Of a DNA stretch of 45,535 bases, positions 1 to 45,535 are shown one piece after another. This DNA comes from a virus: IMG/VR virus record IMGVR_UViG_3300017917_000263, positions 1 through 45,535 of that record, one strand, 5' to 3'. Each line of letters starts with the position of its first letter. The first letter of the stretch is position 1. A model generated the notes under the pieces. That model was not told where the DNA came from. It saw only the letters and a list, made by a program, of their open reading frames with translations, and searched no databases. Made by a program: the position numbers and the translations under genes.

Positions 1-358
1 CTGGAGCACTGTCAAAAGCTGCTTTGAGTCTAGCATTTCTTTCCTTCCAACGCTTCATTCTTTCTTTATAATCTCTTTCACGGCGTGCTCTGTCTCTTAT
101 ATAAGTGTATGGTTGTGGTTCGGGGGTAGGCTGATATTCACCCTTGTTCATCTTGTCCCAGAGTTTTATGATGAAGTCACTACCGCCATCGGGGGAGATA
201 GAGTAAAGTAATCCACTACCTCCGGGCAATGGACGGACAACTTTTTCTCTACCATAAGCAGTGTCTAAGTATTCTTTGCCACCTTCAAAGCCGCTTTTAT
301 CCAGCCGTTCTATTTCTTGAACCACCGTTGATTCAGATAGAAATTCCGAAATTTTCAT
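1..358 (-). CDS. Putative head-internal protein with capsid-targeting-like N-terminus (C-terminus outside window)
   Basis: The first 119 codons are present; the gene runs off the left edge. The protein starts MKISEFLSES, close to the leaders of the 1210, 2428 and 4625 genes and similar in pattern to the T4 capsid-targeting peptide, with a possible prohead-protease site after FLSE. The visible body is hydrophilic, with a Gly-rich patch near residues 50-60 and a strongly basic stretch near residues 88-112. There is no recognised domain. The start ATG overlaps the stop of the Dps-like gene (TAATG), so translation is probably coupled. It closes a five-gene run starting at 4625. Head location is inference from the leader alone. 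Confidence 0.6.
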   Translation of the reverse strand, partial: MKISEFLSESTVVQEIERLDKSGFEGGKEYLDTAYGREKVVRPLPGGSGLLYSISPDGGSDFIIKLWDKMNKGEYQPTPEPQPYTYIRDRARRERDYKERMKRWKERNARLKAAFDSAP

Positions 359-798
359 TACTCACGCTCTTTTTTAAGAATACTTCGTATAAACCAGGCT
401 TTCTTTCCATACAAATCTTGTAGTTCAGCCATATAATTTGCTATACCTTGTTGCTGTTCAGCAGTAGCTTGTTCAAACATAGGTAATATTAACTGTAACA
501 TTTTATCAATGTCTTGTAAAGTTTCAGCAAACATCAAACTAGCACGTGGGATTTTAGTTTGGTCTTGTATTACAGTTAACTCAGCATAGCGTTGTAGGCT
601 GCCAGGAGTGTAATGTCCTAGTATTCTAATGTATTCAGCAATTCTATCAATGGTATCGTTTACATCATTATATAATGTATCGTAGAATTCATGGTATTGT
701 GGGAAATCACTACCTTCAATGTTCCAATGAAAGTTTTGAGACTTGATAGCAAAACTTTGTGTGCTTGCTAATAATATTTTTAGACTATCTGACAACAT
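358..798 (-). CDS. Dps/ferritin-like protein
   Basis: The 146-residue product has the length and helical pattern of the Dps family (miniferritins that oxidise iron with peroxide; many also bind DNA). His24, His36, Asp40, Asp51 and Glu55 have exactly the spacing of the Listeria Dps ferroxidase ligands (H31, H43, D47, D58, E62), inside the typical FHWN and DRIAEYIRILG segments, so the iron site looks intact. The C-terminus is basic (KKERE). The gene lies between genes for proteins with capsid-targeting-like leaders but has no such leader itself. A likely AAAGGT ribosome site lies before the ATG. A role in protecting or compacting phage DNA is inference. Confidence 0.85.
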   Translation of the reverse strand: MLSDSLKILLASTQSFAIKSQNFHWNIEGSDFPQYHEFYDTLYNDVNDTIDRIAEYIRILGHYTPGSLQRYAELTVIQDQTKIPRASLMFAETLQDIDKMLQLILPMFEQATAEQQQGIANYMAELQDLYGKKAWFIRSILKKERE

Positions 799-808
799 GC
801 TATTACCT

Positions 809-1210
809 TTATTCGTTATCTAATTCAATAACTTCTGCTTGAATTCTGCCATTCGGGCGACTATATCTAAGAGGAAACTGTTCAAATTTATATGCTATAG
901 TTTCAGCCATGTCTTTGCTAGGAATTCCTGTTTTCACAATAGCAGAGCCTTGTCTAGAAACTGTTTGTAATACTCTTAATTGTGGAGTTACTTGTCTATC
1001 TTGATCTTGGAAGTCAGCATTAGGATAATCACGTGGAAGTATTTTTTGTAGTGCTTGCCACAAATCTTCAGCGCCGTAATTTTGCGGGAATTTCCCCAAC
1101 ACCCGAACAGCAAATCCGCGTTTTGGATTACTATCATTGTTAGGTGCCGCTGTTGTGGTATACTGTCCCTCTGGATCAGTAAATTCTCTTAATAATTCTT
1201 TAATTTTCAT
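809..1210 (-). CDS. Small putative head-internal protein, MKIKELLRE leader
   Basis: This 133-residue protein is of unknown function. It begins MKIKELLREF, a basic amphipathic helix ending LLRE, which fits the L-x-E cleavage rule of T4-type prohead proteases. The rest is a mixed alpha/beta domain (about residues 30-130) with an acidic end (LDNE). I recognise no catalytic motif. It sits in the run 4625 to 1, most of whose members carry the same leader. A short 17-codon frame ends on its start codon (AGATGA), suggesting coupled translation. The purine stretch AAAGGGA is about 12 bases upstream, longer than usual for a ribosome site. Confidence 0.65.
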   Translation of the reverse strand: MKIKELLREFTDPEGQYTTTAAPNNDSNPKRGFAVRVLGKFPQNYGAEDLWQALQKILPRDYPNADFQDQDRQVTPQLRVLQTVSRQGSAIVKTGIPSKDMAETIAYKFEQFPLRYSRPNGRIQAEVIELDNE

Positions 1211-1260
1211 CTTGGTGGGTTCCCTTTATACTTCCAATAGAATTCAAAAACATCTCTCAT
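1207..1260 (-). CDS. Possible 17-codon micro-ORF bridging two genes
   Basis: An ATG three bases past the 2428 gene's stop (TAATATG) opens a frame of 17 codons (begins MRDVFEFYWKY, ends NPPR) whose TGA overlaps the ATG of the next gene. It fills almost the whole gap between two cargo-type genes. It may be a translated bridge that delivers ribosomes to a start with a poorly spaced ribosome site, or it may be chance. There is no clear ribosome site of its own. Confidence 0.25.
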   Translation of the reverse strand: MRDVFEFYWKYKGNPPR

Positions 1261-1261
1261 A

Positions 1262-2428
1262 TTAGTGCTTCAACAATAATGTACTTAGTACACCAGGATC
1301 CCTTGCTGTTAAATCAGGCTCACCTGGTGCTATTATAACATTCCATTTCATACTAGGATTTGTTCTACCTTTTCGTTCCCATTCATCGTAAGAAAGGATG
1401 CTGTTTTTACTAATGCCATAAGCATCAGCTAAACGCTGTTTTAGTTCTGGAAGTTTTTCTGGAATCACTTGCCATTGTCCATCGGGACCTTTAACTAAAT
1501 TCTTTTTCTCATCCTTTACTAACAAGTCATAGAATATATCGCTAGGTACAATTCTACTGTTCTTTGTTGTTTCTAAATCTTTATCTGCTGCCTTGACTTT
1601 CTTTTCTTGACTAGTATGAGCACCTTCGCTCCAATTAATCATAAAGTTAGCGGGCTTATTTGCTAATACAACATCGGCAACTTTAGTGTAAGCATAGAAC
1701 ATAACATCTGGGTTATTTCTTGCTAAATTAAATGCCATGTCTACATATTCTGGGCTGAAGAAGTCTCCAGCATCGTGCCAACGAATAGTTACCGTGTAAC
1801 CTCCCTTGTCACCTTTCTTTTCTTCTTTCTTAATCTCTTTATCTAATTGATTAAAAAACCCATCAGGATCATTTAATAGATATGTTAGAATTCTTCCATC
1901 ACTTAACCATGGGCCCTCGAATTGTACTTTTCCACCCTTCATAGCAAAGCAATCAACTTTACAAGAACCTGCTCCTGGACATGTATTTACGATAACTAAT
2001 TTATCCGTAGATTCATCTAATGCTATCCCAACTAATGCGGCAAACCCTATATTAAAAAATTGTTCCTGTTCACCATTGCTGTGTTTCATCTTCTCGTTTT
2101 GTTTGAGAAGTTTTGTTGGTCGCACTGCCAACGCCTGTTTAATTTGGTCTGTATCGTAGCGTTTGCCTTCTTTATTATAGTATTTTACAACTGAGCTTCT
2201 GTGTATATATGGTAATTTGTATTTGTCTGTCTTAGTCTTTTCTTTACGTTCTATTCTACCCAAGTAATCTTGTAATTCGTCATCTTCAATATCACGTGTA
2301 GGAGCAGGTAACTTTGTCGCTTCGTCAACTTCTTGTTCTTGTTTTACAAATTCTTCCGGAGACATTACCTCGATGCCATTAGTAGCACCGGGTAATTTCT
2401 TAGCTTCTAATAAGTGACTTATTTTCAT
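1262..2428 (-). CDS. GP88-like Cys-rich protein with capsid-targeting-like leader
   Basis: The 388-residue protein starts MKISHLLEAK, a leader ending LLE that matches neighbouring genes. From about residue 75 it resembles the GP88 family first named from mycobacteriophage: a Cys cluster TCPGAGSCKVDCFAMKGG (Cys150, Cys156, Cys160), then RWHDAGDFFS and FYAYTK segments near residues 215-250. The family's biochemistry is, to my knowledge, not established; the clustered Cys suggests metal or Fe-S binding. The start lies one base past the upstream stop (TGATATG), without a clear ribosome site, so it probably depends on coupling. The leader suggests that this copy is packed in the virion head; that is inference. 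Confidence 0.7.
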   Translation of the reverse strand: MKISHLLEAKKLPGATNGIEVMSPEEFVKQEQEVDEATKLPAPTRDIEDDELQDYLGRIERKEKTKTDKYKLPYIHRSSVVKYYNKEGKRYDTDQIKQALAVRPTKLLKQNEKMKHSNGEQEQFFNIGFAALVGIALDESTDKLVIVNTCPGAGSCKVDCFAMKGGKVQFEGPWLSDGRILTYLLNDPDGFFNQLDKEIKKEEKKGDKGGYTVTIRWHDAGDFFSPEYVDMAFNLARNNPDVMFYAYTKVADVVLANKPANFMINWSEGAHTSQEKKVKAADKDLETTKNSRIVPSDIFYDLLVKDEKKNLVKGPDGQWQVIPEKLPELKQRLADAYGISKNSILSYDEWERKGRTNPSMKWNVIIAPGEPDLTARDPGVLSTLLLKH

Positions 2429-2429
2429 A

Positions 2430-4625
2430 TCAGCAGTTCCAACGTCTTAATGCCTTATTTATTGGACTATCCGGGTTGCGTTTTGTCTTAGCACTAGCAT
2501 GTGCTTTCTTCATACCCTTCATTCTAGCACAGAAACTCTTACGGCGCTTTGCTGCCTTAGAACCTTTCTTTAATTTGCTAGGCTTCGTAGTAACGGCGGT
2601 TTGTAATTTACTACCTGGATTCTCTCTGCGATATGCTTTTACTGCCTTACGGCTCATACCAGGTGTCTTGTCCTTTTTGTTAACCTTTTGCCAATCTTCC
2701 GATAACGAAACTAATTCATCATCTTCTACAGATGCTAGGTCTTCCCAAATAACATCACTGTCAACACCATGCTTTTGTGCCCATGATTCTACCATTTCTT
2801 CAATCATGTCAAATTGAGCTTCTGCCATTTTGATTTCTTCTTCAGACTTCATATAGTCCCATACTGTAACTAGCATAGACTTAGCAACAGCAATTTTTTC
2901 TTGGCACCATTCTGGTAGATTATCACCGGCATTAATTAGTTCGTCAATTCCATCAACAGCACGTTCTAATGTTTCTAAATTATTGTCTGCCATTCCAGCT
3001 TCATCATCATACTCTGGATTGAATTCTTCGTTCTTTGGCTTTTGACCTTTTTTCTTCATTGCGATAGCAATAGCGGCTTGTTGTGCTGGATTCATAGCCT
3101 CATCTGTTTTAGATGTTTTTGCCGCATCTTTGAAATCTTGTGCTGACGGAGCACCTTTGCTTCCTGGCTTACGCATACGTTCGCCGGAACCTTTTTTGAT
3201 TCTTTCACGCTTTGCGTGTATATTAGCCCATAAACCCGGTTTGCTTTCTGACAAAATTTCATTTGCTCTCATATCTTGCTCTGCGCTTTCATTAGTAACT
3301 TTTTTAATAATTTCTTTATCTTTTGGCTTGTCGCTCAAATCTTTGCTCTTAGCTTTTTTGCTAATTTCTTTATCGGTGCCTCTTTTAAAGATTTGTAAAT
3401 CTTTATATAATTCATTGGCTAAAACTTCTTCAGAAATTTCTGCCTCCATTACATCAGTTCCCGATTGTTTTAATATTTTTTCGATGTGTCGAATACGTTT
3501 ATGAATTTCATTTTGTCTACTCCACTCACCACCACTAGGAGCATCTAGGTATTCGTAGTTAGGATCAAAATCTCTTTTTAAATCCTTTAATTCTTGTTTG
3601 AACTTTTCAATTTCCTCAGGGCTATACACGTGTTCTTTTGGAGGATTATTGGCTCTATCAATAGCACGTTGCTTTAACATTTGTTGTGTGCGCTCACGCT
3701 CTTGCTCTGGAGTACCAGCTTTACGAACATTATAGCCCATATCTTTAGCCATCTTCATAAAGTCATCAGCTAAGCCTTCTTCTACACTTTCTTTAGGTAC
3801 ACAGTTATTAACACGTACTCCACCCTTCATTTTAGTGCCTTGTTTTTTATATCCAGTCCAGCACTTAGGATCTAGTCTCTGTTTTTCTTCAGCTACACTA
3901 GGTTGTGTATTATTTTTTCTAAGTTGCTGTGCAAGGCGCAGTTGCTTTTCTTTTTCTTGTGGACTTAACGCATCCCATGCTTGTTTGTTTGCCAAAACTT
4001 TTGGTGCCGCCTGTCTGCGTAGTTGGTCTAATTTATAATCCTCATCTAATACTTGAGCATCACGAAAATCTACAATGACTGTACGACCATCGGGTAATAA
4101 TACTTCAATGCTATCATCGAATATATCTAGCACTTTGCCTTGCTTGCCGTTATCTAACTCTACTTGTTGTCCAACTTCATAGCCATACGAATTACTAGAC
4201 TCTTTCATGTTCATACTTTTTGGGCCGGCTCTGTCAATAACACCTTTATAGTAATTTGTATATGGTTGAGTACCTTCGGGGTAAGGTACTGGTAATTTAC
4301 CAGTACTAAAACCTTGTTTGTATTCAGGAGTATTCTCAATACCGGGCATAAATGGATTACCTAATTTAGCTCCTTCTTTTACCGCCTTGCTATTAGGAAA
4401 TTTTTTGCTAGTTTTTACACCTTGAAAAATGCTACCTTGACCTCTTCTTTGGACACCACCTAATGGTTGTGCTACAGTAGCGATTGCGCCGGCTGTAGTT
4501 TCATCTAGTTTGTCATCTTCTAAAACTTTAGGATTGCGACCAAAATGAGGTGCTTGTTGACTCTGCAATCCTGCAGGATCACTTATTGGTGTAGTATTTG
4601 TCTCTAAAAGCGTGGATATCTTCAT
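2430..4625 (-). CDS. Large modular disordered protein, putative head-internal, MKISTLLE leader
   Basis: This 731-residue hydrophilic protein begins MKISTLLETN, the clearest capsid-targeting-like leader here. Modules visible in order: a Gly/Lys-rich N-terminal region; a small SH3/KOW-like beta unit near residues 148-190 (YEVGQQVELDNGKQG); a two-Cys basic motif near residues 255-280 (DPKCWTGYKKQGTKMKGG); long charged helical stretches; an acidic region near residues 540-640; and a strongly basic Cys-containing end (FCARMKGMKKAHASAKTKR, last residues RRWNC). I associate the last motif with uncharacterised proteins of environmental T4-like phages. It heads the run 4625 to 1, behind its own late promoter and a start-codon hairpin. 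Confidence 0.65.
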   Translation of the reverse strand: MKISTLLETNTTPISDPAGLQSQQAPHFGRNPKVLEDDKLDETTAGAIATVAQPLGGVQRRGQGSIFQGVKTSKKFPNSKAVKEGAKLGNPFMPGIENTPEYKQGFSTGKLPVPYPEGTQPYTNYYKGVIDRAGPKSMNMKESSNSYGYEVGQQVELDNGKQGKVLDIFDDSIEVLLPDGRTVIVDFRDAQVLDEDYKLDQLRRQAAPKVLANKQAWDALSPQEKEKQLRLAQQLRKNNTQPSVAEEKQRLDPKCWTGYKKQGTKMKGGVRVNNCVPKESVEEGLADDFMKMAKDMGYNVRKAGTPEQERERTQQMLKQRAIDRANNPPKEHVYSPEEIEKFKQELKDLKRDFDPNYEYLDAPSGGEWSRQNEIHKRIRHIEKILKQSGTDVMEAEISEEVLANELYKDLQIFKRGTDKEISKKAKSKDLSDKPKDKEIIKKVTNESAEQDMRANEILSESKPGLWANIHAKRERIKKGSGERMRKPGSKGAPSAQDFKDAAKTSKTDEAMNPAQQAAIAIAMKKKGQKPKNEEFNPEYDDEAGMADNNLETLERAVDGIDELINAGDNLPEWCQEKIAVAKSMLVTVWDYMKSEEEIKMAEAQFDMIEEMVESWAQKHGVDSDVIWEDLASVEDDELVSLSEDWQKVNKKDKTPGMSRKAVKAYRRENPGSKLQTAVTTKPSKLKKGSKAAKRRKSFCARMKGMKKAHASAKTKRNPDSPINKALRRWNC

Positions 4626-4644
4626 AATAAATTCCGTTATTATG
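4623..4644 (-). promoter_or_regulatory. Inverted repeat covering the start codon of the 4625 gene
   Basis: A perfect 8-base inverted repeat (CATAATAA / TTATTATG, six-base loop) places the whole ATG in the 3' arm and the ribosome site CGGAA in the loop. The 5' arm directly follows the late promoter GATAAATA, so RNA started there would lack most of it, whereas read-through RNA could fold and hide the start. Confidence 0.6.
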
Positions 4645-4652
4645 TATTTATC
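4645..4652 (-). promoter_or_regulatory. Late promoter GATAAATA
   Basis: This matches the T4-type late promoter TATAAATA at seven of eight positions. It lies 19 bases upstream of the 4625 gene and downstream of the terminator at 4680-4706. It should drive the operon running from 4625 to the left edge. Confidence 0.65.
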
Positions 4653-4679
4653 GTTTTTAGCTTTTAGACGCTATAAATG

Positions 4680-4706
4680 AAAAAGCCCCTTATCGGGGCT
4701 TTTTTG
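4680..4706 (-). terminator. Rho-independent terminator of the 7160 fibre gene
   Basis: A stem AAAAAGCCCC / GGGGCTTTTT with a five-base loop lies 10 bases past the stop of the 7160 gene. The minus-strand transcript has a GC-rich stem followed by a T run. Because the A and T flanks are symmetrical it could also work on the other strand. Confidence 0.85.
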
Positions 4707-4715
4707 TTGTCTATA

Positions 4716-7160
4716 TTACCAACTAGTTGTCCCAGTAAATTTGGCCCATGTATTAGATGATACACAAACATATAGATTGCCGCCGGCGTCATAAGCAGCT
4801 TGGCCTGCTGTACCTACACTTGTATTTGCTACAGGGGCAGTAGTCCATTGTACTAAATCACCTATCCAACTTAAATTGCCGGTGCCGTCTGTACTTAATA
4901 CTTGACTATTAGAACCTGCATTTGCCGGTAAATTCAATGAATAGTTAGCAGTTGCTCCGCTACCAGTAATTGTTGCGGTATAACTACCATTTAAGAAGTT
5001 GAACTTAGTACCAGTCACTTCATTTGTTAGTATGTTGCCTGAACTTGCGTTAATTGCTGTGCCTGTTCCATTCAGTGTAATACTACTGAAGCCATTAATA
5101 TATGGAGCGGGGCTTGCTCCTGCTGTGTATAAGATGTTACCAGGAACTTCCAAGTTTCCACCTGCTCCAAAACTCCAAATTTTATCGGTGCCATCAAAAT
5201 CAGTTCTAATGGTTATTGGTTCAGAGTTGGATCTATTTCTTATGGTAACTACGTCAGATCCTGTAATTCTAACGTCATCTTTAACATCTACATTAAAATC
5301 AGTCCCTGCAACTTCTGCATAACTCTGTACATCTTGTTGGTTTTGTATGTACAAAGTTTGTAAGAAAATAGGACTACTTGGTGGTGTTTCATTAATTGTG
5401 AATACAATCGGTCCACCTCCAGGAGTACTTGAACCTCCACCATACGTGAGTGTATAAGTGATAGCACCATCATATGCTTCAATATATGATAAATTAGTTA
5501 ATCCATATACAGCAGTAAAACAAGTTGGATTAGGATCATTAATAGTGACTACATATGATCCATAACCACCGTCATAATTTATTGTTGCGCTAGAGAAGTC
5601 TAAAGAACTTAAATTAAATGTACCTGTTGTTTGTTGAGTGACAGTTTGCATTCTAACGCCACCGTTATCCCAAACATTAACATGTGACCTTTCACCACCT
5701 AAGAATATTTGTGCTGAACTATTATCTTGTGTTCCACCAGCACGAATATGAATATGATTTGGCGCTGTTGGATCAATAATTACATATTGATCTCCACCAG
5801 TTAATGTACTATCAGGAACTAATTTTAATGTTGTGTACCCGAAGCCATCACCTGAACTATTACCTACCCATTGTAAGTAACCATCATTGTCGGGTGTGTC
5901 ACCAATCAATGCTCCTGGTAATGATAGATTACCAGTATTGTCAAAGTTCCAGTAGTTAACTGTAGTTGAATTGTTACCAACAGCTATAACTACATTTGAA
6001 GCACCATTTGGATATGGAGTATTGAACCCAATAACTGCTACATCTTCGGGGGCATTAGTATTTGCTGTCCAGCCCATGAGCATTATGCTGTTGGCACCTT
6101 CTCCTATAACTTGAAGAGGCGCATCGTACTGATAAAGGCTTGAGCCGCCAGAACCGTTAGCACCAATTACTAAGTTGCTTGGTATCGTCAAATTACCACT
6201 ATTGTCCATGGTCCATGTCGAAGTACCGGATGTAAATATTATATTACCACCTCCTGCGGCACCATTAGCACTAGCACCACCATTTATATAAACATTTCCA
6301 CCAGAACCTGCTGCGCCATAGCCGCCCTTAACCCATGTATCGCCACCACTTACACTACCAAAACCACCTACTAAGTTAGCAGTTCCGCCTTGTGTACCAC
6401 CTTGACCACCGACAACTTCTGCGTCAGCACCCTGACCGTTAGTGCTTTGACCTGCTGTCATGCGTACATAACCACCACCATCAAAACCTCGACCACCTTC
6501 AATGTTTATATAACCACCATAACCAGTTGTCGGGTCATCAGCATCTCCGGCATATATTTTAATATCACCTCCACCAATGTCGGCATCACCGCCCCATAGA
6601 TAAACATCACCCCCTTCGCCGGTGCCATTACCTCGTTGACCTTGGATAATGATTCTTTGTGCACTTACATTAGCATCCGGTGTTGGACCAGTGATAACTA
6701 CTTGTTGGTCAGGATCACCAAACTTTAATGTCTGCGCTGACTGATTACCACCATTGTGTAAATTTGTTGTTATTGTAGGAAATTGAACAGTACCAGTTAT
6801 GTCAAATATCCAGGTATTTGCTCCTGCTGATAATTCAATACCAGCACCGCTGTTGTTGTATAATCTAGTTGTAGTTGCCTCGTTAGCACTTGGGAAATAT
6901 GCGCCACCGTCATCGGCTCCTTGGTTTGTTTGTATATACAATCCATTGTTTGATGAATTGTATGCTGTGTCACCATTGAATGCCCATTGAGCTGTGCTAC
7001 TTCCGCCAGAATATGGTAAGTTTGCCCAGTCAGTAACACCGTCACCATATTTGATTTGGTTAGCAGTCGTGTCTAATCCTGGCTCCCCTAAAGCTAATAT
7101 TGGGTTAGCACTCGTCCAATTAGCACCTGTATCTCGTCTTAATTTAATTGTTGTTGTCAT
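4716..7160 (-). CDS. Tail fibre / receptor-binding-type structural protein
   Basis: This is an 814-residue Gly/Thr/Asn-rich beta protein. The first about 50 residues (TTIKLRRDTGANWTSANP followed by LGEPGLDT and KYGDGVTDW) match the N-terminal module common in phage fibres, related to the Mtd N-terminal domain. Residues 150-310 are a Gly-rich repeat region (GGDVYLWGG, GGYGAAGSGG). Near the end are the module STDGTGNLSWIG and a 45-residue C-terminal unit (GTAGQAAYDAGGNLYVCVS, ending TTSW) shared with the 9212 gene. It starts by TAATG overlap with the 67-residue gene upstream. It probably acts at the tail tip in host or debris binding. Confidence 0.8.
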   Translation of the reverse strand: MTTTIKLRRDTGANWTSANPILALGEPGLDTTANQIKYGDGVTDWANLPYSGGSSTAQWAFNGDTAYNSSNNGLYIQTNQGADDGGAYFPSANEATTTRLYNNSGAGIELSAGANTWIFDITGTVQFPTITTNLHNGGNQSAQTLKFGDPDQQVVITGPTPDANVSAQRIIIQGQRGNGTGEGGDVYLWGGDADIGGGDIKIYAGDADDPTTGYGGYINIEGGRGFDGGGYVRMTAGQSTNGQGADAEVVGGQGGTQGGTANLVGGFGSVSGGDTWVKGGYGAAGSGGNVYINGGASANGAAGGGNIIFTSGTSTWTMDNSGNLTIPSNLVIGANGSGGSSLYQYDAPLQVIGEGANSIMLMGWTANTNAPEDVAVIGFNTPYPNGASNVVIAVGNNSTTVNYWNFDNTGNLSLPGALIGDTPDNDGYLQWVGNSSGDGFGYTTLKLVPDSTLTGGDQYVIIDPTAPNHIHIRAGGTQDNSSAQIFLGGERSHVNVWDNGGVRMQTVTQQTTGTFNLSSLDFSSATINYDGGYGSYVVTINDPNPTCFTAVYGLTNLSYIEAYDGAITYTLTYGGGSSTPGGGPIVFTINETPPSSPIFLQTLYIQNQQDVQSYAEVAGTDFNVDVKDDVRITGSDVVTIRNRSNSEPITIRTDFDGTDKIWSFGAGGNLEVPGNILYTAGASPAPYINGFSSITLNGTGTAINASSGNILTNEVTGTKFNFLNGSYTATITGSGATANYSLNLPANAGSNSQVLSTDGTGNLSWIGDLVQWTTAPVANTSVGTAGQAAYDAGGNLYVCVSSNTWAKFTGTTSW

Positions 7161-7363
7161 TATGAATTGCCCCCGTCTATGACGTTATCTACTAGTGGAT
7201 TAAAAACTGAAAAGGCGTTGCCACCTTCATATGTGAAGTTATACACACCATTATAAACTGCTAATTGTGTGCTCCAACGATCTCCTGTATATTGGTATGT
7301 GACAGCGTTTGTTCCTACAAATACTTGTCCTACAGTAGGATTATTTGGAAATTGTAATGCCAT
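7160..7363 (-). CDS. Short fibre-associated protein
   Basis: The product has 67 residues. It opens LQFPNNPTVGQVFVG and continues VTYQYTGDRW, the short beta unit often found at the start or inside phage tail-fibre proteins. It could be a separate small fibre subunit, or a fibre N-terminus split off from the next gene, which begins by overlapping its stop codon (TAATG). It has a good ribosome site (AAAGGAT) and a late promoter GATAAATA just upstream. The separate frame and intact stop argue against a sequencing frameshift, but this is not certain. Confidence 0.7.
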   Translation of the reverse strand: MALQFPNNPTVGQVFVGTNAVTYQYTGDRWSTQLAVYNGVYNFTYEGGNAFSVFNPLVDNVIDGGNS

Positions 7364-7379
7364 TTTTTATCCTTTTATA

Positions 7380-7387
7380 TATTTATC
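7380..7387 (-). promoter_or_regulatory. Late promoter GATAAATA before the 7363 gene
   Basis: GATAAATA overlaps the region just past the stop of the 9212 gene and lies 16 bases upstream of the 7363 ATG, followed by the ribosome site AAAGGAT. No hairpin is visible here. Confidence 0.65.
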
Positions 7388-7388
7388 G

Positions 7389-9212
7389 TTACCAGCTTGT
7401 GTTTAGGGTAGTTTTACCCCAAGTGTTAGCCGCTACACAAACGTATAAATTACCACCATCATATGCCAGTTGTCCTGCTAGTCCCACACTTGTATTACTT
7501 GCTGGTACAGAAGTCCATATATTAGCTGTTGTTAACACTGAACTATCAGGGAATGTAATTGTGTTAGCAGACATATCAGGATCAGGCATAACAGCAGGAC
7601 TACTATCTACCCACTGGTCATCATATCGAATATACATTCTACCTTCAAGACTATTAAACCATTGAGTTCCATTTGCGAAGGCACCTGGATTTGTGTCACT
7701 TATGTATACTGTAGAACCTGAGCCAGCTGTAGTTTGAACGGTACCATCATAGAATTTAATTCCTGAACCTGCTCTTGTTAAATGTAACACACTATTTGAA
7801 TGTTCTATTCTAGCAAATTCGTCATTAGCATGGAAACCGCCAGTGGCAAATACAATATCTTTTGTATTTCCAGTATCACCTGTAGCAAGAACTAAATTTC
7901 CACCAACATTACTGTTGTTATGTCCTTGAGCAAATACATATCCATCATTGCGTCCTGTAATTGTATAGTTAGGGTCGCTAAAAGTTGATCCAGTTACCCC
8001 TACGTCTACCCATCCACCGGACGTTTCACCATTGTCAGCATAAGCGGCAAAGTCAGCACTACCTGTTCCTTGAGCATTCTTCAATGCTATTTGAATATAT
8101 TCTTGTCCGCTATGATAAACTACTACTGTAGGTTCATTTAAATTAGCAGCCACTTCATTAGCATATTGTCCTACTAATAGTGATTGACCACCTACAATAA
8201 CATTTCCGCCGCTATGAATTTCTTGTCCGCTATGAATATTGCCGCCAGCACCTAGACCACCGCCGATAGTTACAGCACCTGTTAGGTAACTAATTGATGT
8301 TTGTATATTGCTAAAATAAACAGCCCTATTTGTTTGTGATCCAAAATCTGTAACTGATTGTAAGTCTTGTGTTGAGCCGCTGCCGCCTACCCAACTTAGG
8401 TTTCCGGTACCGTCTGTTCTCAATATATAATTATTGCTACCACCTGATATTTTAAGATTGGTAATACTTCCTAAATTAACAATATTAGCATTACTAAAAT
8501 TAACCGTACCGTTACTAGTCAAATTAACTAAATTACCAGTACTAGTAATATTAGGTTGGCTATTAAAAACAACTGTTCCTGCCAATAGCGCATAATTAGC
8601 GTTGGCAGCAGTATTGGCAACATTTGCTAAATTAGCTGTGTTGGCTGTATTAGCAACAGCGGCTGTACCGGCTGTTGTAGCACTGTCAGCAGTAGCTGCC
8701 GTTACAGCAGTTAGGGCGTTATTAGCTGTACCATAAAATGTACCTACAAAATAATTCGCACTTACTAAATTACCTAGAGTAGTAGTTCCGGTTATTAATA
8801 GATTTCCGCCCCTAACATTTCCGGAATATGTAGGTAAATACGCGGCTACGTTAGCGTTAGAATAGCTAACATCTACGTCTTGCCAGTATAAGTTACCTAA
8901 ACCATCAGTGGACATAACTGCGCCGCTATTACCTCCGGCAATCTTAATATTTTGGAAGTTAGTGACAATACGACCAATGATGTTATTACTAACTTGAATA
9001 TTTCCCAAGATACTTAAAGTACGATTTTTAGTATTCCAAATGAAATTATTATCGCCACCGAAGCCTCCGTTACCGTTATTAAACTGAACCGCACCTTTAG
9101 GATTACCGGGACTATTTAATATCTGTAGTTGCGGATTTTGTGCTGCCGCGCTATCAGTATAATTTATAACCGCTGTTTTTATATTAGCGTTTGGTGTTAA
9201 TCTTGTTGCCAT
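7389..9212 (-). CDS. Tail fibre structural protein
   Basis: This 607-residue protein is rich in Asn, Thr, Gly and Ala. The N-terminal third has the QFNNGNGGFGGDNNF type of fibre module, the middle has Ala/Asn/Thr repeats (TANTANLANVANTAANANY), and there is a TDGTGNLSWVGG module near residue 270. The last about 45 residues (SVGLAGQLAYDGGNLYVCV, ending NTSW) closely match the end of the 7160 product, so the two are paralogous at their C-termini. It has an AAGGA ribosome site 12 bases past the upstream stop. It is likely a trimeric fibre; the receptor is unknown. Confidence 0.8.
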   Translation of the reverse strand: MATRLTPNANIKTAVINYTDSAAAQNPQLQILNSPGNPKGAVQFNNGNGGFGGDNNFIWNTKNRTLSILGNIQVSNNIIGRIVTNFQNIKIAGGNSGAVMSTDGLGNLYWQDVDVSYSNANVAAYLPTYSGNVRGGNLLITGTTTLGNLVSANYFVGTFYGTANNALTAVTAATADSATTAGTAAVANTANTANLANVANTAANANYALLAGTVVFNSQPNITSTGNLVNLTSNGTVNFSNANIVNLGSITNLKISGGSNNYILRTDGTGNLSWVGGSGSTQDLQSVTDFGSQTNRAVYFSNIQTSISYLTGAVTIGGGLGAGGNIHSGQEIHSGGNVIVGGQSLLVGQYANEVAANLNEPTVVVYHSGQEYIQIALKNAQGTGSADFAAYADNGETSGGWVDVGVTGSTFSDPNYTITGRNDGYVFAQGHNNSNVGGNLVLATGDTGNTKDIVFATGGFHANDEFARIEHSNSVLHLTRAGSGIKFYDGTVQTTAGSGSTVYISDTNPGAFANGTQWFNSLEGRMYIRYDDQWVDSSPAVMPDPDMSANTITFPDSSVLTTANIWTSVPASNTSVGLAGQLAYDGGNLYVCVAANTWGKTTLNTSW

Positions 9213-9224
9213 TTCTTATTGTCC

Positions 9225-10541
9225 TTATTTTCTTAGCAAAGGTGGTATTCCAGCACGTGAAACTTTAAAGCCAAATGCCTTAGCATTGTTTTTAATAGAA
9301 TCGGGTTTAACGTCCACTGTTAACGCTGTTTTGAATCTTGGATCATTTTTTTCTTTTTCACTCGGTATATAACCTGAGGTTTCTGCTACACCTTGTTTCT
9401 TTTCACTAACATTATAAGTAGGATCAACTTTCTGACGCTTCATACCTTTAGGTTGATTCGGATCAACTGGATCAATGTCTGTTGTAGTTAATCCTGTCTT
9501 TTCTAAGTCTTTAATGTATTTGTGTTCAGTATCTTCGTCACCGAATGAAAAAATAGTGCTCGGAGGTCCACTACCAAAGTCATGCTTACCTAAACCCTTA
9601 AGATTACTAATATGCTGTCCTAACTTATACCAATCGTATACATCACTTACATCTACTTTAACTGTACCAGCAGGCATAGTAGGCTTAAACTCAGGGCCAG
9701 GTGGTTTACTATTTGGATCATAATCTTCATCAGCATACTGACTAAATTCTTTCTTTAATTGATTATGTATCTCGGCTAGTTTTAAAGTATGTGCTTTGGA
9801 AATTTGTGCTGCTTTATGAATTCTCTTGTTTTCAGGCAAACTCAAACGCTGACTGTGTAACTCATCAATTTTATCTCTTAATTTTTCTATAATTTTATTA
9901 TTTCGTAATGCTTTAAATGCTAAATTCTCGGGACCAAATTCTCCGTTTAAATCTAATCCAGCTTGTCTATATTTCTTAATTGTTTTCCAGACACTCTCTA
10001 ATTTTTCTAAGTTGTTAGATTTATATGCGAATTCTGCTAATTTAGCTAATTTTTCATACTTTAATTTTGTAGACAATTGGTCAAAATTAGCCTTACGTTT
10101 TCTAGGTAATCTATTCCATTTGTCAAACATCACAGAATATTCACCTAAACTTATATGTGGCTGGTCAGCATCTTGTACATATAATTCTACTTCGTAATCA
10201 TGTATGTAAATGTCATGTTGCTGATTATAGACAATCTTTTTAGCATCAAACAATTCTCGGTAAATGTCATCATCCTGAAACTGTTTCATGTCTACAACTA
10301 TGTGTAAATCAATATCACTATGTTTTGTATAGCTGTAGGCAGCATTACTCCCGGATATTGTGATGTCCTTAACATCCATATCGCTTATTCCTAAATGCTC
10401 TATAAAGTCATTGGCTATAACCAACAATTGTTGACGGACTTCCTCATTCATAGTGTCACCGTCAAAAATAGCTGGATTTAGGTCTTTATGAAAATAAAGA
10501 GCATCGCTTATTTGAAAATCTTTTAATTCCGCAAGGTTCAT
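9225..10541 (-). CDS. Nucleotidyltransferase-fold protein with long modular C-terminus
   Basis: The 438-residue protein has a Pol beta-type nucleotidyltransferase core at about residues 40-140: GSNAAYSYTKHSDIDLHIV supplies the G-S motif and the paired metal-binding Asp76 and Asp78. A helical region follows (residues 150-270), then a Pro/Asp-rich tail ending FGFKVSRAGIPPLLRK. I start it at 10541 (MNLAELKDF) because the late promoter CATAAATA ends four bases before that ATG; the in-frame ATG at 10568 lies upstream of it, inside the terminator. The substrate is unknown (nucleotide, tRNA or protein). The leader faintly resembles the head-targeting peptides but lacks the final Glu. Confidence 0.7.
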   Translation of the reverse strand: MNLAELKDFQISDALYFHKDLNPAIFDGDTMNEEVRQQLLVIANDFIEHLGISDMDVKDITISGSNAAYSYTKHSDIDLHIVVDMKQFQDDDIYRELFDAKKIVYNQQHDIYIHDYEVELYVQDADQPHISLGEYSVMFDKWNRLPRKRKANFDQLSTKLKYEKLAKLAEFAYKSNNLEKLESVWKTIKKYRQAGLDLNGEFGPENLAFKALRNNKIIEKLRDKIDELHSQRLSLPENKRIHKAAQISKAHTLKLAEIHNQLKKEFSQYADEDYDPNSKPPGPEFKPTMPAGTVKVDVSDVYDWYKLGQHISNLKGLGKHDFGSGPPSTIFSFGDEDTEHKYIKDLEKTGLTTTDIDPVDPNQPKGMKRQKVDPTYNVSEKKQGVAETSGYIPSEKEKNDPRFKTALTVDVKPDSIKNNAKAFGFKVSRAGIPPLLRK

Positions 10542-10545
10542 AGTG

Positions 10546-10553
10546 TATTTATG
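10546..10553 (-). promoter_or_regulatory. Late promoter CATAAATA abutting the 10541 start codon
   Basis: Only four bases (CACT) separate CATAAATA from the ATG. T4 late transcripts start about six bases past the motif, so the message would be leaderless or nearly so. There is no ribosome site. Confidence 0.6.
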
Positions 10554-10577
10554 AAAAAAGGCTGTCATATGACAGCC
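10554..10577 (-). terminator. Rho-independent terminator after the glycosyltransferase gene
   Basis: The perfect 18-base palindrome GGCTGTCATATGACAGCC is followed on the minus strand by six Ts. It ends the 11589 gene, and the next late promoter begins directly after the T run. Confidence 0.85.
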
Positions 10578-10599
10578 CTTTAATTTAAGTAAGTAAATT

Positions 10600-11589
10600 T
10601 TACTTTGTTTTCTTAGCAGCCGCTTTTTTAGCTGCGGGTTTAGCAGGTTTAGCAGATTTCGCGGGAGCAGTATTTACTGGTGTAGCAACTGCTGGTACGG
10701 GTTGAATATTATTCTGTGCCGCTGCTTGGCGCTTTTTAATTTCTTCTACATACATAGGACCAACAGTATTCAATAGATGGTCTTGATTTTCCATACAGAA
10801 TACATAAGATCCAGAGTGACGTAATAGAACACGCTTATCTACCCAAATCTTACCGCCCATGTCACGCCAATTCTCACAGAAAGTCCAGTCTTCACTGTAG
10901 TAACGGCCCTGACGAACTGCGGTATCAAAGTATGTCTTTAGATACTTGTCATACTTGGGGTCTAGGCCAATGTCGTTTTTGTATGGCTTAACAGCTGGGT
11001 GAGTAGCCATCTTTTCAAATACATGTTTCTTCATCAATAAGAAACCTGTACCTGCTTTAGACACTTCTTGTAGACCATCTGGTCCTTCTTCTGCGCCTTC
11101 AAATCCGTTAACTACCCACTTAATAGGCATAGTCTTCATTGGATATAAACCACCGATAACGTCTACGTTACGATTCAATAAAACTAACAAGTGCCATGGT
11201 TCCCAGCCAATGTCGGCATCAACAAAGAATAAGTGCGTTGCTTCTGGTTGATCCAGAAACTTAGCAGTTAACGTATTTCTTGCTCGACTGATGAGAGATT
11301 CATTTACCATGGTTTCGAGAGTCCAGTCGATACCAAGTTGGCGTGCTGTGTTAGCCCATTTAATGAAGCTCATAAATGTTGATTCAGTCAACATACCACC
11401 ATAACATGGCATAGCGATATGTACACGTGTTGTTCGTAAGAAGTCTACGTCAACTTGGACTTGTCCGGGTCCAGGCGCTTGTTGAGAATTTTGTTGCGCT
11501 TTTTCAGCGATTTCTTGTACCTTTTCTACTGGTACTGTCTTAGCTTCTGCTTTTGCGGTTGCTTTTGTGGTTGTTTTCTTTGTTGCCAT
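10600..11589 (-). CDS. GT-A-fold glycosyltransferase-like protein
   Basis: The 329-residue product has Ala/Lys/Thr-rich, probably disordered ends (residues 1-45 and 290-329) around a glycosyltransferase core. RVHIAMPCYGG opens the Rossmann-like half, and FFVDADIGW (Asp124-Ala-Asp126) is the DxD-type metal/nucleotide-sugar site, followed by VIGGLYPMK and the AGTGFLLMKK segment typical of the fold. A Glu-Asp pair in YYSEDWTFC is a candidate catalytic region. It probably transfers a sugar to DNA, a phage protein or host surface material; the target cannot be told. It is regulated by a late promoter-like GTAAATA and a ribosome-site hairpin, and ended by a strong terminator. Confidence 0.75.
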   Translation of the reverse strand: MATKKTTTKATAKAEAKTVPVEKVQEIAEKAQQNSQQAPGPGQVQVDVDFLRTTRVHIAMPCYGGMLTESTFMSFIKWANTARQLGIDWTLETMVNESLISRARNTLTAKFLDQPEATHLFFVDADIGWEPWHLLVLLNRNVDVIGGLYPMKTMPIKWVVNGFEGAEEGPDGLQEVSKAGTGFLLMKKHVFEKMATHPAVKPYKNDIGLDPKYDKYLKTYFDTAVRQGRYYSEDWTFCENWRDMGGKIWVDKRVLLRHSGSYVFCMENQDHLLNTVGPMYVEEIKKRQAAAQNNIQPVPAVATPVNTAPAKSAKPAKPAAKKAAAKKTK

Positions 11590-11594
11590 TTGGT

Positions 11595-11632
11595 CCTCTT
11601 TAAAGATGTAATTATTTACGTCAATAAAGAGG
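11595..11632 (-). promoter_or_regulatory. Promoter-containing hairpin over the ribosome site of the 11589 gene
   Basis: Arms CCTCTTTA and TAAAGAGG (8 bp, perfect) enclose a loop with GTAAATA (11613-11619). The 3' arm holds the ribosome site GAGG. Transcripts started from the loop promoter would lack the 5' arm. Confidence 0.55.
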
Positions 11633-11639
11633 CGTCGAA

Positions 11640-13193
11640 TTATTTTTCTTCTAGATAATCTTCGTTTTTTTGCGACTTATGGACAGACCACATTACCAAA
11701 TTTGGATTTATATTATGCTTATCTTTGAGAAATTGAAGCAGTCTATCCAGATGCATATATTTAATTGTGCCGACCTTAGTTACAGGTGTCTCTCTTCCTA
11801 TCATATTAGGTTTATATATTACATCAATTAATTGATTTGGATCGGTAAAATACACTTTATTAGACTCCTGGACATCTTGTTTTGTGAATACAAGATCGCC
11901 ATTGTCTAATCTGTCAACATATCCTGCTTCGATGGCGTCATCTTCCCACATGATTGAGCCAATCATTTTCTCTAGGAAATTCCACCAATCTAATTTGCTG
12001 ACCAAAGTTTTTTGATTGTTTGCTCCTAGTTTATAGACCTGATGTTTGTTATCCTGCTCTGGATCACCTAGAGCAATGTATGTGGGTGTGCCGCCACTGG
12101 CTGCGTTAGCACCTGTAAAAATATAGTATTCGGCTGTTCCGCCGGATGAGTTACCACCGCCTCCTCCTTCGGGTGGAGCAAATTCTTCTAATCGTGACAT
12201 ACCAGGATGGTAATTGTTGCCCACTACATAAGCAACAGTTTGTCCTGACTTAATATCTTTAAACACAAGGTCTACATCATTGACACCCATTTTTCTAGGA
12301 CCAGTGGCATATATGATTTGTGAACCTGTATTAATGTCCTCTGATACGCTTTCTGTCAAATCATCTACAGTAAAGCCTATATAACTATCACCATTCTCGT
12401 CTCCGGCACGAACAACAAATGCTCCGCCTTCTTCGGATTCTAATTCACCAATTTCCCAACCATAACGTGCTAATGCCTGCTCAATTTTTTGTTGGGTAGC
12501 TTCATCACCGTTATACCACATGCGGGCAAATTTCAATAATATATCTTCTTCACCATTATCACCATCGTCACTCGGAGCAAATTCATTTAATGACTCTTGA
12601 GCCATACCTTGTGCACCCATAACCTGATCGAACATATTAACAACATTTTGTGCTAACTTAGGATTCTTTTGTGTGGCTGGATACAAACTCATAACAAGTG
12701 CTAGTTTGCGCTTGTCGTTTAGTGTAGGCCATGCCTTACGAATTTGTGTAGCACTTGTTATTCCAGGACCAAATTCTACGGTTGGCAAATATGTTAGATA
12801 CGCATGTTTAGAAAAAGGTTGTACGTTCTTGCCGGCCCATGGCTGAAAATATGCTGGGCTACCATCTTTCTTTGTGCCACCTGGCTTAGGGGGTTCATTT
12901 CTATCTTTTTCACTACGAACAAAAATCAATACATCTTGTTCTGGATTATAATTTTGAGTTATTTCCTTAGCTTGAAAGGGGCTCTTAACTTGTATAAAAT
13001 GTCCTGGCTCTACACCCGCAAGTTTAGCTAACTTTTCTTTTAACGCAAAAGGAAAAGGTCTTTCACTTTGGTCGTTAGTAGCAGCCACATATAAATCAGC
13101 ATTAGGAAATGCTTCTTTGGCAGATTGGTATAACGCAAAATGACCTGCGTGAAACGGATGAAAGCCCCCAGGCATTATAACAATCTGTCGCAT
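11640..13193 (-). CDS. HxGH cytidylyltransferase-fold protein fused to phage-specific C-terminal modules
   Basis: Residues 1-165 form a nucleotidyltransferase of the HIGH superfamily (NMN/pantetheine-phosphate adenylyltransferase type): GGFHPFHAGH carries the HxGH motif at His15-His18, and GITSATQIRKAW matches the ISSTxIR-like second site. Residues about 200-517 are unrelated: an acidic module (NEFAPSDDGDNGEED, ARMWYNGD, YGWEIGE), a Gly-rich linker (PPEGGGGGNSSGG) and a C-terminal alpha/beta unit. The full length is about three times that of a normal stand-alone enzyme. The substrate (NAD or another nucleotide cofactor) is unknown. The start overlaps the previous stop (TAATG). Confidence 0.75.
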   Translation of the reverse strand: MRQIVIMPGGFHPFHAGHFALYQSAKEAFPNADLYVAATNDQSERPFPFALKEKLAKLAGVEPGHFIQVKSPFQAKEITQNYNPEQDVLIFVRSEKDRNEPPKPGGTKKDGSPAYFQPWAGKNVQPFSKHAYLTYLPTVEFGPGITSATQIRKAWPTLNDKRKLALVMSLYPATQKNPKLAQNVVNMFDQVMGAQGMAQESLNEFAPSDDGDNGEEDILLKFARMWYNGDEATQQKIEQALARYGWEIGELESEEGGAFVVRAGDENGDSYIGFTVDDLTESVSEDINTGSQIIYATGPRKMGVNDVDLVFKDIKSGQTVAYVVGNNYHPGMSRLEEFAPPEGGGGGNSSGGTAEYYIFTGANAASGGTPTYIALGDPEQDNKHQVYKLGANNQKTLVSKLDWWNFLEKMIGSIMWEDDAIEAGYVDRLDNGDLVFTKQDVQESNKVYFTDPNQLIDVIYKPNMIGRETPVTKVGTIKYMHLDRLLQFLKDKHNINPNLVMWSVHKSQKNEDYLEEK

Positions 13194-13540
13194 TAATAAG
13201 AAACCTTAATATTCTGAATTACACCTTGTGTAAAGCTAACAATTTTTGCTCTTATCCAAACGAAGTTTCCTGTAATATTTGTGTAGTTTACTTCTGTCAA
13301 CGAGCTACAACTTTTAGTGTAGACGGTAAACCAGTCGTCATCTGTTGATTCATCAGGTGACGTTGCTAAACTTACTTGTATAGTAATTAACCCAGTTAAA
13401 TTTGTTAAGTACCAAGAAACTGTCTGGAGTGATGCTGTTGCTAGATAATATGCTGCGGCAGGCTGTTTATCCCCGTATATTGTCGTTGTGCCATTATACG
13501 GGGTTTGCGGAAACAGTTCTAAAACGGTTGCTTGAGCCAT
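13193..13540 (-). CDS. Small beta-rich structural protein
   Basis: This 115-residue protein is rich in Thr, Ser, Tyr and Val with alternating hydrophobic residues, typical of a compact beta sandwich (AYYLATASLQTVSWYL, ITIQVSLATSPDES, FVWIRAKIVSF). It has no signal peptide or catalytic motif. It may be a virion decoration or fibre-accessory protein; that is inference from composition and the late-promoter context. It lies downstream of the 55-residue gene, with a hairpin over its AGGAG ribosome site and the late promoter CATAAATA, and its stop overlaps the next start. Confidence 0.65.
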   Translation of the reverse strand: MAQATVLELFPQTPYNGTTTIYGDKQPAAAYYLATASLQTVSWYLTNLTGLITIQVSLATSPDESTDDDWFTVYTKSCSSLTEVNYTNITGNFVWIRAKIVSFTQGVIQNIKVSY

Positions 13541-13566
13541 TAAATACTCCTAATAGAGTATTTATG
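13541..13566 (-). promoter_or_regulatory. Late promoter CATAAATA within a ribosome-site hairpin (13540 gene)
   Basis: Arms TAAATACTC and GAGTATTTA (9 bp, six-base loop) at 13541-13564 cover the end of the AGGAG ribosome site. The promoter CATAAATA (13559-13566) makes up most of the 5' arm, so a transcript started about six bases downstream of the motif cannot form the stem. Confidence 0.7.
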
Positions 13567-13729
13567 CTCGTTCGACTTCAACCACGATTGAGTCACCCAC
13601 TAGTTCTTGTGCAACTTGTACTAGTGCGTTTATAGAGTCGTTGGTAACAGGTGGCTCAGGATCGTGTTCATTATCTTTAACAATTCTGCTGAACTTCAGA
13701 ACCACTACATCTTCTACAATTTTAGCCAT
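13562..13729 (-). CDS. Small conserved-looking protein, 55 residues
   Basis: An uninterrupted 55-codon frame starts MAKIVEDVVVLKFSRIVK and ends VEVERA. It fills an otherwise empty gap of 222 bases between the 14455 and 13540 genes, has a GGGAG ribosome site eight bases before the ATG, and has its own promoter and hairpin. The regular hydrophobic pattern (IVEDVVVLKF, LVQVAQELVG, SIVVEVE) suggests a small alpha/beta protein. Its stop codon overlaps the late promoter of the next gene. I do not recognise a function. Confidence 0.7.
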   Translation of the reverse strand: MAKIVEDVVVLKFSRIVKDNEHDPEPPVTNDSINALVQVAQELVGDSIVVEVERA

Positions 13730-13731
13730 AA

Positions 13732-13760
13732 AAATACTCCCATAATATGAGAGTATTTAG
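13732..13760 (-). promoter_or_regulatory. Late promoter CTAAATA within a ribosome-site hairpin (13729 gene)
   Basis: Arms AAATACTC and GAGTATTT (8 bp, 11-base loop) at 13732-13758 overlap the GGGAG ribosome site. CTAAATA (13754-13760) forms the base of the 5' arm. The arm sequences are the same as those at 13542-13563. Confidence 0.65.
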
Positions 13761-13762
13761 CG

Positions 13763-14455
13763 TCAATCGGGTTGTTTCTCTAATTTATACTTTTTACTGA
13801 CCATTCCGTCAAACATAAGCATAAACAGAGAAAGCACACTTTCGTCATTATAGTTTATAAAGTAATGACTACTGCTATAATGACGTTTCCAAGTATACTT
13901 AGGATTATCTTTTAACCAATTTGACAGTGCCCTACTGGGTACAATAACTGTATCAGTGCCTTTGTAACGTTCTACAAAAGAACGAACTTTCTTATACGTA
14001 TCTTCGGAAACACGTTTGGTCTTAAAGTAAATCCTATATTTGTACTTAGGTTCCTCTTTGAAGTATTTGATACCTTCAGGGATCGTGCTATCCACTTCTG
14101 TAATGTCTATCGTAAAACCCTTAGATTCTAAATTTGTCAGAAATGACAAATCGTTAGAAAATACAGATGCTACATTGCCTTCAATCCTAATGGTGTGAGA
14201 TTTATCCTTGACAGGTAAAGCATTCTTCCATTCTAGGAATTCTATACACTTATCAACATCACAATGTTTCCATCTAGTTTTGTGTGACCGAACACGCTCT
14301 TTAATTTCGTCAGCCGTATCACACCACCAGATTACAGTAATACCATTAATGTATACTCTAGCCCTATATTGATACTTGCTATAATATAGACCATTTCTAT
14401 GGTCTATAAAACTTACTCCATCAGTCCTTTTCTGTGGTAACTTGGATAATGCCAT
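13763..14455 (-). CDS. Unknown basic protein downstream of clpA
   Basis: The product has about 230 residues, rich in Lys, Tyr and aromatic residues (YYSKYQYRARVYINGITVIWW near residue 30; KYKYRIYFKTKRV near 140). It could be two similar alpha/beta halves, each starting with an aromatic beta strand. I recognise no family. It overlaps the 3' end of the ClpA-like gene by about 35 bases, so it is co-translated with it and may be functionally linked, perhaps as an adaptor or substrate-delivery factor (speculative). I chose ATG at 14455; a GTG two codons earlier (14461) is possible. Confidence 0.65.
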   Translation of the reverse strand: MALSKLPQKRTDGVSFIDHRNGLYYSKYQYRARVYINGITVIWWCDTADEIKERVRSHKTRWKHCDVDKCIEFLEWKNALPVKDKSHTIRIEGNVASVFSNDLSFLTNLESKGFTIDITEVDSTIPEGIKYFKEEPKYKYRIYFKTKRVSEDTYKKVRSFVERYKGTDTVIVPSRALSNWLKDNPKYTWKRHYSSSHYFINYNDESVLSLFMLMFDGMVSKKYKLEKQPD

Positions 14456-16703
14456 CTTCACCTACTTTTGCAATTAGTTTTTGTTGAACATCAAAGACAA
14501 TTTCATCACCTTCGATTAGTGCGTTAATTGTAGCATTTTTAATCCGCTCAAACAAGATTTTTTTCGATAGAGGTACCCTAATTAGTTCATCAATTTTACG
14601 AGCTAAGGGTCGGGCGCCCATCTTCTTGTCATAGCCCTTATCCGCAAGATACTCAATAACATTCTCACTCATGTTAAATGTGATATCGTGTGTATCTTTC
14701 AGAGTTTTCTTCAAGTCATCAGTAAATTTAATTACGATTTTCTTGATTGCTAGCATGTCTAGTTTACCGAACTTACAGATTAAATCGATACGATTTCTAA
14801 ATTCGGGCTTAAAGAATTCTTTCAAGGCTTTATCATCTTCACCCGTCTTTTCTTGCGAGCCAAAACCAATAGTATTCTTTTCACTATCACTTGCCCCCAA
14901 GTTACTGGTCATGATGATGATACAATTTTTAGCATTGACTTCTTTGCCATTAGTACCTGTAACTCTACCATCGTCAAGCAATTGTAAGAAGATGTTGAAA
15001 ATATCTGGGTGTGCTTTCTCTACTTCATCAAATAGTAGAATAGAATGTGGATTTTTACTCAAGTCGTTGATAAGTTTGCCTCCACCGAGACTACCTTCTC
15101 CGTAGCCAACATATCCTGGGGGAGCACCTAGTAATGACGACACATTGAATTTTTCAGAATATTCGCTCATATCATACTTGATAAGTGGCATGTCCAGATT
15201 GCTACTTAGCAGTCGAGCCAGTTCAGTTTTACCTGTGCCTGTAGGACCTAAGAACAAGAAGCTAGCAAGAGGTTTCTTTTCATTACCGATACCAGCGAAA
15301 CTTACATAGACTCTTTCAAGTACTTTATCAACTGTTTCTTCTTGACCAAAGAGTTTATCCTTGACGTTAGTTTCAAGTGACTGAATACGGTCATAATGGT
15401 CACCTTTCAACTTGTCAGCCTTAACACCAACCATGCGCTCGACTTGCTCATAAATCATGTCTTTGGTGATTTCTGCTTCTTTGTTCTCTAGTACCCGTTG
15501 TTTAGCACAGGCAGCATCAAGCAAATCAATCGACTTGTCAGGATTCTTGCGGTCGTGAATATATCGTGTAGCTGAGGTTACTGCCGCCTCAATTGCTTCG
15601 TCTGTAATATTCACATTATGGAACTCGTTAAGGCGACTGCTCAGTCCCTTGAGAATCTTAACAGTAGATTCATTGCTAGGTTCGTCAATTCCTACACGAT
15701 AGAATCGGCGCATCAACGCACGATCCTTCTCGAAACTTTCGTAATATTCTTCCCAAGTTGTACTTGCGATAACTTTTAGATTGCCCTTAGTGATTGCGGG
15801 TTTAATCATGTTAGCAAAGTCAACACTAGAATTGTTAGCAGAACCTGCTCCCTTCATAGTGTGCGCTTCATCAATGAACAATACCGCATTCTTTTTAGTA
15901 ATCAATGCCTCAAACACAGCCTTGATTTTTTCTTCAAAGTCACCGCGATACTTACTTCCGGCAAGAAGTGTTCCTACTTCAATACTATAGACTTCGTGAT
16001 CCAAAAGAAACTCAGGGACATTTTTGTCTACAATCATTTGTGCTAGACCCTCCGCAATCGCAGTCTTACCTACGCCAGGATCACCAACCATCAATACGTT
16101 AGACTTGAATTTCTTAGCCAGTACGTTAATGATATCGTTAAGTTCAGTAGCACGTCCAACTAGAGGTTCTAGTTTATTATTACGAGCCATTTCGCTTAGG
16201 TTCGTAGTATATTCTTCAAGAATTTCACTAGCTTGCTGGTCAGTAAGTTTGTTTGGCATATCTGTGTTTTTATACATCTTCTGCCAATAGGGTACAAACT
16301 CATTCTTATTGATTCCATATTTCAACAAGAAATAGTGAGCATGACTGTTAGTTTCGCTAGCGATACTCAAATACAAATCAATGGTAGTTACTTGCTTACG
16401 ACCAGTAAACAATACTTGCGTGATAGAACGATTCATTACACGTTCTAGTGAATTTGTCTTGCGAGGCTGTACTTCTTGCCCTTGTAGATTTTTAGCTTCG
16501 ATAGACTTTAAGTTATCGACATACAAAGTCAACTCTTTAATTAGAGTGTCTGTATCGGCACCGAAACTATCAAGACATTTTTTAAATGGAGAATGCGTTA
16601 CTAGTGACAGCAACAAATGTTCGATTGTACAGTATTCATGGCTCCTACTTTTCGCCAAACTTACCGCTTGCTCAATGATAGCTTCGATTTCTGGACTGTT
16701 CAT
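14421..16703 (-). CDS. clpA: ClpA-like AAA+ unfoldase with ClpP-docking IGF loop
   Basis: At 760 residues it is the length of bacterial ClpA. The N-domain (residues 1-145) is a Clp N-type helical repeat. AAA+ domain 1 has Walker A GDPGVGKT (207-214) and Walker B VLFIDEAH (274-281); domain 2 has Walker A GPTGTGKT (486-493), Walker B ILLFDEVEKAHP (555-566) and FRNR (635-638). There is no ClpB-type middle coiled coil. Residues 612-614 are Ile-Gly-Phe in the place where ClpA carries its Ile-Gly-Leu docking loop, so host ClpP binding is predicted. The AAAGGAT ribosome site lies 16 bases past dnaJ; both are probably read from the promoter at 17540. It may degrade host factors or process phage proteins. 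Confidence 0.93.
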   Translation of the reverse strand: MNSPEIEAIIEQAVSLAKSRSHEYCTIEHLLLSLVTHSPFKKCLDSFGADTDTLIKELTLYVDNLKSIEAKNLQGQEVQPRKTNSLERVMNRSITQVLFTGRKQVTTIDLYLSIASETNSHAHYFLLKYGINKNEFVPYWQKMYKNTDMPNKLTDQQASEILEEYTTNLSEMARNNKLEPLVGRATELNDIINVLAKKFKSNVLMVGDPGVGKTAIAEGLAQMIVDKNVPEFLLDHEVYSIEVGTLLAGSKYRGDFEEKIKAVFEALITKKNAVLFIDEAHTMKGAGSANNSSVDFANMIKPAITKGNLKVIASTTWEEYYESFEKDRALMRRFYRVGIDEPSNESTVKILKGLSSRLNEFHNVNITDEAIEAAVTSATRYIHDRKNPDKSIDLLDAACAKQRVLENKEAEITKDMIYEQVERMVGVKADKLKGDHYDRIQSLETNVKDKLFGQEETVDKVLERVYVSFAGIGNEKKPLASFLFLGPTGTGKTELARLLSSNLDMPLIKYDMSEYSEKFNVSSLLGAPPGYVGYGEGSLGGGKLINDLSKNPHSILLFDEVEKAHPDIFNIFLQLLDDGRVTGTNGKEVNAKNCIIIMTSNLGASDSEKNTIGFGSQEKTGEDDKALKEFFKPEFRNRIDLICKFGKLDMLAIKKIVIKFTDDLKKTLKDTHDITFNMSENVIEYLADKGYDKKMGARPLARKIDELIRVPLSKKILFERIKNATINALIEGDEIVFDVQQKLIAKVGEDGIIQVTTEKD

Positions 16704-16718
16704 TAAATATCCTTTAAA

Positions 16719-17531
16719 TTATTTGTTTTTAGAACGCAATATGCTGTCGGTTATTGCTGTGTCTATTCTATCAGGTATATATGGTTTAAGCAAGATAAAT
16801 TGGTCTCCAAACTCTCCATTAACTGGTAAACCCTCACGTGATAATCGTAACTTGTGCCCCGGCTGTGTTTTGGGAGGAACTTTGACCTCTAATGTTTTAC
16901 CGGAAACTGTTGTAAATTTGAACTCTCCGCCCACAATCAAATCAAATATATTAATGTCTTGAACACTGTATAGATGCGGACCATCCCGCTCAAACTTAGC
17001 ATTTGGCATTACCCTAAATTCTACTAATAAGATAGCGTCTTTGACAAGATTATCATAACGCATCGTTTGGCCATCTTCGACTCCACGCGGTATCTGTATT
17101 TTTATAATTTGGTTCATGCCATTGATGCCGAACTGTAATACCTGTTCGCCACCGTTATAAACTTGTTCTAAAGTTAAATGGACAATAGTTCTGTAACTAG
17201 GCATGTGTGGGCGATTTCCAAAAGGACTACCCGTAAACATACCATTGAAAATGTCGTTAATGTTGAACCCATTCATATTGAATTGGAATCCACCGGGGAA
17301 CCCACCCATGTTGTTAAAGTTAGGTCCATTTGACCCAAAAGGATTTGGGTTATCGTATTGTTGTTTCTTTTGTGGATCGCTTAGTGTTTCATAAGCCTGT
17401 TGAATTTTTTGAAACTGTGCGGTATCACCACCCTTATCCGGGTGATGAATACCTGCCATTCTTCTGTATGCTCTTTTTATATCGTCTTGTGTAGCGTTTT
17501 TTGCTATACCTAAAGTATCGTAATAGTCCAT
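16719..17531 (-). CDS. DnaJ/CbpA-like Hsp40 co-chaperone
   Basis: This is a 270-residue type II Hsp40. The J domain (residues 1-65) has the HPD motif at 30-32 (HHPDKGG), needed to stimulate DnaK. A Gly/Phe/Asn-rich linker runs from about 68 to 108, followed by a beta substrate-binding region (TIVHLTLEQVYNGG, then IQIPRGVEDGQ and EVKVPPKTQPGHKLRL). There is no Cys zinc finger, as in CbpA. It would recruit host DnaK to chosen substrates, perhaps feeding the ClpA-like unfoldase encoded next. It has no ribosome site; the sigma70-like promoter lies eight bases before the ATG. Confidence 0.92.
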   Translation of the reverse strand: MDYYDTLGIAKNATQDDIKRAYRRMAGIHHPDKGGDTAQFQKIQQAYETLSDPQKKQQYDNPNPFGSNGPNFNNMGGFPGGFQFNMNGFNINDIFNGMFTGSPFGNRPHMPSYRTIVHLTLEQVYNGGEQVLQFGINGMNQIIKIQIPRGVEDGQTMRYDNLVKDAILLVEFRVMPNAKFERDGPHLYSVQDINIFDLIVGGEFKFTTVSGKTLEVKVPPKTQPGHKLRLSREGLPVNGEFGDQFILLKPYIPDRIDTAITDSILRSKNK

Positions 17532-17539
17532 AATTATTG

Positions 17540-17568
17540 ATTTTAGCGAAAATGTCGCTATGTGTCAA
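17540..17568 (-). promoter_or_regulatory. Sigma70-type promoter of the dnaJ-clpA operon
   Basis: A perfect -35 TTGACA (17563-17568), a 17-base spacer and -10 TAAAAT (17540-17545) precede dnaJ. The spacer holds an AGCGA/TCGCT inverted repeat. The start codon is eight bases beyond the -10, leaving almost no leader. A late-type AATAAATA (17569-17576) directly abuts the -35, so early and late transcription are both possible. Confidence 0.8.
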
Positions 17569-17576
17569 TATTTATT
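17569..17576 (-). promoter_or_regulatory. Late promoter-like AATAAATA upstream of dnaJ
   Basis: AATAAATA overlaps the stop of the 18138 gene and runs straight into the TTGACA box of the dnaJ promoter. It matches seven of eight positions of the T4 late consensus. Confidence 0.4.
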
Positions 17577-18138
17577 TTGCTGCACCTTCGATTTTTTCTT
17601 TTGTTCTACCGTATGCGGCAATACCTAATACTGCACCCATAGCGATATGATATAAACCAGCACCTTGTAGTGTGAGTGGTTGCCATTGACTTGTGACATT
17701 ACCTTTACTCAATGCTTGTAATAATGACCAAAGAATAGGGAATAAAACAAAATCTGCTGTACATGTTGCCATGTATACCCAACCCATAGCTGGACGCCAC
17801 TTTTTGTTAATCCAATCAGTGTTGTCATTTTTTACTAAAACGTCAGCACCTTCTTGCATTGCGCCACCGGTGTTCTTTAGTGACTCACCTTGGTTATGTA
17901 CTACTTGAACTTGCGGAGTACTCGATTGTGTGTAATTCATTTGATTGTTTTGCACCATTGTAGGTTGACCAAATCCAGACATGCTAGGAGCTCCAAACGA
18001 GCTACTAGCCCCAAATGAACTACCTTGAGGGAATGATGGTACCATAGGATCAGATGCCAATGTTGCGTGATGTTCATCATTTGTTGCTATAGCATTATCT
18101 TGTGGACCTGATTTTCTTGCTAATAATGTTGTTGGCAT
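17572..18138 (-). CDS. Membrane protein, holin candidate
   Basis: The 188-residue protein has a long polar N-terminus rich in Ser, Gly, Gln and Asn (residues 1-105). Two hydrophobic segments follow: one after NKKWRPAMGW (about residues 115-140) and one near 158-178 (LYHIAMGAVLGIAAYG), ending in a charged tail (RTKEKIEGAAK). The K-x-WRP entry and G-R-T/S-x-EK exit resemble the three-TM holin family of gene transfer agents and phages, hence the holin suggestion. It is not next to the endolysin gene (28202). Alternatively it is a virion membrane or tail-tip protein. The start is closely coupled to the 18676 gene (TAATATG). Confidence 0.55.
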   Translation of the reverse strand: MPTTLLARKSGPQDNAIATNDEHHATLASDPMVPSFPQGSSFGASSSFGAPSMSGFGQPTMVQNNQMNYTQSSTPQVQVVHNQGESLKNTGGAMQEGADVLVKNDNTDWINKKWRPAMGWVYMATCTADFVLFPILWSLLQALSKGNVTSQWQPLTLQGAGLYHIAMGAVLGIAAYGRTKEKIEGAAK

Positions 18139-18139
18139 A

Positions 18140-18676
18140 TTATAACCCCGCTTTACTTATAAAATCTCTTAATAAATTATCAGGTTTATCAAATACGTTT
18201 TTAGTACCTAATCCTGATAGTTGTCTCATTTCATTGAGACCTTTTTCTTTACTGTCTCTATATTTTTGAGGACTTAGAATCAATATAGATTTAAGAATGT
18301 TCACATCACAATCGTAATCTTCATCGTTATACTTGATTGTCCAGTCTTTCTTTGGAATCGCTGTTAATGTCTCCATATCTTCGATGAGTTCGCATATTCT
18401 TTCTGGAACACTAGTTCTTCGATTCATTTCTACGAAAACTAAATATTTTCCGGGTGTTAATTCACCGTCACTAATCTGAGCATCTAACACATAATCGTAT
18501 CCACGCTCTAACCAATTAACTAAATCTTCACCCACTTGTTGACCTTTGACAATAAAGGCTAAGGTTACGATAGCGTCATCGTCACCCATTTTAGCAGAAT
18601 ATTCATCTACGGTGACTTCTGGTATGATTTGATTTTCTAAATCGTGGTAGTCTAGACCTTCTTTAAGAACTTTCAT
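18140..18676 (-). CDS. Conserved-type phage protein of unknown function
   Basis: The 178 residues are acidic in the first half (VTVDEYSAKMGDDDAIVTL) with an alpha/beta pattern, and include YLVFVEMNRRTSVPERICELI and a C-terminal helical tail. There is no signal peptide, membrane segment or known catalytic motif. The AGGAGG ribosome site lies inside the last codons of the upstream gene, and the start overlaps its stop (TAATG), so the two products are made together and may form a complex. I do not assign a function. Confidence 0.7.
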   Translation of the reverse strand: MKVLKEGLDYHDLENQIIPEVTVDEYSAKMGDDDAIVTLAFIVKGQQVGEDLVNWLERGYDYVLDAQISDGELTPGKYLVFVEMNRRTSVPERICELIEDMETLTAIPKKDWTIKYNDEDYDCDVNILKSILILSPQKYRDSKEKGLNEMRQLSGLGTKNVFDKPDNLLRDFISKAGL

Positions 18677-19299
18677 TACATCAATCCTCCTAGGCCGCCT
18701 CCGGGTGCGGATTGACCCGGTGGTTGTTGTCCTCCCATACCAGGCGCTTGTTCACCAGATTGAGCCTGGTCAGTCTGATTACCTTGTTTATCTAAATCTT
18801 CTTCATACGCAGTATCTAGTTCTTCTAAATCTACAGTTTGTCCTGCCAAGTCAATAGATCCCTCACGTATATCATTCATTAAGTCTTTTGGCATTTGAAT
18901 TCTAACTAACCAAACTTCTCGCTCGGTCATTTTAGGATAGTGAGTTCCGGGCTTATAATCTCCCGGATCTTTGATTTCTACTGGTACTTTAATTTTAGTC
19001 TGTTTAAATTTAATGTTACAGCCCACGCTTAATAAACGCTTTGCTCCTCTTGGATCGGGCATAAGTTTTTTAGGATACATGAATACACAGCTTACATCGT
19101 AACGTCTAACGTCTGGACCGTCAACTAACTCACCTAATTCCCAATTTTTGAAGGCGTATAAATCGCTTTCATCTAACACACGCTCAAAATCAAGTAAGGT
19201 ACTCATTGTACCGTCGCTGGTATACACGCCCTTTATGGTCGATATAATACTAGAATAATCTATATCATTAAAGAATTTGTCTGCTGGATTATTGCTCAT
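18676..19299 (-). CDS. Unknown phage protein with Gly/Pro/Gln-rich tail
   Basis: The protein has 207 residues from the ATG at 19299 (MSNNPADKFFND). The N-terminal about 150 residues form a mixed fold with VEIKDPGDYKPGTHYPK and EREVWLVRIQMP; a Glu/Asp-rich segment and a disordered tail (GMGGQQPPGQSAPGGGLGG) follow. I prefer 19299 because the late promoter GATAAATA ends four bases before it. An in-frame ATG at 19335 would need RNA from the upstream motif at 19360 and has no ribosome site. The function is unknown; it is coupled to the 18676-starting gene downstream. Confidence 0.65.
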   Translation of the reverse strand: MSNNPADKFFNDIDYSSIISTIKGVYTSDGTMSTLLDFERVLDESDLYAFKNWELGELVDGPDVRRYDVSCVFMYPKKLMPDPRGAKRLLSVGCNIKFKQTKIKVPVEIKDPGDYKPGTHYPKMTEREVWLVRIQMPKDLMNDIREGSIDLAGQTVDLEELDTAYEEDLDKQGNQTDQAQSGEQAPGMGGQQPPGQSAPGGGLGGLM

Positions 19300-19303
19300 G
19301 TTG

Positions 19304-19311
19304 TATTTATC
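19304..19311 (-). promoter_or_regulatory. Late promoter GATAAATA abutting the 19299 start codon
   Basis: Only four bases (CAAC) lie between the motif and the ATG, with no ribosome site, as at 10546. A TATCAT/ATGATA inverted repeat overlaps its upstream edge. Confidence 0.55.
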
Positions 19312-19359
19312 ATAAAATGATATTTGTATGAGCATTTAAAATGCTAGGGGACAGCCTAA

Positions 19360-19367
19360 TATTTATC
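19360..19367 (-). promoter_or_regulatory. Second late promoter-like GATAAATA in the phoH divergent region
   Basis: GATAAATA lies 60 bases upstream of the 19299 start and is followed by a 15-base palindrome (AGCATTT-A-AAATGCT, 19331-19345). It could provide a longer message for the minus-strand genes. Confidence 0.4.
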
Positions 19368-19397
19368 ACCTTAAAATGCGAAAAAAATACGCTATTA

Positions 19398-19406
19398 TGC
19401 TATATT
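19398..19406 (+). promoter_or_regulatory. Extended -10 promoter for phoH
   Basis: TGCTATATT is an extended -10 element (TGn plus TATATT, five of six matches), about 60 bases before phoH. I see no convincing -35. A small hairpin (GTGTT/AACAC, 19428-19444) lies in the leader. Confidence 0.45.
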
Positions 19407-19468
19407 AGTATGTCTTTAAATAACTTTGTGTTTTATGAGAACACGGCTCGACAAAAAAGGAGATTACT

Positions 19469-20254
19469 TTGAGCAAACGAAAAACCGGCGCTTTACGCCA
19501 ACAAGAACAAGACACACGCTACGCACACTCAAAGAAATATGATACACAAACTTTTTATGTGAAAGAATCTAAAACAATCAACTTCGACCAAAGTAGGACT
19601 AAGGTAAACACAAGACCTATCACACTAGTCCCCAAATCTTTGAATCAAGAAAAATATATCCTGGCACTTTTAGATGAGGCTACAGATATCGTTGTAGTCG
19701 GGGGACCTGCGGGTACGGGTAAAACTTACCTAGCTATGCAGGCCGCTATTAAGGCACTAAAAGAAGGTTCAGTAGAGCGTATTATCTTGACAAGACCGGC
19801 AGTTGGTGTTGAAGATGAAAAGCATGGATTTTTGCCCGGAGATTTAAATCAGAAAATGGAACCATGGACAAGACCATTGCTTGACGTACTGCGTGAATAT
19901 TATACAGCACGTGAAATCGCCCACATGTTAGAAGAACAGATAGTCGAAATCGCACCCCTAGCATTCTGTCGAGGTCGAAACTTTAAAAATAGCTTTATAA
20001 TATTAGACGAGGCTCAAAACGCAACTCCTGGTCAACTCAAAATGATTATGACTAGAATCGGTAACGGCAGTAAGATTGTAATTACTGGAGACATTGAACA
20101 AGCCGATAGAAAGACAAACGATAACGGTTTGTTAGATTTACAAAATCGGTTAAGAAAGGGGGTGATTCCAGGATTGCAGCAATGCCACTTTGAACTAAAA
20201 GATGTTCAAAGACACCGCATCATCGAACATGTGCTGAAACTATACAGCAATTAA
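19469..20254 (+). CDS. phoH: PhoH-like P-loop ATPase
   Basis: The 261-residue product has the PhoH ATPase core: Walker A GGPAGTGKT (residues 78-86), ILTRPAVGVEDEKHGFLPGD (substrate/helicase-like segment), Walker B FIILDEAQN (176-184) and a conserved VITGDIEQ. An N-terminal basic region of about 50 residues precedes it. PhoH genes are common in marine phages; the role may be RNA- or nucleotide-related but is unproved. The start is TTG at 19469, set by the AAAGGAG site six bases before it. It is one of only two plus-strand genes, with its own promoter region and a terminator shared with the convergent 20521 gene. Confidence 0.92.
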   Translation: MSKRKTGALRQQEQDTRYAHSKKYDTQTFYVKESKTINFDQSRTKVNTRPITLVPKSLNQEKYILALLDEATDIVVVGGPAGTGKTYLAMQAAIKALKEGSVERIILTRPAVGVEDEKHGFLPGDLNQKMEPWTRPLLDVLREYYTAREIAHMLEEQIVEIAPLAFCRGRNFKNSFIILDEAQNATPGQLKMIMTRIGNGSKIVITGDIEQADRKTNDNGLLDLQNRLRKGVIPGLQQCHFELKDVQRHRIIEHVLKLYSN

Positions 20255-20278
20255 AAAAGGGGCTTAGGCCCCTTTTTT
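20253..20278. terminator. Bidirectional rho-independent terminator between phoH and the 20521 gene
   Basis: The symmetrical stem AAAAAAGGGGC / GCCCCTTTTTT (11 bp, loop TTAG) starts within the phoH stop codon. On the minus strand it overlaps the last codons of the 20521 gene (KKGA and its stop). It should serve both converging transcripts. Confidence 0.9.
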
Positions 20279-20521
20279 GTGGAATTCTTCAATTCTAGAT
20301 ATGACCTCAGGATAAACAGTGCTGTAATACTGTTTCAAATCTTCAAAAGGCTTATTAATAGTTTGTCCTTCAATGACACACTTTTCTACCTTTTGTTCTT
20401 TAAAATCTAGAATGACATTACATGTTTGAATGTCACTAGTTTTCATGTTCCTACTGACACCAACCTGTTCATCAATTTGACCGTTAGGTTTTCTCAAATA
20501 TGTTATTAGCAAATATCTCAT
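20264..20521 (-). CDS. Small unknown protein after the clamp loader
   Basis: An 85-residue alpha/beta protein: RYLLITYLRKPNGQIDE forms a beta hairpin, and VILDFKEQKVEKCVIEG then a C-terminal helix follow. It lies directly after the gp44-like gene with an AGGAC ribosome site. Short proteins of this type are familiar next to replication genes in T4-like environmental phages, but I cannot name a function. It is too short to be the small clamp-loader subunit gp62. Its last four codons and stop are part of the terminator shared with phoH. Confidence 0.75.
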   Translation of the reverse strand: MRYLLITYLRKPNGQIDEQVGVSRNMKTSDIQTCNVILDFKEQKVEKCVIEGQTINKPFEDLKQYYSTVYPEVISRIEEFHKKGA

Positions 20522-21448
20522 TTATTGTCCTGTTAATTCTATAAGAGTTGCGGCTAAACTAATTTCAGGAATACCCACTAAACTCAAGTTTGCTAAACCA
20601 TTACGAATGATAATGATACTAGCGTCACGTTGTTCATTTGTAGAACCCCACAAATCTAAGTTGTTGTACATCCAACGATACAAATCTTCAATTCTACTAG
20701 GATAGAGGCTAAGATATTGAAGCAAGGTTTGTCTGCCCTCGTAGATTTTTTGTTCTTTGAACAGTTTTGTAGCCTCTAATAACAATTCATCTTCGCTGTT
20801 TGTTTCATTTTGGCTAGCAATTAGTTTACCGCTACTACTATTTACTTGAACTTGATTAAGACATTTACGTAAATCAGGATAAGTAGCTCCTACATATCCA
20901 TCTAATACATCCAAATCAAACTCTACGTTTTCTTCTAACAAAACTTTAGCAACACGTGTAGTAAATTCGGTCTTATCCGTTTTACTGATGTGAAACTCAT
21001 GGCATCTGCTCTTAAGTGCTGGTATAATTCTATGTTGATAGTTACAAGTCAAAATAAATCTAGCAGTCATGTGATATGCTTCCATATCATTACGTAATGC
21101 TGCCTGACCTGCCGGAGTTAGATAATCAGCTTCATCTAACAGAACAACTTTGAATTTACCAAAAGGCATCGTTTGAACGAAACCGACAATCTTGTCACGC
21201 ACAACGTCTACTGAGTTTTCTCGACTTGCGTTAATTTCTAGTACATCATAATCTTCTACCCCAAGTTCATGGATAAGAACTTTTGCTAGAGTCGTTTTTC
21301 CTGTACCTGGATCACCACTTAACAACAAGTGAGGAATAGATTCATCTTTAATCCAGCCCTCTACTTGTTGTTTTTGATTTTCATTTACGAAAACATAATC
21401 TTCTACTGTCTGTGGTCTGTATTTTTCTACCCAAAGTTGATTTTTCAT
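20522..21448 (-). CDS. Sliding-clamp loader ATPase, gp44-like
   Basis: This 308-residue AAA+ protein resembles RFC small subunits and T4 gp44. KYRPQTVEDYVF (box II), Walker A SGDPGTGKTT (residues 44-53), Walker B VVLLDEAD (101-108), sensor 1 RFILTCNY and the SRC arginine-finger motif are all present, followed by the helical lid and collar region. With gp62 it would load the gp45 clamp on primer-template DNA for phage replication; neither partner is in the window. The ATG overlaps the stop of the Bax-inhibitor-like gene (TAAATG). Confidence 0.93.
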   Translation of the reverse strand: MKNQLWVEKYRPQTVEDYVFVNENQKQQVEGWIKDESIPHLLLSGDPGTGKTTLAKVLIHELGVEDYDVLEINASRENSVDVVRDKIVGFVQTMPFGKFKVVLLDEADYLTPAGQAALRNDMEAYHMTARFILTCNYQHRIIPALKSRCHEFHISKTDKTEFTTRVAKVLLEENVEFDLDVLDGYVGATYPDLRKCLNQVQVNSSSGKLIASQNETNSEDELLLEATKLFKEQKIYEGRQTLLQYLSLYPSRIEDLYRWMYNNLDLWGSTNEQRDASIIIIRNGLANLSLVGIPEISLAATLIELTGQ

Positions 21449-22138
21449 TTATTTCTTTTCACCAAAAAGTTGTAACAAAGACAAGAACATATTAATGAAA
21501 TCTAGGTATAATGTCAATGCCCCTGAAATTTCAGCGGTTGTTGAATCGCCAGAATCCATTAGTTGCTCACGAATTTTTTGGGTGTCATAAGCGGTAAGAC
21601 CCAAAAAGATAATGATAGCAATTGCTGAGATTACCATTTGGAATACTGTACTACCTACAAAAATATTCACGATACTCGCAATGATAATTGCAATCAGTCC
21701 GATAAACATGAACTGTCCGATACTATCTAAATTTCGTTTAGTAAAGTATCCATAAACGCTCATAATCATAAAGAGTACACCTGAACCCATAAATGCGGAA
21801 ACGATACTACCCATATTGTACACCGCAAAAATAGTTGCGAAACTTAAACCCATAAGTCCGGCAAATCCACTAAGCACCAATACAGAACCCATAGTCCCGA
21901 TTCCGGCATTTAGTAAAATAGGTACAAGAAAAATGAATGCTAGAGGGGCAAAAATAACGATCCATTTTGTGAATCCAGTAAAGAAAAACTCTAACATTGC
22001 CGGGCTAGTACCTACCATGTAGCTTACAAACATACTAATGAACACTGCCAATGCCATGTAGCCATAAACACGACCCATAGCTTCATTGATTTGTGTCGCA
22101 GTTCTGTATGTTACATCATTAACTGTAGTATTAAGCAT
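21449..22138 (-). CDS. Bax inhibitor-1 (BI-1/YccA-like) membrane protein
   Basis: The 229-residue protein has a short polar N-terminus and about seven hydrophobic helices. The BI-1 signature is at the C-terminus: GLTAYDTQKIREQ, then ISGALTLYLDFINMFLSLLQLFG, and a short charged tail (EKK). In bacteria, YccA of this family modulates the FtsH protease and related members act as proton-sensitive calcium leak channels. The phage copy may dampen host FtsH or membrane stress during infection (inference). The ribosome site is AAGGAGA. It lies between the 22477 gene and the clamp loader, so it is probably expressed early to middle. Confidence 0.9.
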   Translation of the reverse strand: MLNTTVNDVTYRTATQINEAMGRVYGYMALAVFISMFVSYMVGTSPAMLEFFFTGFTKWIVIFAPLAFIFLVPILLNAGIGTMGSVLVLSGFAGLMGLSFATIFAVYNMGSIVSAFMGSGVLFMIMSVYGYFTKRNLDSIGQFMFIGLIAIIIASIVNIFVGSTVFQMVISAIAIIIFLGLTAYDTQKIREQLMDSGDSTTAEISGALTLYLDFINMFLSLLQLFGEKK

Positions 22139-22147
22139 AATTTCTCC

Positions 22148-22477
22148 TTATCGTTTTAATGCTTCCATTGTGATAATTTGGGAAATACTTTTTCCCAACT
22201 CTACTTCATCATTGACCACATATAGGTTAGTGTCTACACTATCGTTTCTGCGGTCATATTGCCTAAATTCAATTGCCCAACCACCGTTCGCCTTGAACAT
22301 CTTGAATTGAATTGGTTCGCTTGCAATACTATCACTTTCACGGACTTTAATTGCTCGACTGGATTTATTTACCAAATTTAAAGAGACCTGAGCTTCTTCT
22401 TTTTGATAACTTTCATTTTGGACGCTTTCCCAAGCCTGCTTACATTTTTTAGCAAACCACTTATCAAACCATTTCAT
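22148..22477 (-). CDS. Small unknown protein
   Basis: This 109-residue protein has a basic, aromatic N-terminus (KWFDKWFAKKCKQAWESV) that could be an amphipathic helix, then a polar beta unit (FKMFKANGGWAIEFRQYDRR) and a C-terminal helix. There is no known motif. Its start overlaps the stop of the co-chaperonin gene, and it has an AAAGGA ribosome site. Membrane-surface or chaperone association is possible from position only. It is familiar in type from T4-like environmental phages, but I cannot name a function. Confidence 0.75.
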   Translation of the reverse strand: MKWFDKWFAKKCKQAWESVQNESYQKEEAQVSLNLVNKSSRAIKVRESDSIASEPIQFKMFKANGGWAIEFRQYDRRNDSVDTNLYVVNDEVELGKSISQIITMEALKR

Positions 22478-22846
22478 TTAAATTCCTTTATCAGATATGT
22501 AATCATCCTCAACTGGATCATCACTAACTAATAGTATATCATTGGGATCGACTCTACGCAATGTCTTTTTACCCTCTTCGTCCTCAACATCAATGCCGCG
22601 TGTCCAACGACCGTGCGCTACACATATCCATTGACCCACTTTTAACTCACCATTATATTCAGGACCAAACTTATAGATTTGTGCCCATCTAGGACGAATA
22701 CCCGATCCCTTCATATCATCGTTGAGAATAATAATGCCACCTTTACTGATTCGTTCTTCGAATTTCATTCCGTGAACTACGATCCAATCTTTTAATGGAT
22801 GTAATTTATCCTTAACAATTTTATGTGGTTCAAATGCTAATTTCAC
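22478..22846 (-). CDS. GroES-like co-chaperonin (gp31 analogue)
   Basis: The 122-residue product fits the chaperonin-10 fold: HPLKDWIVV opens the barrel; ERISKGGIIIL (residues 31-41) aligns with the GroES mobile loop, where GG-I-V/I-L contacts GroEL; then QIYKFGPEYNGELKVGQWI and a final NDILLVSDD match the conserved strands. T4 supplies gp31 to let GroEL fold its major capsid protein; this protein probably does the same. The start is GTG (22846), overlapping the stop of the previous gene (GTGA), with a GAGGA ribosome site. Confidence 0.85.
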   Translation of the reverse strand: MKLAFEPHKIVKDKLHPLKDWIVVHGMKFEERISKGGIIILNDDMKGSGIRPRWAQIYKFGPEYNGELKVGQWICVAHGRWTRGIDVEDEEGKKTLRRVDPNDILLVSDDPVEDDYISDKGI

Positions 22847-23166
22847 TTTTTAATTTCCTCATTGTCTAAATCGTCAAATAAACTTTGCTCTGCTTCTGAT
22901 AATTCTTCAATTTCCTGTACGGGCGGGGCAACAGGTTTTTGCTGTGATTGTTGATTAACATGTGGTTTCGAAGGTCTTTCTTTGACAATATTTTGATATT
23001 GTGCTTTTACCCTTTTAGTATTATCCTTGATAACCCTATTATGACTGTCCAACACATCACCCCTGGCATTAACATTCATGTTTCCTACGGCTCTGACTTT
23101 TTCATTTTTTGCCGCAAGTTGGCTCATATCTAAAGGTTTACCTTGTGCGGTTCTGTATACTGGCAT
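22843..23166 (-). CDS. Small unknown polar protein
   Basis: A 107-residue, mostly disordered protein. PVYRTAQGKPLDMSQLAAKNEK at the start is a typical short motif of small T4-like phage proteins; the middle is Lys/Gln/Pro-rich (HVNQQSQQKPVAPPV) and the end is acidic (ELSEAEQSLFDDLDNEE). There is no enzyme motif. A good AGGAG ribosome site lies seven bases before the ATG. Its stop overlaps the GTG start of the GroES-like gene, so the two are translationally coupled. Confidence 0.75.
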   Translation of the reverse strand: MPVYRTAQGKPLDMSQLAAKNEKVRAVGNMNVNARGDVLDSHNRVIKDNTKRVKAQYQNIVKERPSKPHVNQQSQQKPVAPPVQEIEELSEAEQSLFDDLDNEEIKK

Positions 23167-23175
23167 GGTTTTCTC

Positions 23176-23682
23176 CTATTTTAAGAATTCATCTATGTTT
23201 AAACCATAGTGTAGACTATTTATACGATGAATTCCTATAAGATACAATACATAGCTACTAACACTACTACCCCTACCCACACCCCAAACAATATTGTGCT
23301 TTCTCATTGTGTCTACCAAATACTTACAATAACACAATAATGGGAACATGTCTCGTTCTTGGAATTTTATTAATTCCTCACCCACACGCTGTAACTCGTA
23401 TTCTTCCACACACAGATCCAAGACATATTTGGCTATATCAAAGTTCTTATATTCATCGGGCATGTACCAATTAGACTGTTGTAAGTTATCAAAATCTGGT
23501 ACAGAAAGATTCAGTTCTTTATAAATTTCTATTGTGGGGATGTTTTTGATATCCAGAGATTCTGGAAAATGAATTGGTTTCTCTACCAAAGCATTAGTAA
23601 TCGTTTGGTCAGGATTGGACAAGTAAAGATCACATAAATCTTTCTCTGTTAAGATTTGTCTACCGTATATATCTGTACCCAT
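23176..23682 (-). CDS. DnaE-like (PolIII alpha) palm fragment, catalytic Asp missing
   Basis: The C-terminal about 60 residues of this 168-residue protein match the bacterial PolIII alpha segment just before the active site: FPLLCYCKYLVDTMRKHNI, then GVGRGSSVSSYVLYLIG (from Gly134) and a final YGLNIDEFLK. In DnaE this is followed within about ten residues by the P-D-F-D-x-D catalytic site, which is absent here because the gene stops. It probably has no polymerase activity and may bind nucleotide or compete in the host replisome (inference). It has a sigma70-type promoter and no ribosome site. Confidence 0.65.
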   Translation of the reverse strand: MGTDIYGRQILTEKDLCDLYLSNPDQTITNALVEKPIHFPESLDIKNIPTIEIYKELNLSVPDFDNLQQSNWYMPDEYKNFDIAKYVLDLCVEEYELQRVGEELIKFQERDMFPLLCYCKYLVDTMRKHNIVWGVGRGSSVSSYVLYLIGIHRINSLHYGLNIDEFLK

Positions 23683-23687
23683 ACTAT

Positions 23688-23716
23688 ATTATAGCACGAT
23701 TTGATATGTTACACAA
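23688..23716 (-). promoter_or_regulatory. Sigma70-type extended -10 promoter before the DnaE-like gene
   Basis: TGCTATAAT (extended -10, TATAAT at 23688-23693) lies 17 bases from TTGTGT (23711-23716). Only five bases separate the -10 from the ATG, so the transcript should be leaderless. It probably drives the host-takeover genes down to 20264. Confidence 0.75.
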
Positions 23717-23719
23717 TAG

Positions 23720-24328
23720 TTACTTGTCCAGTTTGTCAAAACTCACAAACACTATTTCGCTAGAGACATTGGCTTCTTGTTTTTTCTCTTGCCAGCCAAG
23801 ATTTAAATCGTCCCAATTTGTAGGTGATTTAGTCAGCTTGACTACTTTTTTGGATTTGTTTTTTATGGGCTTATCAAACATCTTCGGAGTAGAATCATTC
23901 CACCAACCTTTTAGTTTAAAGGGCCCTACATCTTCGTCAATACTATGTAAATAGCTTACCCCATCACACAGTTTACTTGTAATACAGGTATCTACAACTT
24001 CTAATCTACCTTCAACAATCGCATTTAATTTCGTAAATGCCATAATTCCTATGATCTGGTCATATGGTTCTTCCGGTAGTAAGGCTATTTTTAAATCAGC
24101 TTGCGAAAATTTCTCTATTGATTCTTTATCTTGTTGATATAAAAAGATAGTATTTTCAAAACACTCGTTAAACAAATATTTCATTCGTTGTAGAGCAATA
24201 TTTTGTTCTTGAATGTTTTGAGTAATAACATTAAATTGAACATTTACTTCGTAAATATTCATGTAAAACTCATTATCGACATAAATGCCGGATAGAAAAG
24301 AAAAGTCTCGTTGAATTCTTACTGTCAT
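23720..24328 (-). CDS. Conserved-type phage protein of unknown function
   Basis: A 202-residue alpha/beta protein. The N-terminus RIQRDFSFLSGIYVDNEFYMN is beta-rich, a long helix spans about residues 35-75 (NIQEQNIALQRMKYLFNEC), then KFSQADLKIALLPEEPYD and a Lys-rich C-terminal part with Trp residues (GWWNDSTP, PTNWDDLNLGW). It has no recognised enzyme motif. It overlaps the 78-residue gene by four bases (ATGA) and lies between fibre and replication genes. I recall similar unnamed proteins in T4-like cyanophages but cannot give a function. Confidence 0.75.
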   Translation of the reverse strand: MTVRIQRDFSFLSGIYVDNEFYMNIYEVNVQFNVITQNIQEQNIALQRMKYLFNECFENTIFLYQQDKESIEKFSQADLKIALLPEEPYDQIIGIMAFTKLNAIVEGRLEVVDTCITSKLCDGVSYLHSIDEDVGPFKLKGWWNDSTPKMFDKPIKNKSKKVVKLTKSPTNWDDLNLGWQEKKQEANVSSEIVFVSFDKLDK

Positions 24329-24561
24329 TTAGATTCTTTTTGAATGTTTATTTTATTGTTAAGACCTTGCTTTTTGTAAATTTCATCGATTCGTTTACCG
24401 TACTCGGTTTTATAGCTATCTAATACCATTAGCATTTGTGCTATCATAGGACCATTTTGCATCCTATAAACGTAATTTAATTTTTTGGTTAAATCCTGTA
24501 TGGTATTTTGTAACTCATCCATCGATTTACCACTAAGGTCATTAATAAAAGGATGTTGCAT
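24325..24561 (-). CDS. Small helical protein
   Basis: A 78-residue, mainly alpha-helical protein: DLSGKSMDELQNTIQDLTKKL and MVLDSYKTEYGKRIDEIYKK are amphipathic helices. It has no Cys or catalytic motif. Small helical proteins of this kind occur near uvsY-type or scaffold genes in T4-like phages; this is too short to be UvsY. It has no convincing ribosome site; the motif TTAAATA ends five bases before the ATG. It overlaps the following gene by four bases. Confidence 0.7.
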   Translation of the reverse strand: MQHPFINDLSGKSMDELQNTIQDLTKKLNYVYRMQNGPMIAQMLMVLDSYKTEYGKRIDEIYKKQGLNNKINIQKESK

Positions 24562-24576
24562 TCAAATATTTAACAG

Positions 24577-25377
24577 TTAGATTGCTGTCAGTGCAATTTT
24601 ACCCCATATAGGAGTAGCACCGTCATATGTACCTACGCACACATAGACATAGGAACCATCAGTACAAATTTGCCCCGGAGCATCACCGATGCCACCTTGC
24701 GCTGTTGGCTGACGTACAGGTATCTGAGCAGCCTTTTGGTTTCTATTTGTGGGTAAGACTTCTATAGTAGTTCCGCAATCTAGTGTAGAAAAATTATACA
24801 TTAAGGTTCTGACGCCATTAGGTGAACTCACAATGTTTGTATATGTTGTATTTGCTGTGATAGTACCATTACTATAGTAATTTTCTAATAGGCGCGTACT
24901 AGCTCCCATTCCAGCTACTATAGTGCCGTTAGCATCTACTGTACTATTAGGGAAAGAAATGTATGCGTTACTGTTTGCGATGGTCAAAATTAATTGAACA
25001 TTAGACTGTGTTCCTGTGGGAGCCCAACCACCAAAACTTATCGCAGTATTTTGAGTGATAGTTCCGTATTGGACATCTGCTTTTGTTACATTGATAGTTA
25101 TAGCATTACCTATATTGCTAGAAAGATTATAAGTTTTAGCTCTGAAACCCTGAACAGCCGCATTGCTAATCATAGTGTTAGCCATATCGTTGTTTAAGGT
25201 AGTACCAGTTAAGGCACTTTTAACTACAGCTTTTGATTGTATATCATCTATCTCTGTTTTTGCGATATCTAAGTTTGTTTTAATAGCAGTGAAATTATCT
25301 CTAAAACCCTGAGTACTGTTGTTAACTCCGGGTATTGGATAAGTTGTATCTATTGAATTAGTATTAATGTTGCTCAT
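24577..25377 (-). CDS. Tail fibre / baseplate-associated structural protein
   Basis: The 266-residue protein has an N-terminal fibre module (TYPIPGVNNSTQGFRDNFT, then a heptad-like helix IKTNLDIAKTEIDDIQSK) that recurs in T4-like environmental phages, a Thr/Asn/Ser-rich beta middle, and a C-terminal unit GQICTDGSYVYVCVG with a final WGK, related to the ends of the 7160 and 9212 products. It probably forms a short trimeric fibre or connector. It has a promoter-like CTAAATA upstream and a weak ACGGAA ribosome site. Confidence 0.75.
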   Translation of the reverse strand: MSNINTNSIDTTYPIPGVNNSTQGFRDNFTAIKTNLDIAKTEIDDIQSKAVVKSALTGTTLNNDMANTMISNAAVQGFRAKTYNLSSNIGNAITINVTKADVQYGTITQNTAISFGGWAPTGTQSNVQLILTIANSNAYISFPNSTVDANGTIVAGMGASTRLLENYYSNGTITANTTYTNIVSSPNGVRTLMYNFSTLDCGTTIEVLPTNRNQKAAQIPVRQPTAQGGIGDAPGQICTDGSYVYVCVGTYDGATPIWGKIALTAI

Positions 25378-25394
25378 ATGTTAATTCCGTCAAT

Positions 25395-25401
25395 TATTTA
25401 G
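25395..25401 (-). promoter_or_regulatory. Late promoter-like CTAAATA before the 25377 gene
   Basis: CTAAATA lies 17 bases before the ATG, just past the end of the 27577 gene. It has the shorter form seen also at 13754, 37227 and 42715. Confidence 0.45.
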
Positions 25402-25402
25402 T

Positions 25403-27577
25403 TCAGTTAGTCTTGGGCAAAATTGTTTCTTTCGGGAACAACACCGGTACGTCATACGTATCTAATGGGTCAGGAGTAGGTGTTGCGCTCGGCGTGCCTG
25501 TCCATTGTGGGTACAATAATTTGGTATTATAATCATATGTACCCGTTCTATCTATAATATAACGGTCTACTGAAAAATCTATCTCATTTAGTCTATGCGG
25601 CCAATTTGCTTCAATATTGGCTTTAACAATAGAACTATATCCTGGCTTTGTGTAGCAAATAACCCAAGCAGGAACATATCCTAATGTACCGCCATCTTCT
25701 TGTTGGGTAGTCATCCATTCAGGTAGCAATTCTTGTGATGTGTTTTGAACCAAATTGTTGACAATCTGAGTCCTCATGTTAATCAAACTGGCAGGATATA
25801 AAGCTCTTTGATTTACGTAACCCGGCGAGTAACTTGTATAAATCTCAGACCAGCTTGTAAAGAATGATGTGTTAGTTACATAGAAATCACCAAAGTCTAA
25901 GGGTATGTCTCTAGGCCATATAATTTCTTTCTGAATACTTATACCTTTTGGATTAACTAAATTATCAACAATATCACAATACACTACTTCATAAACTATA
26001 TTATTGTCTGAATCTCTAGCGATGGCTGTTTTAATCTCACCAAGCACAAGCCTTCTATTGTAGTGATTTATATTCATAGCCTCTATATAGGCTTCTGCTG
26101 TATACGGTTCCATACCATACAAATGAACATACTTAACATCCGTTGCTTTACCAAAGAATACATCATCGGGTCTATAAAGATATTCGTTAGGAATTAAAGA
26201 AGTATCGTTTAATAAAGAATTAATGATTGATCTACCTGAAAGATTAGGACTAGCTTTCATGTAAATGTTTTCTGTTGGTTTCACATATTTTTGATACAAT
26301 CTTAGTGTAAATGTTCTTACATTATCAACTATGGGGAATTGTGGATTAAGTGCCCTTACAGTAAACGTGAATGTACTAGTTTCACCTACATTCAAAATTT
26401 TGGAACTATCTGGTTGATATGGGAATCTTCCTACTATCTGACCATTAGACAATAAAGTAACGTTAGGAGGTAAACTTCCGCCGACTAATCTGTATTCAAT
26501 ATCTCGTACACTAGTAGCCTTCAACTGTAACTGACTGATAGATCCAGCATTTACTGATCCCAAATCATTTGGTGATACCCATTCAATATCCGGTACTATA
26601 TTATTTCTTATAGTTATTGAGTATGTTTCTAAGTCACTCAATACTGTTGGTAAATTATTTTTGTTTACGTTTACACTGAATTGAAAATTAACTATACTAT
26701 TAGGAGGAATTACTGGTATACCTGTAATCCAACCTGTGTTTATATCTCCAACCAGTCCCGGTGGTAATACACTGAAATTATATGTCAATCCAATGCCATC
26801 AAAATCATGACCTATAATTTTGAAAGAAAAATATTCGCCACTGTTAACATCTGGAAGTACGTTAGATTCTAACAAATAATAAGAGTAATAAGGATCATCT
26901 AAAGGTATAGGCAAGGTTAACGGATTGCTATTTAATATTGCCGGTTTTCTAGTATTAGGCGGACCATAAAGTTGTTGATTTCTTATTTTTATAGAATACG
27001 ATTTTGTATCAACTCCTAGTTTACTTATTAATTGCACAGTAAAACTATATGTTCTTTCAGTTGGCGATCCATTGGGTAAGAATGGAGGGTCGGCATATCC
27101 TCTAATTCTTCCCAAAGGTGTTATTACTAAACCGGGAGGTAACTCTCCTCCTGTTAAAGTAATAATGTAGGGGTTATCCGGTATAGGATTACTAATATTT
27201 AAATGATAATCTACTAGTGTGCTATCTAAGATGTCTAGGAGTTGACCATTTGGTGTGTTTATTCTTACCCCATTAAAGCCAAACACACGCATCGAAAATG
27301 TTCTATCTTTAATATTACCAAAGTTATCTGTAGCACGTATAGTAAATGTATATGTAGTTTCAGAGGGAACGTCTAAAGGAGTCCCGGTAAGTATACCAGA
27401 AGAAGATAACTGTAACGGATTTTCCGGACGACCGGCTGGCAGTGAACCATTTAATAGTTTATAAGTTACTGTTACTGCAGGACTAACTGGTCGGGCAATA
27501 AAACTTATACCTAACGCTAATCCGCTAGGAAATACTCCTATATCTCCTGCTCTAGTAATCCATACTGGTTGTGTCAT
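25403..27577 (-). CDS. Ig-like (He_PIG/cadherin-like) repeat structural protein
   Basis: In this 724-residue protein the first about 430 residues hold at least four putative Ig-type repeats, each with an L-P-x-G/N motif and a G-x-I-x-G turn: LNGSLPAGRP, GGELPPGLVITPLGRIRG, SVLPPGLVGDINTGWITG and GGSLPPNVTLLSNGQIVG. Such repeats are common in adhesins and phage surface proteins. Residues about 440-724 form a separate domain (YLYRPDDVFFGK, AYIEAMNINHYNRR). It lies just after the endolysin and between two fibres, so it probably belongs to the baseplate or fibre network. It starts by close coupling to the 28202 gene. Confidence 0.75.
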   Translation of the reverse strand: MTQPVWITRAGDIGVFPSGLALGISFIARPVSPAVTVTYKLLNGSLPAGRPENPLQLSSSGILTGTPLDVPSETTYTFTIRATDNFGNIKDRTFSMRVFGFNGVRINTPNGQLLDILDSTLVDYHLNISNPIPDNPYIITLTGGELPPGLVITPLGRIRGYADPPFLPNGSPTERTYSFTVQLISKLGVDTKSYSIKIRNQQLYGPPNTRKPAILNSNPLTLPIPLDDPYYSYYLLESNVLPDVNSGEYFSFKIIGHDFDGIGLTYNFSVLPPGLVGDINTGWITGIPVIPPNSIVNFQFSVNVNKNNLPTVLSDLETYSITIRNNIVPDIEWVSPNDLGSVNAGSISQLQLKATSVRDIEYRLVGGSLPPNVTLLSNGQIVGRFPYQPDSSKILNVGETSTFTFTVRALNPQFPIVDNVRTFTLRLYQKYVKPTENIYMKASPNLSGRSIINSLLNDTSLIPNEYLYRPDDVFFGKATDVKYVHLYGMEPYTAEAYIEAMNINHYNRRLVLGEIKTAIARDSDNNIVYEVVYCDIVDNLVNPKGISIQKEIIWPRDIPLDFGDFYVTNTSFFTSWSEIYTSYSPGYVNQRALYPASLINMRTQIVNNLVQNTSQELLPEWMTTQQEDGGTLGYVPAWVICYTKPGYSSIVKANIEANWPHRLNEIDFSVDRYIIDRTGTYDYNTKLLYPQWTGTPSATPTPDPLDTYDVPVLFPKETILPKTN

Positions 27578-27578
27578 A

Positions 27579-28202
27579 TTAATGTGCGCCTAATGCCTCT
27601 AAAGCAATATGATAGTGATGTTGCCTATCTGCTAAACCTATTGTTCCGCCATTGATACGTTTTGTCAGTGTAATAAAATCATCTTTATCGCAATACTGAT
27701 TCAAGTTATTATTATCCCAAAACCATCCTGCGCTGGATACTGCTCCTGCTGGGGTTTCTAAGTAAGCAACTGTTTCGTCCAAACTAATTCCTAAATCTTC
27801 AGCAAATTTAGTATAATTGGCACGACCGGTCAATTGTATTAATCCACGACCTCTAAACTTCCAACCGTCACCACTATTTTCGTCACCGTTGTTCATACGA
27901 TTAGCATAAACACGATTAGCAATCTTTTCAGGCTTGCGTTCGTACTGTTTCGCAATATCTTCTGTAGGGAAGTACTTTTTGAATGTAGTCATTAATCCTT
28001 TAGCAGAATAATTTAAATTTTCTGCTACAAAATTAAAGCCGCCCGATTCATGTGCTATTTGTGCTATAAAAGCGGCTGCTCTTTTTGGATTGACATACAT
28101 ATCATAATATTCCGCAACTTCATGTAACGGAAGCGCATATGTTTCTAAAACACTTCTTTTTGTCTTAGGGCAAACTTTTTGTAATATTTCTACTGTAATC
28201 AT
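27579..28202 (-). CDS. GH19-type endolysin
   Basis: This is a 207-residue glycoside hydrolase of the GH19 chitinase/lysozyme type. AQIAHESGGF carries the likely catalytic Glu52 after His51, NLNYSAKGL and FKKYF fit the family, and the substrate-cleft segment WKFRGRGLIQLTGRANY is very typical. It should cut peptidoglycan for lysis, or act as a virion muralytic enzyme given its place between fibre genes. It has no signal peptide, so a holin is needed for release (candidate at 18138). The AAGGAG ribosome site is six bases before the ATG. Confidence 0.92.
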   Translation of the reverse strand: MITVEILQKVCPKTKRSVLETYALPLHEVAEYYDMYVNPKRAAAFIAQIAHESGGFNFVAENLNYSAKGLMTTFKKYFPTEDIAKQYERKPEKIANRVYANRMNNGDENSGDGWKFRGRGLIQLTGRANYTKFAEDLGISLDETVAYLETPAGAVSSAGWFWDNNNLNQYCDKDDFITLTKRINGGTIGLADRQHHYHIALEALGAH

Positions 28203-28211
28203 AATTTCTCC

Positions 28212-31200
28212 TTAACCATATACGCCAACCATTGTATACCATTGCGTTAGACTTGTTCCTATAATCATTAATCGTGCTCCTGGGCCTAACGGAAACGAAG
28301 CATTCTGTGCCAATGAGTCGATATTAGCTCCTGTAGCTGGGTATACTCTTAGTGTTGCGGCTGTAGCATTAATAATAATTATATTCATACCTACTGTTAT
28401 ACTAGGTAATCGAACACCTTCATTAATTCCAGCAGCCACACTTGTAATTACGTTGACTTGTCTTGTTAGACCAGTTGCTGTTCCTTGAGTTGTTCCAGCT
28501 GCCGCTATACCACCTGAAACACTAGTCAAGAAATAACCACTAGAAGTTAAATCTGTGCCAGTTAATGCCCCGCTTAAGTTCAAGCTAGTTAGTGTACCAA
28601 CACTAGTTATATTAGGTTGACTGCTACTGATAACAGTATCACTCTGTAGTGCTGCCGCAGCCTTAGGACCACCTGTAATAGTACCAGCTACTGACATTGA
28701 TCCAGTTGCGTTATGTGTAAATGTCACTTGCGTTGTTGTACATGTGTTGACTAAATATGTTCCATTATATCCTGAAGGTGTTACACCTGAAACTGTAATA
28801 CTTTGTCCCGGAGTGAATGGTGGATAACTCTGTGTTGCGAACGTCAACGTACAAACAGTACCAGTGCCAGCAGTAGCAGTAGTAACTACGCTCATACCAG
28901 TATTAAACATATTAATACCAGTTATACTAGCTCCATTACCACTGAATAATGTAGCTGTGAATATACCACCTGTTACGTTACCTGTACCTGCGTTTATAGC
29001 ACCATTAGCAGTATTCAATGATCCTACGTTTGCAGCACCTTGTAGTATTAAACCTGTGCCGCTTGTACGAACAAAACCAGATACAGTCATTAATCCAGTT
29101 GCTGTATGATTGTATGTGACGGCTGTAGTATTGCTACTAACTACTGTAAATGTGCCATTATATGCAGTTGGTGTTATACCTGAAACTACAATAGTACTTC
29201 CTGTTGGGAATGGTGCTGCTGGTTGAGTGGCATATGTTAATGTTACTACTGAACCTGTGCCGCTAGTAGCTGTCACTGCTAGATTGGCACCTACCGACAT
29301 TGCTCCATTTACATTATAAGATCCTGTTACTATTCCAGTACCTACTGTTAGGCTATTAGCACTAGCGTTGCCTTGAACGGCTAGATATCCACTAGTAATT
29401 AAATTACCACCAACTAAGTTTCCACTGGATGTAATCGTATTAGAGTTTATGGTTCCAATATTACCGGTACCATTAGTTAAACTCAGTATACCGCTTGACG
29501 CAAATGTTAAATTAGTTACAGCCGCATCAGTAGCAGAGAAACTTGCGGCACTTAAATTAGCGATACTAGCGTTACCCTCTAAACTTAATACAGTTCCTGT
29601 CGTTCGTATTCTTCCCAACGTTACTACAGATAGATTGGTACTACTAGCGTATACGACAGCAGAAGTATTACTGGAAGTTACAGTAAATGTTCCGTTATAA
29701 CCAGTAGGATTTACACCATATACTTGAACTGTACCTCCTACTGGGAACGGAGTAGTAGACTGAGTAGCATAAGAAACTGTTACAAAAGATCCATTACCGG
29801 ATATACCAGTTATAGCTAAGTTAGCACCAATACCAACAGTACCATTTATATTTGCGCTGGATGCTACTGTTAAATTACTATTTGTAGTAATAGCACCATT
29901 ACTAGTCAATCCACCCATTGTAGCATTGCCAGTCACACTTAATGTGCCTGATGCTGTTAAATTTCCTGCGCTTGCTGTACCCACAACGCTCAACACACTA
30001 CTGTTGATTGTTCCCAAATTAGCTGTAGCTGTACTAGCATTAATTAAAGAAGCAATAGTTAGCGCAGAAATATTACCTGTATTTGCTGTTACAGCTCCGG
30101 TTGTAGTTAAGTTGGCTCCACTCAAGTTTCCTGTAGCCGATAAACCTGATGTAGTCAAATTGCCTACTGTAGCATTGCCCGCAACATTCAAGAATCCGTT
30201 TGTTATAACATTACCACCAGTCATGTTACCGGTGACATTTAATAATCCTGACTCCATTAATGCCGCACCAGTCAAGTTGCCATTCATTACAATACTTGCT
30301 GTAGAAACATTTCCAACAGTAGCGTTACCGGTCACACTTAATGATCCGCCTGTACCTAGATTGCCGGCGGTGACGTTTCCAGTAGCACTTACTAAACCAA
30401 CACTTGTAATATTACCTAATGCCGCATTGCCGGCTGATAAAGCACCGGATGTTGTCAGACTGCCAGCGGTCAATGCGCCGGATGCGCTAATTACAGATGT
30501 TAGTATATTACCTAAGTTAGCATTTCCACTGACAGTTAATGTTCCGCCTGTGACCATATTACCGGCTAATAAATTGCCGGTGGCTGTGATTCCCGCTGTA
30601 GATAAATTTCCTGTTGTAGCATTACCGGTAACGCTTAGATTTCCAGTAGTTCCCAAATTATTGGCGTTAATACTATCTGCGGTAAATGCTCCAGATGTAC
30701 TGATATTACCTGCAGTGATATTCCCCACAGCCGCCAATGTTGCTGCACTTACTAATCCGCTTGTCGTTAAATTACCTACATTAGCATTGCCGTCTACTTG
30801 TAATATACCACTTGCTACTAAATTAGCGCCAGATATATTACCGGACACAGAAACTACAGCACCACTCAAAGTGGTTGTTGTGATATTACCTACACTAGCA
30901 TTACCCACAACCTGTAGGAATCCATTTGTAATGATATTACCACCTGATAGATTTCCTGAAGCAGAAATAATACCTAACGATATCAAATTGCCTGCTTGAG
31001 CATTACCTGTAGCGGTTAATGACGTAGCACCAACTGTCCCTAATGTAGCCGCATTCGCTGACAATGACCCTGACGTAATAATATTTCCGCCTTGAACATT
31101 ACCAGAAATACTTAATAAACTAGTAGTTTTATCAAACGTCAAGCCCGGTACAGCAGATGTATTTCCACCGTCATTAAATAAAATTTCTGTATTACTACCT

Positions 31201-32399
31201 GGAGCAGCTAAATTACCACCGGGAGGTGTTACAACACTACCGGTAATTGTAGTTCCGGCTGGTAATGTGATATTACCACTAGAATCAATTGTAGTATTAC
31301 CTATTGTAATAGTACCATTAGCATCAATAGTAGTATTACCGATAGCAACGTTACCGGCTACTGTTAGTGAGGTTAAATTACCAACACTTGTTATTAATGG
31401 TTGATCTGTTGTAGTTAAAGTACCTTGAATGGTTGTAGTGGTTACAGCACCAGCACTTAGATTACTGGTAATAACACCACTGGTAATAGTAACACCATCC
31501 GTATTAGAAGAAATTGTTTGCGAGCCTAGCTTAAGAGTATTACCACTTAACCACAAATCTTTCCATCTATTTGTAGTAGACCCTAAATCATGTACTTCAT
31601 TCAGATTTGGTACCAATGCTCCATTTACAAAATTAGTGATAGATAAGTTATTGACAGTAGCATTACCGGATACACTAAGATTAGCTGTAGTACTAATATT
31701 TCCAGTAGCAGTGACTCTTCCGGTATTCACGTTACCTGAAACACTATTACCAGTTATAACACTGTTACCACTGACTGTCGCATTACCCAAGGTTAAATTA
31801 TATGCGATACTTACATTATTAGCTGTTACATTTCCAGAGGCGTGAACATTACCAAATGTAATTCCTGTAGCATTACTACTAAATGATTGTGTTCCTATTG
31901 TGATAGTGTTAGCCAACCATAAATTAGACCATCTGCTTGCGGAATTACCAATTTCTAACGATGCTATATTTGCTACTAAACTAGTCGTTACAAAATTTGT
32001 TACTGTTAAATTAGCTGTTCGTGTAGTACCAGTAAAGTTAGCATTAGTCGTTGTGATGTTAGGTGCTAAATCTATCGCAAAAGGTGTTAAATATGAACCA
32101 ATAGTGGCTGTATTACTTGTAGGGCTAGTAATACCTACACGTAAACTGTTCGTACTGTTACCCCATCCTGCCGTTTGAATGGTTATATTAGGAATGTTTG
32201 CTTGGATAAAAACATTTCCGAAAGAACTTCCGCTTACATAATCAAGTCCAGGACCTAAATATACGTTACTAACGCCTGCAGTTAGTGTCTGATTATATAA
32301 GTCAGTAAAATTATTTTGTATTTTCTGAAACGCTGCCCTAATAGGATCTGCTGCCGGGTCATTAGGGAAGGTACCAAAATCTATAAATTGTTGGGCCAT
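28212..32399 (-). CDS. Long repeat tail fibre
   Basis: The 1395-residue protein is low in charge and rich in Asn, Gly, Thr, Ser, Ala and Val. The N-terminal about 40 residues (FIDFGTFPNDPAADPIRAAF) look like a baseplate-attachment module. From about residue 100 to 850 there are many imperfect repeats built on GN-x-x-x-GN-L/I-x-T-S/T-G. Three copies of a roughly 75-residue beta domain (near residues 855-935, 1033-1115 and 1166-1245) share VTxxYATQ, a PF pair, and GYNGTF-like turns. A distinct C-terminal tip ends QWYTMVGVYG. It is probably a long trimeric fibre with the tip domain at the receptor end. Confidence 0.85.
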   Translation of the reverse strand: MAQQFIDFGTFPNDPAADPIRAAFQKIQNNFTDLYNQTLTAGVSNVYLGPGLDYVSGSSFGNVFIQANIPNITIQTAGWGNSTNSLRVGITSPTSNTATIGSYLTPFAIDLAPNITTTNANFTGTTRTANLTVTNFVTTSLVANIASLEIGNSASRWSNLWLANTITIGTQSFSSNATGITFGNVHASGNVTANNVSIAYNLTLGNATVSGNSVITGNSVSGNVNTGRVTATGNISTTANLSVSGNATVNNLSITNFVNGALVPNLNEVHDLGSTTNRWKDLWLSGNTLKLGSQTISSNTDGVTITSGVITSNLSAGAVTTTTIQGTLTTTDQPLITSVGNLTSLTVAGNVAIGNTTIDANGTITIGNTTIDSSGNITLPAGTTITGSVVTPPGGNLAAPGSNTEILFNDGGNTSAVPGLTFDKTTSLLSISGNVQGGNIITSGSLSANAATLGTVGATSLTATGNAQAGNLISLGIISASGNLSGGNIITNGFLQVVGNASVGNITTTTLSGAVVSVSGNISGANLVASGILQVDGNANVGNLTTSGLVSAATLAAVGNITAGNISTSGAFTADSINANNLGTTGNLSVTGNATTGNLSTAGITATGNLLAGNMVTGGTLTVSGNANLGNILTSVISASGALTAGSLTTSGALSAGNAALGNITSVGLVSATGNVTAGNLGTGGSLSVTGNATVGNVSTASIVMNGNLTGAALMESGLLNVTGNMTGGNVITNGFLNVAGNATVGNLTTSGLSATGNLSGANLTTTGAVTANTGNISALTIASLINASTATANLGTINSSVLSVVGTASAGNLTASGTLSVTGNATMGGLTSNGAITTNSNLTVASSANINGTVGIGANLAITGISGNGSFVTVSYATQSTTPFPVGGTVQVYGVNPTGYNGTFTVTSSNTSAVVYASSTNLSVVTLGRIRTTGTVLSLEGNASIANLSAASFSATDAAVTNLTFASSGILSLTNGTGNIGTINSNTITSSGNLVGGNLITSGYLAVQGNASANSLTVGTGIVTGSYNVNGAMSVGANLAVTATSGTGSVVTLTYATQPAAPFPTGSTIVVSGITPTAYNGTFTVVSSNTTAVTYNHTATGLMTVSGFVRTSGTGLILQGAANVGSLNTANGAINAGTGNVTGGIFTATLFSGNGASITGINMFNTGMSVVTTATAGTGTVCTLTFATQSYPPFTPGQSITVSGVTPSGYNGTYLVNTCTTTQVTFTHNATGSMSVAGTITGGPKAAAALQSDTVISSSQPNITSVGTLTSLNLSGALTGTDLTSSGYFLTSVSGGIAAAGTTQGTATGLTRQVNVITSVAAGINEGVRLPSITVGMNIIIINATAATLRVYPATGANIDSLAQNASFPLGPGARLMIIGTSLTQWYTMVGVYG
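28665..29835 (-). repeat. Three copies of a ~75-residue beta domain in the long fibre
   Basis: The copies lie at about 29590-29835, 29050-29300 and 28665-28900. Each has V/C-T-L/V-x-Y/F-ATQ, a PF pair, V-x/S-G-x-x-P, Y-NGT-F/Y and a GxxRTxG-type end (the third ends GTITGG). The first two also share a preceding GANLA segment. Confidence 0.75.
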
Positions 32400-32421
32400 A
32401 TCAATAGTCTACCTTATTAAG

Positions 32422-32429
32422 TATTTATC
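32422..32429 (-). promoter_or_regulatory. Late promoter GATAAATA of the long fibre gene
   Basis: GATAAATA directly follows the T run of the terminator at 32430-32459 and lies 22 bases before the ATG. A weaker stem (TACTT/AGGTA with one G-U pair) could cover the AAGGT ribosome site. Confidence 0.65.
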
Positions 32430-32459
32430 AAAAAAAATAGCCCGGGGGTACCGGGCTAT
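32430..32459 (-). terminator. Rho-independent terminator of the 35053 gene
   Basis: A 9-bp stem ATAGCCCGG / CCGGGCTAT with a five-base loop is followed by eight Ts on the minus strand. It lies 32 bases past the stop of the 853-residue protein gene and just before the fibre's late promoter. Confidence 0.9.
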
Positions 32460-32491
32460 ATGAGGTGCGGTTTATAATTTTTACCGCTTAA

Positions 32492-35053
32492 TTATTTGAT
32501 ACCACTTAATCTCTTCCATTCATTAATGGATTCTCTTACTGTGACTTGTGTAGGATTAAGTACTGTTTGGTCACGCTTCATTTTGTGTAAGTCGTTACCC
32601 ATAGATAACAATGCCTTTAATTTAGCTAATTCGGCTTCGGCTGTACCGTCTTTTCCTGCTTCGTTTGCGTATGATTCTTCCATATGCTCTTCGCCGCACA
32701 TATGTCCTTCATACATTGCGCCGCCACACTCATTACACATTTCTTCGCCTTCACGTACCTTTTCCATGTCGCCATCGCCATCTAAGTCAGCTTCTTTTTT
32801 GCCGGCAGCACGTGCTTTTGCTAAGTTTCCAGTAAACTTGTTACCCTCTTCAACATCATCTTCTTTGACAGGATATTCTTTTCCGCCAACTTTCATTTTT
32901 TCGCCGGGTTGAACTCCGTCAGATTTAGCCTTTGCCAATGCTCCTGTAAACGCATTACCTTCGTCAGTTTTTTCTTCTTTATCACCTTCGTCATCGCTTT
33001 CTTCTTCATCAGAGTCAGCTGGTTCTAGTGTATGTGGTTCTTCCTCTTCGCCTTCTTCGTCGGCGTAGTCTTCAGAACCTCCCATGTCAATACCTGACAT
33101 TTTCTTGATTAGAGCTAGCATATCATCACCATCACCTACTACGTCAGGAGCAGCTTGAGGTTCTGTACCTGTACCAGTTGGTTCTTCTTCACCGGGAGAC
33201 ATTACACCATATCCAACTTCTGGTTTTTCATCACCACCAAACATACCGATACCAGCATTTCTTAATACACCTAATAGTGCTTGAGCATCAGCGTCACTAG
33301 CAGTTACGCTTACTGAATCAGGAGAACCTTGTTGTCCTGTACTGCTAGAAACAGTAATACCTTCTGTTAATAGGGAATTTAATTGTTTTTCCCATCCTTC
33401 TAGTTGAATGTCTTTCATATCTGTACTTTCTAATTTTGGTTTTCTTAATCCAGCAATAAAATTAGATGCTTTCTTACCTAATTCTGCTCCTTTATTAATC
33501 GCACGGTCTGTGAATGCGTTGATAGGATCTCTGGACCATGGGGTAGGATCTTTAACTGGAGCCCCAGGATCTTGAATTCTACTTGGTTTGAATGCGCTAG
33601 GATCTCCAACCTTGCTATCCATTCCAGTTGTTCTAAATCTATCTTTACTAGAAATTGGTGCTACTGGTTCAGGATCGGGTCTAGTATCAGCTTCTTCCAA
33701 ACTTTCTTCATAGTTTACAAAACCAAATTCTTCTAATGCAGCATCACGTAATTGGCTCTTTAATGTGCCAGCTAAACGCTTATAGCGATCACCATGTGCT
33801 AATAATTTATCAATAACACGACCTGCTAATGCTCTGTCTTTTAATTCTACCGCAGTCATTATATTATAACCACGTGGACCGTTTTCTAAATCTTCAATAA
33901 AGCGTAATACTAAATCTTTCATAGCACCCTCAGTCAGGATCATACCTTCGTACTCAAAAGATTCTTCTACTTTACCCTTATTATGAGCTTTCCATGCTGT
34001 AGCATAAGCAATTGACTTTTCTTTGGGTGTAATCTTACCGTCTTTAGCATAAGACTGTTTGATGTGCTTTACCATACGTTCGGCTTTAGCTCCTGGAGGC
34101 GCCTTTTCTTCGATAGGTCCACCATGCTTGCGAATAACTTCTGGTGCTCCCTCCATTGTTGCTGGTTGATCTAATGCTTCTTCGTTGGTCTTACCGCGCA
34201 ACTTAGCTAATACAGCACCAGCAACTTTTTCACCACGCTCTTTTGAACCATAACGCTTTGCAGCGTCAGCCGCAATTTTACCAAACTGTTTGCCTGGCTT
34301 ACCGATATCTTTTCCGGCACGTGCTTTTTTAGCACTATAATCACCTGTAGCTTCTTCAACTTCTTTTTGTTGTTCTGGTTTATTTGGTACTGCCATTGGC
34401 AACTTACCAGTTGGTGGCATGCCTGCTTTTCTTTGTAAATCTTTGATTAGGTCTTCATCACTACCATGACCCAACTTATTTAAAATAGCTCCGCCTACTT
34501 TCTTAGCAGTATCTAACATACCTTCATCAGTAATTTGATCTCCTGCTAATGTCATTTCACCTTTACCGATAGACTGCTTAATTTGTGCAGCTAATTGAGG
34601 ATTTGTTACTTGTCCTAATACTCTGTTACCCTGTTTAATAACCTGTGTATTAGATTGTGCCGGAGCAATTGTAACTTGTTCTGCTTCATCTAATTGAGAT
34701 TTATTAGTTTCGAGTTCTTCGATGTATTCTTTTAACGAATGCTTTTTAGAAACCTTACCTACTTCTTTCTTAGGCTTCTTGCCGCCCATAACACTTGATA
34801 ACGAACCAGTGTCAAATTTTACTCCGGCGTCACCTGTATCTTTCTTAGGACGACCTCTACCCTTTTTAGGTGCTTCTTTCTTAGCTTCTTCGCCCTTGTC
34901 TTTCTTGCCTACTTTATGTCCGTATTGGTCACGAACATCTTCTTTACCGTATTTGTTACCATACTCACCTTTGTGGACTCGACCCTTTTCAGTTTCTTTG
35001 GTCTCCCCTTCAGAGATTGTACTTAACGAGTTTAAAATGCTTTTAAAATCCAT
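32492..35053 (-). CDS. Large modular disordered protein with AT-hook, putative head-internal
   Basis: This 853-residue, highly charged protein begins MDFKSILNSLSTISEGE, an amphipathic leader with a possible prohead-protease site after ISE. Residues 64-75 (PKKGRGRPKKD) are an AT-hook, a minor-groove DNA-binding motif. Later parts include a Lys/Ala/Gly-rich module (KKARAGKDIGKPGKQFGKIA), a module ending YATAWKAHNKGK, a long acidic stretch (near residues 660-705), a doubled unit EGNAFTGALAKAK / EGNKFTGNLAKAR, and a Cys-rich patch CNECGGAMYEGHMC near residues 773-786. It lies beside packaging genes, ending in a strong terminator. A role as a core or DNA-bound internal protein is inference. Confidence 0.65.
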   Translation of the reverse strand: MDFKSILNSLSTISEGETKETEKGRVHKGEYGNKYGKEDVRDQYGHKVGKKDKGEEAKKEAPKKGRGRPKKDTGDAGVKFDTGSLSSVMGGKKPKKEVGKVSKKHSLKEYIEELETNKSQLDEAEQVTIAPAQSNTQVIKQGNRVLGQVTNPQLAAQIKQSIGKGEMTLAGDQITDEGMLDTAKKVGGAILNKLGHGSDEDLIKDLQRKAGMPPTGKLPMAVPNKPEQQKEVEEATGDYSAKKARAGKDIGKPGKQFGKIAADAAKRYGSKERGEKVAGAVLAKLRGKTNEEALDQPATMEGAPEVIRKHGGPIEEKAPPGAKAERMVKHIKQSYAKDGKITPKEKSIAYATAWKAHNKGKVEESFEYEGMILTEGAMKDLVLRFIEDLENGPRGYNIMTAVELKDRALAGRVIDKLLAHGDRYKRLAGTLKSQLRDAALEEFGFVNYEESLEEADTRPDPEPVAPISSKDRFRTTGMDSKVGDPSAFKPSRIQDPGAPVKDPTPWSRDPINAFTDRAINKGAELGKKASNFIAGLRKPKLESTDMKDIQLEGWEKQLNSLLTEGITVSSSTGQQGSPDSVSVTASDADAQALLGVLRNAGIGMFGGDEKPEVGYGVMSPGEEEPTGTGTEPQAAPDVVGDGDDMLALIKKMSGIDMGGSEDYADEEGEEEEPHTLEPADSDEEESDDEGDKEEKTDEGNAFTGALAKAKSDGVQPGEKMKVGGKEYPVKEDDVEEGNKFTGNLAKARAAGKKEADLDGDGDMEKVREGEEMCNECGGAMYEGHMCGEEHMEESYANEAGKDGTAEAELAKLKALLSMGNDLHKMKRDQTVLNPTQVTVRESINEWKRLSGIK

Positions 35054-35064
35054 TTTGGTGATCC

Positions 35065-35274
35065 TTATTTCTTATCTAACTTAGCTTCTATTCTATCAAG
35101 TTGTTTCTGTAACTCAGACATTCTAGAATCTATATCTGAAACTTTTTGTTGTGTAACTTGAACTTTGGTATCGATACCTTTTACATTATCATTCATTGTC
35201 ATGTATCCTGTACCACCGATACCACATGCTCCTACTACTATCCATGTCAGTTGGCTTGTGTTGAAGTCAATCAT
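35065..35274 (-). CDS. Small membrane-anchored coiled-coil protein
   Basis: The 69-residue protein has one hydrophobic segment (residues 9-25, LTWIVVGACGIGGTGYM) near the N-terminus and a heptad-patterned C-terminal helix (VSDIDSRMSELQKQLDRIEAKL). This resembles small phage inner-membrane proteins such as holin or spanin-type proteins; it could also be a virion protein. Its ATG overlaps the stop of the head-internal protein gene (TAAATG), with an AGGAG ribosome site. It may be a lysis accessory; the evidence is topology only. Confidence 0.65.
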   Translation of the reverse strand: MIDFNTSQLTWIVVGACGIGGTGYMTMNDNVKGIDTKVQVTQQKVSDIDSRMSELQKQLDRIEAKLDKK

Positions 35275-35868
35275 TTATTTTCTAGCTCCTGTTGGGGGTA
35301 GATTAGGTCTAGTCATTTTACTCATAGGACTCAAATGACTAACTTCTTTGTTATCCTTTTTAGCTATAGGAGTTTTTTGTCCTGCGTAAGGAATATCAAT
35401 ACTTGGTTTCTTTGGCATCACTCTATCTAAGTATTGATTAGCATATTCTTTACTTGCTTCTTTACCATTATCTTCTAGTTCAGTTTGTAGTAAAACAGGC
35501 TCTTTACTTCCTTCGTTAGCGTATTTGTCATTTTCAGCATTAATGCTGTCATTAAATTCTGTAGTGACCATGCGTACACGACTTACGTTACAGCCGCATG
35601 CTTGAGCACATTGTTGTATCATTGGTTCTGTAGCAGGATATTTGAATTCGACTTTGATGATAGTTACCGGTTCATTTTCTAAGTCAGGAAATCCATATGG
35701 ATTTTTTTGAATAGGTGTTGTTTTGGGTTCTTCGATCTTGACTGGATCGAATTTTTCTAGGTTATATTTGAACATATCCATAAATTTTTCATCACAGTCT
35801 CCTGCGATTTTAATTGTGTAGTTATATGTTCTAACCGATTCTGTAAGATAATGGCGAAGGCTTTTCAT
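35275..35868 (-). CDS. Putative head-internal protein with MKSLRHYLTE leader
   Basis: This 197-residue protein begins MKSLRHYLTES, a basic amphipathic leader ending LTE, as expected for capsid targeting and prohead-protease cutting. It is followed by a small domain RTYNYTIKIAGDCDEKF with beta strands and two Cys near residue 95 (CAQACGCN), then a disordered C-terminus rich in Lys and Pro. I chose 35868 because the late promoter AATAAATA (35888-35895) lies between it and the in-frame ATG at 35898, and an AGGA ribosome site fits. It sits directly after the small terminase gene, where T4 relatives keep prohead genes. Confidence 0.7.
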   Translation of the reverse strand: MKSLRHYLTESVRTYNYTIKIAGDCDEKFMDMFKYNLEKFDPVKIEEPKTTPIQKNPYGFPDLENEPVTIIKVEFKYPATEPMIQQCAQACGCNVSRVRMVTTEFNDSINAENDKYANEGSKEPVLLQTELEDNGKEASKEYANQYLDRVMPKKPSIDIPYAGQKTPIAKKDNKEVSHLSPMSKMTRPNLPPTGARK

Positions 35869-35887
35869 TATAATATTCCTATTGTAG

Positions 35888-35895
35888 TATTTATT
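35888..35895 (-). promoter_or_regulatory. Late promoter AATAAATA before the 35868 gene
   Basis: AATAAATA overlaps the stop region of the small terminase gene and lies 19 bases before the ATG, with AGGA between. Its place rules against the upstream in-frame ATG at 35898 for transcripts started here. Confidence 0.6.
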
Positions 35896-36383
35896 CAATT
35901 ATCAGATTTTTTACTTCCGATAATTTGCTTCAATAATTCATTTCTGTCTAAAAGACTTCCTTCTCCTACGGGAGTCGATTCAATCTCTTTAACTTGACTT
36001 GCAGCCTTTTGATCTAGGGCTGCTTTTTTCAATTGAAGGTCAATCATTTTTAATTTTTTATTGATTTTTGCGGTCTTAGCTGTAATAGCATGACCTAACA
36101 TTGTGCCCGCACTATTGAATATTTCGCTAGCAAAACGACTATCAACCTGCATACCTAAATCCATTAGTTCTTTATAGCTGTCTTGCGCTAGTCTTGCTAA
36201 CTCATCCATTTCGGTATCGCTAGCTTCTAGTCCTCTAACTTGCGGTAGAGCATTTTCAATTTTCTCTAAATTGGAATATGCTTCTTGTGTGATTTCTTGA
36301 ACTTGACCGGATTCAATTAATTCTTCGTTTACTGAGTCATCCACTGGTGGAAGTTCAAACAGTTCTGACAATTTTCTAGTCAT
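35895..36383 (-). CDS. Small terminase subunit, gp16-like
   Basis: This 162-residue, mainly helical protein starts with a short leader-like segment (RKLSELFELPPVDDSVN). A central domain (LARLAQDSYKELMDLGMQV, then DSRFASEIFNSAG) has the pattern of T4-type small terminases, in which a helical hairpin forms the oligomer ring, and a C-terminal coiled coil follows (LKMIDLQLKKAALDQKAA). It would recognise phage DNA and stimulate the large terminase gp17, which is not in the window. The neighbours gp4 and the head-internal gene fit. A hairpin at the start codon suggests late-only translation. Confidence 0.65.
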   Translation of the reverse strand: MTRKLSELFELPPVDDSVNEELIESGQVQEITQEAYSNLEKIENALPQVRGLEASDTEMDELARLAQDSYKELMDLGMQVDSRFASEIFNSAGTMLGHAITAKTAKINKKLKMIDLQLKKAALDQKAASQVKEIESTPVGEGSLLDRNELLKQIIGSKKSDN

Positions 36384-36413
36384 ACTACTTTCCTAAATAT
36401 AGTAGTATTTATT
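36382..36413 (-). promoter_or_regulatory. Late promoter AATAAATA with start-codon hairpin (gp16-like gene)
   Basis: Arms ATACTAC and GTAGTAT (36402-36408 and 36382-36388) pair across a 13-base loop holding the AGGAAAG ribosome site. The 3' arm includes two bases of the ATG. The promoter AATAAATA (36406-36413) overlaps the 5' arm and the gp4 stop codon. Confidence 0.6.
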
Positions 36414-36849
36414 TGGATCTTCTTCCGTTGTAGAAAAGGTCATCTTCTGTGATGACCCTGAATTTAAATCCATTTTGTTTACAGTAAGCCATGGCACTAC
36501 CCCACTTAGCATGATTGATTGCCACCACGGCCCTGTCTTTTGCGCTAGCTACCCGACTTTCAATAAGACTTTGTTTTTTGGGTTTTATTTCTACGACTTC
36601 CGCTATTTGCTGTCCAAATTTATTTTCATAGACAACAAAGAAATCAGGTATGTAATTTGCCATTTTACCCGTCAATGGATGACGATAGGGTATGACTAGT
36701 GCTTCACTGGCCCATCTAATAATATTTTTATTATTGTCACAAAACTGCATGAACGTAAGTTCCCATCCAGAACGGTATTTGGGCTTATGCTTGCCGATGT
36801 ACTTTTCTGGATGTTTAGGTTCAAAAAAGCCTTGTGCCCAATTAGCCAT
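36409..36849 (-). CDS. Head completion protein, gp4-like
   Basis: The 146-residue protein resembles T4 gp4 (also called gp50/65), a head-completion protein with a TnsA/restriction-like nuclease fold. The segment KPKYRSGWELTFMQFCDNN, then PDFFVVYENKFGQQIAEVVEIKPKK, gives the Glu...Asp...E-x-K catalytic pattern (Glu near residue 30, Asp near 69, EIK near 86-88). It probably trims or protects packaged DNA ends before tail joining. Its ATG overlaps the previous stop (TAATG), and the gp16-like gene follows. Confidence 0.85.
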   Translation of the reverse strand: MANWAQGFFEPKHPEKYIGKHKPKYRSGWELTFMQFCDNNKNIIRWASEALVIPYRHPLTGKMANYIPDFFVVYENKFGQQIAEVVEIKPKKQSLIESRVASAKDRAVVAINHAKWGSAMAYCKQNGFKFRVITEDDLFYNGRRSK

Positions 36850-37211
36850 TATACTACTACGTTTCTTTGAACTTGTTGATTGGGTTGCGGAATACTACCG
36901 ATGCCGTATAGAGTTGTTTTACTCTTTAAGCTATTGAGATAATATGTAAGTATACCATTTGCTTTTATTTGTGTTTGTCCTTGTAGGTAGCCTAGCAAGT
37001 CCAATACATTTTCACCTGTGATATTAGATATTCTAAAAATTATTGTAGTGAAATTTTGTGCTATGTTTTTACTTTGCGTAGTTTGGAAAAAGTAAGAATA
37101 TACGAGGTCATACTGATTCGCATCCACTACAAGATCAAAATTATAAAATTGATCGAATACTCTTACTGTTTTATCTAAATCACTTCTAGGTGCGTCTATT
37201 AACTTTGCCAT
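36849..37211 (-). CDS. Small virion structural protein between tube initiator and gp4
   Basis: The 120-residue protein has the pattern of a small structural protein regularly found beside gp4 in T4-like environmental phages: YDLVYSYFFQTTQSKNIAQNF, then RISNITGENVLDLLGYLQG, and a C-terminal part LTYYLNSLKSKTTLYGIG. It has no enzyme motif. Its start is set by a GAGG ribosome site that lies within a short hairpin next to the promoter CTAAATA. It is a likely neck, tail or baseplate protein, judged by neighbours and by recall of the family. Confidence 0.7.
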   Translation of the reverse strand: MAKLIDAPRSDLDKTVRVFDQFYNFDLVVDANQYDLVYSYFFQTTQSKNIAQNFTTIIFRISNITGENVLDLLGYLQGQTQIKANGILTYYLNSLKSKTTLYGIGSIPQPNQQVQRNVVV

Positions 37212-37214
37212 ATT

Positions 37215-37233
37215 ATACCTCTTAGGTATTTAG
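37215..37233 (-). promoter_or_regulatory. Promoter CTAAATA with ribosome-site hairpin (37211 gene)
   Basis: A short stem ATACCT / AGGTAT with a three-base loop hides part of the GAGG ribosome site. CTAAATA (37227-37233) overlaps its 5' arm and also contains the TAA stop of the upstream gene. Confidence 0.5.
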
Positions 37234-38411
37234 CCCACTGTGGGCGGATTTTTGAGAATGTTTTGATAGGCACCGTTTATAGAATTAGGTAGATTTTTAA
37301 CAACTGTAGCCGCTTGTGTCGGGAACTCAAACAGATTATTTCTGTTAGGTGTGCCCTTCAGTGCGTCGGTGGCAACACCTAATGCTTCTGCTTTTGCTAT
37401 TCTTAAGATATTTTGAGGATTCTTAAATGTATTTTTTGCGGCGCCTGCTTTCTGAATGGCGCCAATAATGTTGCCCGATTCTAAATCACCTAAGATTCCG
37501 CCAGCCGCATCTAATAAACCACCTTGTCCTAAAATAGTAGCATTAGATCCCGGACGAGCGATAGGACTTAATGTTCTATCATAGTGGTCATCACTACCAA
37601 AACCCTTAACAATCTGATCTGGTTTTCTACCATCAATAGCCCCTTCAAAATATTTTACAGTTTCATACTGAAGTGACATTTGATGTTCCATAGTTCCAGC
37701 ACCTTCACTGTAATTGTAAGTGTCGTGACTAAAACTTTCAATCATTGGGTTGATTAATCTATACAATACAAAGTTGTGTTGATTAAATCCATAAATGTTT
37801 ATTGCTCTGAAGAAGGGTGCTTTACTTACACCTTGACCAGCCGCAGCATTTGTAGCTTGACTATTTGAAGTCTCTCCAATATAACCCCAATCGTCATTTC
37901 CTAAAATACTAGAATCATAAAGATTTCTGTGATTTAAATCATATCTGTTTCCATAACCACCATCACCAAAATCTTGGCTAGGTAAACCTGACCCGCTATC
38001 TGATTGAGCGGCATCTTTATAATAGTAAGTATAATATGTGTACCACATCTTGCGAATCAAATTCGCATTATCATCGTGAAATGTAATATTGATGGGGTCG
38101 TATTTTATTTTTGTTTGTATCACACGTTTGCGATTATATTGATTCATTGTTGCCAAATCAAACGTATACTTTGGTAACTGAATAGTTTTTACTGCCAGTC
38201 CAAAATTTTGATCCTCAGGCCATTGTTGGGCAGCACCGATGTACTGCTTGTTTATATCAAAATAGACATGAAATAAAAACTTAAACTTAGGTGAATAAGC
38301 GTAGGCATTGGTTCTAAAGGTTTTACTTGCGTGAGTGTAATCACGCAAGTATTCACTTGTAAAGAAACCATCAGCGGCGTCTTTTAAAAGGTTTTGAAAA
38401 AAACCTGCCAT
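37230..38411 (-). CDS. Tail tube initiator / baseplate protein, gp54-like
   Basis: This 393-residue protein has a gp19-like tube fold in the order expected for T4 gp54-type proteins: FGLAVKTIQLPKYTFDLATMN, ITFHDDNANLIRKMWYTYYT, FNQHNFVLYRLINPMIESF and a closing strand MSLQYETVKYFEGA. A Gly/Ser-rich insertion (near residues 140-175) and a C-terminal Ala-rich tail follow. It should sit at the baseplate end of the tube and start tube assembly. It lies just after the tube gene, with an AAGGTAG ribosome site. Calling it gp54 rather than another tube-like baseplate protein is less certain. Confidence 0.7.
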   Translation of the reverse strand: MAGFFQNLLKDAADGFFTSEYLRDYTHASKTFRTNAYAYSPKFKFLFHVYFDINKQYIGAAQQWPEDQNFGLAVKTIQLPKYTFDLATMNQYNRKRVIQTKIKYDPINITFHDDNANLIRKMWYTYYTYYYKDAAQSDSGSGLPSQDFGDGGYGNRYDLNHRNLYDSSILGNDDWGYIGETSNSQATNAAAGQGVSKAPFFRAINIYGFNQHNFVLYRLINPMIESFSHDTYNYSEGAGTMEHQMSLQYETVKYFEGAIDGRKPDQIVKGFGSDDHYDRTLSPIARPGSNATILGQGGLLDAAGGILGDLESGNIIGAIQKAGAAKNTFKNPQNILRIAKAEALGVATDALKGTPNRNNLFEFPTQAATVVKNLPNSINGAYQNILKNPPTVG

Positions 38412-38423
38412 AGACTACCTTGA

Positions 38424-39056
38424 TTATACTGTACCGATGCCAGTTACCGCCGTACCACCGAACGCACGACCAACTTGTACACCAACGCCAGAACTTAATG
38501 GGCTCTGAACTGCGTTGTCGAAACGTACTGTCAATTGAATTGTAGCTGGATCGCTTGTTTTATAATCTAAGTTGTTGTAATTAGCTGTTTTAATAAAACA
38601 ACCATATAGTTCCCAAGATTCTAGTACAGTAGGTGTTAGAACACCGTTACCACCATCAAGAACTTCATAGTTGATTTGGAACTTGTAATCTTGTCCTGTT
38701 GCCGCAGATGCTTGTTCAACAAAGTCCATTTGTTTCTGAATTTGTTGACCAACTAGTTTGGACACATTACCTTGTGCGTCATCACGTAAATTGATTGTAG
38801 TCTCTTGCCAAGCATGTTTACCTGCCAAATAGATACGTGAGTTATAAACATCTAATGTGACTTCATCAAATTGAACTTGCGGACGAGTAATATCCATTAC
38901 TTGCTTAGTCAACTCTGCTGTAGAACCACCAACCCCAAAGTTTAAGAACAATGCTCGGAAACGATATTGTAACTTAGGCATCAATAGACCTTGTGAGTTA
39001 GCGGCATTATCTGACGCTACGGTCATATTGAATAATGATTGTGAGGCTATTGCCAT
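38424..39056 (-). CDS. Tail tube protein, gp19-like
   Basis: At 210 residues it is the usual size for T4-like tail tube subunits. Features are YRFRALFLNFGVGG, the strand VQFDEVTLDVYNSRIYLAGKH, TTINLRDDAQGNVSKLVGQQ, and LESWELYGCFIKTANYNNLDY near the end, which match the conserved gp19 pattern of inner-tube strands and the connecting helix. It forms stacked hexamer rings inside the sheath. It has a late promoter GATAAATA, a strong AGGAG ribosome site, and an upstream 11-bp hairpin that separates it from the sheath gene. It would be made in large amounts. Confidence 0.9.
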   Translation of the reverse strand: MAIASQSLFNMTVASDNAANSQGLLMPKLQYRFRALFLNFGVGGSTAELTKQVMDITRPQVQFDEVTLDVYNSRIYLAGKHAWQETTINLRDDAQGNVSKLVGQQIQKQMDFVEQASAATGQDYKFQINYEVLDGGNGVLTPTVLESWELYGCFIKTANYNNLDYKTSDPATIQLTVRFDNAVQSPLSSGVGVQVGRAFGGTAVTGIGTV

Positions 39057-39075
39057 ATTATTTCTCCTATATTTT

Positions 39076-39083
39076 TATTTATC
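39076..39083 (-). promoter_or_regulatory. Late promoter GATAAATA of the tail tube gene
   Basis: GATAAATA lies 19 bases before the tube ATG, between the hairpin at 39088-39113 and the AGGAG site. The ribosome site is not paired here, unlike at several other late genes. Confidence 0.7.
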
Positions 39084-39087
39084 TAAA

Positions 39088-39113
39088 TTTGTCTCCCGTT
39101 TCCGAGAGACAAA
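39088..39113 (-). terminator. Hairpin after the sheath gene
   Basis: The stem TTTGTCTCTCG / CGGGAGACAAA with a GAAA tetraloop (11 bp, one G-U pair) begins four bases past the sheath stop. No long T run follows (TTTAGATAA), so it may be a weak terminator or a 3' end stabiliser rather than a full stop. Confidence 0.55.
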
Positions 39114-39117
39114 TTCA

Positions 39118-42100
39118 TTAACCGTTTATCTCTCCGGTGTTCAATACACGAACTGGGATATAGATAAACTCAGCAGCTTTGACTGGTTCGATAGCAACGT
39201 CAATCCATAGCTCGTTTCTATCAATACGTGCTGGTGTGTTGTTACTTTCGTCACAGACAACCAAGTAGTCATACAAACCACGTTTAGCAACTAAGTCGAT
39301 AAACAATGATTGTACAACACCCTGAATTTCGCTTCTTGTTAGAGCATCGTTTGGTTCAAATACGAATGGACGAGCTGCAACTTGTAGACGTTCACGGATG
39401 TAGCAAATCAATCTTGCTACGTTGATTCTGTCTAACGCTGACTGACTATCAAAACTATTCTTGTTACCATAGTTTAGTAAGCCTACTCCAGTAAAGAATG
39501 CTAATGGGTTAATTTGATTTACATACAATACGTCACGAATTCCCATACGATTCTTGATAGTTATAAACTCACCGGTAGTAGAATCAATATAACCAATGTT
39601 TGTAGCATTATCAATTGTACCTCTACGTGTGCCTGCTGGTGCTAACCAAGGATAAGCAATAGTATCATTACGTAAGAATGTGCGTAACATCATATGGCTT
39701 GCTGGTACAGCGACTAGAGCACCGGTTAAATCTGTAGTAATACCGCTTGGATAGAATACACCCAAATAAGTATCACGTGTTACCCAACCATCTTCTCCAG
39801 TCGATGTTGCTCCTGCAGCATTAGTAGCCCAATTTGTAATGTCAGTTGCTTGGTCAGCTAATCTCATAGGTGTATCACCGATGATGTATGCTGTATTGTT
39901 TCTGTCATTATTCAATACTACCATATCAGGTTGTAGTTCTGGATAACCAGGTGCCGCCATTAGATTAAAGAATGTATCTTCTTCACGTATCGACAAGTTT
40001 GTTGTAACAGCAGCCTTCATAGCTTGAACAACCATATTACGTTGTGCTTTACGACCCATATATGCTGAGCCATTTGACTGTAATCCACTAGCAGTAACCC
40101 AAGTATATGAATATGTTGGTAGTACTGCTGGAGAAGGATAATTTGCGGCTGTAAAATAATTTGTTCTAAATTGTTTTACATTGTATCCTGAACGGCGTGT
40201 GTTGAATAGTAACATACCTTGTGGATACAAATCTGGATTAGGAGCATCTAGATCCAAATAGTCACTAGTCAATAGTGTCACAATGCTAGTCAATGGATCA
40301 CTTACAGGATCTACGTTACCGCTATCTGCCCAACGAGCATCAGCAAATAATACTCCGTTTTCACTTGTTTGATCTGTATTGTCAAGTGCCACCCACTCGT
40401 CTAAACCATCAACGTTCTGCCAACGACTTAACTTAGGATAGTTTTCTAAGTCACTTGTATCTAACCACAAGTCACCATATACTAACGGTGTGCCATCAGT
40501 TTGTAGTGTAGGTGCTGTAGTGCTTGTGATTGGGCCTAGAGGATCTGTTTGTCCAGATGGAGCAATCACACTAGGATGTCCATTTGAATCATATCCTGTA
40601 TTTTTGTAACCGATCCAATCACCGTTCTTCTGTACCATAATATCAACTTCTGTAGCTGTACTATAATACCAATTTGTACCGTTGAGTGGGTTAGTAGCAG
40701 GAGCACCCTCATTAGGAATATAATCAATCAATTCCCAATTACTTAATAGAGAAACATAATTGGTTCTTGGGTATCCAGAATAATAAGCAAAAGATGTTAT
40801 TGCTCCACCGGCACCGATCGATTGGACACTTAGTTGTAGGTCGTTAGTTCCACTAGCACCTGCTAATAGCCCACCATCGATTGTAATAATATCACCTACA
40901 CCATAACCTGTTCCTGGGAAGTTCAATGTAACATCATAGTAAGTTCCTACGTTCATTACATCGAATGTAGCACCAGAACCATTTAATGATGTTGTAGGTG
41001 CGCCAGTCACTGGATACACTGCGATAATACCTCGCTGAGTATTGGCTTGAGTTTCGTCAAACCCTATTTCTGTTAATAATCCGTTACTTTGACCATCTAA
41101 ACCAGGTTGATAGAAATCACTCATGTAAATGTCACCACCCTTAGTGTGTGTGATTACTAAAGCACCAGCAGAGTTGATACTGATTTGAGTGTTAGGAATG
41201 TTAGCTCCGTTCCAGTCAGCGGTAAAATCAGTTGCTGAACTACCTGTTGTAACGAAAGAATATGTGTTGGTGTTGTTAATAACACTAGACCCCGGAACAC
41301 TTACTGATACAGTCAATGTAGAACCAATTGTAATACTAGGATTATTTACAGCGCCAGTTATTACTGTTTGACCAGTAGCCATTCTAGCATAATAAGAAAT
41401 ACCTAGTGAAGGATCTACTGTACCTGTATTATCACCTACTGTAGCAAAAATAGTACCTACAGGGATAGCCTGTCCACCAGAAGAATCTAAATCGGCAGAA
41501 GCAGCGAAAGGAGTTGTATATTTACCTACAACCTTAGGAATCCAACTATCTACAGTACTGGAATACTGAGACATTGCTGATTCCATACCATTACCTGAAA
41601 CGCTAGTCTTAATCCAAACGCTTCCTGTTGGGTGAGGTGTTGCTTGGCTGCTAGACCATAATGGCATATTAGCAGAGTTAGCCCAAACTACATCAGGAGC
41701 ATAATATGTGCCTGCGGCGATACCAATACCACCACTACTAGACAAAGGTGTACCTGATACGTTTGCTAGTGTAATGAAATTATTAATACCGGGTGCTGAA
41801 TAACTAATAATTAATTTACCATTAGCATCTTCTCTAGCAAACAAATATGTAATCTTAAGATTATTGATAGCTGTAGCTAAAGCACCTACGTTTAATCCAG
41901 TAGTTGTAACTGTTCTAGTTACAGCGCCACCGTTGATGTTTATACTGAAAGAACCTGTAGTTATAGCATATGAATTGCCTTGTACTGTCGGAACACTCTG
42001 CTTCCACTGTTGTGAACCTAACTTAGCCCATGTATTATCATAGCACTTAAAGAAATAAGTACCACGTGAGTAAGATCCGCCATCTACCTGATCTGGAATT

Positions 42101-42660
42101 ATAGCATATGAACCAATATTACCCCAACCATTAACTGGAGCGCCACCACTAATAAGTACTGGATCCGTAATAACTACTGGAGTTACGTTAGCAAATTTTC
42201 CAGTACCGGCATTAAATGCGTAAATGCCCCAACTTGTGCTAAGAGTATCTAACCAATATGTTCCATCATCTGGATCACCAACTGGTCTTGTTAGTGTGCC
42301 AACTAAGCTGGCTAAATCGATATCTGCTCTTAATACAAAACAACGATTTGTAGCTCCTAACAATGAGTAAGCTGCCAATAATCCGTATTCGTTTAGTTCG
42401 TAACCCTGAATAGGTGTACCGTTTGTTGTCTTATAGAAGAACGGTGTGCCGTATAAATTTACCAAGTCACGCTGACTTGTAACTTGATATAGTTTGTTTG
42501 CGTTTGCGGCTGTTGTAGCGGGTGCTACACCTGTTCCTGCGGCATTAGCTTTATTCTGTGCTGTAGCTAATACGACTAGTGGAACTGAAGAAGAGGCTGC
42601 GGGAAGATACTGACTTTGGTCAATGATTGATACTTCTACGCCTGGTGATACTAGTGCCAT
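39118..42660 (-). CDS. Contractile tail sheath protein, gp18-like, with very large insertion
   Basis: The N-terminus VSPGVEVSIIDQSQYLPAAS and the C-terminal about 280 residues (IKNRMGIRDVLYVNQINPLAF, LDRINVARLICYIRERLQ, ARPFVFEPNDALTRSEIQ, VAIEPVKAAEFIYIPVRV) are clear T4-type sheath. At 1180 residues it is almost twice T4 gp18 (659). The extra region (about residues 130-830) contains several beta units of the form GTYWLDT...W (also GTYFFKCYDNTWAK, GSVWIKT, GDLWLDT), likely displayed on the outside of the tail. The ribosome site is AAGGA; the late promoter CTAAATA is at 42715-42721. Confidence 0.92.
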   Translation of the reverse strand: MALVSPGVEVSIIDQSQYLPAASSSVPLVVLATAQNKANAAGTGVAPATTAANANKLYQVTSQRDLVNLYGTPFFYKTTNGTPIQGYELNEYGLLAAYSLLGATNRCFVLRADIDLASLVGTLTRPVGDPDDGTYWLDTLSTSWGIYAFNAGTGKFANVTPVVITDPVLISGGAPVNGWGNIGSYAIIPDQVDGGSYSRGTYFFKCYDNTWAKLGSQQWKQSVPTVQGNSYAITTGSFSININGGAVTRTVTTTGLNVGALATAINNLKITYLFAREDANGKLIISYSAPGINNFITLANVSGTPLSSSGGIGIAAGTYYAPDVVWANSANMPLWSSSQATPHPTGSVWIKTSVSGNGMESAMSQYSSTVDSWIPKVVGKYTTPFAASADLDSSGGQAIPVGTIFATVGDNTGTVDPSLGISYYARMATGQTVITGAVNNPSITIGSTLTVSVSVPGSSVINNTNTYSFVTTGSSATDFTADWNGANIPNTQISINSAGALVITHTKGGDIYMSDFYQPGLDGQSNGLLTEIGFDETQANTQRGIIAVYPVTGAPTTSLNGSGATFDVMNVGTYYDVTLNFPGTGYGVGDIITIDGGLLAGASGTNDLQLSVQSIGAGGAITSFAYYSGYPRTNYVSLLSNWELIDYIPNEGAPATNPLNGTNWYYSTATEVDIMVQKNGDWIGYKNTGYDSNGHPSVIAPSGQTDPLGPITSTTAPTLQTDGTPLVYGDLWLDTSDLENYPKLSRWQNVDGLDEWVALDNTDQTSENGVLFADARWADSGNVDPVSDPLTSIVTLLTSDYLDLDAPNPDLYPQGMLLFNTRRSGYNVKQFRTNYFTAANYPSPAVLPTYSYTWVTASGLQSNGSAYMGRKAQRNMVVQAMKAAVTTNLSIREEDTFFNLMAAPGYPELQPDMVVLNNDRNNTAYIIGDTPMRLADQATDITNWATNAAGATSTGEDGWVTRDTYLGVFYPSGITTDLTGALVAVPASHMMLRTFLRNDTIAYPWLAPAGTRRGTIDNATNIGYIDSTTGEFITIKNRMGIRDVLYVNQINPLAFFTGVGLLNYGNKNSFDSQSALDRINVARLICYIRERLQVAARPFVFEPNDALTRSEIQGVVQSLFIDLVAKRGLYDYLVVCDESNNTPARIDRNELWIDVAIEPVKAAEFIYIPVRVLNTGEING

Positions 42661-42714
42661 TTTATTTTTCCTTTATGTTATGATTGTGAGGGTTAACGCC
42701 CTAATTCGTATTAA

Positions 42715-42721
42715 TATTTAG
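42715..42721 (-). promoter_or_regulatory. Late promoter CTAAATA of the tail sheath gene
   Basis: CTAAATA followed by TTAATA lies 54 bases before the sheath ATG, giving a longer leader than at other late genes. A small stem (AGGG/CCCT, 42689-42702) lies in that leader. Confidence 0.5.
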
Positions 42722-42774
42722 CGAAAAAAATAAAAAAATGGTCAAAACCGTACCTTCGAAGGTGACTCTTTAAA

Positions 42775-42781
42775 CTAAATA
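42775..42781 (+). promoter_or_regulatory. Late promoter-like CTAAATA abutting the 42787 start codon
   Basis: CTAAATA is five bases before the ATG on the plus strand, with no ribosome site, so the predicted message is leaderless. A 12-base palindrome ACCTTCGAAGGT (42752-42763) lies upstream. Confidence 0.5.
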
Positions 42782-42786
42782 ATATA

Positions 42787-43128
42787 ATGCGCCCTATCTG
42801 TAAAACATGTAACAGGAACTTCTGCGCTGTAAATTATAAACGTGAAGGTATAACACACTACCGTAGCATATGTGATGAATGCGGAAGAAAGAAGAAAAAG
42901 GAACGACCTAGAGTCCCGGGGTGGCAGACTGCTGGATACAAAAAGAAACCACACTGTGATTTGTGTGGCTTCAAAAGTTTATTTGCGAGTCAAATGATGA
43001 TTTATTATGTAGATGGTAATCTAGATAATAATGACTTTATAAATCTAAGAACAATTTGTTTAAATTGTGTAGAAGTGGTCAAACGTAAAAACGTTAACTG
43101 GAAGCGTGGCGATTTAGAAGTTGACTGA
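42787..43128 (+). CDS. Zinc-binding protein with degenerate HNH-like fold
   Basis: The 113-residue product has two CxxC pairs at the start (Cys5/Cys8 and Cys29/Cys32), a basic linker (GRKKKKERPRVPG), then CDLCGF...YYVDGNLDNNDFINL and RTICLNCVEV. The last segment follows the HNH pattern (H-H-x-DGN, N, NL-x-TLC-x-x-CH), but the catalytic His positions are Tyr and Val, so nuclease activity is unlikely; a DNA-binding or regulatory role is more likely. It is on the plus strand between minus-strand virion genes and overlaps the 3' end of the dNMP kinase gene by 35 bases. Confidence 0.7.
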   Translation: MRPICKTCNRNFCAVNYKREGITHYRSICDECGRKKKKERPRVPGWQTAGYKKKPHCDLCGFKSLFASQMMIYYVDGNLDNNDFINLRTICLNCVEVVKRKNVNWKRGDLEVD

Positions 43129-43741
43129 TACTTTGGTGTAGGTCGTCTATAGTTCCATCATTTTCTATATAAAAATCATAATCTATACCGACACTAGAAT
43201 ATTCGCTAGCATGAATATTCAGTTTATCTAATTTCACTTTGCTAATAGACCAAGAAGAATTACCGTCTGGGCCTTTATTATATGATATTGCCGCATCATA
43301 CCAGTCTGGCTTGGGACCCCTCGAAACTCGTACTGTAGTGCCACCTGCGTTTTTGATAGCATTGACCTCGTTACTAAATCTACAGTCTGTAATAACAATG
43401 TCGTCCTTTGCTTGTCTAAGTTTGTTTTCTACACTTGCTACCCAAATATCTTCATGGAAGCCTCTGCGACAAACTTCTGTTCCCCAGTATTGTAAAATCC
43501 ATCGGGGAGTAAGATTGGGCATCCCTAATCGTTCTGCCCACCATGGATCAACTTTTTCTCGCCATTCACGGCTACTTTTAGTTGTACCCTCAAGCATTTC
43601 TCTGTCCCAGCCAAATACAGAAGAAACAGCATCCTTCAAAGACCCAGCAAAACTAACTCTTTTAAAACCATGTTGAGTTACAAGATAATCTGCTATCGTG
43701 TCTTTACCTGAACCAATGAACCCAGTCACTCCAATAATCAT
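43094..43741 (-). CDS. Deoxynucleoside monophosphate kinase (T4 gp1-like)
   Basis: This 215-residue P-loop kinase begins MIIGVTGFIGSGKDTIADYL (P-loop GxxGxGKD, residues 7-14), followed by a base-recognition region (KRVSFAGSLKDAVSSVFGWDRE) and the segment DIVITDCRFSNEVNAIKNAGG typical of phage dNMP kinases, with a C-terminal nucleotide-binding part (DYDFYIENDGTIDDL). It would phosphorylate dNMPs for phage DNA synthesis. A 15-bp inverted repeat covers its AGGAG ribosome site. It converges on the plus-strand 42787 gene with a 35-base overlap. Confidence 0.9.
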   Translation of the reverse strand: MIIGVTGFIGSGKDTIADYLVTQHGFKRVSFAGSLKDAVSSVFGWDREMLEGTTKSSREWREKVDPWWAERLGMPNLTPRWILQYWGTEVCRRGFHEDIWVASVENKLRQAKDDIVITDCRFSNEVNAIKNAGGTTVRVSRGPKPDWYDAAISYNKGPDGNSSWSISKVKLDKLNIHASEYSSVGIDYDFYIENDGTIDDLHQSISQLLNRHASS

Positions 43742-43744
43742 ACA

Positions 43745-43781
43745 AAAACTCCTGTAATACTTATTATATTACAGGAGTTTT
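43745..43781 (-). promoter_or_regulatory. 15-bp hairpin hiding the ribosome site of the dNMP kinase gene
   Basis: Perfect arms AAAACTCCTGTAATA and TATTACAGGAGTTTT flank a seven-base loop. The 3' arm carries the AGGAG ribosome site nine bases before the ATG. The 5' arm and loop contain a TATAAT box (43763-43768), so internal initiation would release the site. It could also act as a weak terminator for the 44570 gene. Confidence 0.65.
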
Positions 43782-43808
43782 AAAATAAAAACATTCTTCG
43801 GAACTATT

Positions 43809-44570
43809 TTACCCAATTACAAATGTATATGGTTGACTATGGTCAACATATCGTTTCAATTCGTCTATCAATCTATCTTGGTCTGCTTTAGATTCTGACT
43901 TTAATGCGGCGCCATTTAATGTAGTTCCACCACTAGGACCGGCTATGCTAGCAAATTTTTCACGTGCTTCACCTAAAATACCCTTCAAAACTGCTAGTGT
44001 GTAATCACCTATCCAAACGCCAGCACCCGGATCTAATAATAAATCATGTTCAGGTCTTAAAATATCCGCCCATATCAAAACTTTTTCCCCTGATCCTTTT
44101 GGATCACGTACTATTCTAAGTTGCTTAGTTACCGGGTTGAATGTGTAAATAACATATCCACCGAACATACGTGCCGCCAGTTCAATATACTGAGCATAGA
44201 AGTCATATGTGGCTAATCCGCCGGCATAATTATAATTCAATAGGTACGTATTTAAAATAGCACTACTGAATGGGTCAAAGCTGGACGCAGATGGGCCGGT
44301 TTCTAAACCTACTGTGCGACGGAAAATCTGTCTAACATTAATAAATTCGCTAGGTAGTGTGTAAACATCCTGATTCTTTTCGATTTGCATCAGTGTGTAT
44401 GATTCGATTGTAGAATTTTGTCCTCGCTGTCTATAAATCTTGATAGCGTACTGGTACGCTGCCTCATAGTGCTCTGGGTCTAGTTCAACATCAACAATTC
44501 CACCGCCCATACGTAGTGTCAAATTGTTGAACAATTCTTGTTTTAATTCTTCTAATGTTTGTCCGGCCAT
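43809..44570 (-). CDS. Neck / head-completion protein (gp13-like)
   Basis: This 253-residue protein has the pattern of the T4-like neck protein at the head-tail junction: LKQELFNNLTLRMGGGIVD, then VELDPEHYEAAYQYAIKIYRQ in an early helical bundle and a DVYTLPSEFINVRQIFR strand, followed by a mid-region with hydrophobic strands and a helical segment LAVLKGILGEAREKFAS. It lies upstream of sheath and tube genes, as expected. Assignment to gp13 rather than gp14 rests on the N-terminal helix and TLPSEF-type segment. A hairpin covers its AGGAG site. Confidence 0.7.
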   Translation of the reverse strand: MAGQTLEELKQELFNNLTLRMGGGIVDVELDPEHYEAAYQYAIKIYRQRGQNSTIESYTLMQIEKNQDVYTLPSEFINVRQIFRRTVGLETGPSASSFDPFSSAILNTYLLNYNYAGGLATYDFYAQYIELAARMFGGYVIYTFNPVTKQLRIVRDPKGSGEKVLIWADILRPEHDLLLDPGAGVWIGDYTLAVLKGILGEAREKFASIAGPSGGTTLNGAALKSESKADQDRLIDELKRYVDHSQPYTFVIG

Positions 44571-44574
44571 GGAA

Positions 44575-44604
44575 AACTCCTGATATTTGTATTTATCAGG
44601 AGTT
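44575..44604 (-). promoter_or_regulatory. Late promoter GATAAATA inside a ribosome-site hairpin (44570 gene)
   Basis: Perfect 11-bp arms AACTCCTGATA and TATCAGGAGTT are separated by an eight-base loop. GATAAATA (44590-44597) runs from the end of the 5' arm into the loop. The 3' arm holds AGGAG. RNA started at the promoter would begin at the end of the loop or the start of the 3' arm, without the 5' arm. Confidence 0.75.
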
Positions 44605-44612
44605 CGGGTTAC

Positions 44613-45026
44613 TTACAGATCGCCTTCTTTTCGATTTTCGCTGTAGTATGCGTCAAAGTGTCCGCCCGGGTATCGGGATTCAAGTTTTGTCACATTCTCA
44701 CCGATTACCTCATTAGGGTCGTACCCGAGGGCACGACAAGCATTGATCCAATACCAAAAGATATCACCGAGTTCACGCTTCATGTGAAAACGATTTTCTT
44801 CATTGAAGGGCTTACCTTGAAAGACCATCTTTTTAATAATTTCGTTAAACTCGCCGCCCTCACTTGCTAGACCAATGCCAGCAGTCATCAACAGACTGAT
44901 GTTGAGATTGGGTTGGTCGTCAAGTTCTTGTAGTCGGCGAATCATAGTCGCAACGTCATTACTTGCTTCACTAGTAACCGCTTGGACAAAGTCCTGATAT
45001 TTGTTTAGGTCAATTTTCTGTGTCAT
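44613..45026 (-). CDS. MazG-like nucleotide pyrophosphohydrolase
   Basis: The product has 137 residues from the ATG at 45026. GLASEGGEFNEIIKKMVFQG and RELGDIFWYWINACRALG supply the E-x-x-E ... E-x-x-D metal-binding helices of the all-alpha NTP pyrophosphatase family. In phages these hydrolyse (d)NTPs or alarmones and may affect host ppGpp; the substrate is not known here. I chose 45026 because GGAG lies six bases before it; a TTG four codons earlier falls on the ribosome site itself. It overlaps the end of the zinc-ribbon gene by about 17 bases. Confidence 0.85.
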   Translation of the reverse strand: MTQKIDLNKYQDFVQAVTSEASNDVATMIRRLQELDDQPNLNISLLMTAGIGLASEGGEFNEIIKKMVFQGKPFNEENRFHMKRELGDIFWYWINACRALGYDPNEVIGENVTKLESRYPGGHFDAYYSENRKEGDL

Positions 45027-45201
45027 TTGTTTCTCCAAAAATATATTGTTCCATTTTTTTGCGGGTAGTTTCTTCGTCCTTCATGCCGCAGTCAAAACAG
45101 ATTTGTTCATTGTTAGGTCCGTAAGGTCGGCATTCGTCAATCACACCGCACATTTCACACCTCTGTAGCGGTTCTTCTGCGATGAATCCTCGGCCACTCA
45201 T
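45010..45201 (-). CDS. Small zinc-ribbon protein
   Basis: The 63-residue protein has two Cys pairs, CEMCG and CFDCG, separated by 17 residues (first pair Cys15/Cys18, second Cys36/Cys39), a typical zinc-ribbon layout, followed by a charged helix (KDEETTRKKMEQYIFGE). Small zinc proteins like this are common in phage early regions; the target is unknown. Its start overlaps the upstream stop (ATGA) with a GGAG ribosome site seven bases ahead, and it overlaps the MazG-like gene downstream. Confidence 0.75.
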   Translation of the reverse strand: MSGRGFIAEEPLQRCEMCGVIDECRPYGPNNEQICFDCGMKDEETTRKKMEQYIFGETNDTEN

Positions 45202-45437
45202 TGTTCAACTCCGAAATGTTCTGAAATATCCGATATTGCCGCTGACATTGCTTCATCTACATGCCAGTCGTTATCAATGGCTTCTTCTTTGCGACCCATA
45301 ATCTTCCACATACATTCCCGAACAATCAACTCGGCGAACTTTTCCATGAATTCATCGTTTAGGAATTCCTCAGCATACTCAAATTGTTCCATGCTAAACA
45401 TCTGATTAGCAAGTTCTCGAATTCGCGGGTTCATCAT
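45198..45437 (-). CDS. Small early-type phage protein
   Basis: The 79-residue helical protein opens NPRIRELANQMF and has FMEKFAELIVRECMWKIMG, then a C-terminus SDISEHFGVEQ. The FAELIVRECxxxI and HFGVE pieces recur in small early proteins of T4-like environmental phages; I do not know their function. The start is ATGATG (45437 or 45434), overlapping the stop of the partial gene to its right. It ends in the same HFGVE sequence as that gene. Confidence 0.75.
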   Translation of the reverse strand: MMNPRIRELANQMFSMEQFEYAEEFLNDEFMEKFAELIVRECMWKIMGRKEEAIDNDWHVDEAMSAAISDISEHFGVEQ

Positions 45438-45535
45438 TCAACTCCGAAATGTTTAATCAAAGCATAGGCAAAATCTTTTGCAGGATTTTTACTCACAATA
45501 TTATTGATGTCATTTTCAGTTTGCTTTTCTATTGC
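45434..45535 (-). CDS. Partial small gene (C-terminal 33 codons)
   Basis: Only the end of the gene is present; the start lies beyond the right edge. The readable end is hydrophilic then helical, closing AYALIKHFGVE, which repeats the HFGVE end of the downstream gene. Its TGA overlaps the next ATG. It probably belongs to the same family of small early proteins. Confidence 0.6.
   Translation of the reverse strand, partial: AIEKQTENDINNIVSKNPAKDFAYALIKHFGVE

Follow-up and report, generated by a model that had tools for sequence, protein, structure and literature searches.

A ClpA-type unfoldase gene beside dnaJ in a jumbo-phage fragment, probably part of a phage-encoded ClpA-ClpP-ClpS protease

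The window analyzed here corresponds to a complete linear IMG/VR entry of 45,535 bases; it is therefore very probably a fragment, and is read as part of a jumbo-phage genome. The genes around clpA encode a tail sheath, a tail tube, neck and structural proteins, PhoH, a clamp loader and a holin, and by their sequences these neighbors are of the type of a myovirus with T4-like features. The lineage is one of jumbo myoviruses known from metagenomes, probably freshwater ones. No near relative of the window at the DNA level was found in the phage collection; relatives in IMG/VR run to hundreds (337 and 598 confirmed).

The clpA-type gene occupies positions 14421-16703. These coordinates agree with the initial annotation, with the correction that the gene lies on the minus strand; the plus strand over the same interval is full of stops. 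The open reading frame starts with ATG and encodes 760 aa comprising an N-domain, the D1 and D2 AAA+ modules and a D2-small domain, with the ATPase, arginine-finger, pore-loop and sensor-2 residues intact. On the same strand, a dnaJ-like co-chaperone gene (16719-17531, 270 aa; Pfam PF00226 and PF01556) lies 15 bp upstream, and a gene for a basic protein of 230 aa and pI 9.4 (13763-14455) follows downstream. Upstream of dnaJ, also on the minus strand, are the genes for a holin-like membrane protein (17572-18138; PF11351 GTA_holin_3TM, phrog_3427) and for two virion structural proteins of 178 and 219 aa (18140-19335; phrog_13138 and phrog_12928). The phoH gene (19469-20254; PF02562) is on the plus strand, divergent from the operon. 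The order PhoH - 219 aa - 178 aa - DnaJ - ClpA is common to the window and Pseudomonas phage Callisto of the PA5oct group, in which phoH has the same position and orientation, and the block is therefore old.

The best family match of the window protein was NCBIfam ClpA with 782 bits over residues 4-724, as against 629 bits for ClpB, and PHROG 4871 'ATP-dependent protease' was matched over its full length (773.9 bits, profile positions 9-759 of 764). The 782 bits, although the best of all families, do not reach the curated cut-off of 993 bits for NCBIfam TIGR02639 ClpA, and for this reason we file the protein as a phage ClpA-type protein of PHROG 4871 and not as a TIGR02639 equivalog. E. coli ClpA was the top hit of the PDB sequence search (E 7e-175); ClpC scored below ClpA there and was rejected as an identity. 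Between the arginine fingers of D1 and the P-loop of D2 lie 152 residues; E. coli ClpA has 154 there and ClpB 272. The coiled-coil middle domain is thus absent and, with the lower ClpB score, a ClpB or Hsp104-type disaggregase is rejected, as the initial annotation had argued. Its description of a full-length ClpA-type unfoldase with both AAA+ modules is likewise borne out by family matches running end to end and by intact ATPase sites. For comparison we used two sets of proteins, a lineage set of 81 ClpAs (the window protein and 80 others at 73-86% identity to it) and a distant set of 80 phage ClpAs at 37-47% identity, in total 161. The Walker A and B motifs, the arginine fingers and the pore tyrosines are invariant in 81/81 lineage and 80/80 distant ClpAs with one class of exception, Phe in place of the D1 pore Tyr, which occurs in 14 of the distant proteins. 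A Clp_N domain was found by Pfam search. The AlphaFold model has a mean pLDDT of 80.9 and a pTM of 0.57, the latter leaving the placement of the domains relative to one another uncertain; its best PDB structure matches were ClpC chains of ClpC-ClpP complexes together with ClpA and ClpAP chains. A ClpP-dependent two-ring AAA+ unfoldase, as opposed to a ClpB-type disaggregase, is the supported prediction for this protein.

Compared with ClpA of the E. coli ClpAPS system (PDB 1KSF, 1R6B, 6W1Z, 7UIV), the window protein is alike in its domain order, pore loops, docking loop, lack of a middle domain and N-domain contacts to ClpS. The two are 40% identical and differ in the docking tripeptide, IGF instead of IGL, and in a short Gly-rich insertion in the D2 pore loop (GYGEGSLGGG). 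Unlike E. coli clpA, the window clpA adjoins dnaJ, not clpS.

The predicted ClpP-docking tripeptide Ile612-Gly613-Phe614 (codons at 14862-14870, minus strand) aligns exactly with the Ile-Gly-Leu of E. coli ClpA, in which the flexible IGL loop spans residues 610-628 (PMC9663308). In the AlphaFold model IGF sits in a coil predicted with low confidence and flanked by helices 604-608 and 622-630. The tripeptide thus falls inside the docking loop, where the initial annotation had placed it. All 81 lineage ClpAs carry IGF, which alone says little because 290 of the 760 columns are invariant within that set. In the distant set 98 of the 760 columns are invariant, Gly613 and Phe614 included, and position 612 is Ile in 77, Val in two and Leu in one (IGF in 77/80, the others being VGF or LGF), while most residues flanking the tripeptide are among the more variable of the protein. 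Over both sets Gly613 and Phe614 are invariant in 161/161 phage ClpAs, and this constancy amid variable neighbors reads, at the level of sequence, as the signature of a kept contact.

The initial annotation placed clpA in one operon with the genes for the DnaJ-like and the basic protein, an arrangement that recurs in the relatives: dnaJ directly precedes clpA in 75/75 lineage loci, and a basic-protein homologue is encoded downstream in 76/76. The DnaJ-like protein has a J domain with the HPD motif and a DnaJ C-terminal domain, and the Pfam search found no zinc-finger domain in it. A peptide deformylase stands between DnaJ and ClpA in Phosso and in many distant loci, where it was named by sequence motif; as a general partner it was rejected, since it belongs to other lineages only (4/18). 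The start codon of the basic-protein gene overlaps the end of clpA by about 35 bp in the window, and in 76/77 lineage loci its frame starts inside the clpA end, mostly by 22-40 bp, some of the larger values reflecting the choice of the longest ORF. Such a start inside the end of clpA suggests coupled translation of the two proteins. The basic protein evolves fast (25-53% identity). Its AlphaFold model (pLDDT 92.6) had no PDB match at E<=0.001 and eight matches in BFVD, all to uncharacterised phage proteins; as modelled, the fold is phage-only and points to no particular function. The earlier suggestion that this protein supplies substrates finds no support in these matches, and a role as a ClpA modulator is possible. 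Because the clpA operon lies among tail, neck and holin genes, it is probably late. A T4-type late promoter 5' of the operon is unsupported, the sole copy of TATAAATA in the window being at 23217-23224, below the 7.15 copies expected by chance.

The window contains neither ClpP nor ClpS, the dedicated search covering ClpP only. Among lineage contigs, all those extending 68 kb or more past clpA on its downstream side have ClpP (10/10), and none of those extending 52 kb or less does (0/26). In nine of the ten, ClpP shares the strand of clpA and lies 56-73 kb downstream; the tenth (L025, 524 kb), possibly a chimera, has two oppositely oriented ClpP copies. Since the window reaches only 14.4 kb downstream of clpA, the lack of ClpP in it is as truncation predicts. 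None of the searched contigs closest to the window (ClpA 82-86% identical) extends to the expected ClpP position, and a lineage truly devoid of ClpP is ruled out because every absence falls in contigs that end before that position. The phage from which this fragment derives would be expected to have the ClpP and ClpS of its relatives. A ClpP-family protein is also encoded in 9/9 isolate genomes (Atu_ph07, Phosso, 121Q, Callisto, RaK2, CBB, XbC2, Vibrio 2.275.O and Munch). The lineage ClpP shares 60-64% identity with its E. coli counterpart and keeps the Ser-His-Asp triad as well as Tyr62, Phe82, Ile90, Met92 and Leu114, which we take, from general knowledge of ClpP structures, to be the docking-pocket positions.

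These data bear on the mechanism put forward in the initial annotation, in which the phage ClpA docks on host ClpP and steers it toward phage-selected substrates. With the IGF loop and the ClpP pocket still of bacterial type in the lineage, cross-docking is plausible, and the window itself is without ClpP. However, every long-enough lineage contig and all isolate genomes checked encode their own ClpP, and the upkeep of ClpP and ClpS over such divergence would be unexpected if host ClpP sufficed. As the main mechanism, redirection of host ClpP is thus unlikely, given that relatives with enough sequence bring both partners themselves; since the docking interface is of bacterial type, host ClpP may be used additionally.

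ClpS was found, among the 19 lineage contigs searched for both proteins, in exactly the same ten as ClpP, and it is present in 9/9 isolate genomes. Two phage ClpS queries in tblastn against 50,697 phage records matched 23 and 70 records; among the matches listed these were, by name, essentially confined to jumbo groups carrying ClpA, the exceptions being a short gut fragment and contigs labelled Acinetobacter phage MD-2021a, in which there are bacterial metabolic genes. The lineage ClpS keeps Asn34, Asp35, Thr38, Met40, His66 and Leu99 of the N-degron pocket and has Thr at M62, the pocket positions being those we assume from general knowledge of ClpS structures. On its ClpA-facing side Glu79 is kept, and Lys84 is kept or, in two cases, replaced by Arg. 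The N-domain of the window ClpA (about residues 1-145; 16269-16703, minus strand) was compared with E. coli ClpA, as the initial annotation had proposed. The E. coli protein contacts ClpS through Glu23, Glu28, Thr81 and Arg86 (PMC12493166), and all four equivalents are kept in the window ClpA (E23, E28, T83 and R88); position 23 is Gln in 48/81 lineage ClpAs. Pairwise distances of ClpA and ClpS correlate (Mantel r 0.80, p 0.0005 in 20 genomes; 0.79, p 0.003 in the lineage), and those of ClpA and ClpP give r 0.71 across all genomes and a non-significant r 0.21 (p 0.13) in the lineage alone; correlations of this kind indicate long co-residence and not contact, because they are expected of any co-inherited genes. 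A phage Aat transferase was considered as a source of N-degrons and rejected, there being no match in 18 records, so that N-degron substrates must come from host enzymes or endoproteolysis. Outside the lineage ClpP was found in 7/10 and ClpS in 4/10 large contigs, several of them incomplete, and for this reason the ClpAPS set may not be universal.

Further chaperone genes accompany the set. In one contig of 348.7 kb (G004), ClpX, DnaK, Hsp20, ClpS, a SprT-like metalloprotease and ClpP are encoded within about 8 kb on one strand, the names Hsp20 and SprT being given by sequence inspection, not family search; its ClpX has a zinc finger and an IGF loop of its own. Two other contigs, L122 and L123, have a similar layout, L123 without DnaK. 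ClpX was above its cut-off in 17/25 records and DnaK above its own in 5/28. Among plasmid records, the DnaK most similar to that of the phage is of Burkholderiales type (72%, versus 66% for E. coli), a weak pointer, from sequence similarity, to a betaproteobacterial host; the genome-contig search gave another weak pointer, one 3.5-kb phage-like contig in a Chitinophagaceae MAG.

The PHROG 4871 ClpAs of jumbo phages (RaK2, 121Q, CBB and Munch; Atu_ph07; Phosso; the PA5oct group) are of the same family as the window ClpA, although only about 34-42% identical to it, and their carriers, like the window lineage, have their own ClpP and ClpS. DnaJ and ClpA adjoin in Atu_ph07 and Callisto as they do in the window, and Phosso has the order DnaJ - peptide deformylase - ClpA. 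Moraphages and other large aquatic phages are also comparable, in that ClpA is a core gene and DnaJ, DnaK and Hsp20 occur in some (PMC12619734); ClpP and ClpX, present in the window lineage, are unmentioned in that paper. The RaK2 group differs from the window lineage in its docking interface and in having no ClpX over the cut-off. The tripeptides of 121Q, RaK2, CBB, XbC2 and Munch, and of Vibrio phage 2.275.O, which stands beside this group, have diverged to IGM, IGV, LGM, MGM, MNM and IGV. The ClpP of this group is about 34-38% identical to E. coli ClpP and has an altered pocket, e.g. Leu114 changed to Gly and Phe82 to Cys, Asn, Ser or Tyr; its role is less certain because it is distant and in some records annotated as a head maturation protease. 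One ClpP peptide was detected in CBB virions (PMC5259590). The joint divergence of tripeptide and pocket is as expected of a private pair and counts in favor of a phage-encoded ClpAPS protease. A lone phage ClpS or ClpP has been viewed as a tool acting on host ClpAP, the ClpS example being AMM43882.1 (PMC7824862). That accession falls in the CBB range. Since CBB has genes for ClpA and a ClpP-like protein too, this ClpS need not act on the host machine.

An assembly role has been proposed for jumbo-phage ClpA and ClpX (PMC7824862), and the window protein could by analogy be a ClpP-independent remodelling or assembly chaperone for virion proteins with DnaJ as its partner. The location of clpA among virion genes and beside dnaJ, as well as the drift of the IGF loop in the RaK2 group, would fit such a role. 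We nevertheless judge it improbable, more so than the use of host ClpP, since the loop is variable except for a few highly conserved residues, those of the docking tripeptide among them, the ClpB middle domain for coupling to DnaK is missing, and ClpP and ClpS are co-conserved. In CBB, moreover, mass spectrometry of virions detected gp233, gp234 and gp236, and the ClpA, gp235, is unmentioned in the text and table of the paper; the detection of the flanking proteins makes it probable that ClpA is not a virion part. That the gene is a horizontally captured host clpA without a selected phage function, as about 40% identity to bacterial ClpA might suggest, is very improbable in view of the hundreds of IMG/VR relatives, the catalytic residues invariant in 161 proteins, the gene order conserved with Callisto and, with modest support from limited sampling, the grouping of phage ClpAs apart from the two bacterial ClpAs sampled.

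The reading we prefer, and hold to be probable, sees the gene product as the unfoldase of a ClpA-ClpP-ClpS protease that the phage itself encodes and that is coupled to a phage DnaJ. The sequences contain all the parts, with intact active and contact residues and conserved linkage; the assembly of the complex, its late timing and its substrates are what we infer from them. A ClpA hexamer would insert its six IGF loops into clefts on a ClpP 14-mer of phage origin, and phage-made ClpS on the ClpA N-domain would deliver proteins with N-terminal Leu, Phe, Tyr or Trp (N-degrons), which ClpA would unfold with ATP and thread into ClpP. The co-transcribed DnaJ, with DnaK of the host or of the phage if present, may keep substrates or virion proteins soluble before degradation. 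Made late, the operon would serve the turnover of proteins and the control of their quality during infection. Against a phage ClpAPS protease count the absence of ClpP and ClpS from the window and of the ClpP position from its closest searched relatives, the non-significant ClpA-ClpP correlation within the lineage, the competition of a phage-encoded ClpX for the same ClpP, the failure to find a phage Aat, and the score of the window ClpA below the NCBIfam ClpA cut-off. A wider proposal, which we offer tentatively and think less likely to be right than wrong, is that several jumbo-phage lineages keep a complete host-independent N-degron protease (ClpA, ClpP and ClpS, with ClpX, DnaJ and sometimes DnaK and Hsp20), and that in the RaK2 branch the docking interface has diverged on both sides, insulating the phage machine from host ClpA, ClpX and ClpP.

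Phage ClpA is already known from RaK2-like phages, Atu_ph07 and PA5oct, and the window clpA taken alone is an ordinary result. Earlier papers list phage ClpA, and even its adjacency to DnaJ in a genome that also encodes ClpP, ClpS and ClpX (PMC6102473, PMC7824862, PMC12619734). In the literature searched, as far as its text was accessible, a published phage ClpAPS set was found only in the Atu_ph07 list and the jumbo-phage review. The accessible text on Agrobacterium phage Atu_ph07 lists ClpX, ClpA, ClpB, ClpP, ClpS and DnaJ and suggests roles in assembly and replication; it contains no docking-loop, pocket or linkage analysis (PMC6102473). As far as the literature searched goes, what appears new in the present sequence comparison is the docking-loop test, the positional proof of ClpP and ClpS in lineage relatives, the finding that ClpS is nearly restricted to jumbo phages with ClpA, and the parallel divergence of docking tripeptide and ClpP pocket seen in the RaK2 group.

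Phage Clp proteins have so far been read singly, as hijackers of host proteolysis or as assembly helpers. If ClpA, ClpP and ClpS travel as a matched set, large phages install a regulated protease of their own, and one may ask directly what it degrades: defence proteins or regulators of the host, or virion proteins that have been damaged. The RaK2 group, in which tripeptide and pocket have changed in a correlated way, offers a natural test of how the pairing of an unfoldase with its peptidase evolves.

In large contigs of the lineage, a compact ClpX-(DnaK)-Hsp20-ClpS-SprT-ClpP cluster lies on a single strand, as seen at positions 1253-8943 of L121 (contig IMGVR_UViG_3300023174_000038) and likewise in L122 and L123; the names Hsp20 and SprT come from sequence inspection. 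In the region upstream of clpA, the arrangement in which a peptide deformylase-like gene separates dnaJ from clpA occurs in other jumbo-phage lineages, being found at the phage ClpA loci L161, L162, L163, L167, L171, L176, L187 and L082.

The 524565-base contig IMGVR_UViG_3300027749_002876 (L025) has two places each for ClpA, ClpP, ClpS and ClpX in opposite orientations; it may be chimeric, with two phages merged during assembly. The records labelled Acinetobacter phage MD-2021a (L083, CAKLQF020000008.1 and CAKLQH020000043.1) carry ilvA, argC, clpS-clpA and other bacterial genes and look like host chromosome contigs. The 3.5-kb CANFGZ010000235.1 (L230), which encodes this phage ClpA at 75% identity, is probably a phage contig mis-binned into a Chitinophagaceae MAG.

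The T4 late promoter core TATAAATA is strongly depleted across the whole window, with one site (23217-23224, minus strand) against 7.15 expected from shuffles. Close to the fragment end, a ferritin-like domain protein is encoded at 358-798 on the minus strand (PF00210, 60.7 bits). The minus-strand gene at 21449-22138 encodes a membrane protein of the BI-1 family (PF01027, 170 bits). Since YccA, an E. coli member of the same family, restrains the FtsH protease, this gene may be a further phage proteostasis gene.
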